64,000 nucleotides of DNA from Rhabdothermincola salaria (GTDB lineage: Bacteria; Actinomycetota; Acidimicrobiia; Acidimicrobiales; Acidimicrobilacustridaceae), in assembly GCF_021246445.1 (NCBI RefSeq), contig NZ_JAJQXW010000002.1:310001-374000 (forward strand), read 5' to 3'. The translations under genes and the position numbers were made by a program. Under the pieces are notes generated by a model. That model saw only the letters and a list, made by a program, of their open reading frames with translations. It had not been told where the DNA came from and ran no database searches. Below, in pieces: positions 1 through 64,000 of the stretch; positions within the stretch are counted from its first letter, which is position 1, and each line of letters opens with the position of its first letter.

Positions 1-2
1 AC

Positions 3-752
3 GAGATCGACATCGAGATCGGTGGCGACGGACCCATCCCCCTCCCGGAGGGCGCCGTGATGGTGTCGATCCGGGAGTACTACCTCGACTGGCGAGAGGC
101 CGAGCCGGCCACCTTCACCATCGAGTGCCTCGACGACGACGCCGACCAACCCGCACCGCGCCGCACGCCCGGTGAGCTCGGCCCCCGCCTGGCCGAGGGC
201 GTCGACGGGGTCAGCCACTCGCTCGAGTACTGGAACACCTACATGCGCGACAAGGCCGCCGAGCGGCCGCGCAACACCTTCGGGCCGACCTTCGGCCTGG
301 CCAAGGGGCTCGACGCGGCCCGGTACGGCTTCTGCTTCTGGGAGCTCGGGCCCGACGACGCCCTCCTCGTCGAGATCGAAGCCCCGGTGGCCCGCTACTG
401 GAGCTTCCAGCTCTACGAGATGACCTGGTTCGAGCTCATCGACATCACCGAACGGCAGAGCTCGCTCAACCACGCGCAAGTGGCCGTCGACGGCGACGGC
501 CACGTGCGCCTGGTCGTGTCCCACACCGATCCGGGGGTGGCCAACTGGCTCGACGCCGGCGGTCGCGCCGGCGGACTGCTGTCGCTGCGCTGCTTCTGGG
601 CCACCTCCGCCCCCGACGCCCACGCCACGGTGATGCCGGTCGCCGAGGTGGTCGACCACCTCCCGCCGGGCACCGCGACCGTCGACGCCGCCACCCGGGC
701 CGAGACCATGCGGGCTCGACGCCGCCACCTGGCCTGGCGCTTCCGAACCTAG
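3..752 (+). CDS. DUF1214-domain protein, 5' end cut by window
   Basis: The reading frame is open to the left edge, so the N-terminus lies outside the window. An internal ATG at 57-62 is not needed as a start. The C-terminal 230 residues look like a DUF1214 domain: an aromatic-rich core (RYWSFQLYEMTWFELID) followed by a short polar stretch ending in SLNHAQ. The family is common in actinobacterial lipid and xenobiotic clusters, but its biochemical role is not established. The stop lies 7 bases before the SDR at 760, so the two are probably cotranscribed. Partial, so total length is unknown. Confidence 0.72.
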   Translation, partial: EIDIEIGGDGPIPLPEGAVMVSIREYYLDWREAEPATFTIECLDDDADQPAPRRTPGELGPRLAEGVDGVSHSLEYWNTYMRDKAAERPRNTFGPTFGLAKGLDAARYGFCFWELGPDDALLVEIEAPVARYWSFQLYEMTWFELIDITERQSSLNHAQVAVDGDGHVRLVVSHTDPGVANWLDAGGRAGGLLSLRCFWATSAPDAHATVMPVAEVVDHLPPGTATVDAATRAETMRARRRHLAWRFRT

Positions 753-759
753 GGGATCG

Positions 760-1527
760 ATGCGCGGACGCATGGACGGCAAGGTGGTGCTCGCCACCGG
801 CAGCGCCCGCGGCATCGGGCGGGCAGTGGCCCGCCGCATGGCGGTCGAGGGCGCCCGTCTGTGGCTCAACGACATCGACGACGGTCTTCTCTCGGTGCTC
901 CTCGAGGAGCTGCGGGCCGCCGGCGCGGAGGCCGACGGCATGGCCGGCGACGCCGCCGACTCCTCGTTCGTCGACCAGTGGGTGCAGGGTGCCATCGACC
1001 GGTTCGGGCAGCTGGACGTGCTCTACAACAACGTCGGGGTCTCGCGCGAGGGGCTCGTCGGCGACCTCACCGACCGCGACTGGCGCTTCCAGCAACGTCT
1101 CACCCTCGACACCGTGTTCTTCGCCACCCGGGCGGTGCTGCCCCCCATGGTCGAGCGGGGGCGGGGCTCCATCGTCAGCATGTCGTCGGGCGCCGGCATC
1201 GGCGGCCAGTACGGGCTGGGCGGCTACGCGGCCGCCAAGGCCGGGGTCATCAACCTCATGGAGACGGTGGCCATGGAGTACGGCCCGCAGGGCATCCGCG
1301 CCAACGCGGTCACGCCAGGCCCCACCGCCACCGCCCCGCTCCTCGCCTACCTCGAACGCCAGCCCGGCGGGGTGGACGCCCACACCAGCGGGCTCGACCT
1401 GCGGCGGCTCAGTCAGCCCGAGGAGGTGGCCAACACCGTGCTGTGGCTGGCGTCGGACGAGTCGTCGAACATCACCGGCATCTGCGTGCGCAGCAACATC
1501 CGTGCTGCCAGCAACCGGCCGGACTGA
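760..1527 (+). CDS. SDR-family NAD(P)-dependent oxidoreductase
   Basis: Classical short-chain dehydrogenase of 255 aa, predicted to interconvert a hydroxyl and a keto group on an unknown small substrate in the cytoplasm. Visible motifs are the nucleotide-binding TGSARGIG near the N-terminus, NNVG (usual form NNAG), the catalytic Ser in SMSSGAG and YAAAK with the Tyr/Lys pair. AGGGG lies a few bases before ATG 760; ATG 772 is an alternative start four codons in. The C-terminus ends ITGICVRSNIRAASNRPD and lacks the usual VDGG-type end, which normally helps close the substrate pocket. It follows the DUF1214 gene by 7 bases and converges on the operon at 1534-4336. Confidence 0.88.
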   Translation: MRGRMDGKVVLATGSARGIGRAVARRMAVEGARLWLNDIDDGLLSVLLEELRAAGAEADGMAGDAADSSFVDQWVQGAIDRFGQLDVLYNNVGVSREGLVGDLTDRDWRFQQRLTLDTVFFATRAVLPPMVERGRGSIVSMSSGAGIGGQYGLGGYAAAKAGVINLMETVAMEYGPQGIRANAVTPGPTATAPLLAYLERQPGGVDAHTSGLDLRRLSQPEEVANTVLWLASDESSNITGICVRSNIRAASNRPD

Positions 1528-1533
1528 ACCCGC

Positions 1534-2307
1534 TCAGCGCAACATGATGGCGCCGCCGTCGGCCATGATCGTCTGGCCGGTCATGTACCGGCAGGCGTCG
1601 GAGAGCAAGAAGGTCACGATGGGGGCGATGTCGTCCTCGGCGTCGCCGTCGCGGGCGATGGGTTGGTTGGCGAAGGTGGCCGCGAAGATCGCCGCTCGCT
1701 CGGGATCGTCGCCGGGCGGGGCCCGGTGCGCCACCGACACCGGGCAGACGCAGTTGACCACGATGCCGTGGGGGCCCCATTCGCGGGCGGCCACCCGGGT
1801 GAGCCCCCGGATGGCCTCCTTCGACGAGGCGTAGGGCCCGTACCCGGCGGCCCCGTTGAGCCCGCCGTTGGAGCCCATGGTGACGATGCGCCCCCAGCCC
1901 TGGTCGCGCATGAGGGGGAACACGGCCTGCATGGCCCACAGGGTGCCCTTGGGTCCCGTGTCGTACAGCAGGTCCATGTCGGCCTCGGTCACGTCCTCGA
2001 GCGGGGTGACCGACCGGAAGCTCTGAGCGTTGGCCACCAGCCCGTCGACCCGGCCGAACCGCTCCACCGTGCGGGCGGCCAGCTCGAGCATCCCTTCGCG
2101 GTCGGCCACGTCCACGGCCACCGCCAGGTGATCGATGTCGAGGTCGTCGAGCTCGCTCGACAGCGCGTCGAGGCGCGCCTGCTTGCGACCGGTGACGACC
2201 AACCGGGCCCCCGAACGCCCCAGGTGGTGCGCCAGCCCTCGCCCGATGCCCCGGGAGGCGCCGGTCACGACCACCACCCGTCCGGTCACGTCGGTGTCGA
2301 CGGTCAA
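1534..2307 (-). CDS. SDR-family NAD(P)-dependent oxidoreductase
   Basis: Classical SDR of 257 aa with TGASRGIG near residue 16, catalytic Ser in TMGSNGG and Tyr/Lys in YASSK, and a normal C-terminus (MTGQTIMADGG). It probably oxidises or reduces an alcohol/ketone carbon of a lipid-like substrate. The start is ATG, with GAGGAG just upstream inside the end of the preceding gene. Its first 4 bases overlap the stop of the hotdog protein (ATGA), making it the last gene of a three-gene overlapping operon with the sulfotransferase. Substrate cannot be read from sequence. Confidence 0.9.
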   Translation of the reverse strand: MTVDTDVTGRVVVVTGASRGIGRGLAHHLGRSGARLVVTGRKQARLDALSSELDDLDIDHLAVAVDVADREGMLELAARTVERFGRVDGLVANAQSFRSVTPLEDVTEADMDLLYDTGPKGTLWAMQAVFPLMRDQGWGRIVTMGSNGGLNGAAGYGPYASSKEAIRGLTRVAAREWGPHGIVVNCVCPVSVAHRAPPGDDPERAAIFAATFANQPIARDGDAEDDIAPIVTFLLSDACRYMTGQTIMADGGAIMLR

Positions 2308-3029
2308 CGCTCCTCCTCGTGGTGCCCGGCGTGCCGGTCGTCGGTGGGGGGTTCGCGGCGCGCCGCCACGTAGACGGCGCTGGCCTCGACCACGACCGCC
2401 CCGCCGACGAGCACCTCGCCCGTGGCGTAGCTCTTGCGTCCCTCGTGGCCGGCGTAGCGACCCACCAGCTCCACGGACGTGTCGACCGGCGTGGCCCCCT
2501 TGAACGACACGGTGAGCGACACCGTCAACCCCGAGACGCCCGAGGCGGTGACGGCGTTGCCCAGCACCTCGTCGAGGGCGGCGGCCAGCACCCCGCCGTG
2601 CACCCGGCTCGGCGAACCGGCGTGGGCCGCGGTGAAGACGCAGCGGGCCCGCACCTGCGCCGGCACCGGCTCGGCCCCCGCCGGCGGCTCAGCCGGCCGT
2701 TCGATCCACTCGATGGGTGGGGCCTGCGGGTTGAGCCGCCCCGAACCGGCCTGCAGGAGGCTCTCGAGCCGTCCATCCGGATGGCGCACCAACCACAGCG
2801 GCGCCTCGCGTTGCTCGACCCTGAGGGTGTCGGCCACACGGGCGAGGGTCCGAGCGGCCTCGGCCCGCAGGTCGTCGGCCACGTCGGTGAGCACGACCGC
2901 CTCCACCAGCTCACGGGTGCGAGCCACCAGCTCGTCGGCCGAGGGCGGCAACGACTCGGGGCCGGGGAGGGCGTCGCCCATCTGCTCGGCCAGGCGGGCG
3001 GCCGAGAGGGGCCCGGAGCTGTCGCTCAC
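2304..3029 (-). CDS. PaaI-like hotdog thioesterase
   Basis: 241 aa. The C-terminal half is a hotdog fold of the PaaI/acyl-CoA thioesterase group: HGGVLAAALDEVLGN carries the helix with the usual active-site Asp/Glu position, followed by VSLTVSFKGATPVDT and a Gly-rich strand. The N-terminal ~110 residues are an extra, mostly helical region. The expected reaction is hydrolysis of an acyl-CoA thioester. Four-base overlaps with both neighbours (sulfotransferase upstream, SDR downstream) argue for translational coupling and one pathway, possibly fatty-acyl or steroid/terpenoid CoA breakdown. That pathway is inference. Confidence 0.8.
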   Translation of the reverse strand: MSDSSGPLSAARLAEQMGDALPGPESLPPSADELVARTRELVEAVVLTDVADDLRAEAARTLARVADTLRVEQREAPLWLVRHPDGRLESLLQAGSGRLNPQAPPIEWIERPAEPPAGAEPVPAQVRARCVFTAAHAGSPSRVHGGVLAAALDEVLGNAVTASGVSGLTVSLTVSFKGATPVDTSVELVGRYAGHEGRKSYATGEVLVGGAVVVEASAVYVAARREPPTDDRHAGHHEEER

Positions 3030-4336
3030 CGGCTCGATGCTCCGGGCACCGGCGAGGCGGCGGGGTCCTCGACCGGGACCCCGAAGACCTCGACGTAACG
3101 GCCGAAGCGCTGTCGTTCGGTGACGGCGTCGAGGCCGAGGTCGGCGAAGGCGTACCGGTGCTCGCCGTGGGCACCGAGCGGCGTGGCGGCCACCGCGGCC
3201 ACGACCGCCGCCTCGTCCTCGGGTGGCAGCGGGAGACCCAGCCCGTCGTGCACCCCCCGGGCGGCGGCGACGGTGTCAGCCACGATGTCGGCGTGGTGGG
3301 CGTGGTGGGTCCTCACCGGATCGAGCGAGCCGCCGCCCTCGGCGGCGGCCAGCGCGTCGAGGGCACGGCCGTAGAGCTCGGCGTGGTATCCCCCGATCTC
3401 ACCGAGATCGACGCGGTCGCTGTGCGCCCACCGCAGCGTGGCCACCAGGCTCGAGACCGACGGCAGGATCTTCAGGGGGTCGCGATGGGTGACCACCAGG
3501 CGGGCATCGGGGTACACGGCGAACAGCTCGTCGAGGGAGTGCAGGTGCACGGGCGACTTGAGCAACCACTGCACCGGCCCGAAGCGACGTTGGAGCACCT
3601 GCAGGACCAGGCGGTGCACCTCGTACGCCGGCGCCATGTCGGCCCGCGCCAGGTGGGCCACGTAGGACGGCACGTGGTACCGGGCGGTGAACTCCTCGGA
3701 CAGGAAGGCGAACGACATCGCCGAGAGGCACTCCTTCGGCATCCGTCCGGCGTAGACGTGGATGGCGTCGAGACCCGAGGAGATGGCGTTGAGCCGGCGG
3801 AGCTCCTCGTCGGCCAGCGCCACCCGAGCGACGTCGGGGAACCGGTCCGGGTCGGGCGACGGCACCGGACGCAGAAGCTCCCACCCCTCGGGGGCCCGTA
3901 GGCCCGGTTCGGCGGCCAGGGCGCCGAACAGGGCGGTGGTCCCGGTGCGGGGGGCGCCGGTGACGACGATCGGCGCCTCGACGACCTCCTCGCGCACACC
4001 GGGATCGACACGCACGTGGGCAGCCAGCTGGAAGCGCACCTCGAGCAGACGCAGGAGGAAGCGCCGCGTGGTCCAACGACCGACGACGGTGAGCTCGGCT
4101 TCCTCGTCCAAGGCCTTCAGCACCACGTCGAGCGGTTCCAGGAACCGGTCGTCACCGTCGATCGCCCCGACGCCGGCCTCGGGCCCGAGGCCGAGCCGGG
4201 CCCGAGCCTCCCCGAGGAGGGACTCGCGGGTCAGCGGGAGGCGAGCCTCGTCGGTGATCGGCGCCACGTCGCCGCGGTTGGCGGCCTGCACCCAGTGCGG
4301 TCTCGGTCCCGGGTCCCAGCCCTCGCTCAGCGTCAC
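3026..4336 (-). CDS. Sulfotransferase family protein (Sulfotransferase_3 type)
   Basis: 436 aa, first gene of the overlapping operon. The PAPS-binding P-loop-like motif TGAPRTGTT is at about residues 126-134, followed by a second conserved block WLLKSPVHL and the 3'-phosphate-binding VVTHRDP near residue 283. The family transfers sulfate from PAPS to an alcohol; in actinobacteria many such genes sit in lipid or steroid catabolic clusters and have unknown substrates. GTG start at 4336. TAGCGT about 25 bases upstream fits a -10 box and GGGGGAG a ribosome site. The stop overlaps the next start by 4 bases. Confidence 0.85.
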   Translation of the reverse strand: MTLSEGWDPGPRPHWVQAANRGDVAPITDEARLPLTRESLLGEARARLGLGPEAGVGAIDGDDRFLEPLDVVLKALDEEAELTVVGRWTTRRFLLRLLEVRFQLAAHVRVDPGVREEVVEAPIVVTGAPRTGTTALFGALAAEPGLRAPEGWELLRPVPSPDPDRFPDVARVALADEELRRLNAISSGLDAIHVYAGRMPKECLSAMSFAFLSEEFTARYHVPSYVAHLARADMAPAYEVHRLVLQVLQRRFGPVQWLLKSPVHLHSLDELFAVYPDARLVVTHRDPLKILPSVSSLVATLRWAHSDRVDLGEIGGYHAELYGRALDALAAAEGGGSLDPVRTHHAHHADIVADTVAAARGVHDGLGLPLPPEDEAAVVAAVAATPLGAHGEHRYAFADLGLDAVTERQRFGRYVEVFGVPVEDPAASPVPGASSR

Positions 4337-4459
4337 CGCCCACGCTCCCCCACCGTTCGGACGCTACCGGGACCGCCCCCACCTCCGCTCGCCCTCCCGC
4401 CGGTGGTGCCTGCTCCGGTCGCTCCGGCCGCTGGGATCGGGGTCGACGACGGCACGGAA

Positions 4460-4465
4460 TACTGT
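4460..4465 (+). promoter_or_regulatory. Leaderless -10 box of the serine hydrolase gene
   Basis: TACTGT, then 7 bases, then ATG 4473. The spacing places transcription start at or next to the start codon. No Shine-Dalgarno sequence is present. Confidence 0.55.
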
Positions 4466-4472
4466 GCCGCCC

Positions 4473-5624
4473 ATGTCCGCCCGCCACCCCCACCACCACC
4501 ACCGCCGTCGTCGTCGGGTCTCCGCCACGCTGGCCACCATCGCCGCCATCGGCTTGCTCGCCGTCGGCTGCGGCGACGACTCCTCCGACTCGACCGGCGC
4601 ACCACCGACGCTCGACGCGGCCCTCACCACTGAGCTGCAGGACGTGGTCGACACGACGGTCGCCGAGCTGGGCGCTCCCGGTGCCGTGGTGGTCGTCGAC
4701 ACGCCCGACGGCCGCTGGGAGACCGTGGTCGGCACCGCCGACCTCGAGTCGGGCACCCCGCTGGAAGGGGGTCTGCGGTGGCCGCTGCGCAGCATCACCA
4801 AGTCGTTCACCACGACGTTGATCCTGCAGCTGGCCGACGAGGGCCTGATCTCCCTGGACGACCCGGTCAGCACCTGGGTCGACGGGATCCCCAACGGCGA
4901 CGCGGTCACCGTGCGCCAGCTCGCCACCATGACCAGCGGCCTCGCCGACTACACCAACGAGGCGTTCATCGACGACTTCGTCGCCGATCCCGAGCGCCAG
5001 TTCACGCTCGACGAGCTCATCGCGTACGGCGCCCAGGACCCGCCGGTGGCCGAGCCGGGCGCCGAGGCCGTCTACACCAACGCCAACACCAACATCCTCG
5101 GTCGCATCGTGGAGCAGGTGACCGGCCAGCCCTTCGACGAGGTGCTCGACGAGCGCATCCTCGAGCCGCTCGGGCTGGACGACACCGTCTACCCCACCGA
5201 CCCCGACCACGGGACGAGCGCCGTGGTGGGCTACCAACCGGGAGACGGCGGCGGCCTGGAGCAGCAGCCGGTGAACTTCTCGGTGTTCGGTCCGGCGGGC
5301 GCCATGATCACCACCACCGACGACCTGCTGGTCTGGGCGGAGGCGCTGGCCACCGGCGAGCTCGTCGAGCCCGAGACCCAGCGCGTGCGCCTCGAGGGCC
5401 AGGTCCTCGAGGAAGGTCCGGAGTACGACCTCTACGCGTTCGGCATCGGCGACCTCGAGGGTTGGTGGGGGCACACCGGTGAAGGTTTCGGCTTCACCGC
5501 CCTCGTCATGCACGACGAGGAGACCGACACGTCCGTCGCCATCTTCATGAACGCCTCCAACCTCGAGAGCCACGGGCCGACCACCCTGTTCCGCCGCCTG
5601 GCGCCGCTCCTGAGCGGCGACTGA
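4473..5624 (+). CDS. Beta-lactamase-family serine hydrolase, lipoprotein
   Basis: 383 aa of the class C beta-lactamase / DD-peptidase (PBP4*/EstB) family. Catalytic motifs are visible: SxxK as SITK (Ser107, Lys110), YTN at Tyr201 and HTG at His334. The N-terminus is a His/Arg-rich stretch, a hydrophobic segment and a lipobox LLAVGC, so the mature protein is predicted to be lipid-anchored outside the membrane. Likely activities are D-Ala-D-Ala peptidase or esterase; a resistance role is not implied. The frame is open far upstream, but ATG 4473 follows a TACTGT box by 7 bases and begins the signal peptide. Confidence 0.87.
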   Translation: MSARHPHHHHRRRRRVSATLATIAAIGLLAVGCGDDSSDSTGAPPTLDAALTTELQDVVDTTVAELGAPGAVVVVDTPDGRWETVVGTADLESGTPLEGGLRWPLRSITKSFTTTLILQLADEGLISLDDPVSTWVDGIPNGDAVTVRQLATMTSGLADYTNEAFIDDFVADPERQFTLDELIAYGAQDPPVAEPGAEAVYTNANTNILGRIVEQVTGQPFDEVLDERILEPLGLDDTVYPTDPDHGTSAVVGYQPGDGGGLEQQPVNFSVFGPAGAMITTTDDLLVWAEALATGELVEPETQRVRLEGQVLEEGPEYDLYAFGIGDLEGWWGHTGEGFGFTALVMHDEETDTSVAIFMNASNLESHGPTTLFRRLAPLLSGD

Positions 5625-5718
5625 GCGCGTCGACACGGCAGAACCCAGCCCCGCCGACCACCGACGGTAGGGTCCCACCCGCCGTGGGGGTTCACCTCAC
5701 GCTGTCCGGGAGAACTTC

Positions 5719-5973
5719 ATGCTCATCATCGCCATCGTGGTGCTCGGCGTCTTCGCCGGCTGGCTGGCCAACCTGATCCTCGGCGGCGGGCTGTTCCCGG
5801 ACGACTGGGTCCGGCTGTTCCTGGCCGGCGTGATCGGATCGTTCGTCGGCGGCCTGCTCGTCAGCCTGCTCGCCGGCGACGGTCTCGCCCTGCGCCCCTC
5901 GGGGATCATCGGCTCCATCGTCGGGGCCGTGATCGTGCTGGCCGTCTGGAACGCGGTGGCCGACCGCCGCTGA
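5719..5973 (+). CDS. GlsB/YeaQ/YmgE family small membrane protein
   Basis: 84 aa with three hydrophobic helices and Gly-rich packing (VFAGWLANLILGGG, GVIGSFVGGLLVSLL, GIIGSIVGAVIVLAV). This is the layout of the transglycosylase-associated / GlsB stress-linked membrane family; the molecular role is not known. GGGAG lies 6 bases before ATG. A TAGGGT box at 5668-5673 could start a leader of about 40 bases that includes a small hairpin (CCCAC/GTGGG). It converges on the Rieske operon. Confidence 0.85.
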   Translation: MLIIAIVVLGVFAGWLANLILGGGLFPDDWVRLFLAGVIGSFVGGLLVSLLAGDGLALRPSGIIGSIVGAVIVLAVWNAVADRR

Positions 5974-6012
5974 CTCGGCGACCCCACGGTCGGCGATGCC
6001 GGCGTACGCTGC

Positions 6013-6037
6013 GGTCGGTCCAGGGACCGGGGCGACC
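6013..6037. terminator. Bidirectional hairpin between convergent genes
   Basis: GGTCG-GTCC...GGAC-CGACC type nested inverted repeat ending exactly at the stop of the Rieske gene and 40 bases after the GlsB gene. There is no U tract, as is common in high-GC actinobacteria. Confidence 0.45.
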
Positions 6038-7123
6038 TCAGGCGTCGTGGAGGGTCTCGTCGCCACCGAGCTCGACGTCGTCGCAGTAGAACTGCCGGGC
6101 CCAACGACGTTGCTCGACGATCGGCTTCTCCGAGCGGGTCAGCACCGGGTGGGTCCGGTACACCTTGTTCTCCCAGATGGCGATGTCCTGGCTCACACCC
6201 CCGGCCAACATCTCGGCGGCCTCGCGGGCGGCATCGTTGCCGTTGGCCGCCGGGGCGGTGAAGAGCCACCGCACGTGGACGTGCTCCTCGTCGATCGGGG
6301 TCGTCGAGGACAGGAACGTGGTGAAGCCCTCGATGCGGAGCAGACCGAGGCCCAACCCGAACCCCTCGCGCACGAAGGCGCCGTCGCCGCTGACGGTGCG
6401 CTTGTAGGTGCCGTCGACCACGAACTCGGTCTCGGGGATGGCGTCGCTGCCGTGGACGAAGGCGAAGTGGGCGTAGTCCACGTTGTTCTCGGCCATGTCC
6501 TCGGCGGCCACTGCGATCTCGAACTCCAGCAGCACCGGTTCGAGCCACTCGGGGTCCTCGAGCTCGGGCACCTCGGGCACCTCGTAGAAGGGCGCTCCGT
6601 CCCGGGCGTGGTACCAGGCGAAGACCAGGCCGTTGCGCTCGACCACGGGGTAGGCCCGGGTGCGGGCCTTGGCCGGGATCCGGGTGCCCTCGCCGTAGGG
6701 GATCTCGACGCACCGTCCCTCGTCGCCCTCGAACAGCCACCCGTGGAACGGGCACCGCAGGCACTCGCCCTCGACCCGGCCGCCGATGGCCAGGTGGGCA
6801 CCGAGGTGCGGACAGTGGGCGTCGACCACGTGCGCGACACCGTCCTCGCCGCGGAAGACCACGATGTCGCGGCCGAAGTAGTAGAGCGCCCGAACGTCAC
6901 CCGGGGCCAGGTCGTCGGACTCGGCCACCGCGAACCACCCGTTGGGCACCGGGAAGGGGAACCGGCGTCCCGGGCGACGGGTGACCTGGACGCGCCGGCC
7001 GGGATCGGTGAGCAGCTCGGGGTCGCGGGGCATGGGGAACCCGACCGGCATGGCGCCCGCCGGGCCCGGCGCCCGGGTGCTGAACGCACCCAGCAGCCCT
7101 TCCATGCGCTCCACCTCGCTCAC
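6038..7123 (-). CDS. Rieske [2Fe-2S] non-heme iron oxygenase, alpha subunit
   Basis: 361 aa. The Rieske cluster ligands are C104-P-H106 and C124-PF-H127 (CxH-x17-CxxH). The catalytic domain carries the mononuclear iron motif NNVDYAHFAFVH. Length and layout resemble KshA-type 3-ketosteroid 9-alpha-hydroxylase oxygenases and related Rieske monooxygenases; the substrate is not determined. A ferredoxin reductase partner is not adjacent. GTG 7123 overlaps the upstream amidohydrolase stop by 4 bases (GTGA); ATG 7105 is a second possibility. The frame stays open upstream but that part is antisense-like noise. Last gene of an SDR-amidohydrolase-oxygenase operon. Confidence 0.88.
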   Translation of the reverse strand: MSEVERMEGLLGAFSTRAPGPAGAMPVGFPMPRDPELLTDPGRRVQVTRRPGRRFPFPVPNGWFAVAESDDLAPGDVRALYYFGRDIVVFRGEDGVAHVVDAHCPHLGAHLAIGGRVEGECLRCPFHGWLFEGDEGRCVEIPYGEGTRIPAKARTRAYPVVERNGLVFAWYHARDGAPFYEVPEVPELEDPEWLEPVLLEFEIAVAAEDMAENNVDYAHFAFVHGSDAIPETEFVVDGTYKRTVSGDGAFVREGFGLGLGLLRIEGFTTFLSSTTPIDEEHVHVRWLFTAPAANGNDAAREAAEMLAGGVSQDIAIWENKVYRTHPVLTRSEKPIVEQRRWARQFYCDDVELGGDETLHDA

Positions 7124-8346
7124 GAGGCCGCCTCCAGCGGGATGTCCTGCAGAGGCATGTCGCCGTGGATCTCGGCCACCGTCGGCCCGATGCGGTCGAC
7201 GAGGGGTTGCAGGCGCTCGACGTCGAGGCCGTAGACCCCCACCGCGTTCAGACCCAGGATGGCCCGAGCGTCCTCGGCGGACATCGCACCGAAGCGCCGC
7301 CGGACCCGCTCGCGGGTGTAGGGGAACGTGCCCTCGGGATGGGGGAAGTCGTTGCCCCACAAGATGTTGCCCACACCGATGTCGCCTCGGCGGTCGATGT
7401 CGTCGCCGCCCGGGGTGGAGGCGGCGAAGAAGCAGTTGCGGTCGATGTACTCGCTCGGGGCCATGGTGAGGTGCTCCCGGAAGACGTTGCCCAGCTTCTT
7501 GGTGTTGTGACCCCCGACGTACTTCTCGTCCATCTTCTTCACCAGGTCGGGCACCCACCAGGCACCGTTCTCGGCGATCGAGTAGGTCAGATCCGGGTGG
7601 CGCTCGAACACCCCGGACCACAACAGCACCCACAGCGGGCGGGCCGCCCACCACCAGGCCTCGGTGGCGTAGATGGCCATGAAGCCGGGGCCCACCTCGT
7701 AGTCGGCGGGGCCGGCACCGGAGTGCGTGTGCAGGACCATGCCCAGGTCCTCGAGCGTGGACCAGACCGGTTCGTACACCGGGTCGTGGTAGGCGGGGGC
7801 GTCGAACCAACGGGTGGGGATCATCACCCCGGTGAGGCCGAGGTCACGGACGGCCCTGATCTCGGCCACGGCCAGGTCGACGTCGACGGTGATGGGCACG
7901 ACCGCGACGCCAACGCGACGGTCGGGCTCCTCGGCCCGGAAGTCGGCCAGCCAGCGGTTGTGGGCCCGGGCGCCGGCCAGCACCAGCTCGGGCTCGGTGT
8001 CGCGCCCGCTGGCCAGACCCGAGCCGAACGGCGACGACGCCACCCGGCCGGTGCCGAGCACGTCGGCGTCGGGGAACAGGACCTCCACCGCCACGCCCTC
8101 GGCGTCGAGCTTGGTGCAACGTACCGAGCTGTCGTAGGCGGCGGAGAGTCCACCGTCGCCCGTCTGGGCCTCCCATTCGGAACCGAACTCCTCGTCGGTG
8201 GTCCGAGTCAGCTCCCGCATCGCCTCGAGCTCGGCTTGATGGGCGTCGAAGCGCTCGTGGTAGGCCGATTCGAGGTACTGGCGGTACAGGTCGGCCGGGG
8301 GGCCGGCGTGCCCGTCGGCCGAGACGAGCAGGTAGCGATCCTCCAT
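7120..8346 (-). CDS. Amidohydrolase-2 family protein (TIM-barrel metal hydrolase)
   Basis: 408 aa of the amidohydrolase_2 superfamily, which includes decarboxylases such as ACMSD and various C-C or ester hydrolases. Metal-ligand motifs are SADGHAG near the N-terminus (DxH form), LHTHSG in the middle and WGNDFPHPEG with the late Asp. It is translationally coupled to the Rieske oxygenase (4-base overlap), so it probably acts on the oxygenated product or its ring-opened form. Upstream is an SDR 83 bases away on the same strand. Substrate unknown. Confidence 0.87.
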   Translation of the reverse strand: MEDRYLLVSADGHAGPPADLYRQYLESAYHERFDAHQAELEAMRELTRTTDEEFGSEWEAQTGDGGLSAAYDSSVRCTKLDAEGVAVEVLFPDADVLGTGRVASSPFGSGLASGRDTEPELVLAGARAHNRWLADFRAEEPDRRVGVAVVPITVDVDLAVAEIRAVRDLGLTGVMIPTRWFDAPAYHDPVYEPVWSTLEDLGMVLHTHSGAGPADYEVGPGFMAIYATEAWWWAARPLWVLLWSGVFERHPDLTYSIAENGAWWVPDLVKKMDEKYVGGHNTKKLGNVFREHLTMAPSEYIDRNCFFAASTPGGDDIDRRGDIGVGNILWGNDFPHPEGTFPYTRERVRRRFGAMSAEDARAILGLNAVGVYGLDVERLQPLVDRIGPTVAEIHGDMPLQDIPLEAAS

Positions 8347-8429
8347 GGCGGAACCCCTTTCGGCGCCGGACCGGCGCAGGTGCTGGGCGGAGTCGAGGCG
8401 GCGGGTGACAGCGACGGAAGGTGCGGACG

Positions 8430-9302
8430 TCAGCCCAACGGACCGGCGTGGTGGGTGGGCAGCCGGCCCGAGGCGAGGGCATCGGCCCGCCCGTGCAGGG
8501 TGGGGCCCATCGACTGGCGATCGATCATGTGGATGTAGTCACCGGCGGTGATGCCCGCGACCACGATGCGGGCCAGCTCGTCGAGGTCCTGCCACGAGAG
8601 CTCGAAGCCCTTCTGCTCGGCCATGGCCTCGAGCTTGGCCACGGTCATGGCCTCCGTGGGCCGGGGCTTCTCGCGAGCCAGCTCGGCGGGGCGGGTGCGG
8701 TCGGACTCCCACAGCCCGGTGCGCAGCAGACCGCCGGAGGGATAGAAGATCGAGGCCCGCAGGTTGGTGCCCTCGCTCACCAGCTGCTGGGCCAGGCACT
8801 CGGTGAGGGTGGTGACCGCCGCCTTGCTCGACGCGTACACCGATGCTCCGGGCAGGGGCTCGATGCCGCCGTCGCCCGACGAGGTGTTGAGCACGTGGCC
8901 CTCCTCGCCGGCGGCGATCATGCGGGGTACGAAGGCCAGGATGCCGTGGACCACCCCCATGACGTTGACGCCGTGGACCCAGCGCCAGTCGTTGACGGTG
9001 GTCTCCCACACGTTGGCCTTCGGTGCGCCGACGCCGGCGTTGTTGCACAACAGGTGGCAGGCGCCGTAGGTGTCGTAGGTCCGATCGGCGAGCGCCTCGA
9101 CCGACACCGGATCGGACACGTCGGTGACCACACCGGAGACCTCCCCCAGGGCCGACATCTCGGCCACCGCGGTGTCCACCCGCTCGGGCACGACATCGGC
9201 GACCACGACCTTCATGCCCTCGCCCAGGAACGCCCGGCTCAGCGCGGCCCCGATGCCGTTCGCTCCCCCGGTGACCACGGCCACGCGCCCTGCGAGCTCC
9301 AC
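8430..9302 (-). CDS. SDR-family NAD(P)-dependent oxidoreductase
   Basis: 290 aa. Motifs: TGGANGIG, NNAG (CNNAGVG), catalytic Ser in NTSSGDG, and YASSK. It has a ~40-residue C-terminal extension ending in HGRADALASGRLPTHHAG, longer than the basic 250-aa SDR. The start chosen is GTG 9302 (MELAGRVAVVTGG), preceded by a GGGGGG run 8 bases upstream; there is no ATG at the family's usual start. First gene of the SDR / amidohydrolase / Rieske operon and divergent from a TetR regulator, which likely controls it. Confidence 0.85.
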   Translation of the reverse strand: MELAGRVAVVTGGANGIGAALSRAFLGEGMKVVVADVVPERVDTAVAEMSALGEVSGVVTDVSDPVSVEALADRTYDTYGACHLLCNNAGVGAPKANVWETTVNDWRWVHGVNVMGVVHGILAFVPRMIAAGEEGHVLNTSSGDGGIEPLPGASVYASSKAAVTTLTECLAQQLVSEGTNLRASIFYPSGGLLRTGLWESDRTRPAELAREKPRPTEAMTVAKLEAMAEQKGFELSWQDLDELARIVVAGITAGDYIHMIDRQSMGPTLHGRADALASGRLPTHHAGPLG

Positions 9303-9583
9303 GTCTGCTACCCCCCGATGGTGACCGACGCGTCGGGTCGCGCCTGTTCCCCGAGGCAGGACCGACTTTCCGATGGTGCCTAGAAAACTCGCACGGGGTG
9401 TGGCACCCGTCAAGGAGCACGGGCGGGGCCCGGAGCACCACGAGGATCCCTCCTGACGCTCCCTCGACGCGGCCACGGGGGATGGCCACCGCCGCAGCTA
9501 CACCCCGAGCGGCGCGAGACGGCGCCGCCCCGAGCTGGTCGAGAACGATGGGGCCGCAGGTGAGATGCGTAGGGTGAGCGCCG
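9303..9583. promoter_or_regulatory. Divergent intergenic region, SDR operon / TetR
   Basis: 281 bases between divergent starts. On the right edge TAGGGT (9570-9575) precedes the TetR ATG by 8 bases. I see no clean TetR-type palindrome; the AT-richer TGCCTAGAAAACTC around 9387-9400 is the most promoter-like part for the leftward operon. Confidence 0.4.
9570..9575 (+). promoter_or_regulatory. Leaderless -10 box of the TetR gene
   Basis: TAGGGT followed by 8 bases and ATG 9584, with no Shine-Dalgarno sequence. Confidence 0.5.
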
Positions 9584-10348
9584 ATGCCCGCGTCGCCGCC
9601 ACCGCCGCCCGCCCACGGGCCCACCACCCGGGGCGCCACCGAGGCCAGCTCGCGGCGCACGGGGCGGCCGCCTCGCATCAGCCGGGACCAGATCGTCGAC
9701 GCCGCTGTCGAGATCGGACTGCGCGACCTCACCCTCAAGGCGGTGGCCGACCGCTTGGACGTGAGCGTGGCCGCCCTGTACCACCACGTGTCCGGCAAGG
9801 ACGACCTGCTCCGCCTGGCCGCCGACAGCTCGGCCGGCCGCCTCCGGCTTCCCGAGGACGTGGGCCAGCACTGGGCGGTGTGGCTCCTCGAGTGGGCCGT
9901 CTACACCCGCGAGGCCTTCGTGGCCGATCCCGCTCTGCTCGACCACTTCATCGATGCCGACATCAGCGCCGAGGTGATGGCGCCCCGAATCGAGGTGATC
10001 CTCGCTGCGCTGTCCCGTCAGGGCTTCTCCGCCACCGAGGCCCGGGCGGCCTACGAGCTGGTGAGCGCCCAGGCCATCGGATCGGCCGTGGCCGCCATCC
10101 GTGACGACCGGGCCTGGCGGCGCGGTGACCCGCCGCCTCGGGTCGCGTTGGGGTCCCTGGCCCACCGCAGCCCCGCCGAGTTGCCCGTCATCCGAGCACT
10201 CACCGAGACCGATCCGGTGCCCGAGCCGACCGTCGCCTTCGCCGAGCAGCTCCGTCCGGTCCTGCTCGGGATCGCCGTCCACCGCGGCGACGACCCCCAG
10301 TCGGTGGCCGAGGTCCTCGCCGAGAAGCCGACCGACCGCGACCACTGA
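9584..10348 (+). CDS. TetR/AcrR-family transcriptional regulator
   Basis: 254 aa. After a Pro-rich, Arg-rich N-terminal tail, a TetR HTH lies at roughly residues 30-75 (DQIVDAAVEIGL, then LKAVADRLDVSVAALYHHVS with the recognition helix and KDDLL). The C-terminal ligand domain is all-helical and resembles the TetR_C group found in many actinobacterial regulators. It is divergent from the SDR-amidohydrolase-Rieske operon and so is the obvious candidate repressor of it. Leaderless start from TAGGGT. The gene converges on the secreted repeat protein, with a strong hairpin between. Confidence 0.88.
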   Translation: MPASPPPPPAHGPTTRGATEASSRRTGRPPRISRDQIVDAAVEIGLRDLTLKAVADRLDVSVAALYHHVSGKDDLLRLAADSSAGRLRLPEDVGQHWAVWLLEWAVYTREAFVADPALLDHFIDADISAEVMAPRIEVILAALSRQGFSATEARAAYELVSAQAIGSAVAAIRDDRAWRRGDPPPRVALGSLAHRSPAELPVIRALTETDPVPEPTVAFAEQLRPVLLGIAVHRGDDPQSVAEVLAEKPTDRDH

Positions 10349-10383
10349 CGACCCCGACCACTGACCCCCTGGTTCTTGCACGA

Positions 10384-10447
10384 GGTCGGGATGAGCAGGG
10401 GTCGGGATGAGCAGGGGTCGTGGTGAGCAGGGGCCGCGGTGAGCGGA
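10384..10447 (+). repeat. Short tandem repeat, four 16-bp units
   Basis: Two identical copies of GGTCGGGATGAGCAGG (10384-10399, 10400-10415), then two diverged copies (10416-10431, 10432-10447). Non-coding, between convergent genes. Too short and spacer-free to be CRISPR. Confidence 0.75.
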
Positions 10448-10463
10448 TCGCTCTCGGACGCGG

Positions 10464-10489
10464 CGACGGCCTCCCGGAGGAGGCCGTCG
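10464..10489. terminator. Bidirectional GC hairpin
   Basis: Perfect 11-bp stem (CGACGGCCTCC / GGAGGCCGTCG) with a 4-base CGGA loop, between the convergent TetR and repeat-protein genes. No U tract. Confidence 0.65.
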
Positions 10490-10521
10490 GTCGCGTCACC
10501 CGCAGTGGGGTGCTGATCGGC

Positions 10522-11439
10522 TCAGCCGGTGAGGCGGGGCGGGGACGCCACCGGAGGAGCGACCGGCGGCACTGGTCCCCCGGGCGTACCCGGAGCTCCC
10601 GGCGAACCGGGGCCGCCGGGGCCGCCGGGACCCGAACCGGTCGGTGATCCCGTCACCCCTGATCCATCAGGGGCCGTGGTGGCCGTGGTGGGGGTGGTGT
10701 CGGCCGTGGTGGGGGTGGTGGAGGCGGACGAGGTGGTCGTGGCACTGGTGTCGACCAGGTTCGTCGTCATCGACGTCGTGCAGGTGACGGTGCTGCCGCC
10801 GCCGTTCTCCGAGCCGTTGCACTGGTTCACCGTCACCGGGAGAACCGAGCTCACCGTGCCCGAGGCGGTGCAGACCATGAACCCACCGCCACCGGTGCCG
10901 GACCCGTTGCACTGGGTCACGGCAGGTGAGGCGTCGGAGCTGGGGATGCACGCCGTCATGTCGGTGCCGCCCCCGCCGCCGGAGCCGATGCACTGCTCGA
11001 GGGTCAGCGGGGTCGCCACCCCCGGTGCATCCAGGCTGATGTTGTTGACGATGTCGACCGAGCAGACGGTCACGCTGCCGCCGACGTTGTTGGATCCGTT
11101 GCACTGGTTCACCGCAGTGACGACGTCACTGGGGCTGACGATGTCGCCGGTGCACTCGTTGAGGGTGCAGATTCGCTCGTACACCACAGTGGAGGTCGCC
11201 CCGGTGGCGTCGACGGTGTTCACGATCGAGACAGAGCAGGTGACGGTCAGCGGTGCTCCGTCGGGTCCGGCACCGCGGTCGTTGCACTGCGAGAACGACA
11301 CCTCGGCGGCCTCGACCGGACCGGGATCGGCGGCGAGCATGACACCGCTCACTCCCGCCAGCAGCGCCATCGCCGCGGCCAGGGCGGCAAACCGGGATCG
11401 CCGGCGCGGTGCGGCACGGGTGGGATCGGGACTGTTCAT
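10522..11439 (-). CDS. Secreted cysteine-repeat protein with collagen-like tail
   Basis: 305 aa, family not recognised. Signal peptide: Arg-rich n-region, then a hydrophobic stretch to about residue 45 with an ADPGPVEAAEV cleavage area. The body has five repeats of the form QCN-x(n)-Gly-rich-x-C (for example QCNGSNNVGGSVTVC and QCNGSENGGGSTVTC), each with two Cys, suggesting stacked disulfide-closed strands. A Thr/Ser-rich linker follows, then a C-terminal stretch of Gly-x-Pro triplets ending in a Pro-rich tail. There is no sortase motif or transmembrane anchor. ATG 11439 has GAGGAG upstream. An exported structural or adhesive role is inference. Confidence 0.8.
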   Translation of the reverse strand: MNSPDPTRAAPRRRSRFAALAAAMALLAGVSGVMLAADPGPVEAAEVSFSQCNDRGAGPDGAPLTVTCSVSIVNTVDATGATSTVVYERICTLNECTGDIVSPSDVVTAVNQCNGSNNVGGSVTVCSVDIVNNISLDAPGVATPLTLEQCIGSGGGGGTDMTACIPSSDASPAVTQCNGSGTGGGGFMVCTASGTVSSVLPVTVNQCNGSENGGGSTVTCTTSMTTNLVDTSATTTSSASTTPTTADTTPTTATTAPDGSGVTGSPTGSGPGGPGGPGSPGAPGTPGGPVPPVAPPVASPPRLTG

Positions 11440-11725
11440 GGTTGCGCTCCTCGCATCCAGGAGCGTTGGGGCAAGCGCCCCGAGACACCACCGAGTCGGT
11501 GAGATGGCCTCCAGAGTCCGGAGATCAACCGGACAGAAGAGCGCTCTTTGGGTTCCATCGGCGTGATCTACCCCGACCTTGAGGCATCGGTCACAGTCGC
11601 GCCTCATTTTGTGACGACGCGCGCCGCCGTCCCTCCGTGCTCCTGGCCGCGAGAGCCCACCGATCCGCCCCTCCGGCGAATCACTAGGGTGCGGACAGAG
11701 AGATCTCTGTGGAGGAGTGCCGCCC
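11440..11725. promoter_or_regulatory. Divergent region with three inverted repeats and an ABC-gene promoter
   Basis: 286 bases. On the repeat-protein side lie GGGGC-AAGC-GCCCC (11468-11481), ACCGA-G-TCGGT (11490-11500) and GTCCGG-N7-CCGGAC (11516-11534), all inside its probable 5' leader. On the other side TAGGGT (11685-11690) fits a -10 for the ABC gene, followed by a 10-bp palindrome AGAGATCTCT (11699-11708) at the expected transcript start and then the GGAGGAG site. Confidence 0.45.
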
Positions 11726-12685
11726 ATGGCCGTCGCCATCGAGGCCCGACAGCTGCACAAGTCGTTCGGCCCCACCCACGCCCTCGACGGCCTCGACCTC
11801 GAGGTGCGCACCGGCGAGGTGCACGGGTTCCTGGGCCCCAACGGCGCAGGCAAGTCCGTCACCATCCGGGTCCTCCTCGGACTGTTGCGCCACGACGACG
11901 GCGAGGTCCGGCTGCTCGGTGGCGACCCCTGGCACGACGCGGTGGAGCTGCACCGCCGTCTCGCCTACGTGCCCGGGGACGTCAGCCTCTGGCCCAACCT
12001 CTCCGGCGGTGAGGCCATCGACCTCCTCGGACGCCTCCGCGGCGGCCTCGACCCCCGCAAGCGGGCCGAGCTCGTCGAGCGCCTCGACCTCGATCCCCGC
12101 AAGAAGGCCCGCACCTACTCCAAGGGCAACCGGCAGAAGGTGGCGCTGGTCGGCGCCCTGGCCTCCGATGCCGAGCTGCTCCTGCTCGACGAGCCCACCG
12201 CCGGGCTCGACCCGCTGATGGAGGCCGTGTTCCAGGACTGCATCCTCGAAGCCAAGGCCGAAGGTCGCACCGTGCTGCTGTCGAGCCACATCCTGGCCGA
12301 GGTGGAGAAGCTCTGCGACCGGGTCACCATCATCCGCAAGGGCCGCACCGTGCAGCAGGGCACCCTCGCCGAGCTGCGCCACATGACCCGTACCGCCATC
12401 GAGGTGACCACCCAACGACCGGTCGACGGCCTGGCCGACCTGGCCGGCATCCACGGCCCCAAGGTCGAGGACTGCCACGCCGCCTTCGAGGTCGACAGCG
12501 TCGAGCTCGACACGGTCCTTCGCCACCTCACCACGTTCGGGGTGCGCACGCTCGTCAGCCAGCCGCCCACGCTCGAAGAGCTCTTCCTGCGCCACTACGG
12601 CGACGACCTGGCCGGGGTCGACCGCGACGAGGCCCTCGGCCACGATGACGCCGCGCCCGTCCCCGGCGACGCCGACCCGCCCTGA
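11726..12685 (+). CDS. ABC transporter ATP-binding protein
   Basis: 319 aa. Walker A GPNGAGKS near residue 40, a degenerate signature YSKGNRQK, Walker [13 protein letters not shown] and the H-loop SSHILAEVE are all present. A ~100-residue C-terminal region resembles those of DrrA-type antibiotic/lipid exporter ATPases. ATG 11726 sits 8 bases after GGAGGAG; a GTG at 11717 lies inside the ribosome site and is rejected. The stop overlaps the permease start by one base (TGATG), so the two form an exporter unit. Cargo unknown. Confidence 0.9.
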
Positions 12686-14340
12686 TGAGCACCCTGGCGG
12701 CCACCACGTCGGGAACTGCCGTGGCCGGCGCGAAGCCCGGCCGGGCCCACGGGTTCGCCGGCACCGGCGAGCTCCTGCGCCTCATCGCCCGGCGGGACCG
12801 GGTACGCGTCCTGGTGTGGGTGGTCGCCATCACGGGGCTGGTCCTCACCTCGGCGGCCAGCATCATCGGGCTCTACGACACCCCGCAGTCCTTGGCCGGC
12901 TATGCGGCCATCGCCGAGGACAACGCCACCATCATCATCCAGGCCGGTCCCGGGTACGGCCTCGACGACCCCACCACTGGCTCGGTGCTCATGAACGAGG
13001 TGGGCATCTGGACGATCATCGCCGTCGCCATCATGAGTGCCTTCATGGTGTCCCGGCACACCCGGGCCGAGGAGGAATCGGACCGGGCCGAGCTCCTGCG
13101 TTCGCTCCCCACCGGTCGCCACGCCGCCAGTGCCGCCACCATGGTGGCGGCACTGGTGACCAACGCGGTGGTGGGCGCGGTCGTGGCGGTCGGGCTCATC
13201 GCCAGCGGCCTCGATGCCACCGGCTCGGTCGCGTTCGGGGCCACGCTCGTCGGAGCCGGCACCGTGTTCGCCGCCGTCACCCTCGTCACCGCCCAGGTGG
13301 CCTCGACCTCGAGGGCGTCCACCGGCCTGGCCATGGTCGTCCTCGGTCTGGCGTTCATCATCAGGGCTGTCGGCGACGTCTCCGGCGGCGCCCTCAGCTG
13401 GCTGTCCCCGATCGGCTGGGCCCAGGCCATACGGGCCTTCGCCGGCGAACGGTGGTGGGTGCTGCTCCTGCCCCTGGTGGCGTCGGCGGGGTTGCTCGCC
13501 GTGGCCGTCGCCCTGGCCGGCCGGCGCGACTTCGGCTCGGGCCTGCTGCCCCAGCGGGTCGGCCGGGCCGAGGCCCGATCGTCGCTGTCGAGCACCTTCG
13601 CGTTGTCGGTCCGGGTGCTCCGCGGGGTGGTGGTGGGGTGGGCGGCCGGGGTCGTCGTGCTCGGCGTCTTCTACGGGATCGTCGCCGACCAGGCCGAGCA
13701 GATGCTCGAGGACAGCCCGGAGATGGAGGACTTCTTCGCCCAGCTCGGGCAGGGCTCGATCGTCGACGCCTTCCTCAGCGTCTCCGTGCTGATCATGGGG
13801 CTGCTGGCCGGCGGCTTCGTCGTCGCGGCCGTGTTGCGGCTGCACACCGAGGAGAGCGCCGGACGCGCCGATCCGCTGCTGGCCACCCCCACACCCCGCC
13901 GCACGTGGGCCGCCAGCCATCTGGCCGCCTCGGGCCTGGGCATGCTCGTCGTGCTCCTGGCCGGGGGCCTGGCCACGGGCATCGGGGCGGCCATCAGCCT
14001 GGGCGAACCCTCTCGTGTGCTCCAGCTGCTCGGGGCAACCCTCACCATGGCCACGGGGGCCGCCGTGATGGCCGGGATCGCCTTCCTGTTGTGGAGCGTG
14101 GCGCCGCGCTGGTCGCTGCTGGCCTGGGCGCTCTTCGCCGTACCCGTCGTGATCGGGCTGTTGGGCGAGGCGCTCGGCCTGCCCGACTGGGCGTTGAACA
14201 TCTCGCCCTTCCAGCACGTGCCGGCGATGCCGGCGGCGTCGTTCGCCCTCCTCCCGGTGGCCGTGCTCGTCGTCGTCAGCGCCGCCCTCGTGGCCACTGG
14301 CCTGTTCGCCCTCCACCGCCGCGACATGGGACGGGGCTGA
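12685..14340 (+). CDS. ABC-2 type permease (antibiotic/polyketide exporter family)
   Basis: 551 aa with about 12 hydrophobic segments in two similar halves, each beginning with a cytoplasmic stretch and a long helix (RVRVLVWVVAITGLVLTSAA; RVLRGVVVGWAAGVVVLG). This duplicated layout matches the TnrB2/tetronasin-type exporter permeases in actinobacteria. The conserved PLLATPTPRRTWAASH segment and its first-half counterpart ELLRSLPTGRHAAS are the coupling loops. Coupled to the ATPase gene upstream by a one-base overlap. Substrate unknown. Confidence 0.87.
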   Translation: MSTLAATTSGTAVAGAKPGRAHGFAGTGELLRLIARRDRVRVLVWVVAITGLVLTSAASIIGLYDTPQSLAGYAAIAEDNATIIIQAGPGYGLDDPTTGSVLMNEVGIWTIIAVAIMSAFMVSRHTRAEEESDRAELLRSLPTGRHAASAATMVAALVTNAVVGAVVAVGLIASGLDATGSVAFGATLVGAGTVFAAVTLVTAQVASTSRASTGLAMVVLGLAFIIRAVGDVSGGALSWLSPIGWAQAIRAFAGERWWVLLLPLVASAGLLAVAVALAGRRDFGSGLLPQRVGRAEARSSLSSTFALSVRVLRGVVVGWAAGVVVLGVFYGIVADQAEQMLEDSPEMEDFFAQLGQGSIVDAFLSVSVLIMGLLAGGFVVAAVLRLHTEESAGRADPLLATPTPRRTWAASHLAASGLGMLVVLLAGGLATGIGAAISLGEPSRVLQLLGATLTMATGAAVMAGIAFLLWSVAPRWSLLAWALFAVPVVIGLLGEALGLPDWALNISPFQHVPAMPAASFALLPVAVLVVVSAALVATGLFALHRRDMGRG

Positions 14341-14377
14341 CCGCCCACAGCTAGCGCCCGAACACCACGACGACGCA

Positions 14378-14418
14378 GGGGTCTGGGGTGACGGGCGAGG
14401 GGGTGAGGGGGTGAGGGG
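14378..14418 (+). other. G-quadruplex-prone G-run array
   Basis: Six runs of three to five G separated by 3-4 bases (GGGGTCTGGGGTGACGGG, then three GAGGGG-type runs), in the short gap between convergent genes. The strand with the G runs is the + strand. Confidence 0.5.
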
Positions 14419-14423
14419 TGAGG

Positions 14424-14750
14424 TCAGCGGAAGTGGTCGGGGCGGCTCACGTAGACGTCGGACACGAACATGACCCCCGGGCGTTCGCGCAGCAGCTCGC
14501 GGACACCGACGACCAGCGTCTCGATGCGCTCCTCGGGAGCGACGGCGAGGACGAGCGACTGCGAGTCCTGCTCGTTGAACAGCAGCGAGCCGCTGCGGAA
14601 GCCACCATGGCCGAGGCCCGACACCCCGGAGACCATGGTGAAGCCCACCACGCCGGCGGACGCCATCAGGTCGCGCAGGGCGGGCACGTCGTCGGCCTCG
14701 ACCACCACCTCGAGTCGGGCCATGCGGGTCAGATCGTCTCGATAGCTCAC
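14424..14750 (-). CDS. PII-like regulatory protein of the DAB carbon-uptake operon
   Basis: 108 aa with PII-type ferredoxin-like sequence: MARLEVVVEADDVPALRDLM, GVVGFTMVSGVSGLGHGG, and a C-terminal RIETLVVGVRELLRERPGVM followed by FVSDVYV. It lacks the PII uridylylated-Tyr T-loop signature, fitting the divergent PII-like proteins linked to bicarbonate transporters. DAB operons in chemoautotrophs such as Halothiobacillus are known to include a PII-like gene. GTG 14750 overlaps the DabA stop by 4 bases. Likely role: nucleotide- or bicarbonate-responsive control of DabAB. Known ligands of this particular family member: none. Confidence 0.8.
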   Translation of the reverse strand: MSYRDDLTRMARLEVVVEADDVPALRDLMASAGVVGFTMVSGVSGLGHGGFRSGSLLFNEQDSQSLVLAVAPEERIETLVVGVRELLRERPGVMFVSDVYVSRPDHFR

Positions 14751-17386
14751 GGCTCCCCCACCATGGTCGGCGCCACCCAGTCGCGCCAGCCCGCTGGGGT
14801 CCACTCGTGCCAGGGGTCGCCCGGACCTCCCCGCCCGACCAGGGTCACCCAGCCGCCTCCGAGGAGGTCGCGCAGCCCCGGATGGCGGTCCACGATCCCT
14901 GCGATCCTCTCCAACGGGGCCTCGACCACGGCCATCAGCCGGAGCGGTTCGTGCACCAGTCTCGACCCTGCGGCCACCGACTGGAGGGGAAGCCCGAGGC
15001 GCAGGTCACCGCTCCGGCCCGACAGCACGCCCACGTCGCCGACCGGGTTGTGCACCGTCTTGGTGCCGGCGCCGAAGACCTCGGGGTCGGTCGACGAGAG
15101 CCAGTACTGGCAGTTGATCCACTGGGCCACCACCAAGGGGGCGGTGAGGATCGTCTCGAGGGCGGTGCCGTCGGTGTCGACCCTCGAGTCGTAGGAGTGG
15201 AGGAACACCCGCCGCTGCAGGTCGAGGCCCCGGGTGAGCGACCGGGGCCCGATCACGAACGCGGCGTTGCCGGCGAGCCCCCACTCGGGGAAGGTCTCGC
15301 TCCAGTCCGCTCCGCGACGGGCCACGTGGCGGGCCGCCACCGAGCGCGACGCCTCGGTGGTCGTGCCGTCGCCCGCGTCGGGGGCCCCCGGCAGCTGGGA
15401 GCAGCGCTCGGCCGCCAGCGCGGCGCCGGCCCGCACGAGGTCGCGCCGCACCCGTTCGACATCGTCGTGGTGGGTGGACGGGACGAGGTGGGGATCGAGC
15501 ACGGTGACCACGTCGGAGGTGGTGTCGTGCTCGGCGGCGATCACCACCGTGTCGTCGGGCAGGTCGATGCCGTGGAGGCGCAACGCCTGGCGGGTGTCGG
15601 CGTCGTTCAACACCGCGGCCAGGACCCGGGCGTTGGGTCCACCGCCATGGCCGCCGCAGGCCCCGCAGCGCAAGGATGCCTCGTAGGGGTTGGCGGCGGT
15701 GTCGCTGCTGTGTCCGCAGAGCACGACGAGGCGGGCGAAGCCCGAGGTCAGCCCCATCATGGTGAGCGCGGCGCGGGCGGTGAGCACCCGATCGGCCGGG
15801 GGGATCCCCCCGACGAGGTCGACGGCGGTGGGAGGGGTCGGGGCGAGAGAACGGCGGGTGCCCCGCCGCAGGGCCTCCCAGCCCGTCGGCGACGCGGTCC
15901 GCAGACCGGCGATCGGTCCGGTGATCCAGCCGGCCGCCTCGGCGAGCGCGAACGCGGACCCGGGTGTGGTCGCGGCCTCGTGGACGCCGTCGGCGGCGCC
16001 GGCCCACGCCGCGGTGCGGCGGCGGTTGGCCTCGGCCACCCGATGCGAGCCCACGACCACCTCGGACACCTCGTGACGCGGGTCGATGAGCGCCGGGCAG
16101 TTGGCCAGGGGCTGGCCGCCCGACACCGCCCGCCAACCGATGGCCACGGCGAAGAAGCCGGCGAAGCCGAGGGTGTCGATCTGCGGATCGTCCTCGAGGT
16201 GGCGACGCAGGCCCTCGGAGCGCACGTCGATGCAGCACACCACCTGGGCGCGCGGCCGCACGTCGACGGCGGGCGGCGCGACGTTCGCGAGGGTGAGGGA
16301 CCGGAGCAGCTCGTCGCGGTAGTGGGCCTCGTAGGCGGTCTGCCACACCCACGGACGACGGGGGGCGGACAGGTGGGTCAGCGCCCCCACCAGCAGCTCC
16401 CACCCGTCCGGGTCGAGCGCACCGGGGTCGACCCCGAGGCGGTGCAGGGCGTGGCGCGCCCTCGTCACCGGGTCCTGAGGCGTGCGCTCGAGCCGAGCCG
16501 CCTCCGCGACGGCGGTCATCGGGGTGGGCGGCCCCGCGTCGCCGACGAGGGCGGCGGTCAGCGACAGCCGCAGGGCCAGGTAGTCCACCAGGGCGGCATC
16601 CCCGGCGGCCTCGGACCGCCAGCGCAGGTGGGCGGCCCAGCCCGGGAGGGCGGTGAGCTCGGCGCGCAGGACCGAGAGCTGGTCGCTCGGCGCGACGTCG
16701 AGCGCCTCGAACGCGGCGAGCACCGCGTCCTCCGCCCGAGACGGGCCTGCGGCCAACCGACGGCGGACGGGCCGCGGCAGCGTCCGGTCGTGGCGCACGA
16801 GCTGCTGCCAGGCGCGGTAGAGGCCGGGCTCGCCGCGGATGGGCGACCAAGCCGCCTGCCCCCGGTCGAGGTGGGCGGCACACCACCGCACCACGTGGGC
16901 GTCGACGGTGGCCGCCACCTCCGATCCCCCACGGAGGTCGTGGGCCTCGGCCAGGCTGGCCTCGGTGCGACCGCCCACCTCGACCACCTCGCCGTGGTGG
17001 AGGTCGGCGAGGACCACGGTCTCGAGGGTCGAACCGTGGCCGGGTCCGGTCTCGGGGGGTACCAGCCAGGTCCCCCAGGGGATCTCGGGGGCCCACCGCC
17101 GCAGGGCCACGGCCAGGTCCGTGTCGTCGATGCGACCGGCGGCGTAGGCCGCGCGGTAGGCCGGTTCTCCGAGGTGGCCGACGATGCCGTACCAGGCCCG
17201 GGCCGCCTCGATGGCGGTGGGCACGTCGCGGTCCTCGAAGCCCCCGAGGGGGTTCACCGCCACCAGGTCGGCGAGGGGGCGCGACACGGGCAGCACCCGG
17301 GCGGCGAGGGAGATGTCGGCCCGCAGGCGGGCACGGACGGCGTCGGAGACGGGCGGTGCAGGCGGGGCCAGGGCGGCGGGGCTCAT
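14747..17386 (-). CDS. dabA: DabA (DUF2309/UPF0753), inorganic carbon accumulation subunit
   Basis: 879 aa. DabA is a beta-carbonic-anhydrase-like zinc protein that, with membrane partner DabB, hydrates CO2 to bicarbonate vectorially at the cytoplasmic face. The expected zinc/active-site residues are all present: Cys385 and Asp387 in VVCCIDVRSE, His559 in LCGHSSD and Cys574 in LRCGACGGHGGG. Their spacing (2 and 15 residues) equals that of characterised DabA. ATG 17386 overlaps the DabB stop by 4 bases; the longer upstream frame is not coding. The stop overlaps the PII-like start. Confidence 0.93.
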   Translation of the reverse strand: MSPAALAPPAPPVSDAVRARLRADISLAARVLPVSRPLADLVAVNPLGGFEDRDVPTAIEAARAWYGIVGHLGEPAYRAAYAAGRIDDTDLAVALRRWAPEIPWGTWLVPPETGPGHGSTLETVVLADLHHGEVVEVGGRTEASLAEAHDLRGGSEVAATVDAHVVRWCAAHLDRGQAAWSPIRGEPGLYRAWQQLVRHDRTLPRPVRRRLAAGPSRAEDAVLAAFEALDVAPSDQLSVLRAELTALPGWAAHLRWRSEAAGDAALVDYLALRLSLTAALVGDAGPPTPMTAVAEAARLERTPQDPVTRARHALHRLGVDPGALDPDGWELLVGALTHLSAPRRPWVWQTAYEAHYRDELLRSLTLANVAPPAVDVRPRAQVVCCIDVRSEGLRRHLEDDPQIDTLGFAGFFAVAIGWRAVSGGQPLANCPALIDPRHEVSEVVVGSHRVAEANRRRTAAWAGAADGVHEAATTPGSAFALAEAAGWITGPIAGLRTASPTGWEALRRGTRRSLAPTPPTAVDLVGGIPPADRVLTARAALTMMGLTSGFARLVVLCGHSSDTAANPYEASLRCGACGGHGGGPNARVLAAVLNDADTRQALRLHGIDLPDDTVVIAAEHDTTSDVVTVLDPHLVPSTHHDDVERVRRDLVRAGAALAAERCSQLPGAPDAGDGTTTEASRSVAARHVARRGADWSETFPEWGLAGNAAFVIGPRSLTRGLDLQRRVFLHSYDSRVDTDGTALETILTAPLVVAQWINCQYWLSSTDPEVFGAGTKTVHNPVGDVGVLSGRSGDLRLGLPLQSVAAGSRLVHEPLRLMAVVEAPLERIAGIVDRHPGLRDLLGGGWVTLVGRGGPGDPWHEWTPAGWRDWVAPTMVGEP

Positions 17387-18978
17387 CGTGTGACCTCGAG
17401 GGGAGCGGGGGTGGGACCGGAGGCAGGGGCGGTGGCGCTCGGCGAGCCGATGCGGAGCAGCTCTGTGTTGGCGCGCGAGCGGGTCGGTCGGGAGGGGGCC
17501 GGCCGGTGGGTGGACCCGAGGGCCCACACGTAGAGGCGGTCGGCCAGCCCGGCCGTGCCCGGGAGCCCGGCGCGGATGCCCACGACGGCGAGCAGCGCCA
17601 CGGCCAGGCCCACGAGAGCCCAGGCTCCCGGTCCCGCGGGCGTCGTGGCGCCGATCGGTCCGAGGAAGGTCTTCACCGTGTGCACCAGGCCGACGTAGGC
17701 GAGCGCGGCGGCCGTGCTGCCGACGAGCGCCCAGGCCCATCCGGCGGCGTCGCCCCGGCGCCGAGCCCACCCGGCGGTGCCGGCGACGATGGCCGCCCAG
17801 GCGAACACCAACAGGGCGGCCTCGGCGGCACCCCAGCCGAGGGCGCCCACGGCGGTGGCGAGGACCAGCCCCGGCGCCAGCGCCAGGAGGGCGAGCACCG
17901 CGACGGTCGGTGCCCGCAGGGTGGTGGGCGGGGGCAGCGTCCGCTGGTGGGTGGCCTCGTGCACCACAGCACCCGAGCCCAGGAAGCGGGCGGACTTGTA
18001 CAGGCCGTGCCCGACGAGGTGGACGACCGCGGCGGCGGGGAGGCCGGCGGCCACGGTGACCAGCATGAAGCCCATCTGGGCCGAGGTGGAGCGGGCCAGC
18101 TCACCCTTCACGTCGGCGCTCACCGACATCGTGAGCACCGACCACACGGCCGTGGCCCCGGCGGCCAGGGCCACGAGCGCCCAGGCCCCGGTGGCGGCCG
18201 AGAGGAGGGGGGCGACCACGATCAACAGCAGCCCGCCACCGTTGACGACGCCGGCGTGCAACAGCGCCGAGACCGGGGTGGGTGCCCCGACGGTGAGGGG
18301 CAGCCAGCCCGGGAGCGGCATCTGGGCGCAGCGCGACAGGGCGGCGACGACCACCAAGAGGGCCACTGGCGTCGCCCACCCACCCAGTTCGGACGCCGCG
18401 GCCGCCACTGCGCCGGGGTCGCGGAGATCGAAGCTCCCGGCCACCCCCAGCACCGCCACCACGGCGACGACCAGTGACACGTCGCCGAGACCCACTCCCC
18501 AGCGCACCAGCCGGAGGTCGGCGGCCACGCTCGGGTCGTCGCGCCGGAGGCCGACGAGGCCGACCACCGCCGCTCCGGAGACCACCCAGGCCAGGGCCAG
18601 GGTGGCGGGGGTGGCGGCGGCGACGAGCACCATCGACGAGGCCGTGAGGGTGACGGTGAGGCCGACGAACCGGTCCCGCCACGGTTCGGTGCGCAGGTAG
18701 CGCAGGGCGTAGCCCTGCACCGTGGCGCTCACCCCGATGACGAGGACGAGGAGCAGCACCGCCAACCGGTCGGCAGACACCGCCAACCAGGGCGCCGCCT
18801 CGGGCCCCAGGGCCAGCGTGGGGCGGCCGCCACCCAGGCTGGCACCGACGAGAGCCAGGGCGCCGACCAGGGCACCCAACGTGGCCCGGAGGGCGAGCCG
18901 GGCGAGCCGTTCGCTCCGGTCGGGGGAGGGTCCCGACGCGGAGGCCGGGCGGGATGCAGTGGACCACGTCGACAACAT
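17383..18978 (-). CDS. dabB: DabB, NuoL/MrpA-like proton-conducting membrane subunit
   Basis: 531 aa, about 14 hydrophobic segments. It belongs to the proton-translocating NADH-quinone-oxidoreductase/Mrp family: the segment LSRCAQMPLPGWLPL followed by TPVSALLHAGVVNGGG and the HLVGHGLYKSARFLGSG helix carries the conserved Lys/His residues of the proton channel. DabB couples proton-motive force to DabA. ATG 18978 (MLSTWSTASRP) is chosen because a TATTGT box ends 8 bases before it; an in-frame TTG at 19032 would put the promoter inside the gene. First gene of dabB-dabA-PII, all joined by 4-base overlaps. Confidence 0.92.
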   Translation of the reverse strand: MLSTWSTASRPASASGPSPDRSERLARLALRATLGALVGALALVGASLGGGRPTLALGPEAAPWLAVSADRLAVLLLVLVIGVSATVQGYALRYLRTEPWRDRFVGLTVTLTASSMVLVAAATPATLALAWVVSGAAVVGLVGLRRDDPSVAADLRLVRWGVGLGDVSLVVAVVAVLGVAGSFDLRDPGAVAAAASELGGWATPVALLVVVAALSRCAQMPLPGWLPLTVGAPTPVSALLHAGVVNGGGLLLIVVAPLLSAATGAWALVALAAGATAVWSVLTMSVSADVKGELARSTSAQMGFMLVTVAAGLPAAAVVHLVGHGLYKSARFLGSGAVVHEATHQRTLPPPTTLRAPTVAVLALLALAPGLVLATAVGALGWGAAEAALLVFAWAAIVAGTAGWARRRGDAAGWAWALVGSTAAALAYVGLVHTVKTFLGPIGATTPAGPGAWALVGLAVALLAVVGIRAGLPGTAGLADRLYVWALGSTHRPAPSRPTRSRANTELLRIGSPSATAPASGPTPAPLEVTR

Positions 18979-18985
18979 ACGAAGC

Positions 18986-19013
18986 ACAATAGCAGTATTT
19001 TGTTTCCTGTAAA
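18986..19013 (-). promoter_or_regulatory. Leaderless promoter of the DAB operon
   Basis: On the - strand: -35 TTTACA (19013-19008), 16-base spacer, -10 TATTGT (18991-18986), then 7 bases to ATG 18978. The region is conspicuously AT-rich for this window. Best-formed promoter seen. Confidence 0.7.
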
Positions 19014-19084
19014 GTCTTGCTTGTGTTGCCAAAGGTCCTTCCGCACGACGACGGGGTGCCCTCGCCCCCGGCTCGGGACATCCC

Positions 19085-19090
19085 TAGGGT
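19085..19090 (+). promoter_or_regulatory. Leaderless -10 box of the universal stress gene
   Basis: TAGGGT then 7 bases to ATG 19098; divergent from the DAB promoter. Confidence 0.55.
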
Positions 19091-19097
19091 CGGAGAC

Positions 19098-19988
19098 ATG
19101 AGCGATGCACCTCCACCTCCGGCCGGTCCTCCTCTTCGCCGCCCGGTGGCCGTGGCCGTCGACGGATCCGAAGGATCCCGGATCGCCCTTCGCTGGGCGG
19201 CGGCCACGGCGACCGCGACGGGCACGAAGCTGCGGGTCCTGCGTTCCTGGGAGTACCCCTCCTCGCTGCCCCTCCCCTTCGCCGACCTCAACCCCAAGGC
19301 ACCCGAGACGATCGACGACGAGATCCTCGAGGAGCTGAGGGGCTTCGTCGACGAGACCTTGGGCGACACCCACGGTGCCGAGCTCTCGGTGCTGCGAGGG
19401 CCCGCCGCGGCTGCCATCCTCGGCGCGGTCGACGAGCGTCGGCCGTCCATGCTGGTCGTGGGCTCGCGCGGGCTCGGAGGCTTCCGCGGGCTCCTGCTCG
19501 GCTCGGTGAGCCGGAGGTGCCTCGAGTATGCGTCGTGCACCGTCGTGGTGGTTCCCGAGGGCACCACCCCCGCCGCCGGACTGCATCACCTGGTCGTCGG
19601 TCTCGACGGATCCGACGCCTCCGGCCTGGCTCTGCGATGGGCGCGCGACGTCGCCGTCGCCAGCGGGGCCGCCCTCACCGCCCTCCACGTGTTCTCGCCG
19701 CCCTTCGCCGAGATACCACCCCAGGTCGTCGCCGAGCTCCGTCAGGAAGCTGACCAGCAGGTCCAGCGGGCCATGGACCGCGCGGCCGTCGCCCCCGACC
19801 TCGTCACCGTCGAGGGTGATCCCCGTGACGCGCTGATGGGTTCTGCCCGGGAGCGTCAGGCGGATCTCGTCGTCGTCGGCGCCACCGGCGGCGGCTCGGT
19901 CAAGCACCTCCTCGGTGCGGTCTCTGCCCACCTGGCGGCCCACACGCCCCTCCCGCTGGCCGTGGTGCGCACCGACCTGGACGACTGA
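19098..19988 (+). CDS. Tandem-domain universal stress protein (UspA family)
   Basis: 296 aa made of two Usp domains. Domain 1 begins RPVAVAVDGSEGSRIALRWA and ends with the ATP-binding GSRGLGGFRGLLLGSVS; domain 2 begins HLVVGLDGSDASGLALRWA and ends VGATGGGSVKHLLGAVSAHL. Both nucleotide loops (G-x2-G-x9-G-S/T form) are present, the second slightly altered. Tandem Usps are common in actinobacteria and respond to hypoxia or stress. It is divergent from the DAB operon, and a ferric-reductase-like gene follows 57 bases later, possibly in the same transcript. Confidence 0.92.
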   Translation: MSDAPPPPAGPPLRRPVAVAVDGSEGSRIALRWAAATATATGTKLRVLRSWEYPSSLPLPFADLNPKAPETIDDEILEELRGFVDETLGDTHGAELSVLRGPAAAAILGAVDERRPSMLVVGSRGLGGFRGLLLGSVSRRCLEYASCTVVVVPEGTTPAAGLHHLVVGLDGSDASGLALRWARDVAVASGAALTALHVFSPPFAEIPPQVVAELRQEADQQVQRAMDRAAVAPDLVTVEGDPRDALMGSARERQADLVVVGATGGGSVKHLLGAVSAHLAAHTPLPLAVVRTDLDD

Positions 19989-20045
19989 CGTGCGCCAACT
20001 TCGATCACCTTCCCCACCAGGCCGCGAGCCGAACCCCGCAACCCG

Positions 20046-21464
20046 ATGAACCGCCGGGCACGCCTCTGGGTGAGCGCCCTCGCCTACGGGGCGCTCACCC
20101 TGGTCCCGCTCTTCGTGGTACACCTCGGATCCATCCCTCGGGAGCGTGGCTTCTGGATCGAGTTCGGTGTCGCCCTCGGCTTCGTGGGGCTCGCCATGCT
20201 CGGGCTCCAGTCGATCCTCACGGCGCGCTTCCCGCGCATCTCGGGCTCCCTCGGACAGGACGCACTCCTGCAGTTCCACCGCCAGGCCGGGCTCGTCGCG
20301 TTCGGCCTCATCCTGGCCCACCCGGTGATCCTCCTGGCGTCGAACTCCGCCTACTGGGCGTTCCTCGATCCCACGAAGGGGTTCCTGCGGGCGTTCTTCC
20401 TCTGGATCGTTTTGGCCGCCCTTCCGACCATCATCGTGACGGCCCTGTGGCGCGACCGGCTCAAGCTTCCCTACGAATGGTGGCGGCTCGGCCACGGCGC
20501 CCTCGCCATGCTCATCGTCCTCATCGGTCTGGTCCACATCACCAGGGTCGCCTACTACCTCGAGAGTGGATGGAAGCAGGCCCTGTGGGTCGGCATCGGA
20601 GCAGCATCCATCGGAAGCGTCCTGTACGTCCGCGCGCTCAAGCCGCTCCGCATACGCCGCCATCCCCACCGCGTCGACGAGGTCGAGGAGATCGCCGACG
20701 GGACCTGGGAGCTCTCGCTCTCAGCCGAGAGCGGCCGCACCGTTCGCTTCAGGGCCGGCCAGTTCGGCTTCCTCACCATCGCCGCCACCCCTTTCGACCT
20801 CGAACAGCACCCGTTCTCGTTCGCGTCCAGCGCCCGCGACACCGCTGGCGTGAGGTTCGCCATCAAGGAGCTCGGCGACTTCACCGCTGGCATCGGAGAC
20901 GTGGAGGTGGGGTCACGGGCCTGGGTCGACGGGCCCTACGGATCGATGGGGCTGCACGACCAGCGCCCGCCAGGCGTCGGACTGGTCGCCGGAGGCATCG
21001 GGATCACCCCGATCATCAGTGTCCTGCGAACCCTTCGCGACGAGGGTGCCACCCACCCAGTCGTGGTGATCTATGCCAACCAGCGCACCACGGACATCGC
21101 CTACCGTCGCGAGCTCGACGACTTGGCGAGCCAGCTCGATCTCACCGTCGTCCATGTCCTGGCCGACCCCGACGCCTCCTGGGACGGTGAGCGAGGGCTG
21201 GTGGATGCCGCCCTGTTGGATCGTCACCTTCCCGCTGACCGTCGAGCGCGGTGGCGCTACCTCGTGTGCGGCCCGCCCCCCATGATGGAAGCCGCCGAAA
21301 CCGCGCTCACCGACCTCGGGATACCCCTGGACCACATCGAGTCAGAGCGCTTCGACCTCGGAGCAGCGGCGTCGGTGGGCCGCCGAGCTGTCGGGATCCG
21401 CCGGATGGTGGTGGGTCTCAGCGCCGTGGTGGTGGCGGGCGCCGCCCTCTGGGCGGCGGTCTGA
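20046..21464 (+). CDS. Ferric-reductase-like heme membrane protein fused to FNR domain
   Basis: 472 aa. The N-terminal ~210 residues form about six helices of a ferric reductase/NOX-type cytochrome b, with paired helix histidines in LLQFHRQAG, LILAHPVILL, RLGHGALAML and LVHITRVAYY as heme ligands. The rest is a ferredoxin-NADP reductase module: FAD site EQHPFSFAS, NAD site LVAGGIGITPIISVLR and YLVCGPPPMM. A last C-terminal hydrophobic helix is unusual. Predicted to move electrons from NAD(P)H through FAD and heme across the membrane; acceptor unknown. It is downstream of a Usp gene, which suggests redox stress. Confidence 0.85.
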   Translation: MNRRARLWVSALAYGALTLVPLFVVHLGSIPRERGFWIEFGVALGFVGLAMLGLQSILTARFPRISGSLGQDALLQFHRQAGLVAFGLILAHPVILLASNSAYWAFLDPTKGFLRAFFLWIVLAALPTIIVTALWRDRLKLPYEWWRLGHGALAMLIVLIGLVHITRVAYYLESGWKQALWVGIGAASIGSVLYVRALKPLRIRRHPHRVDEVEEIADGTWELSLSAESGRTVRFRAGQFGFLTIAATPFDLEQHPFSFASSARDTAGVRFAIKELGDFTAGIGDVEVGSRAWVDGPYGSMGLHDQRPPGVGLVAGGIGITPIISVLRTLRDEGATHPVVVIYANQRTTDIAYRRELDDLASQLDLTVVHVLADPDASWDGERGLVDAALLDRHLPADRRARWRYLVCGPPPMMEAAETALTDLGIPLDHIESERFDLGAAASVGRRAVGIRRMVVGLSAVVVAGAALWAAV

Positions 21465-21480
21465 CCCCCCTGGTCGGGGC

Positions 21481-21912
21481 TCACGGCGGCGCCGACGCCG
21501 TGGTCAAGAGCTCGATCAGGTTCCCGTCGGGGTCGCGGAGGTAGACCGACCGGCCCATGACACCGTTCGAGGCGGGGCGGTCCACCGGCCCCTCAACGAC
21601 CTCGACTCGGGCGGCCGCCAACCCGGCGAGGATCGACTCGACCGGGCCCCGACACCGGAAGCACAGGTCGGCCGAGCCGGCCACGGGTCGAACGGCGTGG
21701 GGCGCAGCGGGAGCGGCGACGGCGTGCACGCTGAGGCGCGACCCGCCCAGCTGCAACAGCGCCACCGGGATCACGCCGGAACGGCGGAGGTCGTCGTACA
21801 GGCGCTCGGCGCCGAGCACCCGTTCGTACCAGTCCAGCGTGACGTCGACGTCGGCCACGGTGATGGCCACGTGGTCGAGTCCCTCGACGCCGCCCGCGGG
21901 AACGCCGGTCAT
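21481..21912 (-). CDS. VOC-superfamily (glyoxalase-like) protein
   Basis: 143 aa, two beta-alpha-beta3 units. The first strand has the metal ligand His in GLDHVAITVAD; a second His is in LSVHAVAA; the C-terminal NLIELL supplies Glu. This supports a metal-dependent vicinal-oxygen-chelate fold (glyoxalase, dioxygenase or isomerase type). ATG 21912 has no clean ribosome site; the frame stays open upstream to 21993 with no better start. It is divergent from an alpha/beta hydrolase and ends 16 bases from the flavocytochrome. Confidence 0.8.
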   Translation of the reverse strand: MTGVPAGGVEGLDHVAITVADVDVTLDWYERVLGAERLYDDLRRSGVIPVALLQLGGSRLSVHAVAAPAAPHAVRPVAGSADLCFRCRGPVESILAGLAAARVEVVEGPVDRPASNGVMGRSVYLRDPDGNLIELLTTASAPP

Positions 21913-22038
21913 GCCCCTACGACGCGCCGGTCGACGATCACCATCGGTCTCCCCCTCCGTGGACCGCCACCGTAGACGGCGGCCCCGACGCACGGCGGTG
22001 GGCGGCGGAGAACCGGCCCGAGGCCGAGGGGCGGCGGG

Positions 22039-22044
22039 TAGCGT
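22039..22044 (+). promoter_or_regulatory. Leaderless -10 box of the alpha/beta hydrolase gene
   Basis: TAGCGT then 8 bases to ATG 22053; no Shine-Dalgarno sequence. Confidence 0.5.
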
Positions 22045-22052
22045 CGCGACCG

Positions 22053-22928
22053 ATGCCGGACCACCGCGATGCCGCCGTTCGTTTCGAGTTCCCGGGAGTC
22101 GACGGCATCAACCTCGTCGGTGACCGCCGCGGCCCGACCGCCGGGCCACCGGTCGTGCTGCTCCACGGCGGCGGGCAGACCCGCCACTCCTGGGGCGGGA
22201 CGGCCCGTGCCGTCGCCGAGGCCGGCTGGCCGGCCATCACCCTCGACGCTCGCGGCCACGGCGAGTCCGACTGGTCCGAGAACGGGGACTACCGGCTCTC
22301 CAGCTTCGGCGCCGACGTGGCCGCGTTCGTCGCCACCCTCGACGCCTCGCCGGTGCTCATCGGCGCTTCGCTCGGAGGGCTCACCTCCATGTTGCTGGCC
22401 GGCGAGATGGTCCCCGGCGTCGCCCGCGGCGTGGTCCTCGTCGACATCATCCCCGACATGGAGCAGGCCGGCGCCGACCGCATCCAGGCCTTCATGGCCG
22501 AGCACGCCCGCACCGGCTTCGACTCCCTCGACGACGTGGCCGATGCCATCGCCGCCTACAACCCGCACCGTCCCCGTCCCACCGACCTGTCGGGGTTGGC
22601 CAAGAACGTGCGCGAGCGCGAGGGGCGCTTCTACTGGCACTGGGACCCCGCCTTCGTGGGCGGCACCGCCGATCTGCCACCCACCGAGATCGGCGACGTC
22701 GAACGTCTGCACCGGGCGGTGGCGACGCTGGTCGACACCACACCGGTGATGCTGGTGCGAGGCCGGGTGAGCGACCTGGTCAGCGAGACGCGGGCCCGGG
22801 AGTTCTGCGCGCGGTTCCCGACCGTGGAGTACGTCGACGTCGCCGGCGCCGGGCACATGGTGGCCGGCGACCGCAACGACGCCTTCACGAGGGCGGTCCT
22901 CGACTTCCTGGAGCGCCACGCCCGCTGA
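22053..22928 (+). CDS. Alpha/beta hydrolase
   Basis: 291 aa. Canonical fold markers: LLHGGGQTRHSW oxyanion loop, DARGHGESDW, nucleophile elbow GASLGG, and catalytic His in GAGHMVAGD. Closest in style to epoxide hydrolase / haloperoxidase / esterase groups that carry a helical cap (about residues 130-200 here). Cytoplasmic, no signal peptide. Divergent from the VOC protein, so both may serve the same catabolic step, but the substrate is unknown. Confidence 0.88.
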   Translation: MPDHRDAAVRFEFPGVDGINLVGDRRGPTAGPPVVLLHGGGQTRHSWGGTARAVAEAGWPAITLDARGHGESDWSENGDYRLSSFGADVAAFVATLDASPVLIGASLGGLTSMLLAGEMVPGVARGVVLVDIIPDMEQAGADRIQAFMAEHARTGFDSLDDVADAIAAYNPHRPRPTDLSGLAKNVREREGRFYWHWDPAFVGGTADLPPTEIGDVERLHRAVATLVDTTPVMLVRGRVSDLVSETRAREFCARFPTVEYVDVAGAGHMVAGDRNDAFTRAVLDFLERHAR

Positions 22929-22932
22929 GGTC

Positions 22933-22960
22933 CCCTCGCCCGGTGCGCGCCGGGCGAGGG
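22933..22960. terminator. Bidirectional GC hairpin
   Basis: 11-bp perfect stem (CCCTCGCCCGG / CCGGGCGAGGG) with 6-base loop TGCGCG, placed between the convergent hydrolase and protease genes. No U tract. Confidence 0.7.
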
Positions 22961-22966
22961 TCGCCC

Positions 22967-24490
22967 TCACCCGACGACGTTGAACGTGGCGAACACCTCG
23001 TCGATCACGCCGAGGTCTGCCTCGGTCACCGCCTGCACGGCGACCACGAAGGTGAAGCCCGGGAACTCGGCGGCCTCGGTGACGAGCACCACGAACGCCG
23101 CCCCGTTGGGTCCGCACTGATCCCAGATCTGGAACAGACCGCTGAAGCGGTCGTCGGCGTACTCGGAGACACCGGCGTCCACGCACTCGCCCGGGGCAGG
23201 AGCGAACTCCGCCAGCGCCTCTCCGGGGCTGACGAGCGTCTCGCCGGCCACGAACACCATCCCCGGGGTGCTGTAGGAGGTCTCGAAGCTCTGGAGGTCG
23301 GGCGAGGCCGCCACCACCGGGATCGGCCCGCCGTCGTCGGCGGTGAGCGGGGAGGTGAGCACGTCGGCCCACTCGGTGGGCACGTCGACGGTGAGCGTGC
23401 CCGTGTCGTCGGTGATGGTGACGTAGGACGTGTAGGACGCGCCCTCGGACAGCTGGGCCTCCTCCTCCACCTCCCGAGCAAAGCTGTAGGCGGCCTCGAG
23501 TGCCTTCGAACCGTTGATCTCACCCCGCAGGACCTCCTCGCTGTCGAAGCGCAGCGCCTCGACGGCGATGGCCCCGCCGCCGGCGGTGCGCAGCACGTCG
23601 CAGTAGGCACGGAAGGTGCCGTCCTCGCCCATGGGCACGCCGTTGAGCGACGTGATGATGTCGCCGGGCAGCAGCGCCGCCGTCGCGGCCGGCGAACCGG
23701 GGGCCACCCCGGCCACCCAGATGCCGGTCAACCCGGTCTCCTCGTCGTCGACGGACCAACCGTTGACGCCGATGGACTCCATGTCGCCCTCCTGGAGCTG
23801 GTCGACCACCTCGGTCGCCAGGTCGGCCGCGATGGCGAAGAACTGGGCGGTGTCGGTGACCGCGCCGCCGGCGTAGTTCACCGCCACGACCTTGCCGGAC
23901 TCGTCCACCAGCGGTCCACCGGAGTTGCCCGGCTGGATGTTGGCGTCGTGCTCGATGGTGCGGTCGATCGACGAGGTGCCGGTGAGGTCGCCGTCAGCTT
24001 GGGCCTTGGCCACGATCCCCCGGGTGAGGGTGAACTCGGGGTCACCGAGGGGGAACCCGGCGGCGTAGACGTCGAGCCCGGTGCTGATCTCCTCGTCGTA
24101 CCACTCCAGGTAGGGGGTGGACTCCTCCACGTCGACCTGGATGAGAGCCAGGTCGTTGCACTCGGACACACCGACCACCTGGGCGTTGTAGCCCTGGCTG
24201 TCGTCGTCGCCGATGAAGACCTCGAGGGTTCCGGCCCCGGTGACCACGTGGTTGTTGGTCACCGCCAGGCCCTGATCGTCGATGAAGAAGCCGCTGCCGG
24301 TACCGGTCTCGGTGGCGAACCCCACCTCCGGGTCCCGCAGGGAACCTTCGGTCGTGATCCGGATGGTGGCCGACTCCACGTCGTCGACCGACCCCACGGC
24401 GCCCGAGCCACCCCCTCCACCGCAGGCGACGGCCGTCATCGCCGCCGTCACCGTCACTCCGGCGACCGTTGCCCGTCGCATCATCCCCAT
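22967..24490 (-). CDS. Trypsin-like serine protease with PDZ domain, lipoprotein (HtrA/DegP-like)
   Basis: 507 aa. Signal peptide with lipobox (MTAVAC at about residues 17-22) predicts a lipid-anchored extracytoplasmic enzyme. Catalytic triad: His81 in VTNNHVV, Asp113 in CNDLALIQ, Ser190 in QPGNSGGPLVD. A PDZ domain follows (VAGVAPGSPAATAALLPGD, GVPM), and a C-terminal ~190-residue domain of unknown type ends with a lipoprotein-like beta region containing two Cys. Start ATG 24490 has GGAGG 7 bases upstream. Likely envelope protein quality control or regulated proteolysis. Confidence 0.9.
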   Translation of the reverse strand: MGMMRRATVAGVTVTAAMTAVACGGGGGSGAVGSVDDVESATIRITTEGSLRDPEVGFATETGTGSGFFIDDQGLAVTNNHVVTGAGTLEVFIGDDDSQGYNAQVVGVSECNDLALIQVDVEESTPYLEWYDEEISTGLDVYAAGFPLGDPEFTLTRGIVAKAQADGDLTGTSSIDRTIEHDANIQPGNSGGPLVDESGKVVAVNYAGGAVTDTAQFFAIAADLATEVVDQLQEGDMESIGVNGWSVDDEETGLTGIWVAGVAPGSPAATAALLPGDIITSLNGVPMGEDGTFRAYCDVLRTAGGGAIAVEALRFDSEEVLRGEINGSKALEAAYSFAREVEEEAQLSEGASYTSYVTITDDTGTLTVDVPTEWADVLTSPLTADDGGPIPVVAASPDLQSFETSYSTPGMVFVAGETLVSPGEALAEFAPAPGECVDAGVSEYADDRFSGLFQIWDQCGPNGAAFVVLVTEAAEFPGFTFVVAVQAVTEADLGVIDEVFATFNVVG

Positions 24491-24571
24491 CTCACGCCTC
24501 CGCTCCGCAGATCGACCCTCCATCGGGTCGAGGCTGCGCCGACGGTACGGCCGAGCGGTTTCAGCGCTCTT

Positions 24572-25069
24572 TCAGTGACGTTTCACGCCGCCGTACTTCA
24601 TGCGGGTGTCGGCCATGGACGCGGCTCGACGCTCGTCGTCGTCGATGCCGGCGTCGACCACCTCGCCCACGAACAGGGTGTGGCTCCCGAGATCGAGGGT
24701 GTGGCGCACCTCGCAGTCGACCCAGGCGATCGCCTCCTCGAACACCGGGGCGCCGGTGCTGGCCGAGCGCACGGCGCGGCCGTTGAGGGTGTCGCCCTCG
24801 TCGGCGGCCGGTTTGGAGAACTTCACGAACACCCGCGTGTCGTCGGCGTCCCAGAGGTTGACCGTGAACGATCCGCCGTCGGTGATCAACCGATGGGTGA
24901 CCGCGGCGTTGTCGACGCCGATGCCGATGAGCACGGGCTCCATGGCCAGCTGGGTGATCCAGCTGGTGGTCATGGCGTTGCGCTCGTCACCCGCTCGGGA
25001 GCCCACGAGCGCCAGCGCGTTGGGGATCTTCCAGGTGACACGGTTGAGCAGCTCGTCGTCGAGGGCCAT
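24572..25069 (-). CDS. Flavin reductase-like FMN-binding protein
   Basis: 165 aa, split-barrel flavin reductase family. AMTTSWITQLAMEPVLIGIGV is split by the typical FMN-phosphate contacts, and HRLITDGGSFTVNLWD and HTLFVGEVVDAG are the conserved blocks. It supplies reduced flavin to a monooxygenase or reduces a small substrate directly. Leaderless start: TACCAT, 7 bases, ATG 25069. No monooxygenase partner is adjacent, though Rieske and LLM enzymes lie in the window. Confidence 0.85.
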   Translation of the reverse strand: MALDDELLNRVTWKIPNALALVGSRAGDERNAMTTSWITQLAMEPVLIGIGVDNAAVTHRLITDGGSFTVNLWDADDTRVFVKFSKPAADEGDTLNGRAVRSASTGAPVFEEAIAWVDCEVRHTLDLGSHTLFVGEVVDAGIDDDERRAASMADTRMKYGGVKRH

Positions 25070-25076
25070 GGGCGCG

Positions 25077-25082
25077 ATGGTA
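25077..25082 (-). promoter_or_regulatory. Leaderless -10 box of the flavin reductase gene
   Basis: TACCAT on the - strand, 7 bases before ATG 25069. Confidence 0.5.
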
Positions 25083-25135
25083 GGGGCATGCCGCGGTGAC
25101 GGCTCGGGCGATGGCCGCGTCGACCCGACGACGGT

Positions 25136-26218
25136 TCAGGGACGGGCAGGAGCCGACCGGCCGGATGCCCTCCCGGTGAGCACGGTGAGCACCACCGTCA
25201 CCACGGGGACGACGAGGGCCGCCAGCGCCACCCCGAGCAGGGTGAAGCCCACCCGGTAGGCATCGGCGCTCAGCGCAGTGCCGGCATCGGAGTCGAACAG
25301 CACCACCGCCGGGGTGAGCAACGCCACGGCCCGCCAGTAATGGTGCGGGTCGGGATCGAGGAAGAGCAGCAGGCTCACGACCAGGCAGCCCATCCCCAGC
25401 AGGTGCTGCACCCCCTCCCACGGCACCACCAGGGCGACGACCATGGCGATCAGCGCCCCGCCGACCGTCCCCACGGCGCGCTGAGCGGCCTTGATCCGAA
25501 CGGCGCGACGAGGCTCCTCGGGCCGCGCCGACATGGCCAGCACGTACAGCGTGAGCAGGAGCCAGGCGGCCAGCGGCAACCGGTACCACTCGAGCACGAC
25601 GAAGGTCGCCGTCGCCGTCGTGACCGCGAGGGTCCCGGCCAGCACCGCCGCAGACGAACGTTCGAGGCCGGGAAGAGGGACGCTCCGGGGCAGCGCGCGG
25701 GCCGTGACCTGCGACGACCACAGACCGGCGAGCAGGCCGACCACCAGGTTGAGCAGCACCACCCCACCACCGGTCTGCACCACCCGAACCAGCTCGACCT
25801 TGTCGGCCGGATCGACGGGTACCGGAGCCACCACCACGAACCCGGTGGTGATGCCGACGATGGCGTACCCCCGCATCCGGCCGAGGCGGGCCGCCGGGTA
25901 GGAACCGGCGCCCACCACCGCGATCCAGGCCGCCGCGGCCCACGGGTGGGGGCTCAGCACGGTGGCGACCGACATCGACCCCACCCCGACCGCGACGAGG
26001 ACCGCCCCCCACCGGGGCCCTTCGGTCATGGTGGCCTGCACCCCGAGCAGGCAGGCCAGGGTCACGACCATGGCGTTGACCTCGGTGCCGGCGAAGCCGG
26101 CCACACCCACCGGCAGCAACGCCAGGAGCACCACCGCCACGACCTGGGGCACCGCCTTCAGGTACCTCACCGCCGGCGCCGGGCCCGCCGGGCCGGGACG
26201 GGGCTCGGCCGTCGTCAT
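25136..26218 (-). CDS. FUSC-like multi-pass membrane protein
   Basis: 360 aa with about ten hydrophobic helices arranged as two similar halves (VVAVVLLALLPVGVAG ... and LAVTTATATFVVLEW ...). The halves are joined by a short soluble linker, and there is a conserved basic segment RAVRIKAAQRAVGTVGGALI, the signature position of the FUSC/aromatic-acid-exporter (YccS/AaeB) family. The large cytoplasmic domains of full-length family members are missing. A role in export of aromatic acids or in envelope stress is inference from the family. Confidence 0.7.
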   Translation of the reverse strand: MTTAEPRPGPAGPAPAVRYLKAVPQVVAVVLLALLPVGVAGFAGTEVNAMVVTLACLLGVQATMTEGPRWGAVLVAVGVGSMSVATVLSPHPWAAAAWIAVVGAGSYPAARLGRMRGYAIVGITTGFVVVAPVPVDPADKVELVRVVQTGGGVVLLNLVVGLLAGLWSSQVTARALPRSVPLPGLERSSAAVLAGTLAVTTATATFVVLEWYRLPLAAWLLLTLYVLAMSARPEEPRRAVRIKAAQRAVGTVGGALIAMVVALVVPWEGVQHLLGMGCLVVSLLLFLDPDPHHYWRAVALLTPAVVLFDSDAGTALSADAYRVGFTLLGVALAALVVPVVTVVLTVLTGRASGRSAPARP

Positions 26219-26300
26219 GACCGACAGTCTGGCCGGTGCGCCGAGCCCGGACGGCGGACCGGGCCACCCGACCCCCCGGTCCGGGCGTCCGGGACCGGGT

Positions 26301-26969
26301 TCAGCGGCGCTGGGCGACGGTCACCCCGTCGCCGAACGGCAACAACACCGACTGCACCCGGTCGTCGGCCACCACCATGTCGTTGAACGCCCGGATCGCC
26401 ACCACGTTGTCGTCGGCCACGGACGGGTCGACCACCCGCCCCCACTGCAGGGTGTTGTCGGCGAGGAGCAGCCCCCCGGGGCGGAGGCGGGGAACGATCT
26501 CGGCGTAGTAGTCGACGTAGGCGACCTTGTCGGCGTCCACGAAGGCCAGGTCGAGGCCGGGCTCGGCCGGGAGCGCCCGCAGGGTGTCGAGTGCGGGGCC
26601 GATGCGCAGGTCCACCCGGTCGGCCACGCCGGCACGCGACCACGCCTCGCGGGCGACCGACGTCCACTCCTCGCTGATGTCGCAGCACACCAGCCGACCC
26701 CCTGGAGCCAGGCCTCGGGCGATGGCCAGCGCCGAGGAGCCGGTGAACGTGCCCACCTCGACCGCCGAGCGCACGCCCATGGCCCGCGTCAGCACCTCGA
26801 GCAGCACCGACTGGTCGTCGCCGACCTGCATCACCGACCAGTCCGGGAAGCGCTCCTGGGTCTCGGCGTGCACCCACCGCTGCACGTCGTCGGCGGGGGT
26901 GACGTGCTCGGCGGCGTAGCGGGCCACGTCCGGGTCGAGGAAGTGGCTGCGCACGTGGGGCTCGGGCAT
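26301..26969 (-). CDS. SAM-dependent O-methyltransferase (caffeoyl-CoA OMT family)
   Basis: 222 aa. SAM motif I VEVGTFTGSSALAIA, motif with acidic residue LVCCDISEEW, and the metal/substrate block LAFVDADKVAYVDYY followed by LLLADNTLQWGRV match the cation-dependent class I OMT family (CCoAOMT, Rv0187-like). It likely methylates a catechol-type hydroxyl, but the substrate is not known. ATG 26969 follows GAGGAG by 5 bases. It follows the VOC gene (41-base gap) and probably belongs to its operon. Confidence 0.9.
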   Translation of the reverse strand: MPEPHVRSHFLDPDVARYAAEHVTPADDVQRWVHAETQERFPDWSVMQVGDDQSVLLEVLTRAMGVRSAVEVGTFTGSSALAIARGLAPGGRLVCCDISEEWTSVAREAWSRAGVADRVDLRIGPALDTLRALPAEPGLDLAFVDADKVAYVDYYAEIVPRLRPGGLLLADNTLQWGRVVDPSVADDNVVAIRAFNDMVVADDRVQSVLLPFGDGVTVAQRR

Positions 26970-27010
26970 GGGTTCTCCTCGGGTCGTGCGGAGGCCGGCT
27001 CGTAGCGTCG

Positions 27011-27397
27011 TCAGCGGTTCTCGGGGAGCGGGAGCAAGATGGTGAACTCGTTGCCCTCCGGGTCGGCCATGCGGCGGTGGGAGTCGCCGTCGGGTTCCTC
27101 GATGACGGCCACCAGCCGGCCGCCGAGGTCCTCGATGCGGGCCTGGGCCACGTCCATGTCCTCGACCTCGATGTCGGGGCGCAGGCGCATCGCCCCCGGC
27201 TCGCCACCGGCGGGCAGCGGCTGGAAGGCCAGGTACACCCCGCCGCGGTCCCGCTCCAGCTGGATCCAGTCCTGCTCGACCTCGTAGACGCCGACCCCGA
27301 GGACCGCCTGCCAGAAGGTCGCCAGGCGCTCGGGGTCCTGGGCATCGACGACGACGGCACGGAGCCACCCGACGGCCTCGGTGGTGGGTTCGGTCAT
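27011..27397 (-). CDS. VOC-superfamily (glyoxalase-like) protein
   Basis: 128 aa, single VOC module: GWLRAVVVDAQDPERLATFW, a central strand pair with YLAFQPL and a C-terminal MADPEGNEFTILLP. Metal-ligand His residues are not at the usual first-strand position (AVVVDAQD), so it resembles the non-metal or binding-type VOC proteins often labelled bleomycin-resistance-like. Its start overlaps the stop of the upstream pseudo-hydrolase by 4 bases (ATGA). Function unknown. Confidence 0.8.
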   Translation of the reverse strand: MTEPTTEAVGWLRAVVVDAQDPERLATFWQAVLGVGVYEVEQDWIQLERDRGGVYLAFQPLPAGGEPGAMRLRPDIEVEDMDVAQARIEDLGGRLVAVIEEPDGDSHRRMADPEGNEFTILLPLPENR

Positions 27398-28647
27398 GGT
27401 CGGTCCTTTCGGTGGGGCGACGCCGCCGGGCCGGCCAGGCCCCGCCAGTCGTCGAGGAGGTCGAAGATGCGCTGGTTGCGCAGGCGTGGCGCGCCGATCT
27501 CGCAGTCGAGACCAGCGCCCTCGGCGGTGGAGAACGGCACGCGCACCGCCCGATCGCCGAGCCGGGTCGCCAGCTCGGCGGACTGCCCGGGGAAGCTCAT
27601 GGCGTCGTCGGGATCACAGATCAGGACCGGCCCTCGCAGGTCGTCGACCAGCAGCTCGAGGTCCCAACCGGCCAGACGATCGAGCACCTGCCCCGGACCG
27701 TGGGCCGGCCACTGCTCGACCACCTTGGCGACCGCGAACCGGGTGTCGGGATCGTCGGATGTCGCGTCGACGGCCGCGTCGAGCGCGGTCGCCCCACCAT
27801 CGGACCAGGCCCGCTGGAGCGGTTCGGGCAGCGCCCCCAGCACGCCGTCGAGCGGTCGCAGCACGCCGGGATCGGCGACCACCGCGGCCACCCTGGGGTC
27901 ACGGGCGGCGTGGCGGGCGGCGAGGTAGCCGCCGTCGGCGATCCCGGCGACGACCACGGCGCCGGGATCGACGTCGCGGTCGAGGACGGCGTCGAGGACC
28001 GCCGAGCCCACGCGTTCCCACTGGTCGACGGGGGCGAGGCCGTCGTCGACCACGGCCGCCCCCTGACCGGGTCCGTCGAAGGCGACGGCCTCCCACCCGC
28101 GCTCCACGGCATCGAGGACCCCGGTCATCACCACGTCGGACAGCGGCGAGGCGAGCCCGTTGTGCACGACCATGAGCGGCCGGCCCGAGCCGGTGGGGGG
28201 AGCAGGAGCGTCGCTCGAGGCCCGGAACCGCCAGGCCCGCAGGGCCCGACCCTCCCAGGGGACCTCCACCCGCTCGACCGGCGTGGCCCAGTGGTCGAAG
28301 GCCGCCTCGACGCAGGACCGATGGGCGCGCCACGCGGCGCGATGGCGGTCGGGACGGGCCGACGCCAGGACGTAGTAGAAGCCGGCGAAGCGATAGTTGG
28401 CCGCCCGCAGGTAGGCCTGCGCGGCGCTCTGGCGATGGCCGGCGGCGGACGCCTCGGCCGCGATGGCCTCGCACCGCTCGCCGAGCCCGGTCCACGCGGT
28501 GAACCAGGAATCGGGGTCACCGGGCACCACGGCCGCCGCCGTCGCCAGAACCTCGCCGGGCTCGGCCATGCCGTAGCCGATCCCCGTGAGGAGGCAGCGC
28601 ACGGCGAAGTCCATGCCGTCGTCGTCGGAGAACCGGATCGTGGCCAC
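27394..28647 (-). CDS. FrsA-like alpha/beta hydrolase homologue lacking Ser and His of the triad
   Basis: 417 aa. N-terminal helical domain (~120 aa), then an alpha/beta domain with the FrsA/dihydroxypseudooxynicotine-hydrolase hallmarks VVHNG, FDGPGQG and the late FPGQSAEL. The nucleophile elbow, GxSxGG in active members, reads GIADGG here (Ser to Ala). The C-terminal GAG(x)HC that normally supplies the catalytic His reads GAGLDC (His to Asp). Both changes together suggest a non-hydrolytic protein. GTG 28647 lies 8 bases after TACGAT. First gene of an operon with VOC and OMT. Confidence 0.78.
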   Translation of the reverse strand: MATIRFSDDDGMDFAVRCLLTGIGYGMAEPGEVLATAAAVVPGDPDSWFTAWTGLGERCEAIAAEASAAGHRQSAAQAYLRAANYRFAGFYYVLASARPDRHRAAWRAHRSCVEAAFDHWATPVERVEVPWEGRALRAWRFRASSDAPAPPTGSGRPLMVVHNGLASPLSDVVMTGVLDAVERGWEAVAFDGPGQGAAVVDDGLAPVDQWERVGSAVLDAVLDRDVDPGAVVVAGIADGGYLAARHAARDPRVAAVVADPGVLRPLDGVLGALPEPLQRAWSDGGATALDAAVDATSDDPDTRFAVAKVVEQWPAHGPGQVLDRLAGWDLELLVDDLRGPVLICDPDDAMSFPGQSAELATRLGDRAVRVPFSTAEGAGLDCEIGAPRLRNQRIFDLLDDWRGLAGPAASPHRKDRP

Positions 28648-28655
28648 GACCGCCG

Positions 28656-28661
28656 ATCGTA
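28656..28661 (-). promoter_or_regulatory. Leaderless -10 box of the pseudo-hydrolase operon
   Basis: TACGAT on the - strand, 8 bases before GTG 28647. Confidence 0.5.
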
Positions 28662-28753
28662 GGTGTCGGGGGCGGACGCCGGGCCCGGCATGAGCGGCGG
28701 GGCAGCTCCTCCGGGGCCCCGGGCCGCCTCGGAGCCGGCCGGGGGGAGCGCAC

Positions 28754-28759
28754 TACCGT
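28754..28759 (+). promoter_or_regulatory. -10 box with possible leaderless ATC start
   Basis: TACCGT, 6 bases, then ATC at 28766 in frame with the gene annotated from GTG 28832. No other conventional start lies between the in-frame stop at 28691 and 28832. Confidence 0.4.
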
Positions 28760-28831
28760 GGCGGCATCACGTCGAACCGCTTCTCACCCCGTCCCCTCGA
28801 CCCTCCCGTCGACCCGGCGCTCGAGGCAACG

Positions 28832-29902
28832 GTGCTCGAGATCCTGAGCGAGCCGCCTCGGGACCCTCGGGACCCGTCGCTGTTCTCCTCCAACACGCTG
28901 TTCGGCGAACCAGGCATCTATCCGCAGGGCCCCCCGATGGCGCCCGCGCCGAAGCAGGCCCCGACCGAGGCCCACGCCCGAGAGGCGCTCGAGCGGGTCG
29001 TCGAGGAGCAGCTCCGAGGCCATGGGTCGGTGCCCGGCGCGGCCGGTGCCCTCGTCGATCGTCTCGAGGACCGCGACCTGGTCGGCCGCGTCCCCTCGCC
29101 CGGGCTGCGCGCCGCCGTGGTCCTGCTCGGCACGACCCTCGCGGGCAGCGTCCTCGACGCCTTCGCGGCCGGCCGGCAGGGACCGGCCCGCCTGACGGTG
29201 GAGCCCATGCCCGAGTCGGGTCGGATCATGGGTCCCCACCCCACCGGCGACCGCGCCACCCGAGCGCTCAACGACCGCTACGCCGGGGAGCACCCCGCGC
29301 TGGTGACCCCGTCGCTGGCCCACGACCTGCTCTGGAGCGGGCGCGGCACCTGCCAGGGCGAGGAGGTGGTGCTCCACGCCCTGCTGGCCATGGTCCACAT
29401 CCAGTTGATCGCCCGGTCGCCGTGGTTGGCCCACCTGGGCACCGAGCTCAGCCGGCGCCAGAACTCGCTGGCGGTGACCCTGCTCGACTCTCGCCGGCCC
29501 GGGTCGGCCAGCATCTCGGTCGTCGCCCCCGACGGACCGGGAACGATCCCCGGGGGCGCCCCGGGGATGCAGACCCCCGACTTCTGGAGCATCCCCTTCG
29601 TCGCTGGCCCACCCGAGGTGATCGACGCCCCGTCCGCCCTCGAGGGGGTGCTCGACGAGGTGACCGACGGCCAGCTGGCGCCGGCCCGTCCTCGGCGCTA
29701 CGACACCGACCTCGCAGAGGCGCTCTCGGTCCACCTCGGCCGGAGCTGGCTCTCGGCTCGCGAGCAGCTGAGGGCGAGCCTGGCGTTGGGCCTGCTCGAC
29801 GTCGACGACGTCGCCCGTCGACTGCGCCGATCGGTGGAGGACGCGGTGCGAACGCTGGAGCTCGACGACGTCGTCGAGTGCTGGACCCCGACACATCCGT
29901 GA
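28832..29902 (+). CDS. Hypothetical protein, family not recognised
   Basis: 356 aa from the first conventional start (GTG 28832). I cannot assign a family. It is soluble and Pro/Arg-rich at the N-terminus, with a conserved-looking middle (HPALVTPSLAHDLLWSGRG, then EVVLHALLAMVHIQLIA) and an RRQNSLAVTLLDSRRPG block, and a helical C-terminus of Arg-rich heptads. Third codon positions are strongly GC-rich, supporting real coding. The frame is open 22 codons further upstream to an ATC at 28766 that sits 6 bases after a TACCGT box. Its stop overlaps the MFS start (GTGA). Confidence 0.72.
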   Translation: MLEILSEPPRDPRDPSLFSSNTLFGEPGIYPQGPPMAPAPKQAPTEAHAREALERVVEEQLRGHGSVPGAAGALVDRLEDRDLVGRVPSPGLRAAVVLLGTTLAGSVLDAFAAGRQGPARLTVEPMPESGRIMGPHPTGDRATRALNDRYAGEHPALVTPSLAHDLLWSGRGTCQGEEVVLHALLAMVHIQLIARSPWLAHLGTELSRRQNSLAVTLLDSRRPGSASISVVAPDGPGTIPGGAPGMQTPDFWSIPFVAGPPEVIDAPSALEGVLDEVTDGQLAPARPRRYDTDLAEALSVHLGRSWLSAREQLRASLALGLLDVDDVARRLRRSVEDAVRTLELDDVVECWTPTHP

Positions 29903-31353
29903 GCGCGACGACGACCACGACGTCTGCGAGCCGCCGCAGCTGGTGGGTGCTGGCCGCCATGTGCGTGCCCCTGCTGACGCAGTCGCTCGACGTCAGCGGC
30001 ATCGGCCTGCTGTTGCCGAGCATCGGCACCGACCTCGATGCCAGCGCCACGGTGCTCGCCTGGGTGATGAACGCCAACGCCCTCGCCTTCGGGGCGATGC
30101 TGCTCACCTTCGGCACGCTGGCCGACCGGTTCGGCCCCCGCCGCCTGCTGCTCGCCGGCGTCGCCGGCTTCGGAGTGGCATCCCTCCTGTGCGGTGTGGC
30201 CACCGACAGCACCGTGCTCATCGCCGCCCGGGCGCTGCAGGGCCTGTCGTCGGCGGCGTGCTTCACCACGTCGCTGAGCGTGGTGATGGCGACCTTCGCC
30301 GAGGACCGGCGGCCCGCGGCCATCGGGATCTGGGGTGCGGTCAGCGGGGCCGGGAGCGCACTGGGGCCGCTGGTCGCAGGGGCGCTCACCACCGCCGTGG
30401 GGTGGCGGGCCTTCTTCTTCGTCAACGGCCCGATCTGCCTGCTCGCCCTGCCCGCCATCGCCGCCCTCGTCGGGTCCCGGGACCGCGAGCCCCGCACCTC
30501 GACCGCCCCCTTCCCCGCGGCCGGGCTGGCCGCGGTGGCCGTGGCGTTCGTCGGCATCAGCCTGGCCGCCAGCCGCGCCGGGGGCGGGTCGTGGCTCTCG
30601 GTCGCCACGCTGGTGCCCCTGGCCGCCGCCGGCGGCGCGGTCGCCTTCGTGGTCGCCCGAGGCCGCCGAGGGGCCCGGCCGGTCCTCGACCCCGCCGCCT
30701 TGGGAGCCCGGTGGTCCCGCAGCGCCTTGGCCGTCGCCTTCACCTCCACGTGGGGCTTCGGGGTCACGCTGGTGGTGGTCAGCGCCTACCTCCAACAGGT
30801 CCGCGGCCTCTCGGCCCTCGAGGCCGGCGTGACGTTCCTCGCCTTCAGCGGGGCGTTCGCCCTGGCCGGCACCGTGAACAGCCTCGCCGTGCGCCGACTC
30901 GGGGTGAGCACCACGCTCGTCGTGGCGATGCTGGGCTGCGCGGCCGGGTTCGCCCTGCTCACCACCATGGCCCCCGCCTCGGCCTTCCCCCTCGTGGTGG
31001 CGGGCCTGGTCGTCGGTGGCCTCGGACAGGGCCTGGCCTTCGCCGCGTCGACCACGGCGTCGCTGAGCGGCGTCCCCCAGGCGGCATCGGGGCAGGCCAC
31101 CGGCGCCACCCAGAGCACCCGCCTCCTCGGCAACGTGGTGGGCGTCGCCATCTCCACGGCCGTCCTCGTCGACCTCCAAGGCGGCGACGACACGCCCGCC
31201 GCCCTGGCCCGGGGTGACGGTGCAGCCATGGTCCTCGCGCTCGGCGTCTCGCTGGTGGGGGCCGCCCTCGTCCCCCTCGCGGTGCGCCGGCAGACTCCTT
31301 CCTCGGGCCCGACCGACGGCTCGGGCCTCGCTCCGGGGAGCATCGGGCCATGA
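29899..31353 (+). CDS. MFS transporter, DHA2-type drug/proton antiporter
   Basis: 484 aa, about 14 hydrophobic helices. The N-terminal helix 1 motif LLTQSLDVSGIGLLLPSIG, motif A as GTLADRFGPRRLLLAG and the later helix 5 antiporter region SGAGSALGPLVAG (motif C-like G-x8-G-x3-G-P) place it with DHA2 exporters. GTG 29899 overlaps the upstream stop by 4 bases; the longer upstream frame is an artefact. Its own stop overlaps the COQ4-family start (ATGA), giving a three-gene coupled unit. Substrate unknown. Confidence 0.88.
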   Translation: MSATTTTTSASRRSWWVLAAMCVPLLTQSLDVSGIGLLLPSIGTDLDASATVLAWVMNANALAFGAMLLTFGTLADRFGPRRLLLAGVAGFGVASLLCGVATDSTVLIAARALQGLSSAACFTTSLSVVMATFAEDRRPAAIGIWGAVSGAGSALGPLVAGALTTAVGWRAFFFVNGPICLLALPAIAALVGSRDREPRTSTAPFPAAGLAAVAVAFVGISLAASRAGGGSWLSVATLVPLAAAGGAVAFVVARGRRGARPVLDPAALGARWSRSALAVAFTSTWGFGVTLVVVSAYLQQVRGLSALEAGVTFLAFSGAFALAGTVNSLAVRRLGVSTTLVVAMLGCAAGFALLTTMAPASAFPLVVAGLVVGGLGQGLAFAASTTASLSGVPQAASGQATGATQSTRLLGNVVGVAISTAVLVDLQGGDDTPAALARGDGAAMVLALGVSLVGAALVPLAVRRQTPSSGPTDGSGLAPGSIGP

Positions 31354-32339
31354 GTACAGTCGGCCTCGTGATGCTCCCGCCTCCCGACGTGGCACGCGTG
31401 GCGATGGCGGCGGCCCTCGGGGCCTTCGAGCCGGTCGGCGGCCTCGACGAGCTCCAACAGGCGGTGTTCGACAACATCGCGGAACGGGTCTTCGGCCTCG
31501 ACCTCACCGAGCAGCCGCTCGCTCCGCTCCCTGCCGACGAGCTCCTCGCCCGGTCGCCCTCCGAGAGCCTCCGCCGCCAGATCGTGCACCTCACGGTGGT
31601 GCTCGAGCTGATCGAGCACCCGCTGTCCTCGGCGACCGCCCGCGCCGTCGAACACCACGCCCAGGCGCTCGACGTCGATCTGTCATTGCTGCGCGACGCG
31701 CGCGAGATGGCCGCGGGCCACGTCGCCCTCATGTACGCCGACCTCCAGCGCTCCAGCTGGTACACGGCCGAGACGATCCGCGAGTCGCTGCACGGGCGGC
31801 TCTGGGAGCTGATGCGCTCCAAGCTGGCCTACACCGGCATCGCACCCGACCGGACCATCGCCCGCAAGTGGGAGGCCCTGCGCGACCTGCCCGAGGGCAG
31901 CTGGGGTCGTGAGGTGGCCGCCTTCTACGAGCGCCACCACTTCCCCTTCCCTGGCGAGCGCCACGGCATCTACGAGATCGGCGCCCGGCACGACTTCGTG
32001 CACGTCCTCACCGGCTACGACGCCACCCCCGAGGGCGAGCTCGACGTCTTCGCCTTCATCGCCAGCTGCATGCCCGACGAACGGGGTCTGGTGCTGTTGG
32101 CGGTCACGCTCGGCATCTTCCAGAACGACGCCATCCACCGGGTGGCCGGCAAGAAGGTGACGATGGCCCGCACCGACACGCTGGCCCAGCCCGGGGCGGC
32201 CGCCCGTTGGGCCGAGGCCATGCAGCGCGGTGCGCGCTGCACCGTCGACGTCATGGGCGGCATCGACCACTTCGCGCTGGCGCCGCTCCCTCTCGACGAG
32301 GTGCGGCGCCGCTTCGGTGTGACCACGAACCCCGGCTGA
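31350..32339 (+). CDS. COQ4-family protein with intact HDxxHx11E zinc motif
   Basis: 329 aa. The C-terminal half carries the COQ4 hallmark HDxxH-x11-E as His214-Asp215, His218 and Glu230 in RHDFVHVLTGYDATPEGE, preceded by RYHxFPG-like FYERHHFPFPGE. In eukaryotes and proteobacteria COQ4 acts in ubiquinone head-group modification (recently linked to C1 decarboxylation/hydroxylation). Actinobacteria are expected to make menaquinone, so the substrate here is open. ATG 31350 overlaps the MFS stop. However, TACAGT (31355-31360) lies 7 bases before GTG 31368, which may be an internal leaderless start 18 bases in. Confidence 0.82.
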   Translation: MSTVGLVMLPPPDVARVAMAAALGAFEPVGGLDELQQAVFDNIAERVFGLDLTEQPLAPLPADELLARSPSESLRRQIVHLTVVLELIEHPLSSATARAVEHHAQALDVDLSLLRDAREMAAGHVALMYADLQRSSWYTAETIRESLHGRLWELMRSKLAYTGIAPDRTIARKWEALRDLPEGSWGREVAAFYERHHFPFPGERHGIYEIGARHDFVHVLTGYDATPEGELDVFAFIASCMPDERGLVLLAVTLGIFQNDAIHRVAGKKVTMARTDTLAQPGAAARWAEAMQRGARCTVDVMGGIDHFALAPLPLDEVRRRFGVTTNPG

Positions 32340-32413
32340 CCACCCAGCGCTTCGAGGACCCGTGCCGCGGGCCCGAAGCCGTGCTCGCCCGGTGGCCGTG
32401 GCATCATCGGGCG

Positions 32414-32791
32414 ATGGCGGCGACCTCCCCCCGAACCGTCTCGCGACGTGCGGTCCTGCGCGGCACGGCCACGGGCGCGGTGCTCCTCGCGGCCACGCCC
32501 GCCCTGCCGCTCCTCGCCGGCTGCGGCAGCCTCGGGTTCGGCACCGACACCGATCCCCTCCGCACCCTCGGCGCCTCGTTGCGCGACGGGCCCGAAGGGC
32601 CTCGCCTCGCCGCCTCGGGCCTGCCCGGCGTCGCCCGACCCATCACCGACGAGGCGACGCTGTTCGAGGTGCTCGACCTCGTCGACGACCGGGTGGACGC
32701 CGACTTCGCCGCCGGCCGCACGGTGCTCGGCGACGGTTGGCTCCTGGCCGACACCGAGGCCATCGCCCTCGTCGCCTACGCGAGGAGCTGA
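32414..32791 (+). CDS. Tat-exported lipoprotein, putative small subunit of GMC dehydrogenase
   Basis: 125 aa. The N-terminus has a twin-arginine signal (SRRAVLRG) running into a hydrophobic stretch and a lipobox LLAGC near residue 37. The mature part is short and mostly helical, ending LADTEAIALVAYARS. It directly precedes a GMC oxidoreductase that has no signal of its own. In FAD glucose and related dehydrogenases a small Tat subunit carries the catalytic subunit across the membrane. Order, size and signal match that arrangement, but the family (gluconate-dehydrogenase subunit 3 type) is inferred. Confidence 0.75.
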   Translation: MAATSPRTVSRRAVLRGTATGAVLLAATPALPLLAGCGSLGFGTDTDPLRTLGASLRDGPEGPRLAASGLPGVARPITDEATLFEVLDLVDDRVDADFAAGRTVLGDGWLLADTEAIALVAYARS

Positions 32792-32796
32792 CCGAG

Positions 32797-34308
32797 GTGC
32801 TGCGCCACGCCGACGACATCGAAGAGGGCGCCGCCCTCACCGCCGACGTGTGCATCATCGGCTCCGGTCCGGCCGGGCTCACCGTGGCCGCCGAGCTGGT
32901 GGGCTCGGGGCTGTCGGTGCTCGTGCTCGAGTCCGGCGGCGAGCAGTGGGACCCCCGCACCCAGGCCCTGGCCGAGGGCCGCGTGTCCGGCGAGGGGTTC
33001 CGCTTCAACAGCACGGAGGTGACGCCGGACCTCGTACGCCTGCGCCAGTTCGGTGGTTCCAGCAACCACTGGACCGGCATGTGCCGTCCCTTCGACCCCC
33101 ACGACTTCGAGGTGAGGGCGGCTGTCGACGGCTCGGGCTGGCCGTTCGGCGCCGAGACCCTCGCCCCCCACTACGTCCGTGCCGCCGCCAGCTGCGACCT
33201 GGCGACCGACGTCTTCGACGCCGGCTGGTGGCGAGACCAGGCCGCGGCCACCCTCTTGGCCGACGGCCATCCGGTGCGCACCACCGTGTTCCAGTTCAGC
33301 CCGCCCACCCGCTTCGGCACCAAGCTCCGCCCGCTCCTGGACGCGGACGAGAGCACCCAGGTCGTCCTGTGGGCCAACGTCACCTCCATCGACACCGACC
33401 CCGGCGGCACGCGGGTCGACCGTCTCCAGGTGGCCACGCTCTCCGGGCGGCGATTCCAGGTCTCGGCCGGGCGCTACGTGCTGGCTGTCGGGGGGATCGA
33501 GGCCCCCCGTCTCCTGCTGGCCAGCACGGCCAGCGCGCCGAGCGGCGTCGGCAACAGCAACGACCTGGTGGGTCGTCACTTCATGGAGCACCCCCACCAC
33601 CCGTCCGGTCGCATCCTCTTCGCTCAGCCGAGGGAGGCCTGGGACTTCTACACGATCGGTCAGAGCACCCTGGCCGACGGCCGGACGGTCAGTCGTTGGG
33701 CCGGACTGGGCCTGTCGGCGCAGGCTCAGGCCGAGGCCGGCATCGCCAACGCCAGCGTGCAGCTCTACCCCGGCCTCGAGGGCGGCGATCTGCGCGGCGA
33801 CCGGGACCGGGAGACCATGGCGATGAGAGGGATCGGCCGCCTCCTCGCCCGGGGGTCGAGTGAACCCCCCCTCGGGGTGCTGTCGGTTCGTACCGAACAG
33901 GTGCCCGATCCCGACAACCGCGTCACCCTCGGTCGCCGGCTCGACGAGCTCGGCCTGCCCGAGCCGGTCATCGAATGGCACCTCAACCCCGAGGACCGCA
34001 CCACCCTGCGCGCCACCATCCGCCTGGTGGGCGAGCACCTCGCCGCCACCGGGGCCGCCCGCGTGGAGCTCGACCCGAGCGGCAGCCCGGTGGAGGACTG
34101 GCCGACCGAGATCGGGAACCACCACATGGGCACGACCCGCATGCACGTCGATCCGAACCGCGGGGTCGTGGACGAGAACTGCCGCATGCACGAGGTCGAG
34201 AACCTCTACGTCGCCGGCAGCGCGGTGTTCCCCACCTCCGGGATGGCGAACCCCACCCTCACCCTCGTCGCCCTCGCCCACCGCCTGGCCGACCACCTCC
34301 GCACCTGA
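32797..34308 (+). CDS. GMC-family FAD oxidoreductase (sugar/alcohol dehydrogenase type)
   Basis: 503 aa. FAD Rossmann motif CIIGSGPAGLTVAAEL near the N-terminus, GMC signature region RQFGGSSNHWTGMCRPFD, and the C-terminal active-site block IGNHHMGTTRMH with catalytic His, then GMANPTLTLVALAHRL. This is the layout of membrane-associated gluconate/fructose/glucose 2- or 1-dehydrogenase large subunits. No N-terminal signal is present. GTG 32797 is 9 bases after GAGGAG; a CTG overlapping the upstream stop is less likely. Electron acceptor probably quinone or cytochrome, none encoded nearby. Confidence 0.87.
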   Translation: MLRHADDIEEGAALTADVCIIGSGPAGLTVAAELVGSGLSVLVLESGGEQWDPRTQALAEGRVSGEGFRFNSTEVTPDLVRLRQFGGSSNHWTGMCRPFDPHDFEVRAAVDGSGWPFGAETLAPHYVRAAASCDLATDVFDAGWWRDQAAATLLADGHPVRTTVFQFSPPTRFGTKLRPLLDADESTQVVLWANVTSIDTDPGGTRVDRLQVATLSGRRFQVSAGRYVLAVGGIEAPRLLLASTASAPSGVGNSNDLVGRHFMEHPHHPSGRILFAQPREAWDFYTIGQSTLADGRTVSRWAGLGLSAQAQAEAGIANASVQLYPGLEGGDLRGDRDRETMAMRGIGRLLARGSSEPPLGVLSVRTEQVPDPDNRVTLGRRLDELGLPEPVIEWHLNPEDRTTLRATIRLVGEHLAATGAARVELDPSGSPVEDWPTEIGNHHMGTTRMHVDPNRGVVDENCRMHEVENLYVAGSAVFPTSGMANPTLTLVALAHRLADHLRT

Positions 34309-34454
34309 GTCGCCGACGCCCCCGACAGGAGGCCGGTGAGCCCCCGTGAGGCCACATCTCGTCCCGCGGAGGCCCTGGGACCCTGGTCACCGGGCGACGA
34401 CGGCGCTTCGATGGCAGGGTGGACGTACGGCGGCGCACGACGGAAGGACCCGAG

Positions 34455-36845
34455 ATGGCCGAGACACGACTGGTGGTCGATCTGGCCGAGGTGACCTCGG
34501 CCGACACCGCCCTGGTGGGCGGCAAGAACGCCTCGTTGGGGGAGATGATCACCAACCTCTCCGCCGAGGGCATCTCGGTCCCCGGGGGCTTCGCCACCAC
34601 CGCCGACGCCTACTGGTCGTTCCTCGACGGCAGTGACCTCCGACAGGTCGTCGTCGACCAGATCGACCGGCTCCACGGCGGCGCCGAACTGGCCGACGTG
34701 GGCCGCACCATCCGCGACGCGGTCCTCGCCGCCGAGCTGCCGGCCGCGGTCCGCGACGCCATCGCCGAGGCCTATGCCGAGCTCAGCCGGGACGCCGGCA
34801 CCGACGACGTCGACGTGGCCGTGCGCTCGAGCGCCACCGCCGAGGACCTCCCGGAGGCCAGCTTCGCCGGCCAGCAGGACTCCTTCCTCAACGTGCGCGG
34901 CCTCGACGCTCTGCTCGACGCGTGTCGACGCTGCTACGCGTCGCTCTTCAACGATCGGGCCATCAACTACCGCGAGGACCAGTCGTTCGATCACCGAAAG
35001 GTCGCCCTCTCGATCGGTGTGCAGCGGATGGTCCGCTCGGACCAGGCCGGCGCCGGGGTCATGTTCACGATCGACACCGAGACCGGCTTCGCCGACGTGG
35101 TGGTGATCAACGCCGCGTGGGGCCTCGGCGAAGCGGTGGTGAGCGGGCTGGTGAGCCCTGACGAGTACGTCGTGTTCAAGCCCTTCCTGGGCGACACCTC
35201 GTTGCGTCCGATCGTGCACGCCCGGGTGGGGGAGAAGGACCACAAGATCGTCTACCGGGCCGACGGCGCCACCGGCGACGATCCCACCACCACCGAGGAG
35301 ACCACCGACGCCGAACGGCGGGCCCGGGTCCTCACCGACGACGAGATCCTCACCCTCGCCCGTTGGGCCGTCCGGATCGAGGAGCACTACGGCGCGGCCA
35401 TGGACATCGAGTGGGCCAAGGACGGCCGGACGGGGGAGATCGCCATCGTCCAGGCCCGCCCCGAGACCGTCCAGGCCCGCCGACAAGCCTCGAACCTCCG
35501 GCGCTACCGGCTCACCGAGACCGGTGAGCGGCTGGTCACCGGCCTGGCCATCGGCGACGCCATCGCCTCGGGCCCGGTGTGCCGCCTCTCCAGCGCGGAC
35601 GACATCGACCGCTTCGTCGACGGGGCCGTGCTCGTCACCACCATCACCGACCCCGACTGGGAGCCGGTGATGAAGCGGGCCGCGGCCATCGTCACCGACC
35701 ACGGCGGCCGAACCTCCCACGCCGCCATCGTGAGCCGTGAGCTCGGCGTGGCCGCGGTGATCGGCACGGGCGATGCCACCTCCGTGCTCACCGACGGCCA
35801 GGAGGTCACCGTGTCGTGCGCCGAGGGCGACGAGGGCGTCGTGCTGGAGGGCCTCCTCGGCTTCGAGACCGAGGACATCGACCTCGACGAGGTCGCCGAC
35901 ACCCGCACCGCCGTCATGTTGAACCTGGCCGCGCCCGCCGGGGCCATGCGGTGGTGGCGCCTGCCGGCGGACGGCGTCGGCCTCACCCGCATGGAGTTCA
36001 TCGTGGCCAACGAGGTGAAGGTCCACCCCATGGCCCTCGTGCACTTCGACGACCTCGACGACGCCGACCGCGACACGGTGGCCGAGCTGACCCGCGGCTA
36101 CGAGGACGACCGCGGCGAGTACTTCGTCGAGCGCCTGGCCCACGGGGTGGGCCGCATCGCCGTGTCCCGCTGGCCCGATCCCGTCATCGTGCGCCTCAGC
36201 GACTTCAAGACCAACGAGTACGCCCGCCTCCTCGGGGGCAAGGGGTTCGAGCCCCACGAGGCCAACCCCATGATCGGCTGGCGGGGCGCCAGCCGCTACT
36301 ACAGCGACGGCTACCGAGAGGGCTTCGCGCTCGAGTGCCGGGGGCTGCGGCGGGTGCGTGACGAGATGGGCCTCACCAACGTCGTCGTGATGGTCCCGTT
36401 CTGCCGCACGCTGGGCGAGGCCGATCGGGTGCTCGAGGAGATGGCCGCCCACGGCCTCGAGCGGGGCGTCAACGGCCTCGAGGTGTTCGTGATGGCCGAG
36501 ATCCCCTCGAACATCGTGCTGGCGTCGGAGTTCGCCGACCGCTTCGACGGCTTCTCGATCGGCAGCAACGACCTGACCCAGCTCACCCTCGGCGTCGACC
36601 GCGACTCGTCCGTGCTCGCTCCGCTCTTCGACGAGACCGACCCGGCGGTCACCCGCAGCATCGAGGTGCTCATCGAACGGGCCCATGCCAAGGGCCGCAA
36701 AGTGGGGCTGTGCGGCCAGCGTCCGAGCGACGACCCGGAGTTCGCCGCCTTCCTCGTCCGCGCCGGCATCGACTCGATCTCGGTGACCCCCGACAGCTTC
36801 CTACGGGTGAAGCAGCACGTGCTCGACGCCGAGCACCAGGGCTGA
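34455..36845 (+). CDS. ppsA: Phosphoenolpyruvate synthase
   Basis: 796 aa, full length. Converts pyruvate + ATP to PEP + AMP + phosphate, for gluconeogenesis. N-terminal ATP-grasp domain begins [11 protein letters not shown] and has [17 protein letters not shown]. The swivelling phosphohistidine domain has His422 in [18 protein letters not shown]. The C-terminal PEP-utilising barrel has [15 protein letters not shown] and active-site Cys753 in [13 protein letters not shown] 34455 has GGAAGGA 6 bases upstream. Stands alone; converges on the acidic lipoprotein. Confidence 0.96.
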
Positions 36846-36866
36846 CGAGCCGCGCCACGACCGGGA

Positions 36867-36882
36867 CCGGCGGGTGCGCCGG
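36867..36882. terminator. Short GC hairpin between convergent genes
   Basis: CCGGCG-GGTG-CGCCGG, 6-bp stem and 4-base loop, between ppsA and the lipoprotein gene. No U tract. Confidence 0.45.
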
Positions 36883-36896
36883 GCCGCCGCGTCCGC

Positions 36897-37673
36897 TCAG
36901 ACCTCGTCGCAGCTGCCGCCCGCCGCCCGCTCGGCGACGAGCGTGCCGTCGAGCGTGATCTCGAGGGCGACCGTGTCGTCGAGGTCGGTGGCGTCGGCCA
37001 CCAGCCCGGCCAGCTCGTCGCACAACGCCATGGCGTCGGCGCCCTCGACCCCTTCGGCCTCGAAGCCCGCCGTCACCGTCGAACCGCCGCTGATGCCCAT
37101 GCCGCTGCTGCTCGGTTCGAAGCCCTCGTCCTCGAGGTAGGCGACCATGGCCTCGCGGAGCTCGCCGCTGTCGAGGTCGTCCATGGCCGAGCCGGAGGAG
37201 GGGACGGGATCGCCGTCCGGGTCGGCGTCGCCCACGGGCTCGTCGGTGTCGGACTCGACCATCTCGAAGGCATCGTCCTCGAAGCCGCAGGTCTCGGTGA
37301 GGTAGGTGTCGAGCGTCTCCCCGGCGGAGATGACCTCCGGGTTGAACATCAGCGCCATCACCTCACCGAAGGCGTCGGGGTCGTCCTCGTCGAGCCCCTC
37401 CATGTCCTCGGCGATGTTGCCGAGGGTCTCCAGCGCCGAGGACACCTCTTCGTTCGGAGCCCGGTCGGCGAGGTCGCGCAGCTGGGCCAGCGCCTCGGCG
37501 TCGAGCTCGTCGCTGCCCTCGCCGGCGGCGTCGGCCTCCTCGAGCGCTTCGAGCTCGGCGCAGAACTCCTCGTCGGAGAGGGTCCCGTCGTCACCACCGC
37601 CGCACGCGGCGAGCAGGAGGGACAGGGTGGAGACCCCGGCGACCAGGGCGGTGAGGGAGCGTCGGCGAGCCAT
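36897..37673 (-). CDS. Acidic lipoprotein, function unknown
   Basis: 258 aa. Lipobox SLLLAACGGG ends the signal peptide. The mature protein is extremely acidic (runs of Glu/Asp such as LEALEEADAAGEGSDE and LDEDDPDAFGE) with four cysteines after the lipid-attached one (FCAEL, ETCGF, LCDEL, SCDEV) that could form two disulfides. I do not recognise the family. A leaderless start is likely: TAACGT (37682-37687), 8 bases, ATG 37673. Likely tethered on the outer face of the membrane. Confidence 0.78.
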   Translation of the reverse strand: MARRRSLTALVAGVSTLSLLLAACGGGDDGTLSDEEFCAELEALEEADAAGEGSDELDAEALAQLRDLADRAPNEEVSSALETLGNIAEDMEGLDEDDPDAFGEVMALMFNPEVISAGETLDTYLTETCGFEDDAFEMVESDTDEPVGDADPDGDPVPSSGSAMDDLDSGELREAMVAYLEDEGFEPSSSGMGISGGSTVTAGFEAEGVEGADAMALCDELAGLVADATDLDDTVALEITLDGTLVAERAAGGSCDEV

Positions 37674-37681
37674 GCCGGTTG

Positions 37682-37687
37682 ACGTTA
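37682..37687 (-). promoter_or_regulatory. Leaderless -10 box of the acidic lipoprotein gene
   Basis: TAACGT on the - strand, 8 bases before ATG 37673. Confidence 0.5.
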
Positions 37688-37725
37688 CGCGACGACCAGC
37701 ACGGCTCGCTCGCCGTTGCGCCGGC

Positions 37726-40023
<2,298 letters not shown>

Positions 40024-40065
40024 TCACTTCCGCCACCGTCCCTCTCACTTCGCGAGCATCACTTC
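40024..40065 (-). promoter_or_regulatory. Three GAAGTGA direct repeats upstream of icd
   Basis: GAAGTGA (- strand) at 40059-40065, 40045-40051 and 40024-40030, two of them inside an identical GCGAAGTGA. Spacing is 14 and 21 bases. They lie 64-105 bases upstream of the icd ATG and could be regulator sites; alternatively a local duplication. Confidence 0.4.
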
Positions 40066-40088
40066 GCGGGTGCGCTCGGGGCGGGAGA

Positions 40089-41147
40089 TCAGTAGCCCCG
40101 CACGAGGTCGACCTCGTCGACGAGGGATCGACCGCGCAGGTGGCGGGCGAGGTTGTCGGCGACGTGACGGTAGAGGGCGGCGAACATCCCCGTGGGGGAG
40201 CTGGCGCAGTGGGCCGAGACGGCCAAGCCGGGCACGTCCCACAGCGGGTCGTCGGCCGGGAGCGGCTCGCGGTGGGCGACGTCGATGGCGGCGGCGCCGA
40301 GGTGGCCGGACCGCAGCGCGTCCACCAGCGCCGCCTCGTCCACGAGCGACCCTCGGCCCACGTTGACGAAGGTGGCACCCGGCCGCATGGCCCGGAAGGC
40401 GGCGGCGTCCATCATCCCGGCCGTCTCGGGTGTCTCGGGGACGGCGGCGACGACCGCGTCGCAACGGCCCAGCATCTCGTGGAGCCGGTCCGGTGCGAAG
40501 AAGGCCTCCACCGGTGGTTCGGGTGGGGCGCCCTCGGTGCGGCGGGTGGCCAGCACGGGCATGCCGAAGGCGTGGGCGCGGACGGCCACCGCCCGGTTGA
40601 TGGGCCCGTAGCCCAGCAACCCGATGGTTCGGCCCTGCAGCTGGGGGCCGTAGAGGGGCTCCCAGCGGTGCTCGACCTGCAGGGCGTCGAGTTCCCGGAA
40701 GCGCTTGGCCGCCTCCAGCAGCCGGCCGATCGCGAACTCGGCGATGCCCACGCTGTTGGCGCCGGCGTTGGAGGTGAGCCGGATCCCGGCGGGACCCAGG
40801 CCGGCGGACTGCAGCTGGGTCGTCCCGGCACCGACGGACTGCACCCATCGCAGCCGGGGGGCCAGCTCGGCCACGTCGAAGGGAAGGTCGATGGCGACCG
40901 CCACCTCGGCCCGGCCCAGGGCGGCACGCACCTCGTCCGGTACCGGGGGGGCATCGGCCCGCAACGACGGGTCGGTGTCGAGGCCGCGGGCGCTGCGCCG
41001 CTCGTGGTCCTCCACGTAGGTGGCCTGCACCACCTCGACCCGGGGATCGACGGCCTCGAGGGCGGCGACCGCCGCGTCGAACTCCCCCTCGGAACCGCAC
41101 CACTCGGGCGGGTGGAGGATGGCCACCACGACGGGCTCGCTGTCCAT
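40089..41147 (-). CDS. D-isomer-specific 2-hydroxyacid dehydrogenase
   Basis: 352 aa. NAD-binding motif LLGYGPINRAVAVRA, the catalytic Arg block NVGRGSLVDEAAL, a Glu in HREPLPADDPLW and the catalytic His region SAHCASSPTGMF. It reduces 2-keto acids to D-2-hydroxy acids or the reverse; substrate not predictable. The NAD loop has the form GxGxxN, where most relatives have GxGxIG. ATG 41147 is preceded by TACGGT with 6 bases between (leaderless). A remarkable inverted repeat lies just upstream. Confidence 0.87.
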   Translation of the reverse strand: MDSEPVVVAILHPPEWCGSEGEFDAAVAALEAVDPRVEVVQATYVEDHERRSARGLDTDPSLRADAPPVPDEVRAALGRAEVAVAIDLPFDVAELAPRLRWVQSVGAGTTQLQSAGLGPAGIRLTSNAGANSVGIAEFAIGRLLEAAKRFRELDALQVEHRWEPLYGPQLQGRTIGLLGYGPINRAVAVRAHAFGMPVLATRRTEGAPPEPPVEAFFAPDRLHEMLGRCDAVVAAVPETPETAGMMDAAAFRAMRPGATFVNVGRGSLVDEAALVDALRSGHLGAAAIDVAHREPLPADDPLWDVPGLAVSAHCASSPTGMFAALYRHVADNLARHLRGRSLVDEVDLVRGY

Positions 41148-41153
41148 CGCCGG

Positions 41154-41159
41154 ACCGTA
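41154..41159 (-). promoter_or_regulatory. Leaderless -10 box of the hydroxyacid dehydrogenase gene
   Basis: TACGGT on the - strand, 6 bases before ATG 41147. Confidence 0.45.
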
Positions 41160-41172
41160 CCGCCCCACCCCG

Positions 41173-41246
41173 CCATTCCCCCCCCCCCGCTTCTTGCATG
41201 AGAACGTCGCTGTCCACGACGCCGATCTCATGCAAGAAGCGAATGG
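41173..41246. repeat. Large inverted repeat interrupted by a C tract
   Basis: Perfect 16-bp arms (41188-41203 and 41226-41241, core CTTCTTGCATGAGA) around a 22-base loop that itself contains CGTCG/CGACG. The arms extend outward as CCATTC (41173-41178) and GAATGG (41241-41246), but the left side is split by a run of 11 C (41178-41188). It may serve as the terminator for the gene ending at 41268. A partial match TTCTTGCACGAGG occurs at 10373-10385. Confidence 0.8.
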
Positions 41247-41267
41247 GAGGGTGACAACCGGGGTGGA

Positions 41268-43109
41268 TCAGGGCGCGCCGTCGTCGGCCAGGAAGAGCGC
41301 CGTGGGCTGACCGCGTCGGGCCAGCTGCACGTAGCGCTCGACGTCGGTGGGGTCGAGCCCGGTGCCGTCGGCGGCCAGCAGCGGCCACGGCCCCCCGTTG
41401 AGCAGGCCGACCAGGTCGGGGCGATCCACGCCCTCGGCCTGCTGCATCAGACGACGCCGCAACGCCTCGCGCTCGGCCGCCTCCTCGGCGTCGAGCGGGT
41501 CGTAGCGGGCCAGCTCCACCCACCCCGGCGGGGCACCGTCGACGACCAACTCGGTGCCCGACACCACCCCCAGCCGGACGTCGGCCTGCACCGCCGGGTC
41601 TCCCTCACGGAAGGTGCCCCAGGCCAGGGCGTGCTCGGGGCCGACGACGACGGACCGTCCCTCCTCGATCAACACCAACCCGAGGCCCTCGACCACCCGG
41701 GTGTAGGGGTTGTCGCTGCCGATGGTGAAGGTGGCCCCCGCAGGCACGGCCGCCAGGGCCGCCTCCTCGAGCGCCCCGACGGCCCGTCCGGTGGACGACT
41801 CCGGCAGCGCCCGGCCGGGCAGGGTGAGTGCCACCAGCACCATGGGCACCACTCCCGCCACCGCCACCGCGCCCACCCAGGCCCGCGAGCCGGGCCGGGC
41901 GGCGGCCGGCCAGCGCGCTACGACCCACGGCGCCACCGCCCGCACCACGCCCAGCAGGACGGTGGCCCAGAGCGCGCCGGCCACGACGTGGACCCACACG
42001 AACAGGTACGGGAAGGCCGGTGGCGTCACCGCGGCGATGGCGGTGAGGGCCACCACCGCGGCGGTGGCCACCAGGCCGACCAGCCGCAGGACGGTGTGGT
42101 CGCCTCGAGCCGTCGCCAGCGCGGCCGTGGCGGCGAGCGCGGCGATGGGAACGAGCAACCACCAGCCGCTCATCGCCTCGGTGGACCCGAGGATGGGCAC
42201 CACGACCTCGGGACCGCCCGCCCACGGCCCCCAGGGGAGCAGCTGGCGGCTGAGCAGACCGACGGCATCCGCCAAGCCGAGCGTGGCCCGGTCGCCGTCG
42301 GCGAACCACTCGAGCAGCGCGCCGATGTTGCCGGTGCGGGCCACCTGGTCGACGAGCACGGGCACCATGAGCAGGGCGGCGGCGGCGAAGGAGCCCCCCA
42401 CCACGACCACCGACCGCCGCGTCGGGGCCGGTCGGCCGGCCCGCCACCAGGGCACCAGGGCGAGCACCACGGCCACCACGCCGAGCGCGGCGACCACGGT
42501 GCCGTAGCCGACGTGGCTCTGGATGCAGAACACCGCGCTGACGGCGGCGACCGGCCACCCGGCGACGTCGCCGTCGGCGATGCACCACACGGCGACGAGG
42601 TAGGCCAGGAAGGCCAGCAGGGTGACATGGGGGTTCCACACCGACCAGATGACGTGGTCGTTGGCGGCGATCAGCGCCGCCATCAGGCCCATGGCCCCGG
42701 CGGCGCCCACGATGCCGACGCGACGAGCGGCGAGGACCACCACCGCCACCGCGGCCGAGGCGTTGATCACGATGGCCCCGGCGGTGGCGCCGGTGCCGGC
42801 GTCACCGAGGAGGCGGACCGGCACGGCGAGCAGCCAGAAGAGCAGCGGGCCGGGGTGGTTCCACCCGTAGCGGCTGTAGGCGCCGAGCAGCGGTGTGTCG
42901 CGGCCGACATCCCACGCGCGCAGCGAGATGAGGGCCTCGTCGCCACCGGGGTGCCACCACGGTCGAGTCCAGAGGACCACGAGGGCCACGACGAACGGGA
43001 CGAGCGTGACGGCGGCGAGCACCAGGAGGGCGACCGACGAGGGGTCCGACCGGAGCCGGGCGACGAGCGACGAGCGCGCCGGCGCCACGCCCGAAGTCGA
43101 GGCGGTCAC
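41268..43109 (-). CDS. Large multi-pass membrane protein, GT-C glycosyltransferase-like
   Basis: 613 aa with about 12 hydrophobic helices in the first ~420 residues and a soluble C-terminal domain. The first extracytoplasmic loop carries WHPGGDEALISLRAWDVG and YGWNHPGPLLFWLLAVP, where acidic residues sit as in GT-C (ArnT/PMT-like) enzymes that use polyprenyl-phosphate sugars. The family assignment is by architecture only. GTG 43109 starts one base after the fur stop, so it is cotranscribed with the Fur regulator, which may link it to metal status. Confidence 0.72.
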   Translation of the reverse strand: MTASTSGVAPARSSLVARLRSDPSSVALLVLAAVTLVPFVVALVVLWTRPWWHPGGDEALISLRAWDVGRDTPLLGAYSRYGWNHPGPLLFWLLAVPVRLLGDAGTGATAGAIVINASAAVAVVVLAARRVGIVGAAGAMGLMAALIAANDHVIWSVWNPHVTLLAFLAYLVAVWCIADGDVAGWPVAAVSAVFCIQSHVGYGTVVAALGVVAVVLALVPWWRAGRPAPTRRSVVVVGGSFAAAALLMVPVLVDQVARTGNIGALLEWFADGDRATLGLADAVGLLSRQLLPWGPWAGGPEVVVPILGSTEAMSGWWLLVPIAALAATAALATARGDHTVLRLVGLVATAAVVALTAIAAVTPPAFPYLFVWVHVVAGALWATVLLGVVRAVAPWVVARWPAAARPGSRAWVGAVAVAGVVPMVLVALTLPGRALPESSTGRAVGALEEAALAAVPAGATFTIGSDNPYTRVVEGLGLVLIEEGRSVVVGPEHALAWGTFREGDPAVQADVRLGVVSGTELVVDGAPPGWVELARYDPLDAEEAAEREALRRRLMQQAEGVDRPDLVGLLNGGPWPLLAADGTGLDPTDVERYVQLARRGQPTALFLADDGAP

Positions 43110-43110
43110 G

Positions 43111-43545
43111 TCAGGCGCAGCGGGCGCAGTGCCCGACCAGGTCGAGGCGGTGGTGGGTGCCCTCGAACCCGGCGTCGTCGGCCGCCGTCGTCAGGGCGGC
43201 GTCGAGGGCCTGCTCGACCTCGGCGGGCAGGGTGAAGTCCTCCACCGCCCCGCAGCCCGTGCAGAGGAGGTGATGGTGGTGGCCGGTGAGGTCCTCGGCC
43301 AGCTCGTAGCGGGCGAACTCGTCGGTGGCCACCACCTTGCGCACCACACCGGCGCCCTCGAGCACGGCGAGGTTGCGGTAGACCGAGCTCTGGGCCAACT
43401 CGTCGCCGAGGTCGAGGACCTCGGCCAGGGCCAGCGGCCGATCGGCATCGCCCAGGATGCCCACGATGGCGCGACGGTTGCGGGTGTAGCGCTGGCCGTC
43501 GGCAGCCAGGCGCTCGGAGGTGATCTCGTGGAGGTCTGCCCGCAT
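43111..43545 (-). CDS. Fur-family metalloregulator
   Basis: 144 aa. N-terminal winged helix (YTRNRRAIVGILG, then QSSVYRNLAVLEGAGVV), and a C-terminal metal/dimer domain with HHHHLLCTGCG and a terminal GHCARC pair (structural Zn site with four Cys). Compatible with Zur or Fur; the His-rich hinge and CxxC...CxxC favour a Zur-like role but do not prove it. ATG 43545 is leaderless from TAGGAT with 6 bases between. Two TGAGAA repeats 10 bases apart lie over the promoter and may be its own operator. Confidence 0.88.
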   Translation of the reverse strand: MRADLHEITSERLAADGQRYTRNRRAIVGILGDADRPLALAEVLDLGDELAQSSVYRNLAVLEGAGVVRKVVATDEFARYELAEDLTGHHHHLLCTGCGAVEDFTLPAEVEQALDAALTTAADDAGFEGTHHRLDLVGHCARCA

Positions 43546-43551
43546 CGACCC

Positions 43552-43581
43552 ATCCTAGCAAAAGTGAGAATCGCTGAGAAC
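43552..43581 (-). promoter_or_regulatory. Promoter of the fur gene with phased TGAGAA repeats
   Basis: - strand -10 TAGGAT (43552-43557), 6 bases before ATG. On the + strand TGAGAA occurs at 43566-43571 and 43576-43581, exactly one helical turn apart, covering the -35 side. Candidate autoregulatory site. Confidence 0.45.
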
Positions 43582-43607
43582 GCGCCGGACCCTGGTACAC
43601 AGCTGAG

Positions 43608-44621
43608 GTGAGCGAACGTCCCCCGGCCGACGGCTCGGACCCCATCCCCCCGCCGCCCCCTCCGCCCCCGCCCCCACCTCCGCCCCCTCCGCCCCCTCCG
43701 CCCCCGACGGAGAGCACCCCGTCGCCCGGTTCGAGCCACGGCACCGGCCTCGAACCGGCCGCCACCCCCGGACGGCACCTGTCCCTGACGGACCTGCCGC
43801 CCGCCGTCGCCGACAAGCTGCGCTTCGAGAACGCCGCGCCCCGACGACTGCGTGACGATCACCTGCCCCTGGAGGTCCGCGACGAGTTGGCCGGGCTGTG
43901 GGACGGCATCGTGGCCGACGTCTACGACGAGGTGGCCGGCATGGGCCGCCGCAAGGCCTTCAGCCGCGAACAGGTGCAACAGGTCATCGATCGCGTCGGC
44001 CACCGCTTCCTCCAGGCCGAGCGGGTGGTGATCGTGGCGGCCGTGCACAAGCCCCTCAAGGGCGATCGCAGCTGGAAGCACGTGGCGGTGGGCGGGGCCG
44101 GCGGAGCCGCGTCGGCCACCGCCGAGTCCATCGCCGCCTACGGCACCGTGGGCACGGCCACGACCACGGCCATCGTGGCGGCCATCGCCGGCGAGGTGCT
44201 CGAGACCTACGTCGCCGCGTCGGCCCGGGTGCAGCAGTACCACCGGGCCCAGCGCTCGCCCGATCCCGGCGTGATCGTCACCGACCTGGCCGAGGCCGCC
44301 GGCTACGGCGACGCCGTGTCACGTCGGGCCACCAACACCGTGGCGCGCGATGCCGCCAAGTGGCTCGGTGAGGCCCTGCTCGAACGCACCACCCGCCGCT
44401 TCCTGCGCGGGCTCGTGCCCGTGGTCGGCATCGCCGTCGGAGGCACGATGTCGGCCGTCTCGGTGCGCAGGGTCACCAAGCTCCCCCTGCGGGCCCCGTC
44501 CGAGGACGAGCTCCTCCGCCTGGCCAACGACCTCGTGTACCCGCTCGACGAACGTGAGGGCCTCGAACCGGGCCAGGGCGACGGCGGTCAGGCCACCCCG
44601 GACGACCACAGCTCGGACTGA
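43608..44621 (+). CDS. Polyproline-headed EcsC-like membrane-associated protein
   Basis: 337 aa. Residues ~13-32 are an uninterrupted run of 20 prolines, encoded by mixed CCN codons. A hydrophilic helical part follows, then two Gly/Ala-rich hydrophobic helices (HVAVGGAGGAASATAESIAA; GTATTTAIVAAIAGEVLE) and a C-terminal LVPVVGIAVGGTMSAVSVRR, the glycine-packed pattern of the EcsC family. That family is linked to ABC-transporter regulation in Bacillus. The assignment is tentative. GTG 43608 is the start; TACACA 6 bases before it is an imperfect -10. Divergent from fur. Confidence 0.65.
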   Translation: MSERPPADGSDPIPPPPPPPPPPPPPPPPPPPPTESTPSPGSSHGTGLEPAATPGRHLSLTDLPPAVADKLRFENAAPRRLRDDHLPLEVRDELAGLWDGIVADVYDEVAGMGRRKAFSREQVQQVIDRVGHRFLQAERVVIVAAVHKPLKGDRSWKHVAVGGAGGAASATAESIAAYGTVGTATTTAIVAAIAGEVLETYVAASARVQQYHRAQRSPDPGVIVTDLAEAAGYGDAVSRRATNTVARDAAKWLGEALLERTTRRFLRGLVPVVGIAVGGTMSAVSVRRVTKLPLRAPSEDELLRLANDLVYPLDEREGLEPGQGDGGQATPDDHSSD

Positions 44622-44663
44622 TGCCCGACCGCCCGGGTAGCCCGCCCCGGCTGCTTCGCCGTC

Positions 44664-44669
44664 TACATT
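44664..44669 (+). promoter_or_regulatory. Leaderless -10 box of the META lipoprotein gene
   Basis: TACATT then 7 bases to GTG 44677; no Shine-Dalgarno sequence. Confidence 0.55.
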
Positions 44670-44676
44670 CTCGGAC

Positions 44677-45504
44677 GTGCGCCATCGTTCGTCTCCCCTC
44701 CGTGCCGGCCTCCTCCTGCTCGCGCTCCTCGCCGTGACGGCGGCGGCCTGCGGCGACGACAGCGGTGACGGCTCCGCCACCGAGCCGCCCCGGGAGGCTG
44801 ACGCGTCCGCTCCCATCGGCAACTTCGTGCTCGAGTCCTACCGCGGTCCCGACGGCACCGTGCCCGCCGTCGAGGGCTCCGAGGCGGTGCTGGTCCTGGC
44901 CCCCGACTCGTTCAACGCCGACACCGGCTGCAACGTGCTCAACGGCACGGTGGACGCCACCGACCCTCCTGCCATCACCTTCGAGCCCGGCCAGATGACT
45001 CTGCGGGGCTGCGTCGACCCCGCCGTCACCGCCCAGGAGCAGGCCCTCGTCGACGGCCTGGCACGGGTCACCGACTTCGAGCTCGAGGGCGAGACCTTCA
45101 CCCTCCTCGACGAAGCCGGGGACGTCCTGTTCACGTTCGTCGCCGGCCTGGCGGGGCTGGAGGGCACCGGCTGGACCGTCACGGGGGTGAACACCGGGAA
45201 CGCCCTCGAGGGCACCGACCTCACCGGGGCCCTGTCGCTGGAGTTCGCGGCCGACGGCACGGTGAGCGGCAACGGAGGCTGCAACTCGTTCAGCGGCTCG
45301 TTCACCACCGACGGCGACACGATCGCCATCTCCGACATCGCCACCACGATGATGGCCTGCGAACCCGACGTGGCCACCCTCGAGCAGCAGTACACCGCCG
45401 CCCTCGAGACCGCCACCACCTTCGAGCTGGCCGGCACCACCCTCACCCTCCGCGACGACGAGGGGGCCATGCAGGTCACCCTCACCCTCGCCTCGGAGAG
45501 CTGA
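44677..45504 (+). CDS. META-domain lipoprotein (HslJ-like, two modules)
   Basis: 275 aa. Signal peptide with lipobox VTAAACGDD. Two META-type modules: a diverged first (IGNFVLESYRGPDG ... FNADTGCNVLNGT) and a clear second (GTGWTVTGVN ... ADGTVSGNGGCNSFSGSFTT ... IATTMMACEPDVATLEQQY). HslJ proteins are envelope proteins tied to heat or antibiotic stress; mechanism unknown. The Cys pairs NGGCN and MACEP are typical. GTG 44677 fits the TACATT leaderless promoter. Converges on the TauE/DUF1634 pair. Confidence 0.88.
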   Translation: MRHRSSPLRAGLLLLALLAVTAAACGDDSGDGSATEPPREADASAPIGNFVLESYRGPDGTVPAVEGSEAVLVLAPDSFNADTGCNVLNGTVDATDPPAITFEPGQMTLRGCVDPAVTAQEQALVDGLARVTDFELEGETFTLLDEAGDVLFTFVAGLAGLEGTGWTVTGVNTGNALEGTDLTGALSLEFAADGTVSGNGGCNSFSGSFTTDGDTIAISDIATTMMACEPDVATLEQQYTAALETATTFELAGTTLTLRDDEGAMQVTLTLASES

Positions 45505-45516
45505 GGGGACCGGCGC

Positions 45517-45780
45517 TCAGACCAGCGCCACGATGCCGCCGGTGGCCAACACGACCAACAGGGCCCCCCCGACCAGGGCGAAGCGGCGGTCCCCCGTCCG
45601 CGCCCAGTCGATGGTGAGCCAGGCCACCCGCACGACCGGGGCGCCGGCCAGCACCACCAGGGCGGCGACCGCGCTGGCCGTGCCGGCGCGGCCCGGCAGG
45701 AAGGCGCCCCCGAGGGCCAGCACGAACGCCAGGCCGAGCGCGACCCGGAAGATCCCGGCCAGGCGGGCCAGGTCGTTCAT
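45517..45780 (-). CDS. DUF1634-family small membrane protein
   Basis: 87 aa, three hydrophobic helices (ALGLAFVLALGGAFLP, AVAALVVLAGAPVVRVAW, GGALLVVLATGGIVAL) with RLAGIFRVALG at the start, the DUF1634 pattern. Such genes almost always accompany TauE/SafE anion exporters, as here, where its ATG overlaps the TauE stop by 4 bases. Probably an accessory subunit; no biochemical role is established. Confidence 0.82.
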   Translation of the reverse strand: MNDLARLAGIFRVALGLAFVLALGGAFLPGRAGTASAVAALVVLAGAPVVRVAWLTIDWARTGDRRFALVGGALLVVLATGGIVALV

Positions 45781-46595
45781 CCCCGCACCAGCAACACGAG
45801 GCCGACGACCACGAGCAGCACGGCCAGGACCCGGCGCACGACGGGCGGGGACATCACCGCCTGGAGGCGGGCGCCCAGAACACCACCCACGATGCTGGCG
45901 GCGGCCACGAGCGCGGCGTCGGACGCGATGACGCGGCCCTGGGAGGCGAAGACCGCCAGGGCCACGGCGCTGGTGATGCCCACCGTGAACGTGGTGGTGG
46001 CCGCGGCCACCTTCACCGGCACGTGCATGACCTCGGTGGTGACCGGCGTCTTCACGAAACCGCCGCTCACACCGGACAATCCGGCGATGATCCCGGCGGC
46101 GGCCATCCCCAACATGCCCACCGGCACGCGGCGGGCCCGGTACGGCACGAAGGCGTCGCCGAGCGGATAGACGCCGGCGAGGGTGCCCGGTCGCTCCCCG
46201 ACATCGGCGTCGGTGAGCTCGGGGTCGGGCGGGTTGCGCACGCCCTTGCGGCTGGCGCCGGCCAGCGCCGCCACGATGGCCACCAGGCCGAGCATGACCG
46301 AGAGGACGCGTTCGGCCACCAGGCCCGAGATCAAGGCGCCCACGAGCGCGGCCGCCGAGCCGGCGATCTCGGTGCTCACCGCCAGACGGTGGTTCACCAC
46401 CCGGTCGGTGAGCTGCCGGGGCGCGGCGGCCAGCGAGCCCGCGGCCACCGAGACCAGGCCGAGGGGTGCGGCCAGCCAGGGATCGACCCCGGCGACGACG
46501 AGGATGGGCACCAGCAGCACCGCCCCGCCCAGACCGCCGAGGGCTCCCAGGGACGCCGTGGCGAGGGCGGCGACGGCGAGGGCGACGGGATGCAC
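45777..46595 (-). CDS. TauE/SafE-family anion exporter
   Basis: 272 aa, about eight helices in two inverted repeats. The half-site motifs are GALGGLGGAVLLVPIL (first half) and GIIAGLSGVSGGFVKTPV (second half), the characteristic TauE pore helices. The family exports sulfite, sulfonates or other small organic anions. GTG 46595 is leaderless from TAACGT (6 bases). Forms a two-gene operon with DUF1634. Its neighbour across the divergent gap is a hydroxyacid oxidase, but no sulfur genes are near. Confidence 0.88.
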   Translation of the reverse strand: MHPVALAVAALATASLGALGGLGGAVLLVPILVVAGVDPWLAAPLGLVSVAAGSLAAAPRQLTDRVVNHRLAVSTEIAGSAAALVGALISGLVAERVLSVMLGLVAIVAALAGASRKGVRNPPDPELTDADVGERPGTLAGVYPLGDAFVPYRARRVPVGMLGMAAAGIIAGLSGVSGGFVKTPVTTEVMHVPVKVAAATTTFTVGITSAVALAVFASQGRVIASDAALVAAASIVGGVLGARLQAVMSPPVVRRVLAVLLVVVGLVLLVRG

Positions 46596-46601
46596 GATCC
46601 C

Positions 46602-46607
46602 ACGTTA
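46602..46607 (-). promoter_or_regulatory. Leaderless -10 box of the TauE gene
   Basis: TAACGT on the - strand, 6 bases before GTG 46595. Confidence 0.5.
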
Positions 46608-46721
46608 CGCGACCACGACCTCCAAGACACCCCCCGGGGTATATCACGTCCCGCTGGGCGGGTCGCCCTCGTACCGGCGCGTCCCCGCGCCTACCGTGAC
46701 CGAGGACGAGAGGGGGACGCG

Positions 46722-48134
46722 ATGGGGGACCTGTTCGACGCGTTGGTGGCCCGCCTGGGCGCCCAGGCCGTGCTGGCCGGGGAGAACATCGGCGACGACT
46801 GGGGCCACGACGAAGCCCTCACCGCCACACCCCGGCGACCCGACCTCGTCGTGCATCCGACCGACACCGAGGCGGTCGCCGCCGTGGTGGCCCTCGCCGC
46901 CGAGCACCACGTCCCCGTCACCGCCCGGGGCAGCGGCACCGGGCTGTCGGGCGCGTGCATCCCCCGCCACGGCGGGATCGTCGTCGCGTTCGACCACATG
47001 GACCGGATCCTCGAGATCGACCTCGACAACCACGTGGCGGTGGTCCAGCCCGGCGTCACCCTCGAGCGCCTCGACGCCGCGGTCGCCCCCCACGGCCTCG
47101 TCTACCCGGTGTTCCCGGGCGAGAACAGCGCCAGCCTCGGCGGCAACGTGGCCACCAACGCCGGGGGCATGCGGGCCGTGAAGTACGGGGTCACCCGCCA
47201 CCAGGTCCTGGGCCTCGAGGCGGTGCTCGGCACCGGCGAGGTGATCCGCAGCGGCGGCAAGTTCGTGAAGTCCACCAGCGGCTACGACCTCACCCAACTG
47301 GTGATCGGCTCGGAGGGCACCCTCGCCCTCGTCACCGAAGCCACCCTGCGCCTCTACCCCAGGCCCGCCCACACGGCCACGTTGCTGGCCCCGTTCGGGT
47401 CGATGGAGGCCATCGCCGGCTCGGTGCCCCACATCGTCGGTCGCGGGGTGGATCCCATGATCATGGAGTACATCGACCTGGTGGCCATGGCCGGCATCGA
47501 GGCGGCCAGCGGCTTGGAGCTGGGTGTCGATGCCGAGGTGCGGGCCGAGACCCTCGCCTACCTGGTGGTCGTGCTCGAGGACCGCTCCGCGACCCGCCTC
47601 GACGAGGACGTCGAGGAGGTGGCCACCATGCTCGGCGAGCTCGGGGCCCTCGACGTCTACGCCCTGCCCCCGCAGGCCGGCGCCTCCCTCATCGCCGCTC
47701 GCGAGCGGGTGTTCTGGGCGGCCAAGGCCAACGGGGCGAACGACATCATCGACATGGTCGTGCCCCGCGCCGACATCCCCGCCTACCTGGCCCGGGTGGC
47801 CGAGCTGGCGGCCGAGTCGGCGTCGTTCATCGTGGGGTGCGGGCACGTGGGCGACGGCAACGTGCACCTGTCCATCTTCCAGGGCGACCCCGAGGTCCGC
47901 GACCGGGTGCTGCACGACCTGTTCGCCGCCGGCATGGCGCTGGGCGGCGCCATCTCCGGCGAGCACGGCATCGGCAGCGAGAAGCGCTCGTACCTGCACG
48001 ACCTCGAGGACCCGGCCAAGCTGGCCCTCATGGCCCGCATCAAGACCGCGTTCGACCCCCACGGCATCCTCAACCCGGGTGCCATCTGGGACACGCCCAC
48101 CCCGGCCCCGCCGGGTATCGGGGTGACGGCGTGA
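46722..48134 (+). CDS. FAD-linked 2-hydroxyacid oxidase (GlcD/D-lactate dehydrogenase type)
   Basis: 470 aa, VAO/PCMH flavoprotein. FAD-binding stretch VTARGSGTGLSGACIPRHGG, FPGENSASLGGNVATNAGG and SGYDLTQLVIGSEGTL; C-terminal substrate domain with CGHVGDGNVHL and GEHGIGSEKR, the conserved His/Glu blocks of GlcD and D-2-hydroxyacid dehydrogenases. Oxidises a D-2-hydroxy acid to the 2-oxo acid, passing electrons to quinone or cytochrome. ATG 46722 follows AGAGGGGG; TACCGT (46692-46697) fits a -10 with a short leader. Its stop overlaps the TPP enzyme start by 4 bases. Confidence 0.9.
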   Translation: MGDLFDALVARLGAQAVLAGENIGDDWGHDEALTATPRRPDLVVHPTDTEAVAAVVALAAEHHVPVTARGSGTGLSGACIPRHGGIVVAFDHMDRILEIDLDNHVAVVQPGVTLERLDAAVAPHGLVYPVFPGENSASLGGNVATNAGGMRAVKYGVTRHQVLGLEAVLGTGEVIRSGGKFVKSTSGYDLTQLVIGSEGTLALVTEATLRLYPRPAHTATLLAPFGSMEAIAGSVPHIVGRGVDPMIMEYIDLVAMAGIEAASGLELGVDAEVRAETLAYLVVVLEDRSATRLDEDVEEVATMLGELGALDVYALPPQAGASLIAARERVFWAAKANGANDIIDMVVPRADIPAYLARVAELAAESASFIVGCGHVGDGNVHLSIFQGDPEVRDRVLHDLFAAGMALGGAISGEHGIGSEKRSYLHDLEDPAKLALMARIKTAFDPHGILNPGAIWDTPTPAPPGIGVTA

Positions 48135-49684
48135 ACGGCGCCCGCGCCCTGCTCGACACCCTCGTGGCCAGCGGCGTCGAGGTGTGCTTCACCAACCCCG
48201 GCACGTCCGAGATGCACTTCGTGGCCGCCCTCGACCAGGTGCCGGAGATGCGCGGCGTGCTCACCCTCTTCGAGGGCGTGGCCACCGGGGCCGCCGACGG
48301 GTACGGACGGATGGCCGGCCGACCCGCAGCCACCCTGTTGCACCTCGGACCGGGGCTCGGCAACGGGCTGGCCAACCTCCACAACGCCCGTCGGGCCCGC
48401 ACCCCCATCGTCAACATCGTCGGCGACCACGCGCTGTCCCACCAGCGCTACGACGCCCAGCTGCAGTCCGACATCGCCACGGTGGCCCGCAATGTGTCGT
48501 CCTGGATCGTCTCGTCCACCGCCACCGACGCCGTCGCCGGCGACGCCGCGGCCGCGGTGGCCGCCGCCGCCGGACCGCCCGGTTCGGTCGCCACACTGGT
48601 CCTGCCCGCCGACGTGTGCTGGACCGACGGGGCGAGCCCCGCCCCGCCCGCCGCCGCGCCCGGGGCCGCCGCCGTGGCCGCCGACCACGTCGAGCACGTC
48701 GCCGCCCTCCTGCGCGACGGCGGGCCCGCGGCCATCCTCCTCGGAGGGCGCGCCGGCCACGGTCCCGCGCTCGACGACGTCGCCCGCGTGGCCGCCGGCA
48801 CCGGCGCCAAGCTCCTCGCCGAGACCTTCCCCGCCCGCCTGGAGCGCGGCGCGGGACGTCCACCGGTGGAGCGGCTCTCCTACCTCGGCGACTTCGCCGC
48901 CGCGCAGCTCGCCGGGCTGCGCCACCTGGTGCTGGTCGACGCCGCCTCGCCGGTGTCGTTCTTCGCCTACCCCGACAAGCCCAGCAACCTCGTGCCCGAG
49001 GGGTGCGAGGTCACCGTGCTGGCGGCCGGCGCCGACGATGTGGCCGGCGCGCTGGCCGCGCTGGCCGCCGCGGTCGGCGCCCCGCCGGCGCCGCCCCGTC
49101 AGGAGCCGGCCCGGCCCGCACGCCCCACGGGCGCGCTCACGGCCGACACCGCGGCCCAGGCCATCGGCGCCCTGCTCCCCGAGCACGCGATCGTCTCGGA
49201 CGAGGCCAACACCTCAGGGCTGTTCGCGCCGGTCCACACCGCGGGCGCACCGGCTCACGACTGGCTCACCCTCACCGGCGGAGCCATCGGCCAAGGGCTT
49301 CCCGTGGCGGTGGGGGCGGCCATCGCCTGTCCGGACCGCAAGGTGTTGGCCCTGCAGGCCGACGGCAGCGCCCTCTACACGATCCAGGCCCTGTGGACCA
49401 TGGCCCGCGAGGACCTCGACGTCACCGTCGTGGTCTTCAACAACCGTTCGTACGCGGTGCTCAACATGGAGCTCGACCGGGTCGGCGGGGGCGAGCCGGG
49501 ACCGGTGGCCCGCTCGATGTTCGACCTGTCGGATCCGCCCATCGACTTCGTGACGCTGGCCGCCGGGCTGGGCGTCCCGGCCTCACGGGCCGACACCGCC
49601 GAGTCGTTCGTGTCGCACCTCGAGCGGGCGCTGGATGCTCCCGGCCCTCGCCTGGTGGAGGCGATGGTCCCGCCGATCGTCTGA
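48131..49684 (+). CDS. Thiamine-diphosphate enzyme, acetolactate synthase / 2-oxoacid decarboxylase family
   Basis: 517 aa. N-terminal PYR domain with catalytic Glu48 in LFEGVATGAADGYGRM; C-terminal PP domain with the ThDP/Mg motif ADGSALYTIQALWTMA running to FNNRSYAVLN. Shorter than biosynthetic IlvB (about 550-600) and closer to benzoylformate-decarboxylase-like members; residues for FAD binding are not apparent. GTG 48131 overlaps the FAD oxidase stop (GTGA). The pairing suggests oxidation of a 2-hydroxy acid followed by decarboxylation or C-C bond cleavage of the 2-oxo acid, as in mandelate catabolism. Substrate unproven. Confidence 0.87.
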   Translation: MNGARALLDTLVASGVEVCFTNPGTSEMHFVAALDQVPEMRGVLTLFEGVATGAADGYGRMAGRPAATLLHLGPGLGNGLANLHNARRARTPIVNIVGDHALSHQRYDAQLQSDIATVARNVSSWIVSSTATDAVAGDAAAAVAAAAGPPGSVATLVLPADVCWTDGASPAPPAAAPGAAAVAADHVEHVAALLRDGGPAAILLGGRAGHGPALDDVARVAAGTGAKLLAETFPARLERGAGRPPVERLSYLGDFAAAQLAGLRHLVLVDAASPVSFFAYPDKPSNLVPEGCEVTVLAAGADDVAGALAALAAAVGAPPAPPRQEPARPARPTGALTADTAAQAIGALLPEHAIVSDEANTSGLFAPVHTAGAPAHDWLTLTGGAIGQGLPVAVGAAIACPDRKVLALQADGSALYTIQALWTMAREDLDVTVVVFNNRSYAVLNMELDRVGGGEPGPVARSMFDLSDPPIDFVTLAAGLGVPASRADTAESFVSHLERALDAPGPRLVEAMVPPIV

Positions 49685-49703
49685 CCGTCGGTGGAGGCGG
49701 CGA

Positions 49704-49735
49704 ACGGGCGGCCGGAGCTCGAACCGGCCGCCCGT
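49704..49735. terminator. Bidirectional GC hairpin
   Basis: 12-bp perfect stem (ACGGGCGGCCGG / CCGGCCGCCCGT) with 8-base loop, centred between convergent stops. No U tract. Confidence 0.75.
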
Positions 49736-49739
49736 CGGC

Positions 49740-49988
<249 letters not shown>

Positions 49989-50068
49989 GTCCCATCTCTA
50001 CCGCATCCGGCGGCGGCCATGCCGGACCAGAACGTCACCAACTGGTCCGCCGAAGGTCACGAAGGGGT

Positions 50069-51043
50069 TCACACCCAGAAGGAGCGCAGCTCCTCGGCGT
50101 CGGCGTCGGCCTGACGCCGGGCCATCTCCACCGCCTCGGGCACCGCGGCCGGATCCATCAAGGTGAGGGGGTCCATGCGCTCGGGGATGCGCAGGAACAC
50201 CTCGGTGCCGGAGTCACGCAGGGCCTGCAGCTCGCGCTCGGGCCCTCCCGGCGCCATCGTCATCATCCCCTCGGTCGCGCCGGCGCCGTCGGTGAGAGCC
50301 AGCACCACCGCCTTGTGGGCCCCGGCCAGCAGGTCGAGGTGGGTGCCGGTGCCGCTCACGCCGCCGTCCATGCATCGCCGATCGAGGATCGGTTGCGGAG
50401 TGAACAGGCCGGGCACCGCACTGCTGGCCGCCACCGCCCTGTTGACCCGCACACGGGAGCGGTGGGTGACCACACACCGTTCGGCCGTGAAGGCGTCGAC
50501 GCAGGTGATGTGCAGCGTCGGCGAGGGCCACTTGCGCGTCCCCAGGATGAGGGCCACGTTGCGGGGCATCACCGTCGGACCGGGAGCCCGGGCGGCCAGG
50601 GCGGCGTGCCCGATGGCCCTGATGGTGTCGGGCTCGGCGTCGGCGGCCAGGCCGAACTGGTCGCGGGCTCGCTCCTGGCTGGGGTGGAGGTCGCCGGCGG
50701 GGGCGAGGGCGCCGAGCAGCTTGGGGAGCTTGGACAGCACCCCGAGCTCCTTGTGGAGCCGACCCAGGTGGCCGGCCTCGAGCACCGACGACACGATCGA
50801 CCCGGCGGATGTGCCCACCACGCGGTCGGCTCCCGCGAGGTCGATGCCCCGGTCGGCCATCTCCTGGAGGTAGGTGACCTGCCAGGCGACGAAGAACAGC
50901 CCCCCACCGCCGAGCGAGAGCCCGGTGTGCAGGCCCTCGCCGTAGCGGGCGTCGAAGTCGTGGGGCAACGCCAGGCCGTCGGGCGGCGGCGGCGGTGCGG
51001 CCTCGTAGGGCACCGCCTCGAAGTTGGTCGTCGGCGCGATCAT
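50069..51043 (-). CDS. Patatin-like phospholipase
   Basis: 324 aa. Oxyanion loop LSLGGGGLFF, nucleophile GTSAG (Ser in VVGTSAGSIVSS) and catalytic Asp in CMDGGVSGTG form the Ser-Asp dyad of patatins. It hydrolyses acyl esters of phospholipids or glycerides. N-terminal 35 residues are Pro-rich without a signal peptide. ATG 51043 is leaderless from TAGCGT with 6 bases between. Single gene, divergent from a small membrane peptide. Confidence 0.9.
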   Translation of the reverse strand: MIAPTTNFEAVPYEAAPPPPPDGLALPHDFDARYGEGLHTGLSLGGGGLFFVAWQVTYLQEMADRGIDLAGADRVVGTSAGSIVSSVLEAGHLGRLHKELGVLSKLPKLLGALAPAGDLHPSQERARDQFGLAADAEPDTIRAIGHAALAARAPGPTVMPRNVALILGTRKWPSPTLHITCVDAFTAERCVVTHRSRVRVNRAVAASSAVPGLFTPQPILDRRCMDGGVSGTGTHLDLLAGAHKAVVLALTDGAGATEGMMTMAPGGPERELQALRDSGTEVFLRIPERMDPLTLMDPAAVPEAVEMARRQADADAEELRSFWV

Positions 51044-51049
51044 GGCCGC

Positions 51050-51055
51050 ACGCTA
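51050..51055 (-). promoter_or_regulatory. Leaderless -10 box of the patatin gene
   Basis: TAGCGT on the - strand, 6 bases before ATG 51043. Confidence 0.5.
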
Positions 51056-51197
51056 CCCACCATCGGGACGGCCCTTCCGGCTGCGTCCCGCACGAGCGCG
51101 ACACCGGGGCCCGCCGGGGCCGGGCGGCGACCCGGGAATGGGCACGGGGGCGGCAGGGCGCGAGAGTGGTCCCCGTCCGCCGACGTCGGAGCATGCG

Positions 51198-51347
51198 ATG
51201 ACCGAGCCCGAGCACCGACCCCTGCGCCCGCCCGAGGGCGACGACGAGGGGCCTCGTCACCCGCCGCTGCAGACGGCGCTGCTGGTCGGCGGGGTGCTCC
51301 TGCTCATCGTCCTGCTCGCCGTGATCAGCACGTTGCAGCAGACCTGA
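51198..51347 (+). CDS. Small single-pass membrane protein
   Basis: 49 aa: a charged, Pro-rich N-terminus and one hydrophobic helix (ALLVGGVLLLIVLLAVIS) ending STLQQT. No family recognised. ATG 51198 has GGAG 7 bases upstream. The frame stays open further upstream, but that part is Arg/Gly-rich non-coding-like sequence. A hairpin follows the stop, supporting a real transcription unit. Confidence 0.55.
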   Translation: MTEPEHRPLRPPEGDDEGPRHPPLQTALLVGGVLLLIVLLAVISTLQQT

Positions 51348-51349
51348 TC

Positions 51350-51369
51350 CCCCGGACCCGGTCCCGGGG
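51350..51369. terminator. GC hairpin between convergent genes
   Basis: CCCCGG...CCGGGG with inner ACC/GGT pairing, filling the 22-base gap between the small membrane protein and acylphosphatase. Confidence 0.5.
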
Positions 51370-51639
51370 TCAGCGCACCTCGAACCCGGTCGCCCCACTC
51401 GGGGCCCTGTCGGTGAGGTCAAGGTGGTCGACCACGGCCCCGGGCGGACCCTCGGCCATCCAGGCCAACAGGGCCTCCACGGCCGGGCGCTCACCCTCGA
51501 GCGTCGCCTCGACCGTGCCGTCGGGGCGGTTGCGCACCCACCCCGTCACCCCGGCCGACCGCGCCCGCTCGATGCAGGTCTGGCGATACCAGACGCCCTG
51601 CACCCGACCGGACACCACCACGTGGACGGCCACCGTCAT
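51370..51639 (-). CDS. acyP: Acylphosphatase
   Basis: 89 aa, full-length AcyP. The phosphate-binding loop VSGRVQGVWYRQ with catalytic Arg and the Asn of GWVRNRPDGTVEA are intact. Hydrolyses acyl phosphates such as acetyl or carbamoyl phosphate. ATG 51639 is directly preceded by an in-frame GTG (51642) that sits 8 bases from GGGAGGG and could be the true start. Its upstream neighbour LLM gene ends 83 bases away. Confidence 0.9.
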   Translation of the reverse strand: MTVAVHVVVSGRVQGVWYRQTCIERARSAGVTGWVRNRPDGTVEATLEGERPAVEALLAWMAEGPPGAVVDHLDLTDRAPSGATGFEVR

Positions 51640-51722
51640 CACCGCGGACACCCTCCCCCAATGCTCCCGACCACGCCCCCCACCCAGCGCCCAGACCCGA
51701 CAGGTTTGCCGAGCCACCTCCC

Positions 51723-52715
51723 TCAGCCGATGACGGCCGCGGCGAAGGCCCGCATCTCGCGCTCGACGTCGGGCCCGGCGGGCGTGTAGAGCACCTCGGT
51801 CACGCCGTTGGCCTCGGAGGCCTTCACCCGGGCGGCGATGTCGTCGGCCTCGCCCACCCAGCCGGCGCCCCCCAGGGCTTCGGCGGTGGCGGCCTCGAGC
51901 ACCATACGATCGCGGTCGGTGACCTCGGTGACGTGCCCCTCGTGGACCGCCAGGTGGCGCTCGCCCTCGGGGCGGTCGGCCTCCACCCGGGCCAGCCACT
52001 CGGCACCGGCCGGCATGCCCTCGAGGGCCTCGCGGAACTGGGTCCACACGTAGTGGTAGCTGACCACGTACCAGGGTCCGATGGCCTCACGGGCCCGAGG
52101 GTCGCCGGGCGACTCGCCCGGGTCGAGGACGGTGCCCGACACCATCTGCACGTGCCGGCCGAAGTCGCCCGGCTCTCCGGCGACGTCCATGAGGCCGGCC
52201 GCCACCCCGGATTCGACCATCTCCTTGGTGATGCCCAGGCCCTTGGGGCCGAGGGCCGAGACCAACAACGGCGTCTCGATGGGGCGCGGGATGGCCAGCG
52301 AGGGGCGGTGGATCATCTGGGCCTGGCCCCCGTCGATGTCGGCGACGCCGCCGTCGAGGAGGGTGCGCAGCTGCTCGATGTAGCGCCGCAGCGTGGCCCA
52401 CGTGAGCGCCGGCTTGTCGAGCACCCAACGGGCGGTGAGGCCGGTGCCGAACCCGCACGTCAACCGACCCGGGGCCAGGCGCTCGATGGTGGCGATGGCC
52501 GACGCAGTGGTCATCACGTGGCGCAGGTTGGGCACCAGCACGGCGGTGCCGACGTCGAGCGACGTGGCCTGCACGACGTTGGCCAGGTTGATCCAGATGT
52601 CCTCGTACAGCGCGGCTGAGTCGTACATCCAGACGCGGTCGTAGCCCAGCTCCTCGGCCACCCGGGCCAGGCGCACGGCGTCGGGCCCGGGCACCACACC
52701 GATCGAGATCTCCAT
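51723..52715 (-). CDS. LLM-class F420-dependent oxidoreductase
   Basis: 330 aa, bacterial luciferase-like TIM barrel. N-terminal MEISIGVVPGPDAVRLARVA, the barrel strand with WMYDSAALYEDIWI, LAPGRLTCGFGTGLTARW and the C-terminal AFAAAVIG are typical of actinobacterial F420 enzymes (Mer/adenosine-type LLM). Use of F420 rather than FMN is inferred from the subfamily and lineage. ATG 52715 has GGGAGG 6 bases upstream. A perfect CCGACCC/GGGTCGG palindrome overlaps its TAGGGT -10 box. Confidence 0.85.
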   Translation of the reverse strand: MEISIGVVPGPDAVRLARVAEELGYDRVWMYDSAALYEDIWINLANVVQATSLDVGTAVLVPNLRHVMTTASAIATIERLAPGRLTCGFGTGLTARWVLDKPALTWATLRRYIEQLRTLLDGGVADIDGGQAQMIHRPSLAIPRPIETPLLVSALGPKGLGITKEMVESGVAAGLMDVAGEPGDFGRHVQMVSGTVLDPGESPGDPRAREAIGPWYVVSYHYVWTQFREALEGMPAGAEWLARVEADRPEGERHLAVHEGHVTEVTDRDRMVLEAATAEALGGAGWVGEADDIAARVKASEANGVTEVLYTPAGPDVEREMRAFAAAVIG

Positions 52716-52758
52716 GACGAACCTCCCCCTCCGGCGCCGGTCGCACGCGGCGCGGCGT

Positions 52759-52776
52759 CCGACCCTAATGGGTCGG
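52759..52776. promoter_or_regulatory. Palindrome over the LLM-gene promoter
   Basis: CCGACCC-TAAT-GGGTCGG, perfect 7-bp arms. The - strand TAGGGT -10 box (52762-52767) lies inside it, about 45 bases before the LLM start. Could be an operator, or the terminator of the helicase gene ending at 52877. Confidence 0.5.
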
Positions 52777-52876
52777 CACCGGTGGGTTCGGCCCTGCCGG
52801 ATCGCCCGACGGCCCGACGGGACCACCCGGGCCGGGAGCGACGGAAGGGAGGACCGAGGCGATGGTGGGGCCGGGT

Positions 52877-54448
52877 TCAGCCCCGGCGGGAGCCGCCGGA
52901 GGAACCGGCCGAACGGCCGCCACCCCCACCGCTGCGGCGGCCGGCGGCGGAACCGCGACCACCCCCGCTGGCACTGCCCTTGCCCCGCCCACCGGAGGGG
53001 CCCTGGCCGCGGCCACCGCCGTTGGGACCACCGGAACGACCCCGACGACCGCTGCGGGCGCCCGCGGCCTCACCGGTGGCGGTGACCCTGGTCGTGGTGG
53101 AGCTGCCCCGGCGGCGTGAGCCGGGGCGGCCGCCGGGGTTGCCGGCGGCCGGGTTGGCGTGGGCCAGGGCGGCCGCGATCTCGGCCGCCGAGCGGACCGA
53201 ACGCTGGCCGGGAGCGAGCTCGACCAGCAACGGGTGCCCCGGGCGGGCCGAGGTCACGGTCGGGTTGATGCCCGCCTTGCGGGTGAGCTGGCGGACGTCG
53301 CCGTGCTGGGTCTCGGTGGCCAGCGTGACCACCGTGCCGTCGGCGCCGGCCCGGGCGGTGCGACCGGAGCGGTGCAGGTACGCCTTGTGCTCGACCGGCG
53401 GGTCGGCGTGGATCACCAGGGTGACGTCGTCGACGTGGATGCCACGGGCCGCGATGTCGGTGGCCACCATGGCCGTGGCCCGGCCCTCGTGGAACGCGGC
53501 CAGGTTGCGGGTGCGGGCGTTCTGGGCCAGGTTCCCGTGCATCTCGACCGCAGGGACGCCGTGGGCGTTGAGCTGCTTGGTGAGCTGCTTGGCCCGGTGC
53601 TTGGTGCGGGTGAAGACCATGGTGCGTCCGGGAGCCGAGGTGAGGTCGACGAGCACCGGAAGGCGGTCGGCGGTGCTCACGTGCAGCACGTGGTGGGTCA
53701 TGGTGTCGACCGGGGACTCGGCCGAGTCGACCGAGTGGGTGACCGGGCTGGTCAGGTAGCGCTTGACGATGACGTCGATGCCGTTGTCGAGGGTGGCCGA
53801 GAAGAGCATCCGCTGCCCGGCGTCGGGCGTGCGGTCGAGGAGGCGCTTCACGACGGGCAGGAAGCCGAGGTCGGCCATGTGGTCGGCCTCGTCGAGCACG
53901 GTGACCTCGACGCGGTCGAGGTGGCAGTGCCCCTGACCGATGAGGTCCTCGAGGCGCCCCGGGCAGGCCACGACGATGTCGATGCCGTTGCGCAGGGCGG
54001 TGACCTGGGGGTTCTGCCCGACCCCACCGAAGACGGTGAGGGTGCGCAGCCCGAGCGGCTTGGCCAGGGGCCGGATGGTGTCGTCGATCTGGGTGGCCAG
54101 CTCACGGGTCGGGGCCAGGATGAGCGCCCGCGGACGGCCGGGCTTGCGGTCGCGACGCTGGGCGGCGAGACGGGTGAGCACCGGGAGGGCGAAGGCCAGG
54201 GTCTTGCCCGACCCGGTACGGCCCCGTCCGAGGACGTCGCGCCCGGCCAGCGAGTCGGGCAGCGTGGCGGTCTGGATCGGGAACGGGCTGGTGATCCCCG
54301 AGCGGGTCAACACGTCGCACAGCTCGGCGGGCACGCCGAGCTCGGCGAACGAGGCGTTCGGGTCGGCGGGCGCGGCGCCCGGCACGGGAGCAGCGGCGCG
54401 GACGGGCGCGGCCGAGGACGACTGGGAGCGGGGGCGACGAGGCGCCAT
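52877..54448 (-). CDS. DEAD-box RNA helicase (RhlE-like) with RGG tail
   Basis: 523 aa. Helicase core in order: Q-motif region SFAELGVPAELCDVL to FPIQ, Walker A RTGSGKT, PTRELA, VLDEADHM (DEAD in the form DEAD), SAT, TDIAARGIHV and HRSGRTARAG. The last ~90 residues are Gly/Arg/Ser repeats (RGG-like), a basic RNA-binding tail typical of cold-shock or ribosome-assembly helicases. The 5' leader (54449-54600) folds into at least two GC hairpins, suggesting leader-based autoregulation. Likely role: RNA remodelling. Confidence 0.93.
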   Translation of the reverse strand: MAPRRPRSQSSSAAPVRAAAPVPGAAPADPNASFAELGVPAELCDVLTRSGITSPFPIQTATLPDSLAGRDVLGRGRTGSGKTLAFALPVLTRLAAQRRDRKPGRPRALILAPTRELATQIDDTIRPLAKPLGLRTLTVFGGVGQNPQVTALRNGIDIVVACPGRLEDLIGQGHCHLDRVEVTVLDEADHMADLGFLPVVKRLLDRTPDAGQRMLFSATLDNGIDVIVKRYLTSPVTHSVDSAESPVDTMTHHVLHVSTADRLPVLVDLTSAPGRTMVFTRTKHRAKQLTKQLNAHGVPAVEMHGNLAQNARTRNLAAFHEGRATAMVATDIAARGIHVDDVTLVIHADPPVEHKAYLHRSGRTARAGADGTVVTLATETQHGDVRQLTRKAGINPTVTSARPGHPLLVELAPGQRSVRSAAEIAAALAHANPAAGNPGGRPGSRRRGSSTTTRVTATGEAAGARSGRRGRSGGPNGGGRGQGPSGGRGKGSASGGGRGSAAGRRSGGGGGRSAGSSGGSRRG

Positions 54449-54495
54449 GGGGGGACTTCCTTCACTGATGCGATCCGCGGTGCGGACGGTGATGA

Positions 54496-54540
54496 GGTCC
54501 GCCTTGCGGACCGGGCCTCGCCACCGTCACGGTGGGGCCC
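54496..54540 (-). promoter_or_regulatory. Two stable hairpins in the helicase 5' leader
   Basis: GGTCCGC-CTT-GCGGACC (54496-54512), then GGGCC-TCG-CCACCG-TCA-CGGTGG-GGCCC (54513-54540). They lie 48-92 bases upstream of the helicase ATG. Confidence 0.55.
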
Positions 54541-54614
54541 CTCAGCGAAGCGGCGCCGCTCCGGAACTGGAACGACCCGCCGACCCTAGCCCGGTTCGCC
54601 CCGTGATCCTCACC

Positions 54615-56720
54615 TCACAGCGATCGACCCACGAGGTAGCCGCTGCGCACGGCCCCCTGGATGTAGCCCACCTCGCCGGCGTCACCCACCACGTGGACCT
54701 CGAACCCAGCGGCGCGCACCGCGTCGGCCAGGCCGGTGTCGGGCACCACGCCGCCGGCCAGGATCACCTGGTCGGCCACGGCCGTGCGCTCCTCGTCGGC
54801 CACCCGGTAGGTGACGGCCCGCTCGTCGATGCCCACCAGCTCGGCCCCGCTCACGAACACCACTCCGAGCTCGCGGGCCTCGTGCAACGCCCGGGCCCGG
54901 CGAGGGTGGGCCATCTCCACCCCGAGCTTCTCGCCGGCCTCGAGCACGGTGACGCGCCGGTCGCGCTCGGCCAGGAACTCGGCCAGCTCGACGCCCACCA
55001 GGCCACCGCCCCAGACCACGACGTCGTCGCCGAAGGGCATCCAGCGGCGCGAGAGCTCGCGGACCCTGGCCATGTCGTCGGTGAGGCCGAGGCGCCGGCC
55101 GGCGCCGACCGCCAGGCGCTCGTGCCACCGCAGGCCACGGGCGCCGTCGCCGCCCCCGCCGGTCAGCAGGGCCCGTAGGTCGTCGCCGGAGAGCACGTGG
55201 GGCAGGTGGGCACCGGGCACGGGGGGACGTTCACGGCGGGCTCCGGTGGCCACCACGACGGCATCCGGCGAGAGGGTCCGCAGGGTCGCCGCGTCGGCCG
55301 AGGTGTCGAGGCGCACGTCCACGCCGGCCTCGGCGATGGCGGCCGAGAGGTAGCGCACCAGCTCGGCGTTCATGGGCGTGGTGAGCGACGAGAAGCGGGC
55401 CGTGCCGCCGAGGTGCGGCGACCGCTCGAGCAGGGTGACCCGGTGGCCCCGCAGGACGGCGACGCGGGCCGCCTCCATGCCGCCGGGACCTCCGCCCACC
55501 ACGACGACGTGTCGCGCGGGGTCGGCCGGAGGCAACGGCCCCTCGTCGTAGTGGCCGAGCTCGGCGTTGACGGCGCACACCGGGGTGCCGTCCCAGAAGT
55601 TCTGGGCGACGCAGACGTAGCAGTTGATGCAGGTGCGCACCAGATCCGGGCGCCCGGCGGCCAGGCGGGCCGGGATCTCGGGATCGGCCAGCAGCTGACG
55701 GCCCATGGAGACGAAGTCGCAGACACCCTCGCCGATGAGCCGATCGCCGGCCTCGGGCATGATGCGGCCCACGGCGATCACGGGGATCGACACGGCGGCC
55801 TTCACCGTGCGGGCGTAGTCGACGTACTGCTCGGGCTTCCAGGGCAGTGGCCCGAGGGTGAATCCGGTGCCCATGGCGTTGGGGGCGCTGGCGCTGACGT
55901 GGACAGCGTGTGCCCCCGCCTCCTCCGCGAGGCGGGCGTGCCGGGCGGCCAGATCGGGGGTGATGCCTCCCTCGACGTGCTCGCTGCCGTCGAGGCGCAC
56001 GATCACGGCGAAGTCGTCGCCGCAGCGGGCCCGGATGGCCGCCACGACCTCGACCAGCAGGCGGGCCCGCCGCTCGACGGTGCCGCCGTACTCGTCGTCG
56101 CGCCGGTTGAACCGGGGCGAGAGGAACTCGGCGATCAGGTAGCCGTGGGCGGCGTGCACCTCGATGCCGTCGAGCCCCGCCGCCTGGACGCGAGCGGCGG
56201 CGTCGGCGAAGGAGTCGACCACCCAGGCGATGTCGTCGAGCGTGGCCTGGTGCTGGGTGGGCTGCTTGCCCCCGGTGAGAGCCGCCATCTTCATCAGCTC
56301 GGGCACGGTGATGGCGCTGATGTCGTAGTCCTCCGGGGGGAGGGGCACCGACGGCACCAGCTGGGCCCGGTCGTCCTGGGCGTCGACGCCGGCGGTCTTG
56401 CCGTGGTGGCAGGCCTGCACGATCATCTTCGAGCCGTGGGCGTGCACCGCCTCGGCGAGGCGGCGGAGGCCGGGGACGAAGCGGTCGTCGGAGAGCGCCG
56501 GCTGATGTCGCGACGTGGCGCCCACCGGCCAGGCCACCGCCGAGGTCTCGAGGATCAACAGCCCCACCCGGCCCTCGGCCCGCGCCTCGTAGTGGGCGAT
56601 GGTGAGGTCGGTGACCGCACCCTCGTCGCACGTGTTCTGGTCCATCGCCGGCATCACGATGCGGTTGCGGGTGCGCAGGGGCCCGATGCGGCCGGGCGCG
56701 AGCAGGTTGATCGGTTCCAT
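54615..56720 (-). CDS. Old-yellow-enzyme / 2,4-dienoyl-CoA-reductase-like iron-sulfur flavoprotein
   Basis: 701 aa, same architecture as FadH/BaiCD/trimethylamine dehydrogenase. The N-terminal FMN TIM barrel (residues ~5-360) contains GLDGIEVHAAHGYLIAEF and SPRFNRRDDEYGG. A [4Fe-4S] motif CINCYVCVAQNFWDGTPVC (C-x2-C-x3-C-x11-C) is followed by FAD and NAD(P) Rossmann domains (GGGPGGMEAA; WGGGLVGVELAE). Reduces conjugated enoyl or enone bonds with NAD(P)H. ATG 56720 begins MEPINLL; TACCCT lies 9 bases upstream. Single gene; fits the window's lipid/steroid-like catabolic theme. Confidence 0.9.
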   Translation of the reverse strand: MEPINLLAPGRIGPLRTRNRIVMPAMDQNTCDEGAVTDLTIAHYEARAEGRVGLLILETSAVAWPVGATSRHQPALSDDRFVPGLRRLAEAVHAHGSKMIVQACHHGKTAGVDAQDDRAQLVPSVPLPPEDYDISAITVPELMKMAALTGGKQPTQHQATLDDIAWVVDSFADAAARVQAAGLDGIEVHAAHGYLIAEFLSPRFNRRDDEYGGTVERRARLLVEVVAAIRARCGDDFAVIVRLDGSEHVEGGITPDLAARHARLAEEAGAHAVHVSASAPNAMGTGFTLGPLPWKPEQYVDYARTVKAAVSIPVIAVGRIMPEAGDRLIGEGVCDFVSMGRQLLADPEIPARLAAGRPDLVRTCINCYVCVAQNFWDGTPVCAVNAELGHYDEGPLPPADPARHVVVVGGGPGGMEAARVAVLRGHRVTLLERSPHLGGTARFSSLTTPMNAELVRYLSAAIAEAGVDVRLDTSADAATLRTLSPDAVVVATGARRERPPVPGAHLPHVLSGDDLRALLTGGGGDGARGLRWHERLAVGAGRRLGLTDDMARVRELSRRWMPFGDDVVVWGGGLVGVELAEFLAERDRRVTVLEAGEKLGVEMAHPRRARALHEARELGVVFVSGAELVGIDERAVTYRVADEERTAVADQVILAGGVVPDTGLADAVRAAGFEVHVVGDAGEVGYIQGAVRSGYLVGRSL

Positions 56721-56793
56721 CAACCGGTGAGGGTAGCGATCGGTGGCCGTCCGCCTCGTGGTCGCTGGCCGGGTGCGGGGGTAGGACCTCGTC

Positions 56794-57336
56794 ATGCCCG
56801 ACCGGTCGAACGCGGACGACTACGGCGACGTCCCCGCCCAACTCCTCGATCACCACACCCACCAGGACGAGCTCCGCCAGCGCTACTACGGGCTGCTCCA
56901 GGAGCTCCGGGTGCTGCTGCCGGGCGTGACGGTGCTGGTGGCCTTCCTGTTGACCGCCCCGTTCAACAGCCGGTTCAACGAGCTCGACGACGTCGAGCGG
57001 GCGGCGTTCTCGTTGGCGCTGTGGTCATCGATCATGGCCGTGATCAGCTTCGTGTCACCGACGGTGTTCCATCGCATCGGCGGGCGCACCCTGCGCGCCG
57101 AACGGCTCATCTGGGGCATCCGCACCATGCGGGCCGGGCTGGTGTTCTTCGCCACCGCCCTGCTCTCGGCCAGCCTGGTGGTGACCCGCTTCCTCTTCTC
57201 GCCGGTGGTGGCAGCGGCGTTCGTGGCCAGCATCGGCGCATCGATGGTCGTCGCCTGGGTCGTCGTGCCCGTCGCCATCACCCGGCGCAAGAACGGTGCG
57301 CCCACCCATCCCGACCCCACCGGGGAGCCCGGCTGA
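56794..57336 (+). CDS. DUF6328-family membrane protein
   Basis: 180 aa. A hydrophilic N-terminus, the family-type stretch LLQELRVLLPGVTVLVAFLL at the first helix, FNELDDVERAAFSLAL, then three more helices and a charged C-terminal tail. Four predicted transmembrane segments. Function unknown in the family. ATG 56794; TAGGAC 6 bases upstream is an imperfect version of the leaderless box. Lies 67 bases before the beta-galactosidase. Confidence 0.82.
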   Translation: MPDRSNADDYGDVPAQLLDHHTHQDELRQRYYGLLQELRVLLPGVTVLVAFLLTAPFNSRFNELDDVERAAFSLALWSSIMAVISFVSPTVFHRIGGRTLRAERLIWGIRTMRAGLVFFATALLSASLVVTRFLFSPVVAAAFVASIGASMVVAWVVVPVAITRRKNGAPTHPDPTGEPG

Positions 57337-57346
57337 GCGGGCGTGA

Positions 57347-60565
<3,219 letters not shown>

Positions 60566-60583
60566 CGGTCTCGGCGAGCCCGG

Positions 60584-60817
60584 CTACGACCCGGTGACCA
60601 CCCGGACCTCGTCGCCGAGCGCGGTGACGACGTCGCCGGGACGCAGCTGGCGGCCCCGACGGTGCTCGACCTCGCCGTTGACGACGACGTCGTCGCCCTC
60701 GAGCAGCATCTTGGCGTCGGATCCCGAATCGATCAGACCGGCCAGCTTCAACAGCTGGCCGAGTCGGATGGACTCGTCGGTGATGGCCACGTCTCGCACG
60801 GCTCCATGGTGGTGCAT
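60584..60817 (-). CDS. S4-domain RNA-binding protein (YbcJ/YaaA-like)
   Basis: 77 aa from ATG 60817. The S4 fold is clear: SIRLGQLLKLAGLIDSGSDA, EGDDVVVNGEVEHRRGRQL and PGDVVTALGDEVRVV. Small S4 proteins bind structured RNA, often at the ribosome. The start is uncertain: GTG 60799 and GTG 60790 give 71- and 68-aa versions that match the usual family start more closely, but neither has a good ribosome site. It lies 35 bases after the GH3 gene on the same strand. Confidence 0.82.
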   Translation of the reverse strand: MHHHGAVRDVAITDESIRLGQLLKLAGLIDSGSDAKMLLEGDDVVVNGEVEHRRGRQLRPGDVVTALGDEVRVVTGS

Positions 60818-60852
60818 CCGAGCCGTGCCGGCCGCCCCACCGCGACCGGGCG

Positions 60853-63417
60853 TCAGCCCGGGACCGGGCCCCCGTCGACGACCTCGACGGTGACGACGTG
60901 GTCGACGACGGCCGAGGAGCGACCCACGTGGAGGTGATGGGCGCCCGGGTCGACGGCCCAGCCCCGCTCGCGGCCCAGCCCCGACGGGGGTCGCACCCAG
61001 GCGACCTGGGTGGCCAGGAGGTGGGCGAACCGGTCGGCGTCGGGGTCGCCCGGCTGCCAGTAGGCGAAGGACCGGCCGTCGAGCTCGAGGCGCACCGTGC
61101 CGGTCTCGCCCGGGTCGAGGGTGATGCGAGCGAAGGCCTTCAGCTCCTTGGGGGGTCGGGCCAGCAAGGGCTCGTCGCACCCGACGTAGAGCTGCACCAC
61201 CTCGGACCCCGTTCGGTCGCCGACGTTGGTGACCGGCACCTCCACCACGATCCCCTCACCCGCGCGCAGCCTCGTGGCCGAGCACACCGGCCGGCCCAGC
61301 TCGAAGCGGGTGTAGGAGAGGCCGTGCCCGAACGGGAAGGCCACCGGCAGGTGGCGCTCCTCGTACCAGCGGTAGCCGACGAACAGCCGCTCGCCGTAGA
61401 CCACCCGGCCGTTCTCGGCCGGGAAGTTGCCGTGGCTGGGGTTGTGCTCGAGACGCACCGGGACGGTGGTGGGCAGCCGCCCACCGGGCTCGGCGTCGCC
61501 GAGCAGCACGTCGACGAGCCCGTCGGCCATCTCCTCGCCACCGAACCAGACCTGGAGCAGGGCCCGGGCCCGTTCGGCCCACGGGGTGAGTACCACCGAT
61601 CCGGTGTTGAGGACCACCACGGCGTCGGGGGCGACGGCCAGGATGCGCTCCACGAGCTCGTCCTGGCGTCCGGGCAGGTTCATCGAGGTGCGATCGGCGC
61701 CCTCGGACTCCCAGTCGGCGTCGGTGCCCACCACCACCACCACGGCATCGGCGTCGCGGGCGGCCGCGACCGCTCGGTCGATGCCGTCGGCCGCGGGGGC
61801 CGGCCGAACGCCGAGCTTGGCCCCCGCCAGCAGGCCGCCATCGGGGTTCGTGCACTCGAGCACCAGCGCGACCGGGTGGTCGGGCCGCAGGTCGACCTCG
61901 ACGGTGAGCTCCCGGGAGCCGAGGCCGAGGAAGTCGTGGCCGGGCGGCAGAGGGCCCGCGGTCCCGTCCAGCACCACCTCGCCGTCGAGGAGCAGGCGCG
62001 ACGGACCGGTCTGCACCAGCGAGAGCAGCCAGGGTCCGGGCTCGTCGACCTCGAGGGTGGCCGTGGCCCGACACGACCACGTGTCGCCGACGCTCGCGGC
62101 CGGGGCACCGAACCACACGGCGGTGCCGCTGTCGCGCCGGTCGCGGTGCAGGATCGCTCCGCCGAGGTCGTCGGGGGCGAAGAACGACACCGTGAGGCCC
62201 GGCTCGCCGTCGTCGCCCGTCAACCAGCGCCCGGGGACCTCCGGGGTGGTGAGGGAGATGTCGACCCCGGCCTCGTGCACGAGCTCGACGCCCGCGCCGA
62301 GACGGGAGCGGAGCGCCTCCAGGGGCGACACCAGCCGGTGGGCCGGCAGGTTGGCTGATCCGCCCCCCATGATCTGGGCCCGGGCGGCGTTGGGGCCGAT
62401 GACCGCCACCCGCCGCAGACGGTCGGCCTCCAGGGGCAGCACCCCGTCGTTGCGCAACAGGACGGTGGCGCCGATGGCGGCCTGGCGGGCGACGGCCCGA
62501 TGGCCCGGATCGTCGACCGAGCGAGGCTGCTCGGCCGGGTCGTGGTCGAGGGCCCCGACCCGGTCGAGGGTGCCGAGGAGCCGGGTGACGGCGGCATCGA
62601 CGTCGGACTCGGCGACCACCCCGCCCCGCACGGCCTCGACCAGGGCCGGCCCGTAGGCCCGCGCCGGGCCGGGCATCTCGAGGTCGAGCCCGGCGCGGAT
62701 GGCGAGGGGCGTCTGGGCCAGGGCGAACCAGTCGCTGACCACGAACCCCTCGAACCCCCATTCGTCGCGCAGGATGCCGGCCAACAGCGTGGCGCTGTCG
62801 GCGCAGTGCTCGCCGTTGAGCCGGTTGTAGGAGGTCATGATCCCGAGGGCTCCGCCCTGTCGGACGGCCATCTCGAACGGCACGAGGTACAGCTCGCGCA
62901 GCGTGCGCTCGTCGACGACGGAGTCGGCCACGAACCGGTCGAGCTCGGACTCGTTGCCGGCGAAGTGCTTGACCGTGGTGACGACCCCACGTGACTGCGC
63001 CCCGGCGACGAAGGCGGTGGCGATGCGTCCGGCGAGCACCGGGTCCTCGGAGTAGGACTCGAAGTTGCGCCCGCCGAGCGGCGATCGGTGCAGGTTGACC
63101 GTGGGCGCCAGCAGCACCCGACAGGCCTTGGTCCGGGCTTCCTCGCCCAATACCGCCCCGACCCGTTCGATCAGCTCGACGTCCCACGTCGCTCCCAGCG
63201 CCGCACCACAGGGCACGCACAGGGCGGTGAGCGGCTCCCCTTCGACCATCTCGGCGAGCATGGGCCCCCGGGCCCCGTTGGGCCCGTCGGTGACGCGCAC
63301 GGACGGGATGCCGAGGCGCTCCACCGCCGTGGTCGACCACAGATCGGCACCGGCCAGCAGTCGGGTCTTCTCGTCGAGGGTCAGCTCGCCGACGAGTTGG
63401 GCGACGTCACGGGGCAC
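60853..63417 (-). CDS. Beta-glucosidase-type glycoside hydrolase family 3 with PA14 domain
   Basis: 854 aa. N-terminal GH3 barrel with TDGPNGARGP, SPLGGRNFESYSEDP, VKHFAGNE and nucleophile Asp229 in GFVVSDWFA. The second alpha/beta domain is interrupted by a PA14-like module (about residues 400-535), then VVVVGTDADWESEGADR. A fibronectin-III-like C-terminal domain follows (VTNVGDRTGSEVVQLYV, FARITLDPGETGTV). No signal peptide, so probably intracellular. GTG 63417 follows GGAGGA by 6 bases; TACGGT at 63450-63455 is a fitting -10. Confidence 0.93.
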   Translation of the reverse strand: MPRDVAQLVGELTLDEKTRLLAGADLWSTTAVERLGIPSVRVTDGPNGARGPMLAEMVEGEPLTALCVPCGAALGATWDVELIERVGAVLGEEARTKACRVLLAPTVNLHRSPLGGRNFESYSEDPVLAGRIATAFVAGAQSRGVVTTVKHFAGNESELDRFVADSVVDERTLRELYLVPFEMAVRQGGALGIMTSYNRLNGEHCADSATLLAGILRDEWGFEGFVVSDWFALAQTPLAIRAGLDLEMPGPARAYGPALVEAVRGGVVAESDVDAAVTRLLGTLDRVGALDHDPAEQPRSVDDPGHRAVARQAAIGATVLLRNDGVLPLEADRLRRVAVIGPNAARAQIMGGGSANLPAHRLVSPLEALRSRLGAGVELVHEAGVDISLTTPEVPGRWLTGDDGEPGLTVSFFAPDDLGGAILHRDRRDSGTAVWFGAPAASVGDTWSCRATATLEVDEPGPWLLSLVQTGPSRLLLDGEVVLDGTAGPLPPGHDFLGLGSRELTVEVDLRPDHPVALVLECTNPDGGLLAGAKLGVRPAPAADGIDRAVAAARDADAVVVVVGTDADWESEGADRTSMNLPGRQDELVERILAVAPDAVVVLNTGSVVLTPWAERARALLQVWFGGEEMADGLVDVLLGDAEPGGRLPTTVPVRLEHNPSHGNFPAENGRVVYGERLFVGYRWYEERHLPVAFPFGHGLSYTRFELGRPVCSATRLRAGEGIVVEVPVTNVGDRTGSEVVQLYVGCDEPLLARPPKELKAFARITLDPGETGTVRLELDGRSFAYWQPGDPDADRFAHLLATQVAWVRPPSGLGRERGWAVDPGAHHLHVGRSSAVVDHVVTVEVVDGGPVPG

Positions 63418-63467
63418 GGCGGTTCCTCCAGGTCCGGCGGGGCCCCGACCGTAGCGGCGCGGACGCG

Positions 63468-63512
63468 ACGGAGCCCGGGAGGCGGCGGGCACCGCTCCCT
63501 CCCGGGCTCCGT
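63468..63512. terminator. 15-bp perfect hairpin between SHOCT and GH3 genes
   Basis: Arms 63468-63482 and 63498-63512 (core GAGCCCGGGAGG) with a 15-base loop. It lies 63 bases after the stop of the gene ending at 63575 and just upstream of the GH3 promoter on the same strand. No U tract. Confidence 0.7.
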
Positions 63513-63574
63513 GTCACCAGTCGGGTCCGTCCGGCGCCAGTCGGCCGTCCCCGTGCGGTCGGACGCTCAGTCGC

Positions 63575-63967
63575 TCAGGCGACGACCTTGGCCTTCATCG
63601 ACTCGTACTCGGCGTCGCTGAGCTTGCCCCGGTCGTGCAGGTCGGCCAGCTGGGCCAGCTGCTCGGCCGGCGTGGCGGTGGAGGCCGCTTCGCGGATGTA
63701 GCTGTCCATGGCCGCCTTCTGATCCTCGGCCATCTTCATCTGGTTCTTCGCCATCTTGCCGCCATTGACGATGAGGTAGATGAAGACGCCCAGGTAGGGA
63801 AGGGCCAGGAGCACGACGACCCAGCCAGCCTTGAGCCAGCCGTTGAAGTCACGGTTGAACAGGTCCATGAACACCTGGAACAGCAACATGATCCAGATGA
63901 AGAACAGGAAGAAGTAGAGGATGGTCAGGAAGACCTGACCGGTCCCCCATTCGGCGGCGAACACCAT
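63575..63967 (-). CDS. Membrane protein with SHOCT domain
   Basis: 130 aa. Two N-terminal helices (FLTILYFFLFFIWIMLLFQV and AGWVVVLLALPYLGVFIYLI) with the PLD-nuclease-N-like FNRDFNGWLKAGWV linker, a basic amphipathic stretch, and a C-terminal SHOCT motif (EQLAQLADLHDRGKLSDAEY, then SMKAKVVA). SHOCT tails act as short oligomerisation or targeting modules; the specific role is unknown. ATG 63967 is 8 bases after AAGGAG. Confidence 0.87.
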   Translation of the reverse strand: MVFAAEWGTGQVFLTILYFFLFFIWIMLLFQVFMDLFNRDFNGWLKAGWVVVLLALPYLGVFIYLIVNGGKMAKNQMKMAEDQKAAMDSYIREAASTATPAEQLAQLADLHDRGKLSDAEYESMKAKVVA

Positions 63968-64000
63968 CGCGGGAGCTCCTTGGTCGACTCACCTCGTCCG

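Follow-up and report, generated by a model that had tools for sequence, protein, structure and literature searches.

COQ4 (PF05019), known from ubiquinone synthesis, is recognised by the metal motif HDxxH-x10-13-E, as defined in the part of PMC9774615 available to us, and is represented by two solved homologues, 6e12 (Alr8543) and 3msq. Its reaction has been assigned recently, as plain Zn-dependent or as oxidative decarboxylation: excerpts of PMC7615680 present the reconstructed COQ4 of the tetrapod ancestor as a Zn-dependent C1 decarboxylase whose activity is abolished by EDTA, whereas oxidative decarboxylation by COQ4 is reported by others, as described in excerpts of PMC12938788. Coq4 is also mentioned in or near biosynthetic clusters in excerpts of PMC10783134 and of PMC9712229, according to the second of which it was not required for disorazol. 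Among titles and opening lines of abstracts on COQ4 homologues, actinobacteria, biosynthetic clusters and menaquinone bacteria, we found no account of the family or of the gene cassette described here. The COQ4-like gene under study lies in a 64,000-nucleotide stretch of the Rhabdothermincola salaria genome (the window; Table 1), and what is new about it is its recurrent partner-gene context. The explanation that we tentatively favour, by analogy with COQ4, is that this divergent COQ4 homologue may work outside ubiquinone synthesis, as an enzyme that depends on a metal, converts some hydrophobic aromatic compound and yields a product for export; we regard this as quite possible.

Table 1. Features of the COQ4-like locus (positions are those of the window).
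Feature	Position	Strand	Basis
VOC / Glyoxalase_6 protein, 128 aa	27011..27397	-	Pfam Glyoxalase_6, E 3.5e-23
Alpha/beta hydrolase, occasional cassette member	27394..28647	-	similarity to 3fnb, Ayg1 and 2jbw
UNK, 356 aa, protein of no described family with a weak zincin-like model	28832..29902	+	no Pfam or NCBIfam family
MFS_1 transporter, resembles drug-efflux MFS proteins	29899..31353	+	Pfam MFS_1, E 1.2e-50
COQ4-like protein, 329 aa	31350..32339	+	A1 profile matches to 3msq and 6e12; AlphaFold model
TerB-like helical N-terminus (residues 1 to about 110, limits approximate)	31350..31679	+	structure match to 2h5n; hhalign
COQ4-like domain (about residues 102-326)	31653..32327	+	range aligned to 6e12_B
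Putative metal site HDxxH-x11-E, codons of residues 214-230	31989..32039	+	invariant in 20 of 20 A1 members

The ORF of the COQ4-like protein starts with ATG and is well formed as judged by reading frame and codon composition, with a third-position G+C of 0.94. An exact HDxxH-x11-E motif had been pointed out in the preliminary description of this DNA, and we confirmed it at residues 214-230, where it occurs a single time in the protein (His214, Asp215, His218, Glu230) and falls within the spacing given for the COQ4 superfamily. The same motif also arises in 420 of 200,000 shuffles of the protein at constant composition; because it is weak evidence alone, the COQ4 claim rests on homology. All four residues are kept without exception by the 20 members of alignment A1, which joins the window protein with 19 of the other 65 places that a whole-protein search returned and that were given loci. 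The larger alignment A2 (the window plus 50 loci out of 80; L026 was omitted for an internal stop and the other 29 by eye, for size or as near copies) contains the motif in 51 of 51 members, of which only the Glu is independent, since HDxxH belonged to the search pattern.

Compared directly with the protein, the Pfam Coq4 model reached 17.5 bits (E 0.0027), below its gathering cut-off of 22.9, the NCBIfam scan yielded no match, and 6e12 was the best PDB chain in a single-sequence search (E 0.024). The profile of the 20 relatives in A1 matches both solved COQ4 homologues (3msq at E 3.7e-9, 6e12 at E 2.5e-8), and 14 of the 20 members match Pfam Coq4 at E <= 0.1, the best at 2.1e-6. The AlphaFold model (pLDDT 89.7, pTM 0.90) gave 6e12 as its top Foldseek match (E 5.8e-4, probability 1.00), followed by 3msq (E 2.6e-2), with TM-scores of 0.34 and 0.49 for 6e12 and of 0.33-0.50 for the two structures together. 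They also stand out among the VIA-align results, 6e12 with Z 11.4 (rmsd 5.3, 171 aligned) and 3msq with Z 10.3 (rmsd 5.3, 172 aligned), the next rows having Z 7.4 and then 4.1; for a helical model a Z below about 13 is weak by itself, and here the fold match agrees with the profile match. Because of these profile and structural matches, we assign the residues from about 102 onwards to a COQ4-like domain. The product of the ORF is genuinely homologous to COQ4, though divergent: the family membership proposed in the preliminary description stands as to homology, now with the predicted fold behind it, and not as to a standard COQ4, since the protein is below threshold in Pfam and carries about 100 extra N-terminal residues that are TerB-like.

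The fold of residues 102-326, the HDxxH-x11-E motif and an LP-x-G-[ST]-x-G block preceding it are thus shared with COQ4, while the score below the Pfam cut-off and the additional N-terminal region set the window protein apart. As to the latter region, the best structural match of the model after 6e12 and 3msq is 2h5n (Z 7.4, rmsd 3.7, 111 aligned), with an aligned range of 6..249 that extends past the N-terminal region, and 2h5n itself matches the TerB profile at E 0.0011. Aligned by hhalign with a set of TerB proteins (8 of the 12 loci from a TerB search), residues 1-118 gave a probability of 78, E 1.8e-5, over 52 columns. Pfam TerB, on the other hand, matched neither the COQ4-like protein nor the A1 members scanned, and we therefore call the region TerB-like rather than a proven TerB. 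It resembles the TerB family by profile, and by structure through the TerB-like 2h5n, and differs from it in being fused to a COQ4-like domain and in the missing Pfam match; a search of the host genome for TerB found none.

A menaquinone setting without further ubiquinone genes had been expected for this host, and the genome search supported this for the gene families it covered. MenB (416 bits) and MenA are both present over cut-off, no match was found for MqnA/D, so that a futalosine route is rejected, and for UbiG there are 16 weaker matches and none over cut-off. Four UbiA-type genes exceed the Pfam cut-off, three of which are heme O synthase, MenA and decaprenyl-phosphate phosphoribosyltransferase, while the fourth (L104) reaches no equivalog cut-off. 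Pfam Coq4 has no match in the genome at E <= 0.001, and across the phylum it matches in 4 of 396 sampled genomes, 3 of them over cut-off; two of these four places (G058 and G007) belong to the wider COQ4-like family studied here. A ubiquinone pathway in the host is considered unlikely, as neither UbiG nor Coq4 is found over cut-off in a search that, among ubiquinone genes, covered the Coq4, UbiG and UbiA types. The host, a member of the Acidimicrobiia, is probably a menaquinone-making bacterium; MK-9 types are listed for all seven strains in the table of a paper on Acidimicrobiia, as far as the available part of PMC12263773 goes. Unlike COQ4, the window protein is found in a genome where neither Coq4 nor UbiG reaches its cut-off and in the company of recurrent partner genes, and it apparently works apart from ubiquinone synthesis.

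In the window, 4-base overlaps join UNK to the MFS gene and the MFS gene to the COQ4-like gene (31350-31353), both of them real as had been described, and the hydrolase and VOC genes on the opposite strand overlap by 4 bases as well. The best NCBIfam matches of the MFS protein are LfrA, EmrB and TcmA, all under cut-off. The alpha/beta hydrolase has its best PDB matches in 3fnb (E 1.3e-9), 8qd1 (Ayg1, E 2.9e-9) and 2jbw (E 6.4e-9), with AntI at E 0.0082; two of the three best relatives have aromatic ketones or pigments as substrates, and the very best, 3fnb, is named an acylaminoacyl peptidase, which counts against the favoured explanation. The catalytic Ser of alpha/beta hydrolases is expected in a GxSxG motif. 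While the window hydrolase shares sequence similarity with the Ayg1 / 2,6-dihydroxypseudooxynicotine hydrolase group, it differs from that group in having the expected Ser nucleophile replaced: it reads GIADGG, with Ala at this position and no GxSxG, and this too speaks against the favoured explanation (L027 has GVSHGG and L032 GINHGS). These two loci are the only ones with hydrolase homologues among the 80 searched. The gaps in the gene row leave little space for a RiPP precursor gene, given the overlaps and the 184 bases before UNK and 74 bases after the COQ4-like gene. Among 17 neighbouring ORFs scanned there was no PKS, NRPS or prenyltransferase, a further point against the explanation we favour. 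The GMC oxidoreductase and the Tat-type small protein directly downstream (32414-34308) were rejected as cassette members; in none of the 80 other loci did either ORF have a match at E <= 1e-8.

The 80 loci with relatives, kept out of 156, are distributed by title over Acidimicrobi-/Ilumatobacter/Microthrixaceae (34), Nocardia (16) and others (30), in agreement with the actinobacterial context first described. Of the 19 loci closest to the window (L021-L039), 16 have a VOC/Glyoxalase_6 gene, 15 have an MFS gene, with 33-56 percent identity, and 10 have UNK. Alignment A3 consists of the window and 10 loci, A4 of 7 out of 11 places, and A5 of the window and 15 of the 16 VOC loci. Because the MFS family is large, an MFS match alone is weak evidence, and it is the adjacency to the other genes that counts. 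Gene order and strand are shuffled between the close loci: L024 has the window arrangement UNK-MFS-COQ4-like, while L023 and L031 have a VOC gene followed by the COQ4-like gene on the same strand, with the MFS gene facing them. The COQ4-like gene belongs to a recurrent cassette with the VOC and MFS genes, often UNK and sometimes the Ayg1-like hydrolase. The two partners originally named, an MFS exporter and a protein of no described family, are therefore both present, but the context is larger, as the VOC gene and the opposite-strand hydrolase recur too.

UNK is absent from 9 of the 19 close loci, which counts against the favoured explanation; of these nine, only L021 is too short to judge, the rest retaining 3 kb or more on one side. 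The flank where close relatives have UNK is, however, cut short in L036 and L037, and short contigs may be the cause of the gaps in L021 and L036. Elsewhere the flank is long enough, for example for UNK in L023 and L031 and for the MFS gene in L025, L028 and L037, and the gene is absent or too diverged; L022 and L026 come from the same genome. The distant relatives (L040-L100) lack the cassette, with UNK in 0 of 61 loci, again at the expense of the favoured explanation, and we found no common partner set among them, their neighbour families being diverse. From 305 ORFs past a codon-composition filter, 35 were same-strand neighbours, 28 of which were scanned; the commonest families were VOC and TehB-like methyltransferase, with 2 of the 28 each. 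One VOC match is a different VOC gene immediately upstream in L046, and the second is probably that of L047. The TehB-like methyltransferase adjoins some of the distant COQ4-like relatives, including L088.

At E <= 1 UNK has no match in either NCBIfam or Pfam, and the best Pfam hit across its 11 members is HTH_Crp_2 in one of them, at E 0.19. Residues invariant in 11 of 11 members include His164, Glu177, Glu178, His182 and His189. Foldseek returned no match at E <= 0.001 for the model (pLDDT 82.1), and the best structural matches by VIA-align, 8s5f (Z 6.8, rmsd 4.1, 156 aligned) and 22ob (Z 5.4, rmsd 4.5, 156 aligned), have Z values that may be at chance level. Both belong by sequence to the HExxH oxygenase family, and the lower rows, with Z 3.2 or less, include several structures that we take to be metallopeptidases. 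The two best structural matches and the invariant His and Glu residues are shared with the aKG-dependent HExxH peptide hydroxylases (ChlB domain, SjiH), whereas a conserved HExxH is not: the window has HDLLW, L033 HALCH and L029 HELLA. A profile-profile comparison of UNK with aKG-HExxH gave a probability of 0.6 percent (E 0.09) over 18 columns covering the HExxH helix. As a proven HExxH hydroxylase UNK is rejected for these two reasons, and a zincin-like fold, suggested by the model, is a lead and not a finding.

Relatives of the COQ4-like protein are sporadic, turning up in 33 of the 99 near genomes, the host's own counted, and in 43 of 397 genomes of the order. UNK was found in 3 of the 99 near genomes (G000, G023 and G076), each time about 1.5 kb or less from a close-type COQ4-like gene, close type meaning at least 43 percent identity across at least 250 residues, with short or broken matches such as that in G649 (42 percent, 156 residues, stops) excluded. 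Across the order, 6 of the 397 genomes have UNK, 8 have the close type and 5 have both, a co-occurrence with a hypergeometric P of 4e-9. This P value ignores shared ancestry and is inflated by it; in addition, the UNK search profile was built from cassette loci, at most five candidates were scored per genome, and several of the genomes are identical with named loci. In three of the five genomes (G000, G076 and G657) the two genes share a contig and are about 2 kb or less apart. Further points against the favoured explanation are that the genes lie on different contigs in G686 and G699, that the COQ4-like copy beside UNK in G076 has an internal stop and the intact copy is on another contig, and that 3 of the 8 close-type genomes (G014, G041 and G460) have no UNK match. 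In the sixth UNK genome, G552, the contig ends inside UNK, and VOC and MFS genes adjoin it. The close type clusters around the window in a 52-row tree, where the cassette label, which was assigned by locus number (L021-L039) and not from partners observed, changes 2 times versus 14.6 in shuffles; the root is unsure, as the tree includes a single standard Coq4 sequence, which sits on a very long branch.

In the explanation we favour, the HDxxH-x11-E site would, as has been proposed for COQ4, bind a divalent metal and orient a hydrophobic molecule bearing a phenol or carboxyl group, and the protein might decarboxylate a hydrophobic aromatic acid, perhaps oxidatively, by analogy with COQ4. Further steps on the same molecule could then fall to UNK, the VOC protein and, in some cases, the hydrolase, and the MFS pump would export the product. 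In favour of this explanation we count the COQ4 profile and structural matches, the invariant metal-motif residues, the cassette genes around the close relatives, the co-occurrence of UNK with the close type, the MenA and MenB genes alongside the lack of Coq4, MqnA/D and UbiG over cut-off, the sporadic presence of relatives, the Zn-dependent activity of the reconstructed animal COQ4 and the aromatic substrates of two hydrolase relatives. Decarboxylation or hydroxylation of another aromatic substrate, as suggested in the preliminary description, is a reasonable guess, and the cassette could run in either direction, making a metabolite or removing a foreign one. The latter direction on its own, as a detoxification or resistance cassette in which an antibiotic or a foreign aromatic compound would be modified by the COQ4-like enzyme, the VOC protein and the hydrolase and then expelled through the pump, is on balance unlikely but has an appreciable chance. 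The VOC and drug-efflux-like MFS family names and the sporadic presence of the COQ4-like relatives fit it, as does the lack of a core biosynthetic enzyme in the scanned neighbourhood, although the families matched by the MFS and VOC proteins are broad and no NCBIfam cut-off is reached; a gene resembling those for fusaric acid resistance (FUSC_2, E 1.1e-8), which lies at 25136-26218, some 0.8 kb past the VOC gene, points the same way but does not recur beside other COQ4-like relatives.

We also consider a non-catalytic role unlikely, in which the COQ4-like protein, its metal site being structural, would bind lipids or prenyl groups and act as a scaffold that hands a hydrophobic substrate to the partner enzymes: the homologue 6e12 was crystallised with oleic acid, but the full metal motif is conserved in all 20 A1 members, and Zn-dependent decarboxylase activity of the reconstructed animal COQ4 is described in excerpts of PMC7615680. 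Very unlikely, in our view, is a role in the respiratory quinone of the host, be it a menaquinone or a ubiquinone-like step, to which the COQ4 homology, the MenA and MenB genes and the additional UbiA-type gene L104 could be brought forward; 66 of the 99 near genomes have no COQ4-like relative at E <= 0.001, the MK-9 types tabulated for the seven strains in the available part of PMC12263773 argue against it, and the cassette contains a probable efflux pump. A further-reaching version of the favoured explanation, which we hold to be quite unlikely, is that Acidimicrobiia and relatives possess a new class of cassette, in which a TerB-COQ4 enzyme, UNK as a zincin-like oxygenase akin to the HExxH hydroxylases, the VOC protein and the pump would make and export an undescribed aromatic metabolite; if true, COQ4 chemistry would be a general bacterial tool beyond ubiquinone.

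Labels such as "ubiquinone biosynthesis protein" for COQ4-like genes of this kind could mislead. The cassette points to an undescribed protein family, UNK, that is linked to the COQ4-like gene, and a COQ4 relative seemingly without a ubiquinone pathway and with recurrent partners offers a simpler setting in which to probe the HDxxH-x11-E site.

Directly downstream of the COQ4-like gene in the window, a small protein gene is followed by one for a GMC oxidoreductase. The small protein carries a Tat signal and a lipobox-like motif, both picked out by eye, and the pair was not found to recur beside COQ4-like relatives at the 80 other loci compared. Elsewhere in the same genome a UbiA-type gene adjoins the best UbiG-like match (L104 and L109, the two places concerned); the former falls under every NCBIfam cut-off and the latter is likewise sub-threshold.

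Locations of the genes discussed
Feature	Location	Strand	Remark
FUSC_2 (fusaric-acid-resistance-like) gene	window 25136-26218	-	E 1.1e-8; close to the cassette
Small protein and GMC oxidoreductase genes	window 32414-34308		
UbiA-type gene and UbiG-like match	C2, near 560-562 kb		
Second close-type COQ4-like copy	L026:8001-8987		same genome as L022
TehB-like methyltransferase gene	L088:4461-5024		Halieaceae

COQ4-like genes of the more distant type occur in tandem pairs at G016:C46 and G027:C9, and two further sampled genomes (G014 and G031) gave six COQ4-like matches each, fragments among them. In Halieaceae a TehB-like methyltransferase adjoins distant COQ4-like genes, at L088 and among the neighbours at other loci of this family, which may or may not be significant alongside the TerB-like N-terminal region.

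Regarding the close type, the second copy at L026 is broken by a stop codon, with matches to the other cassette members (VOC, MFS and the undescribed protein UNK) still present beside it. Three loci (L035, L036 and L038) come from MAG records bearing the title Bifidobacterium breve. These titles look erroneous, because in the tree the COQ4-like gene of L035 is nearly identical to that of IMCC26207 (L034).
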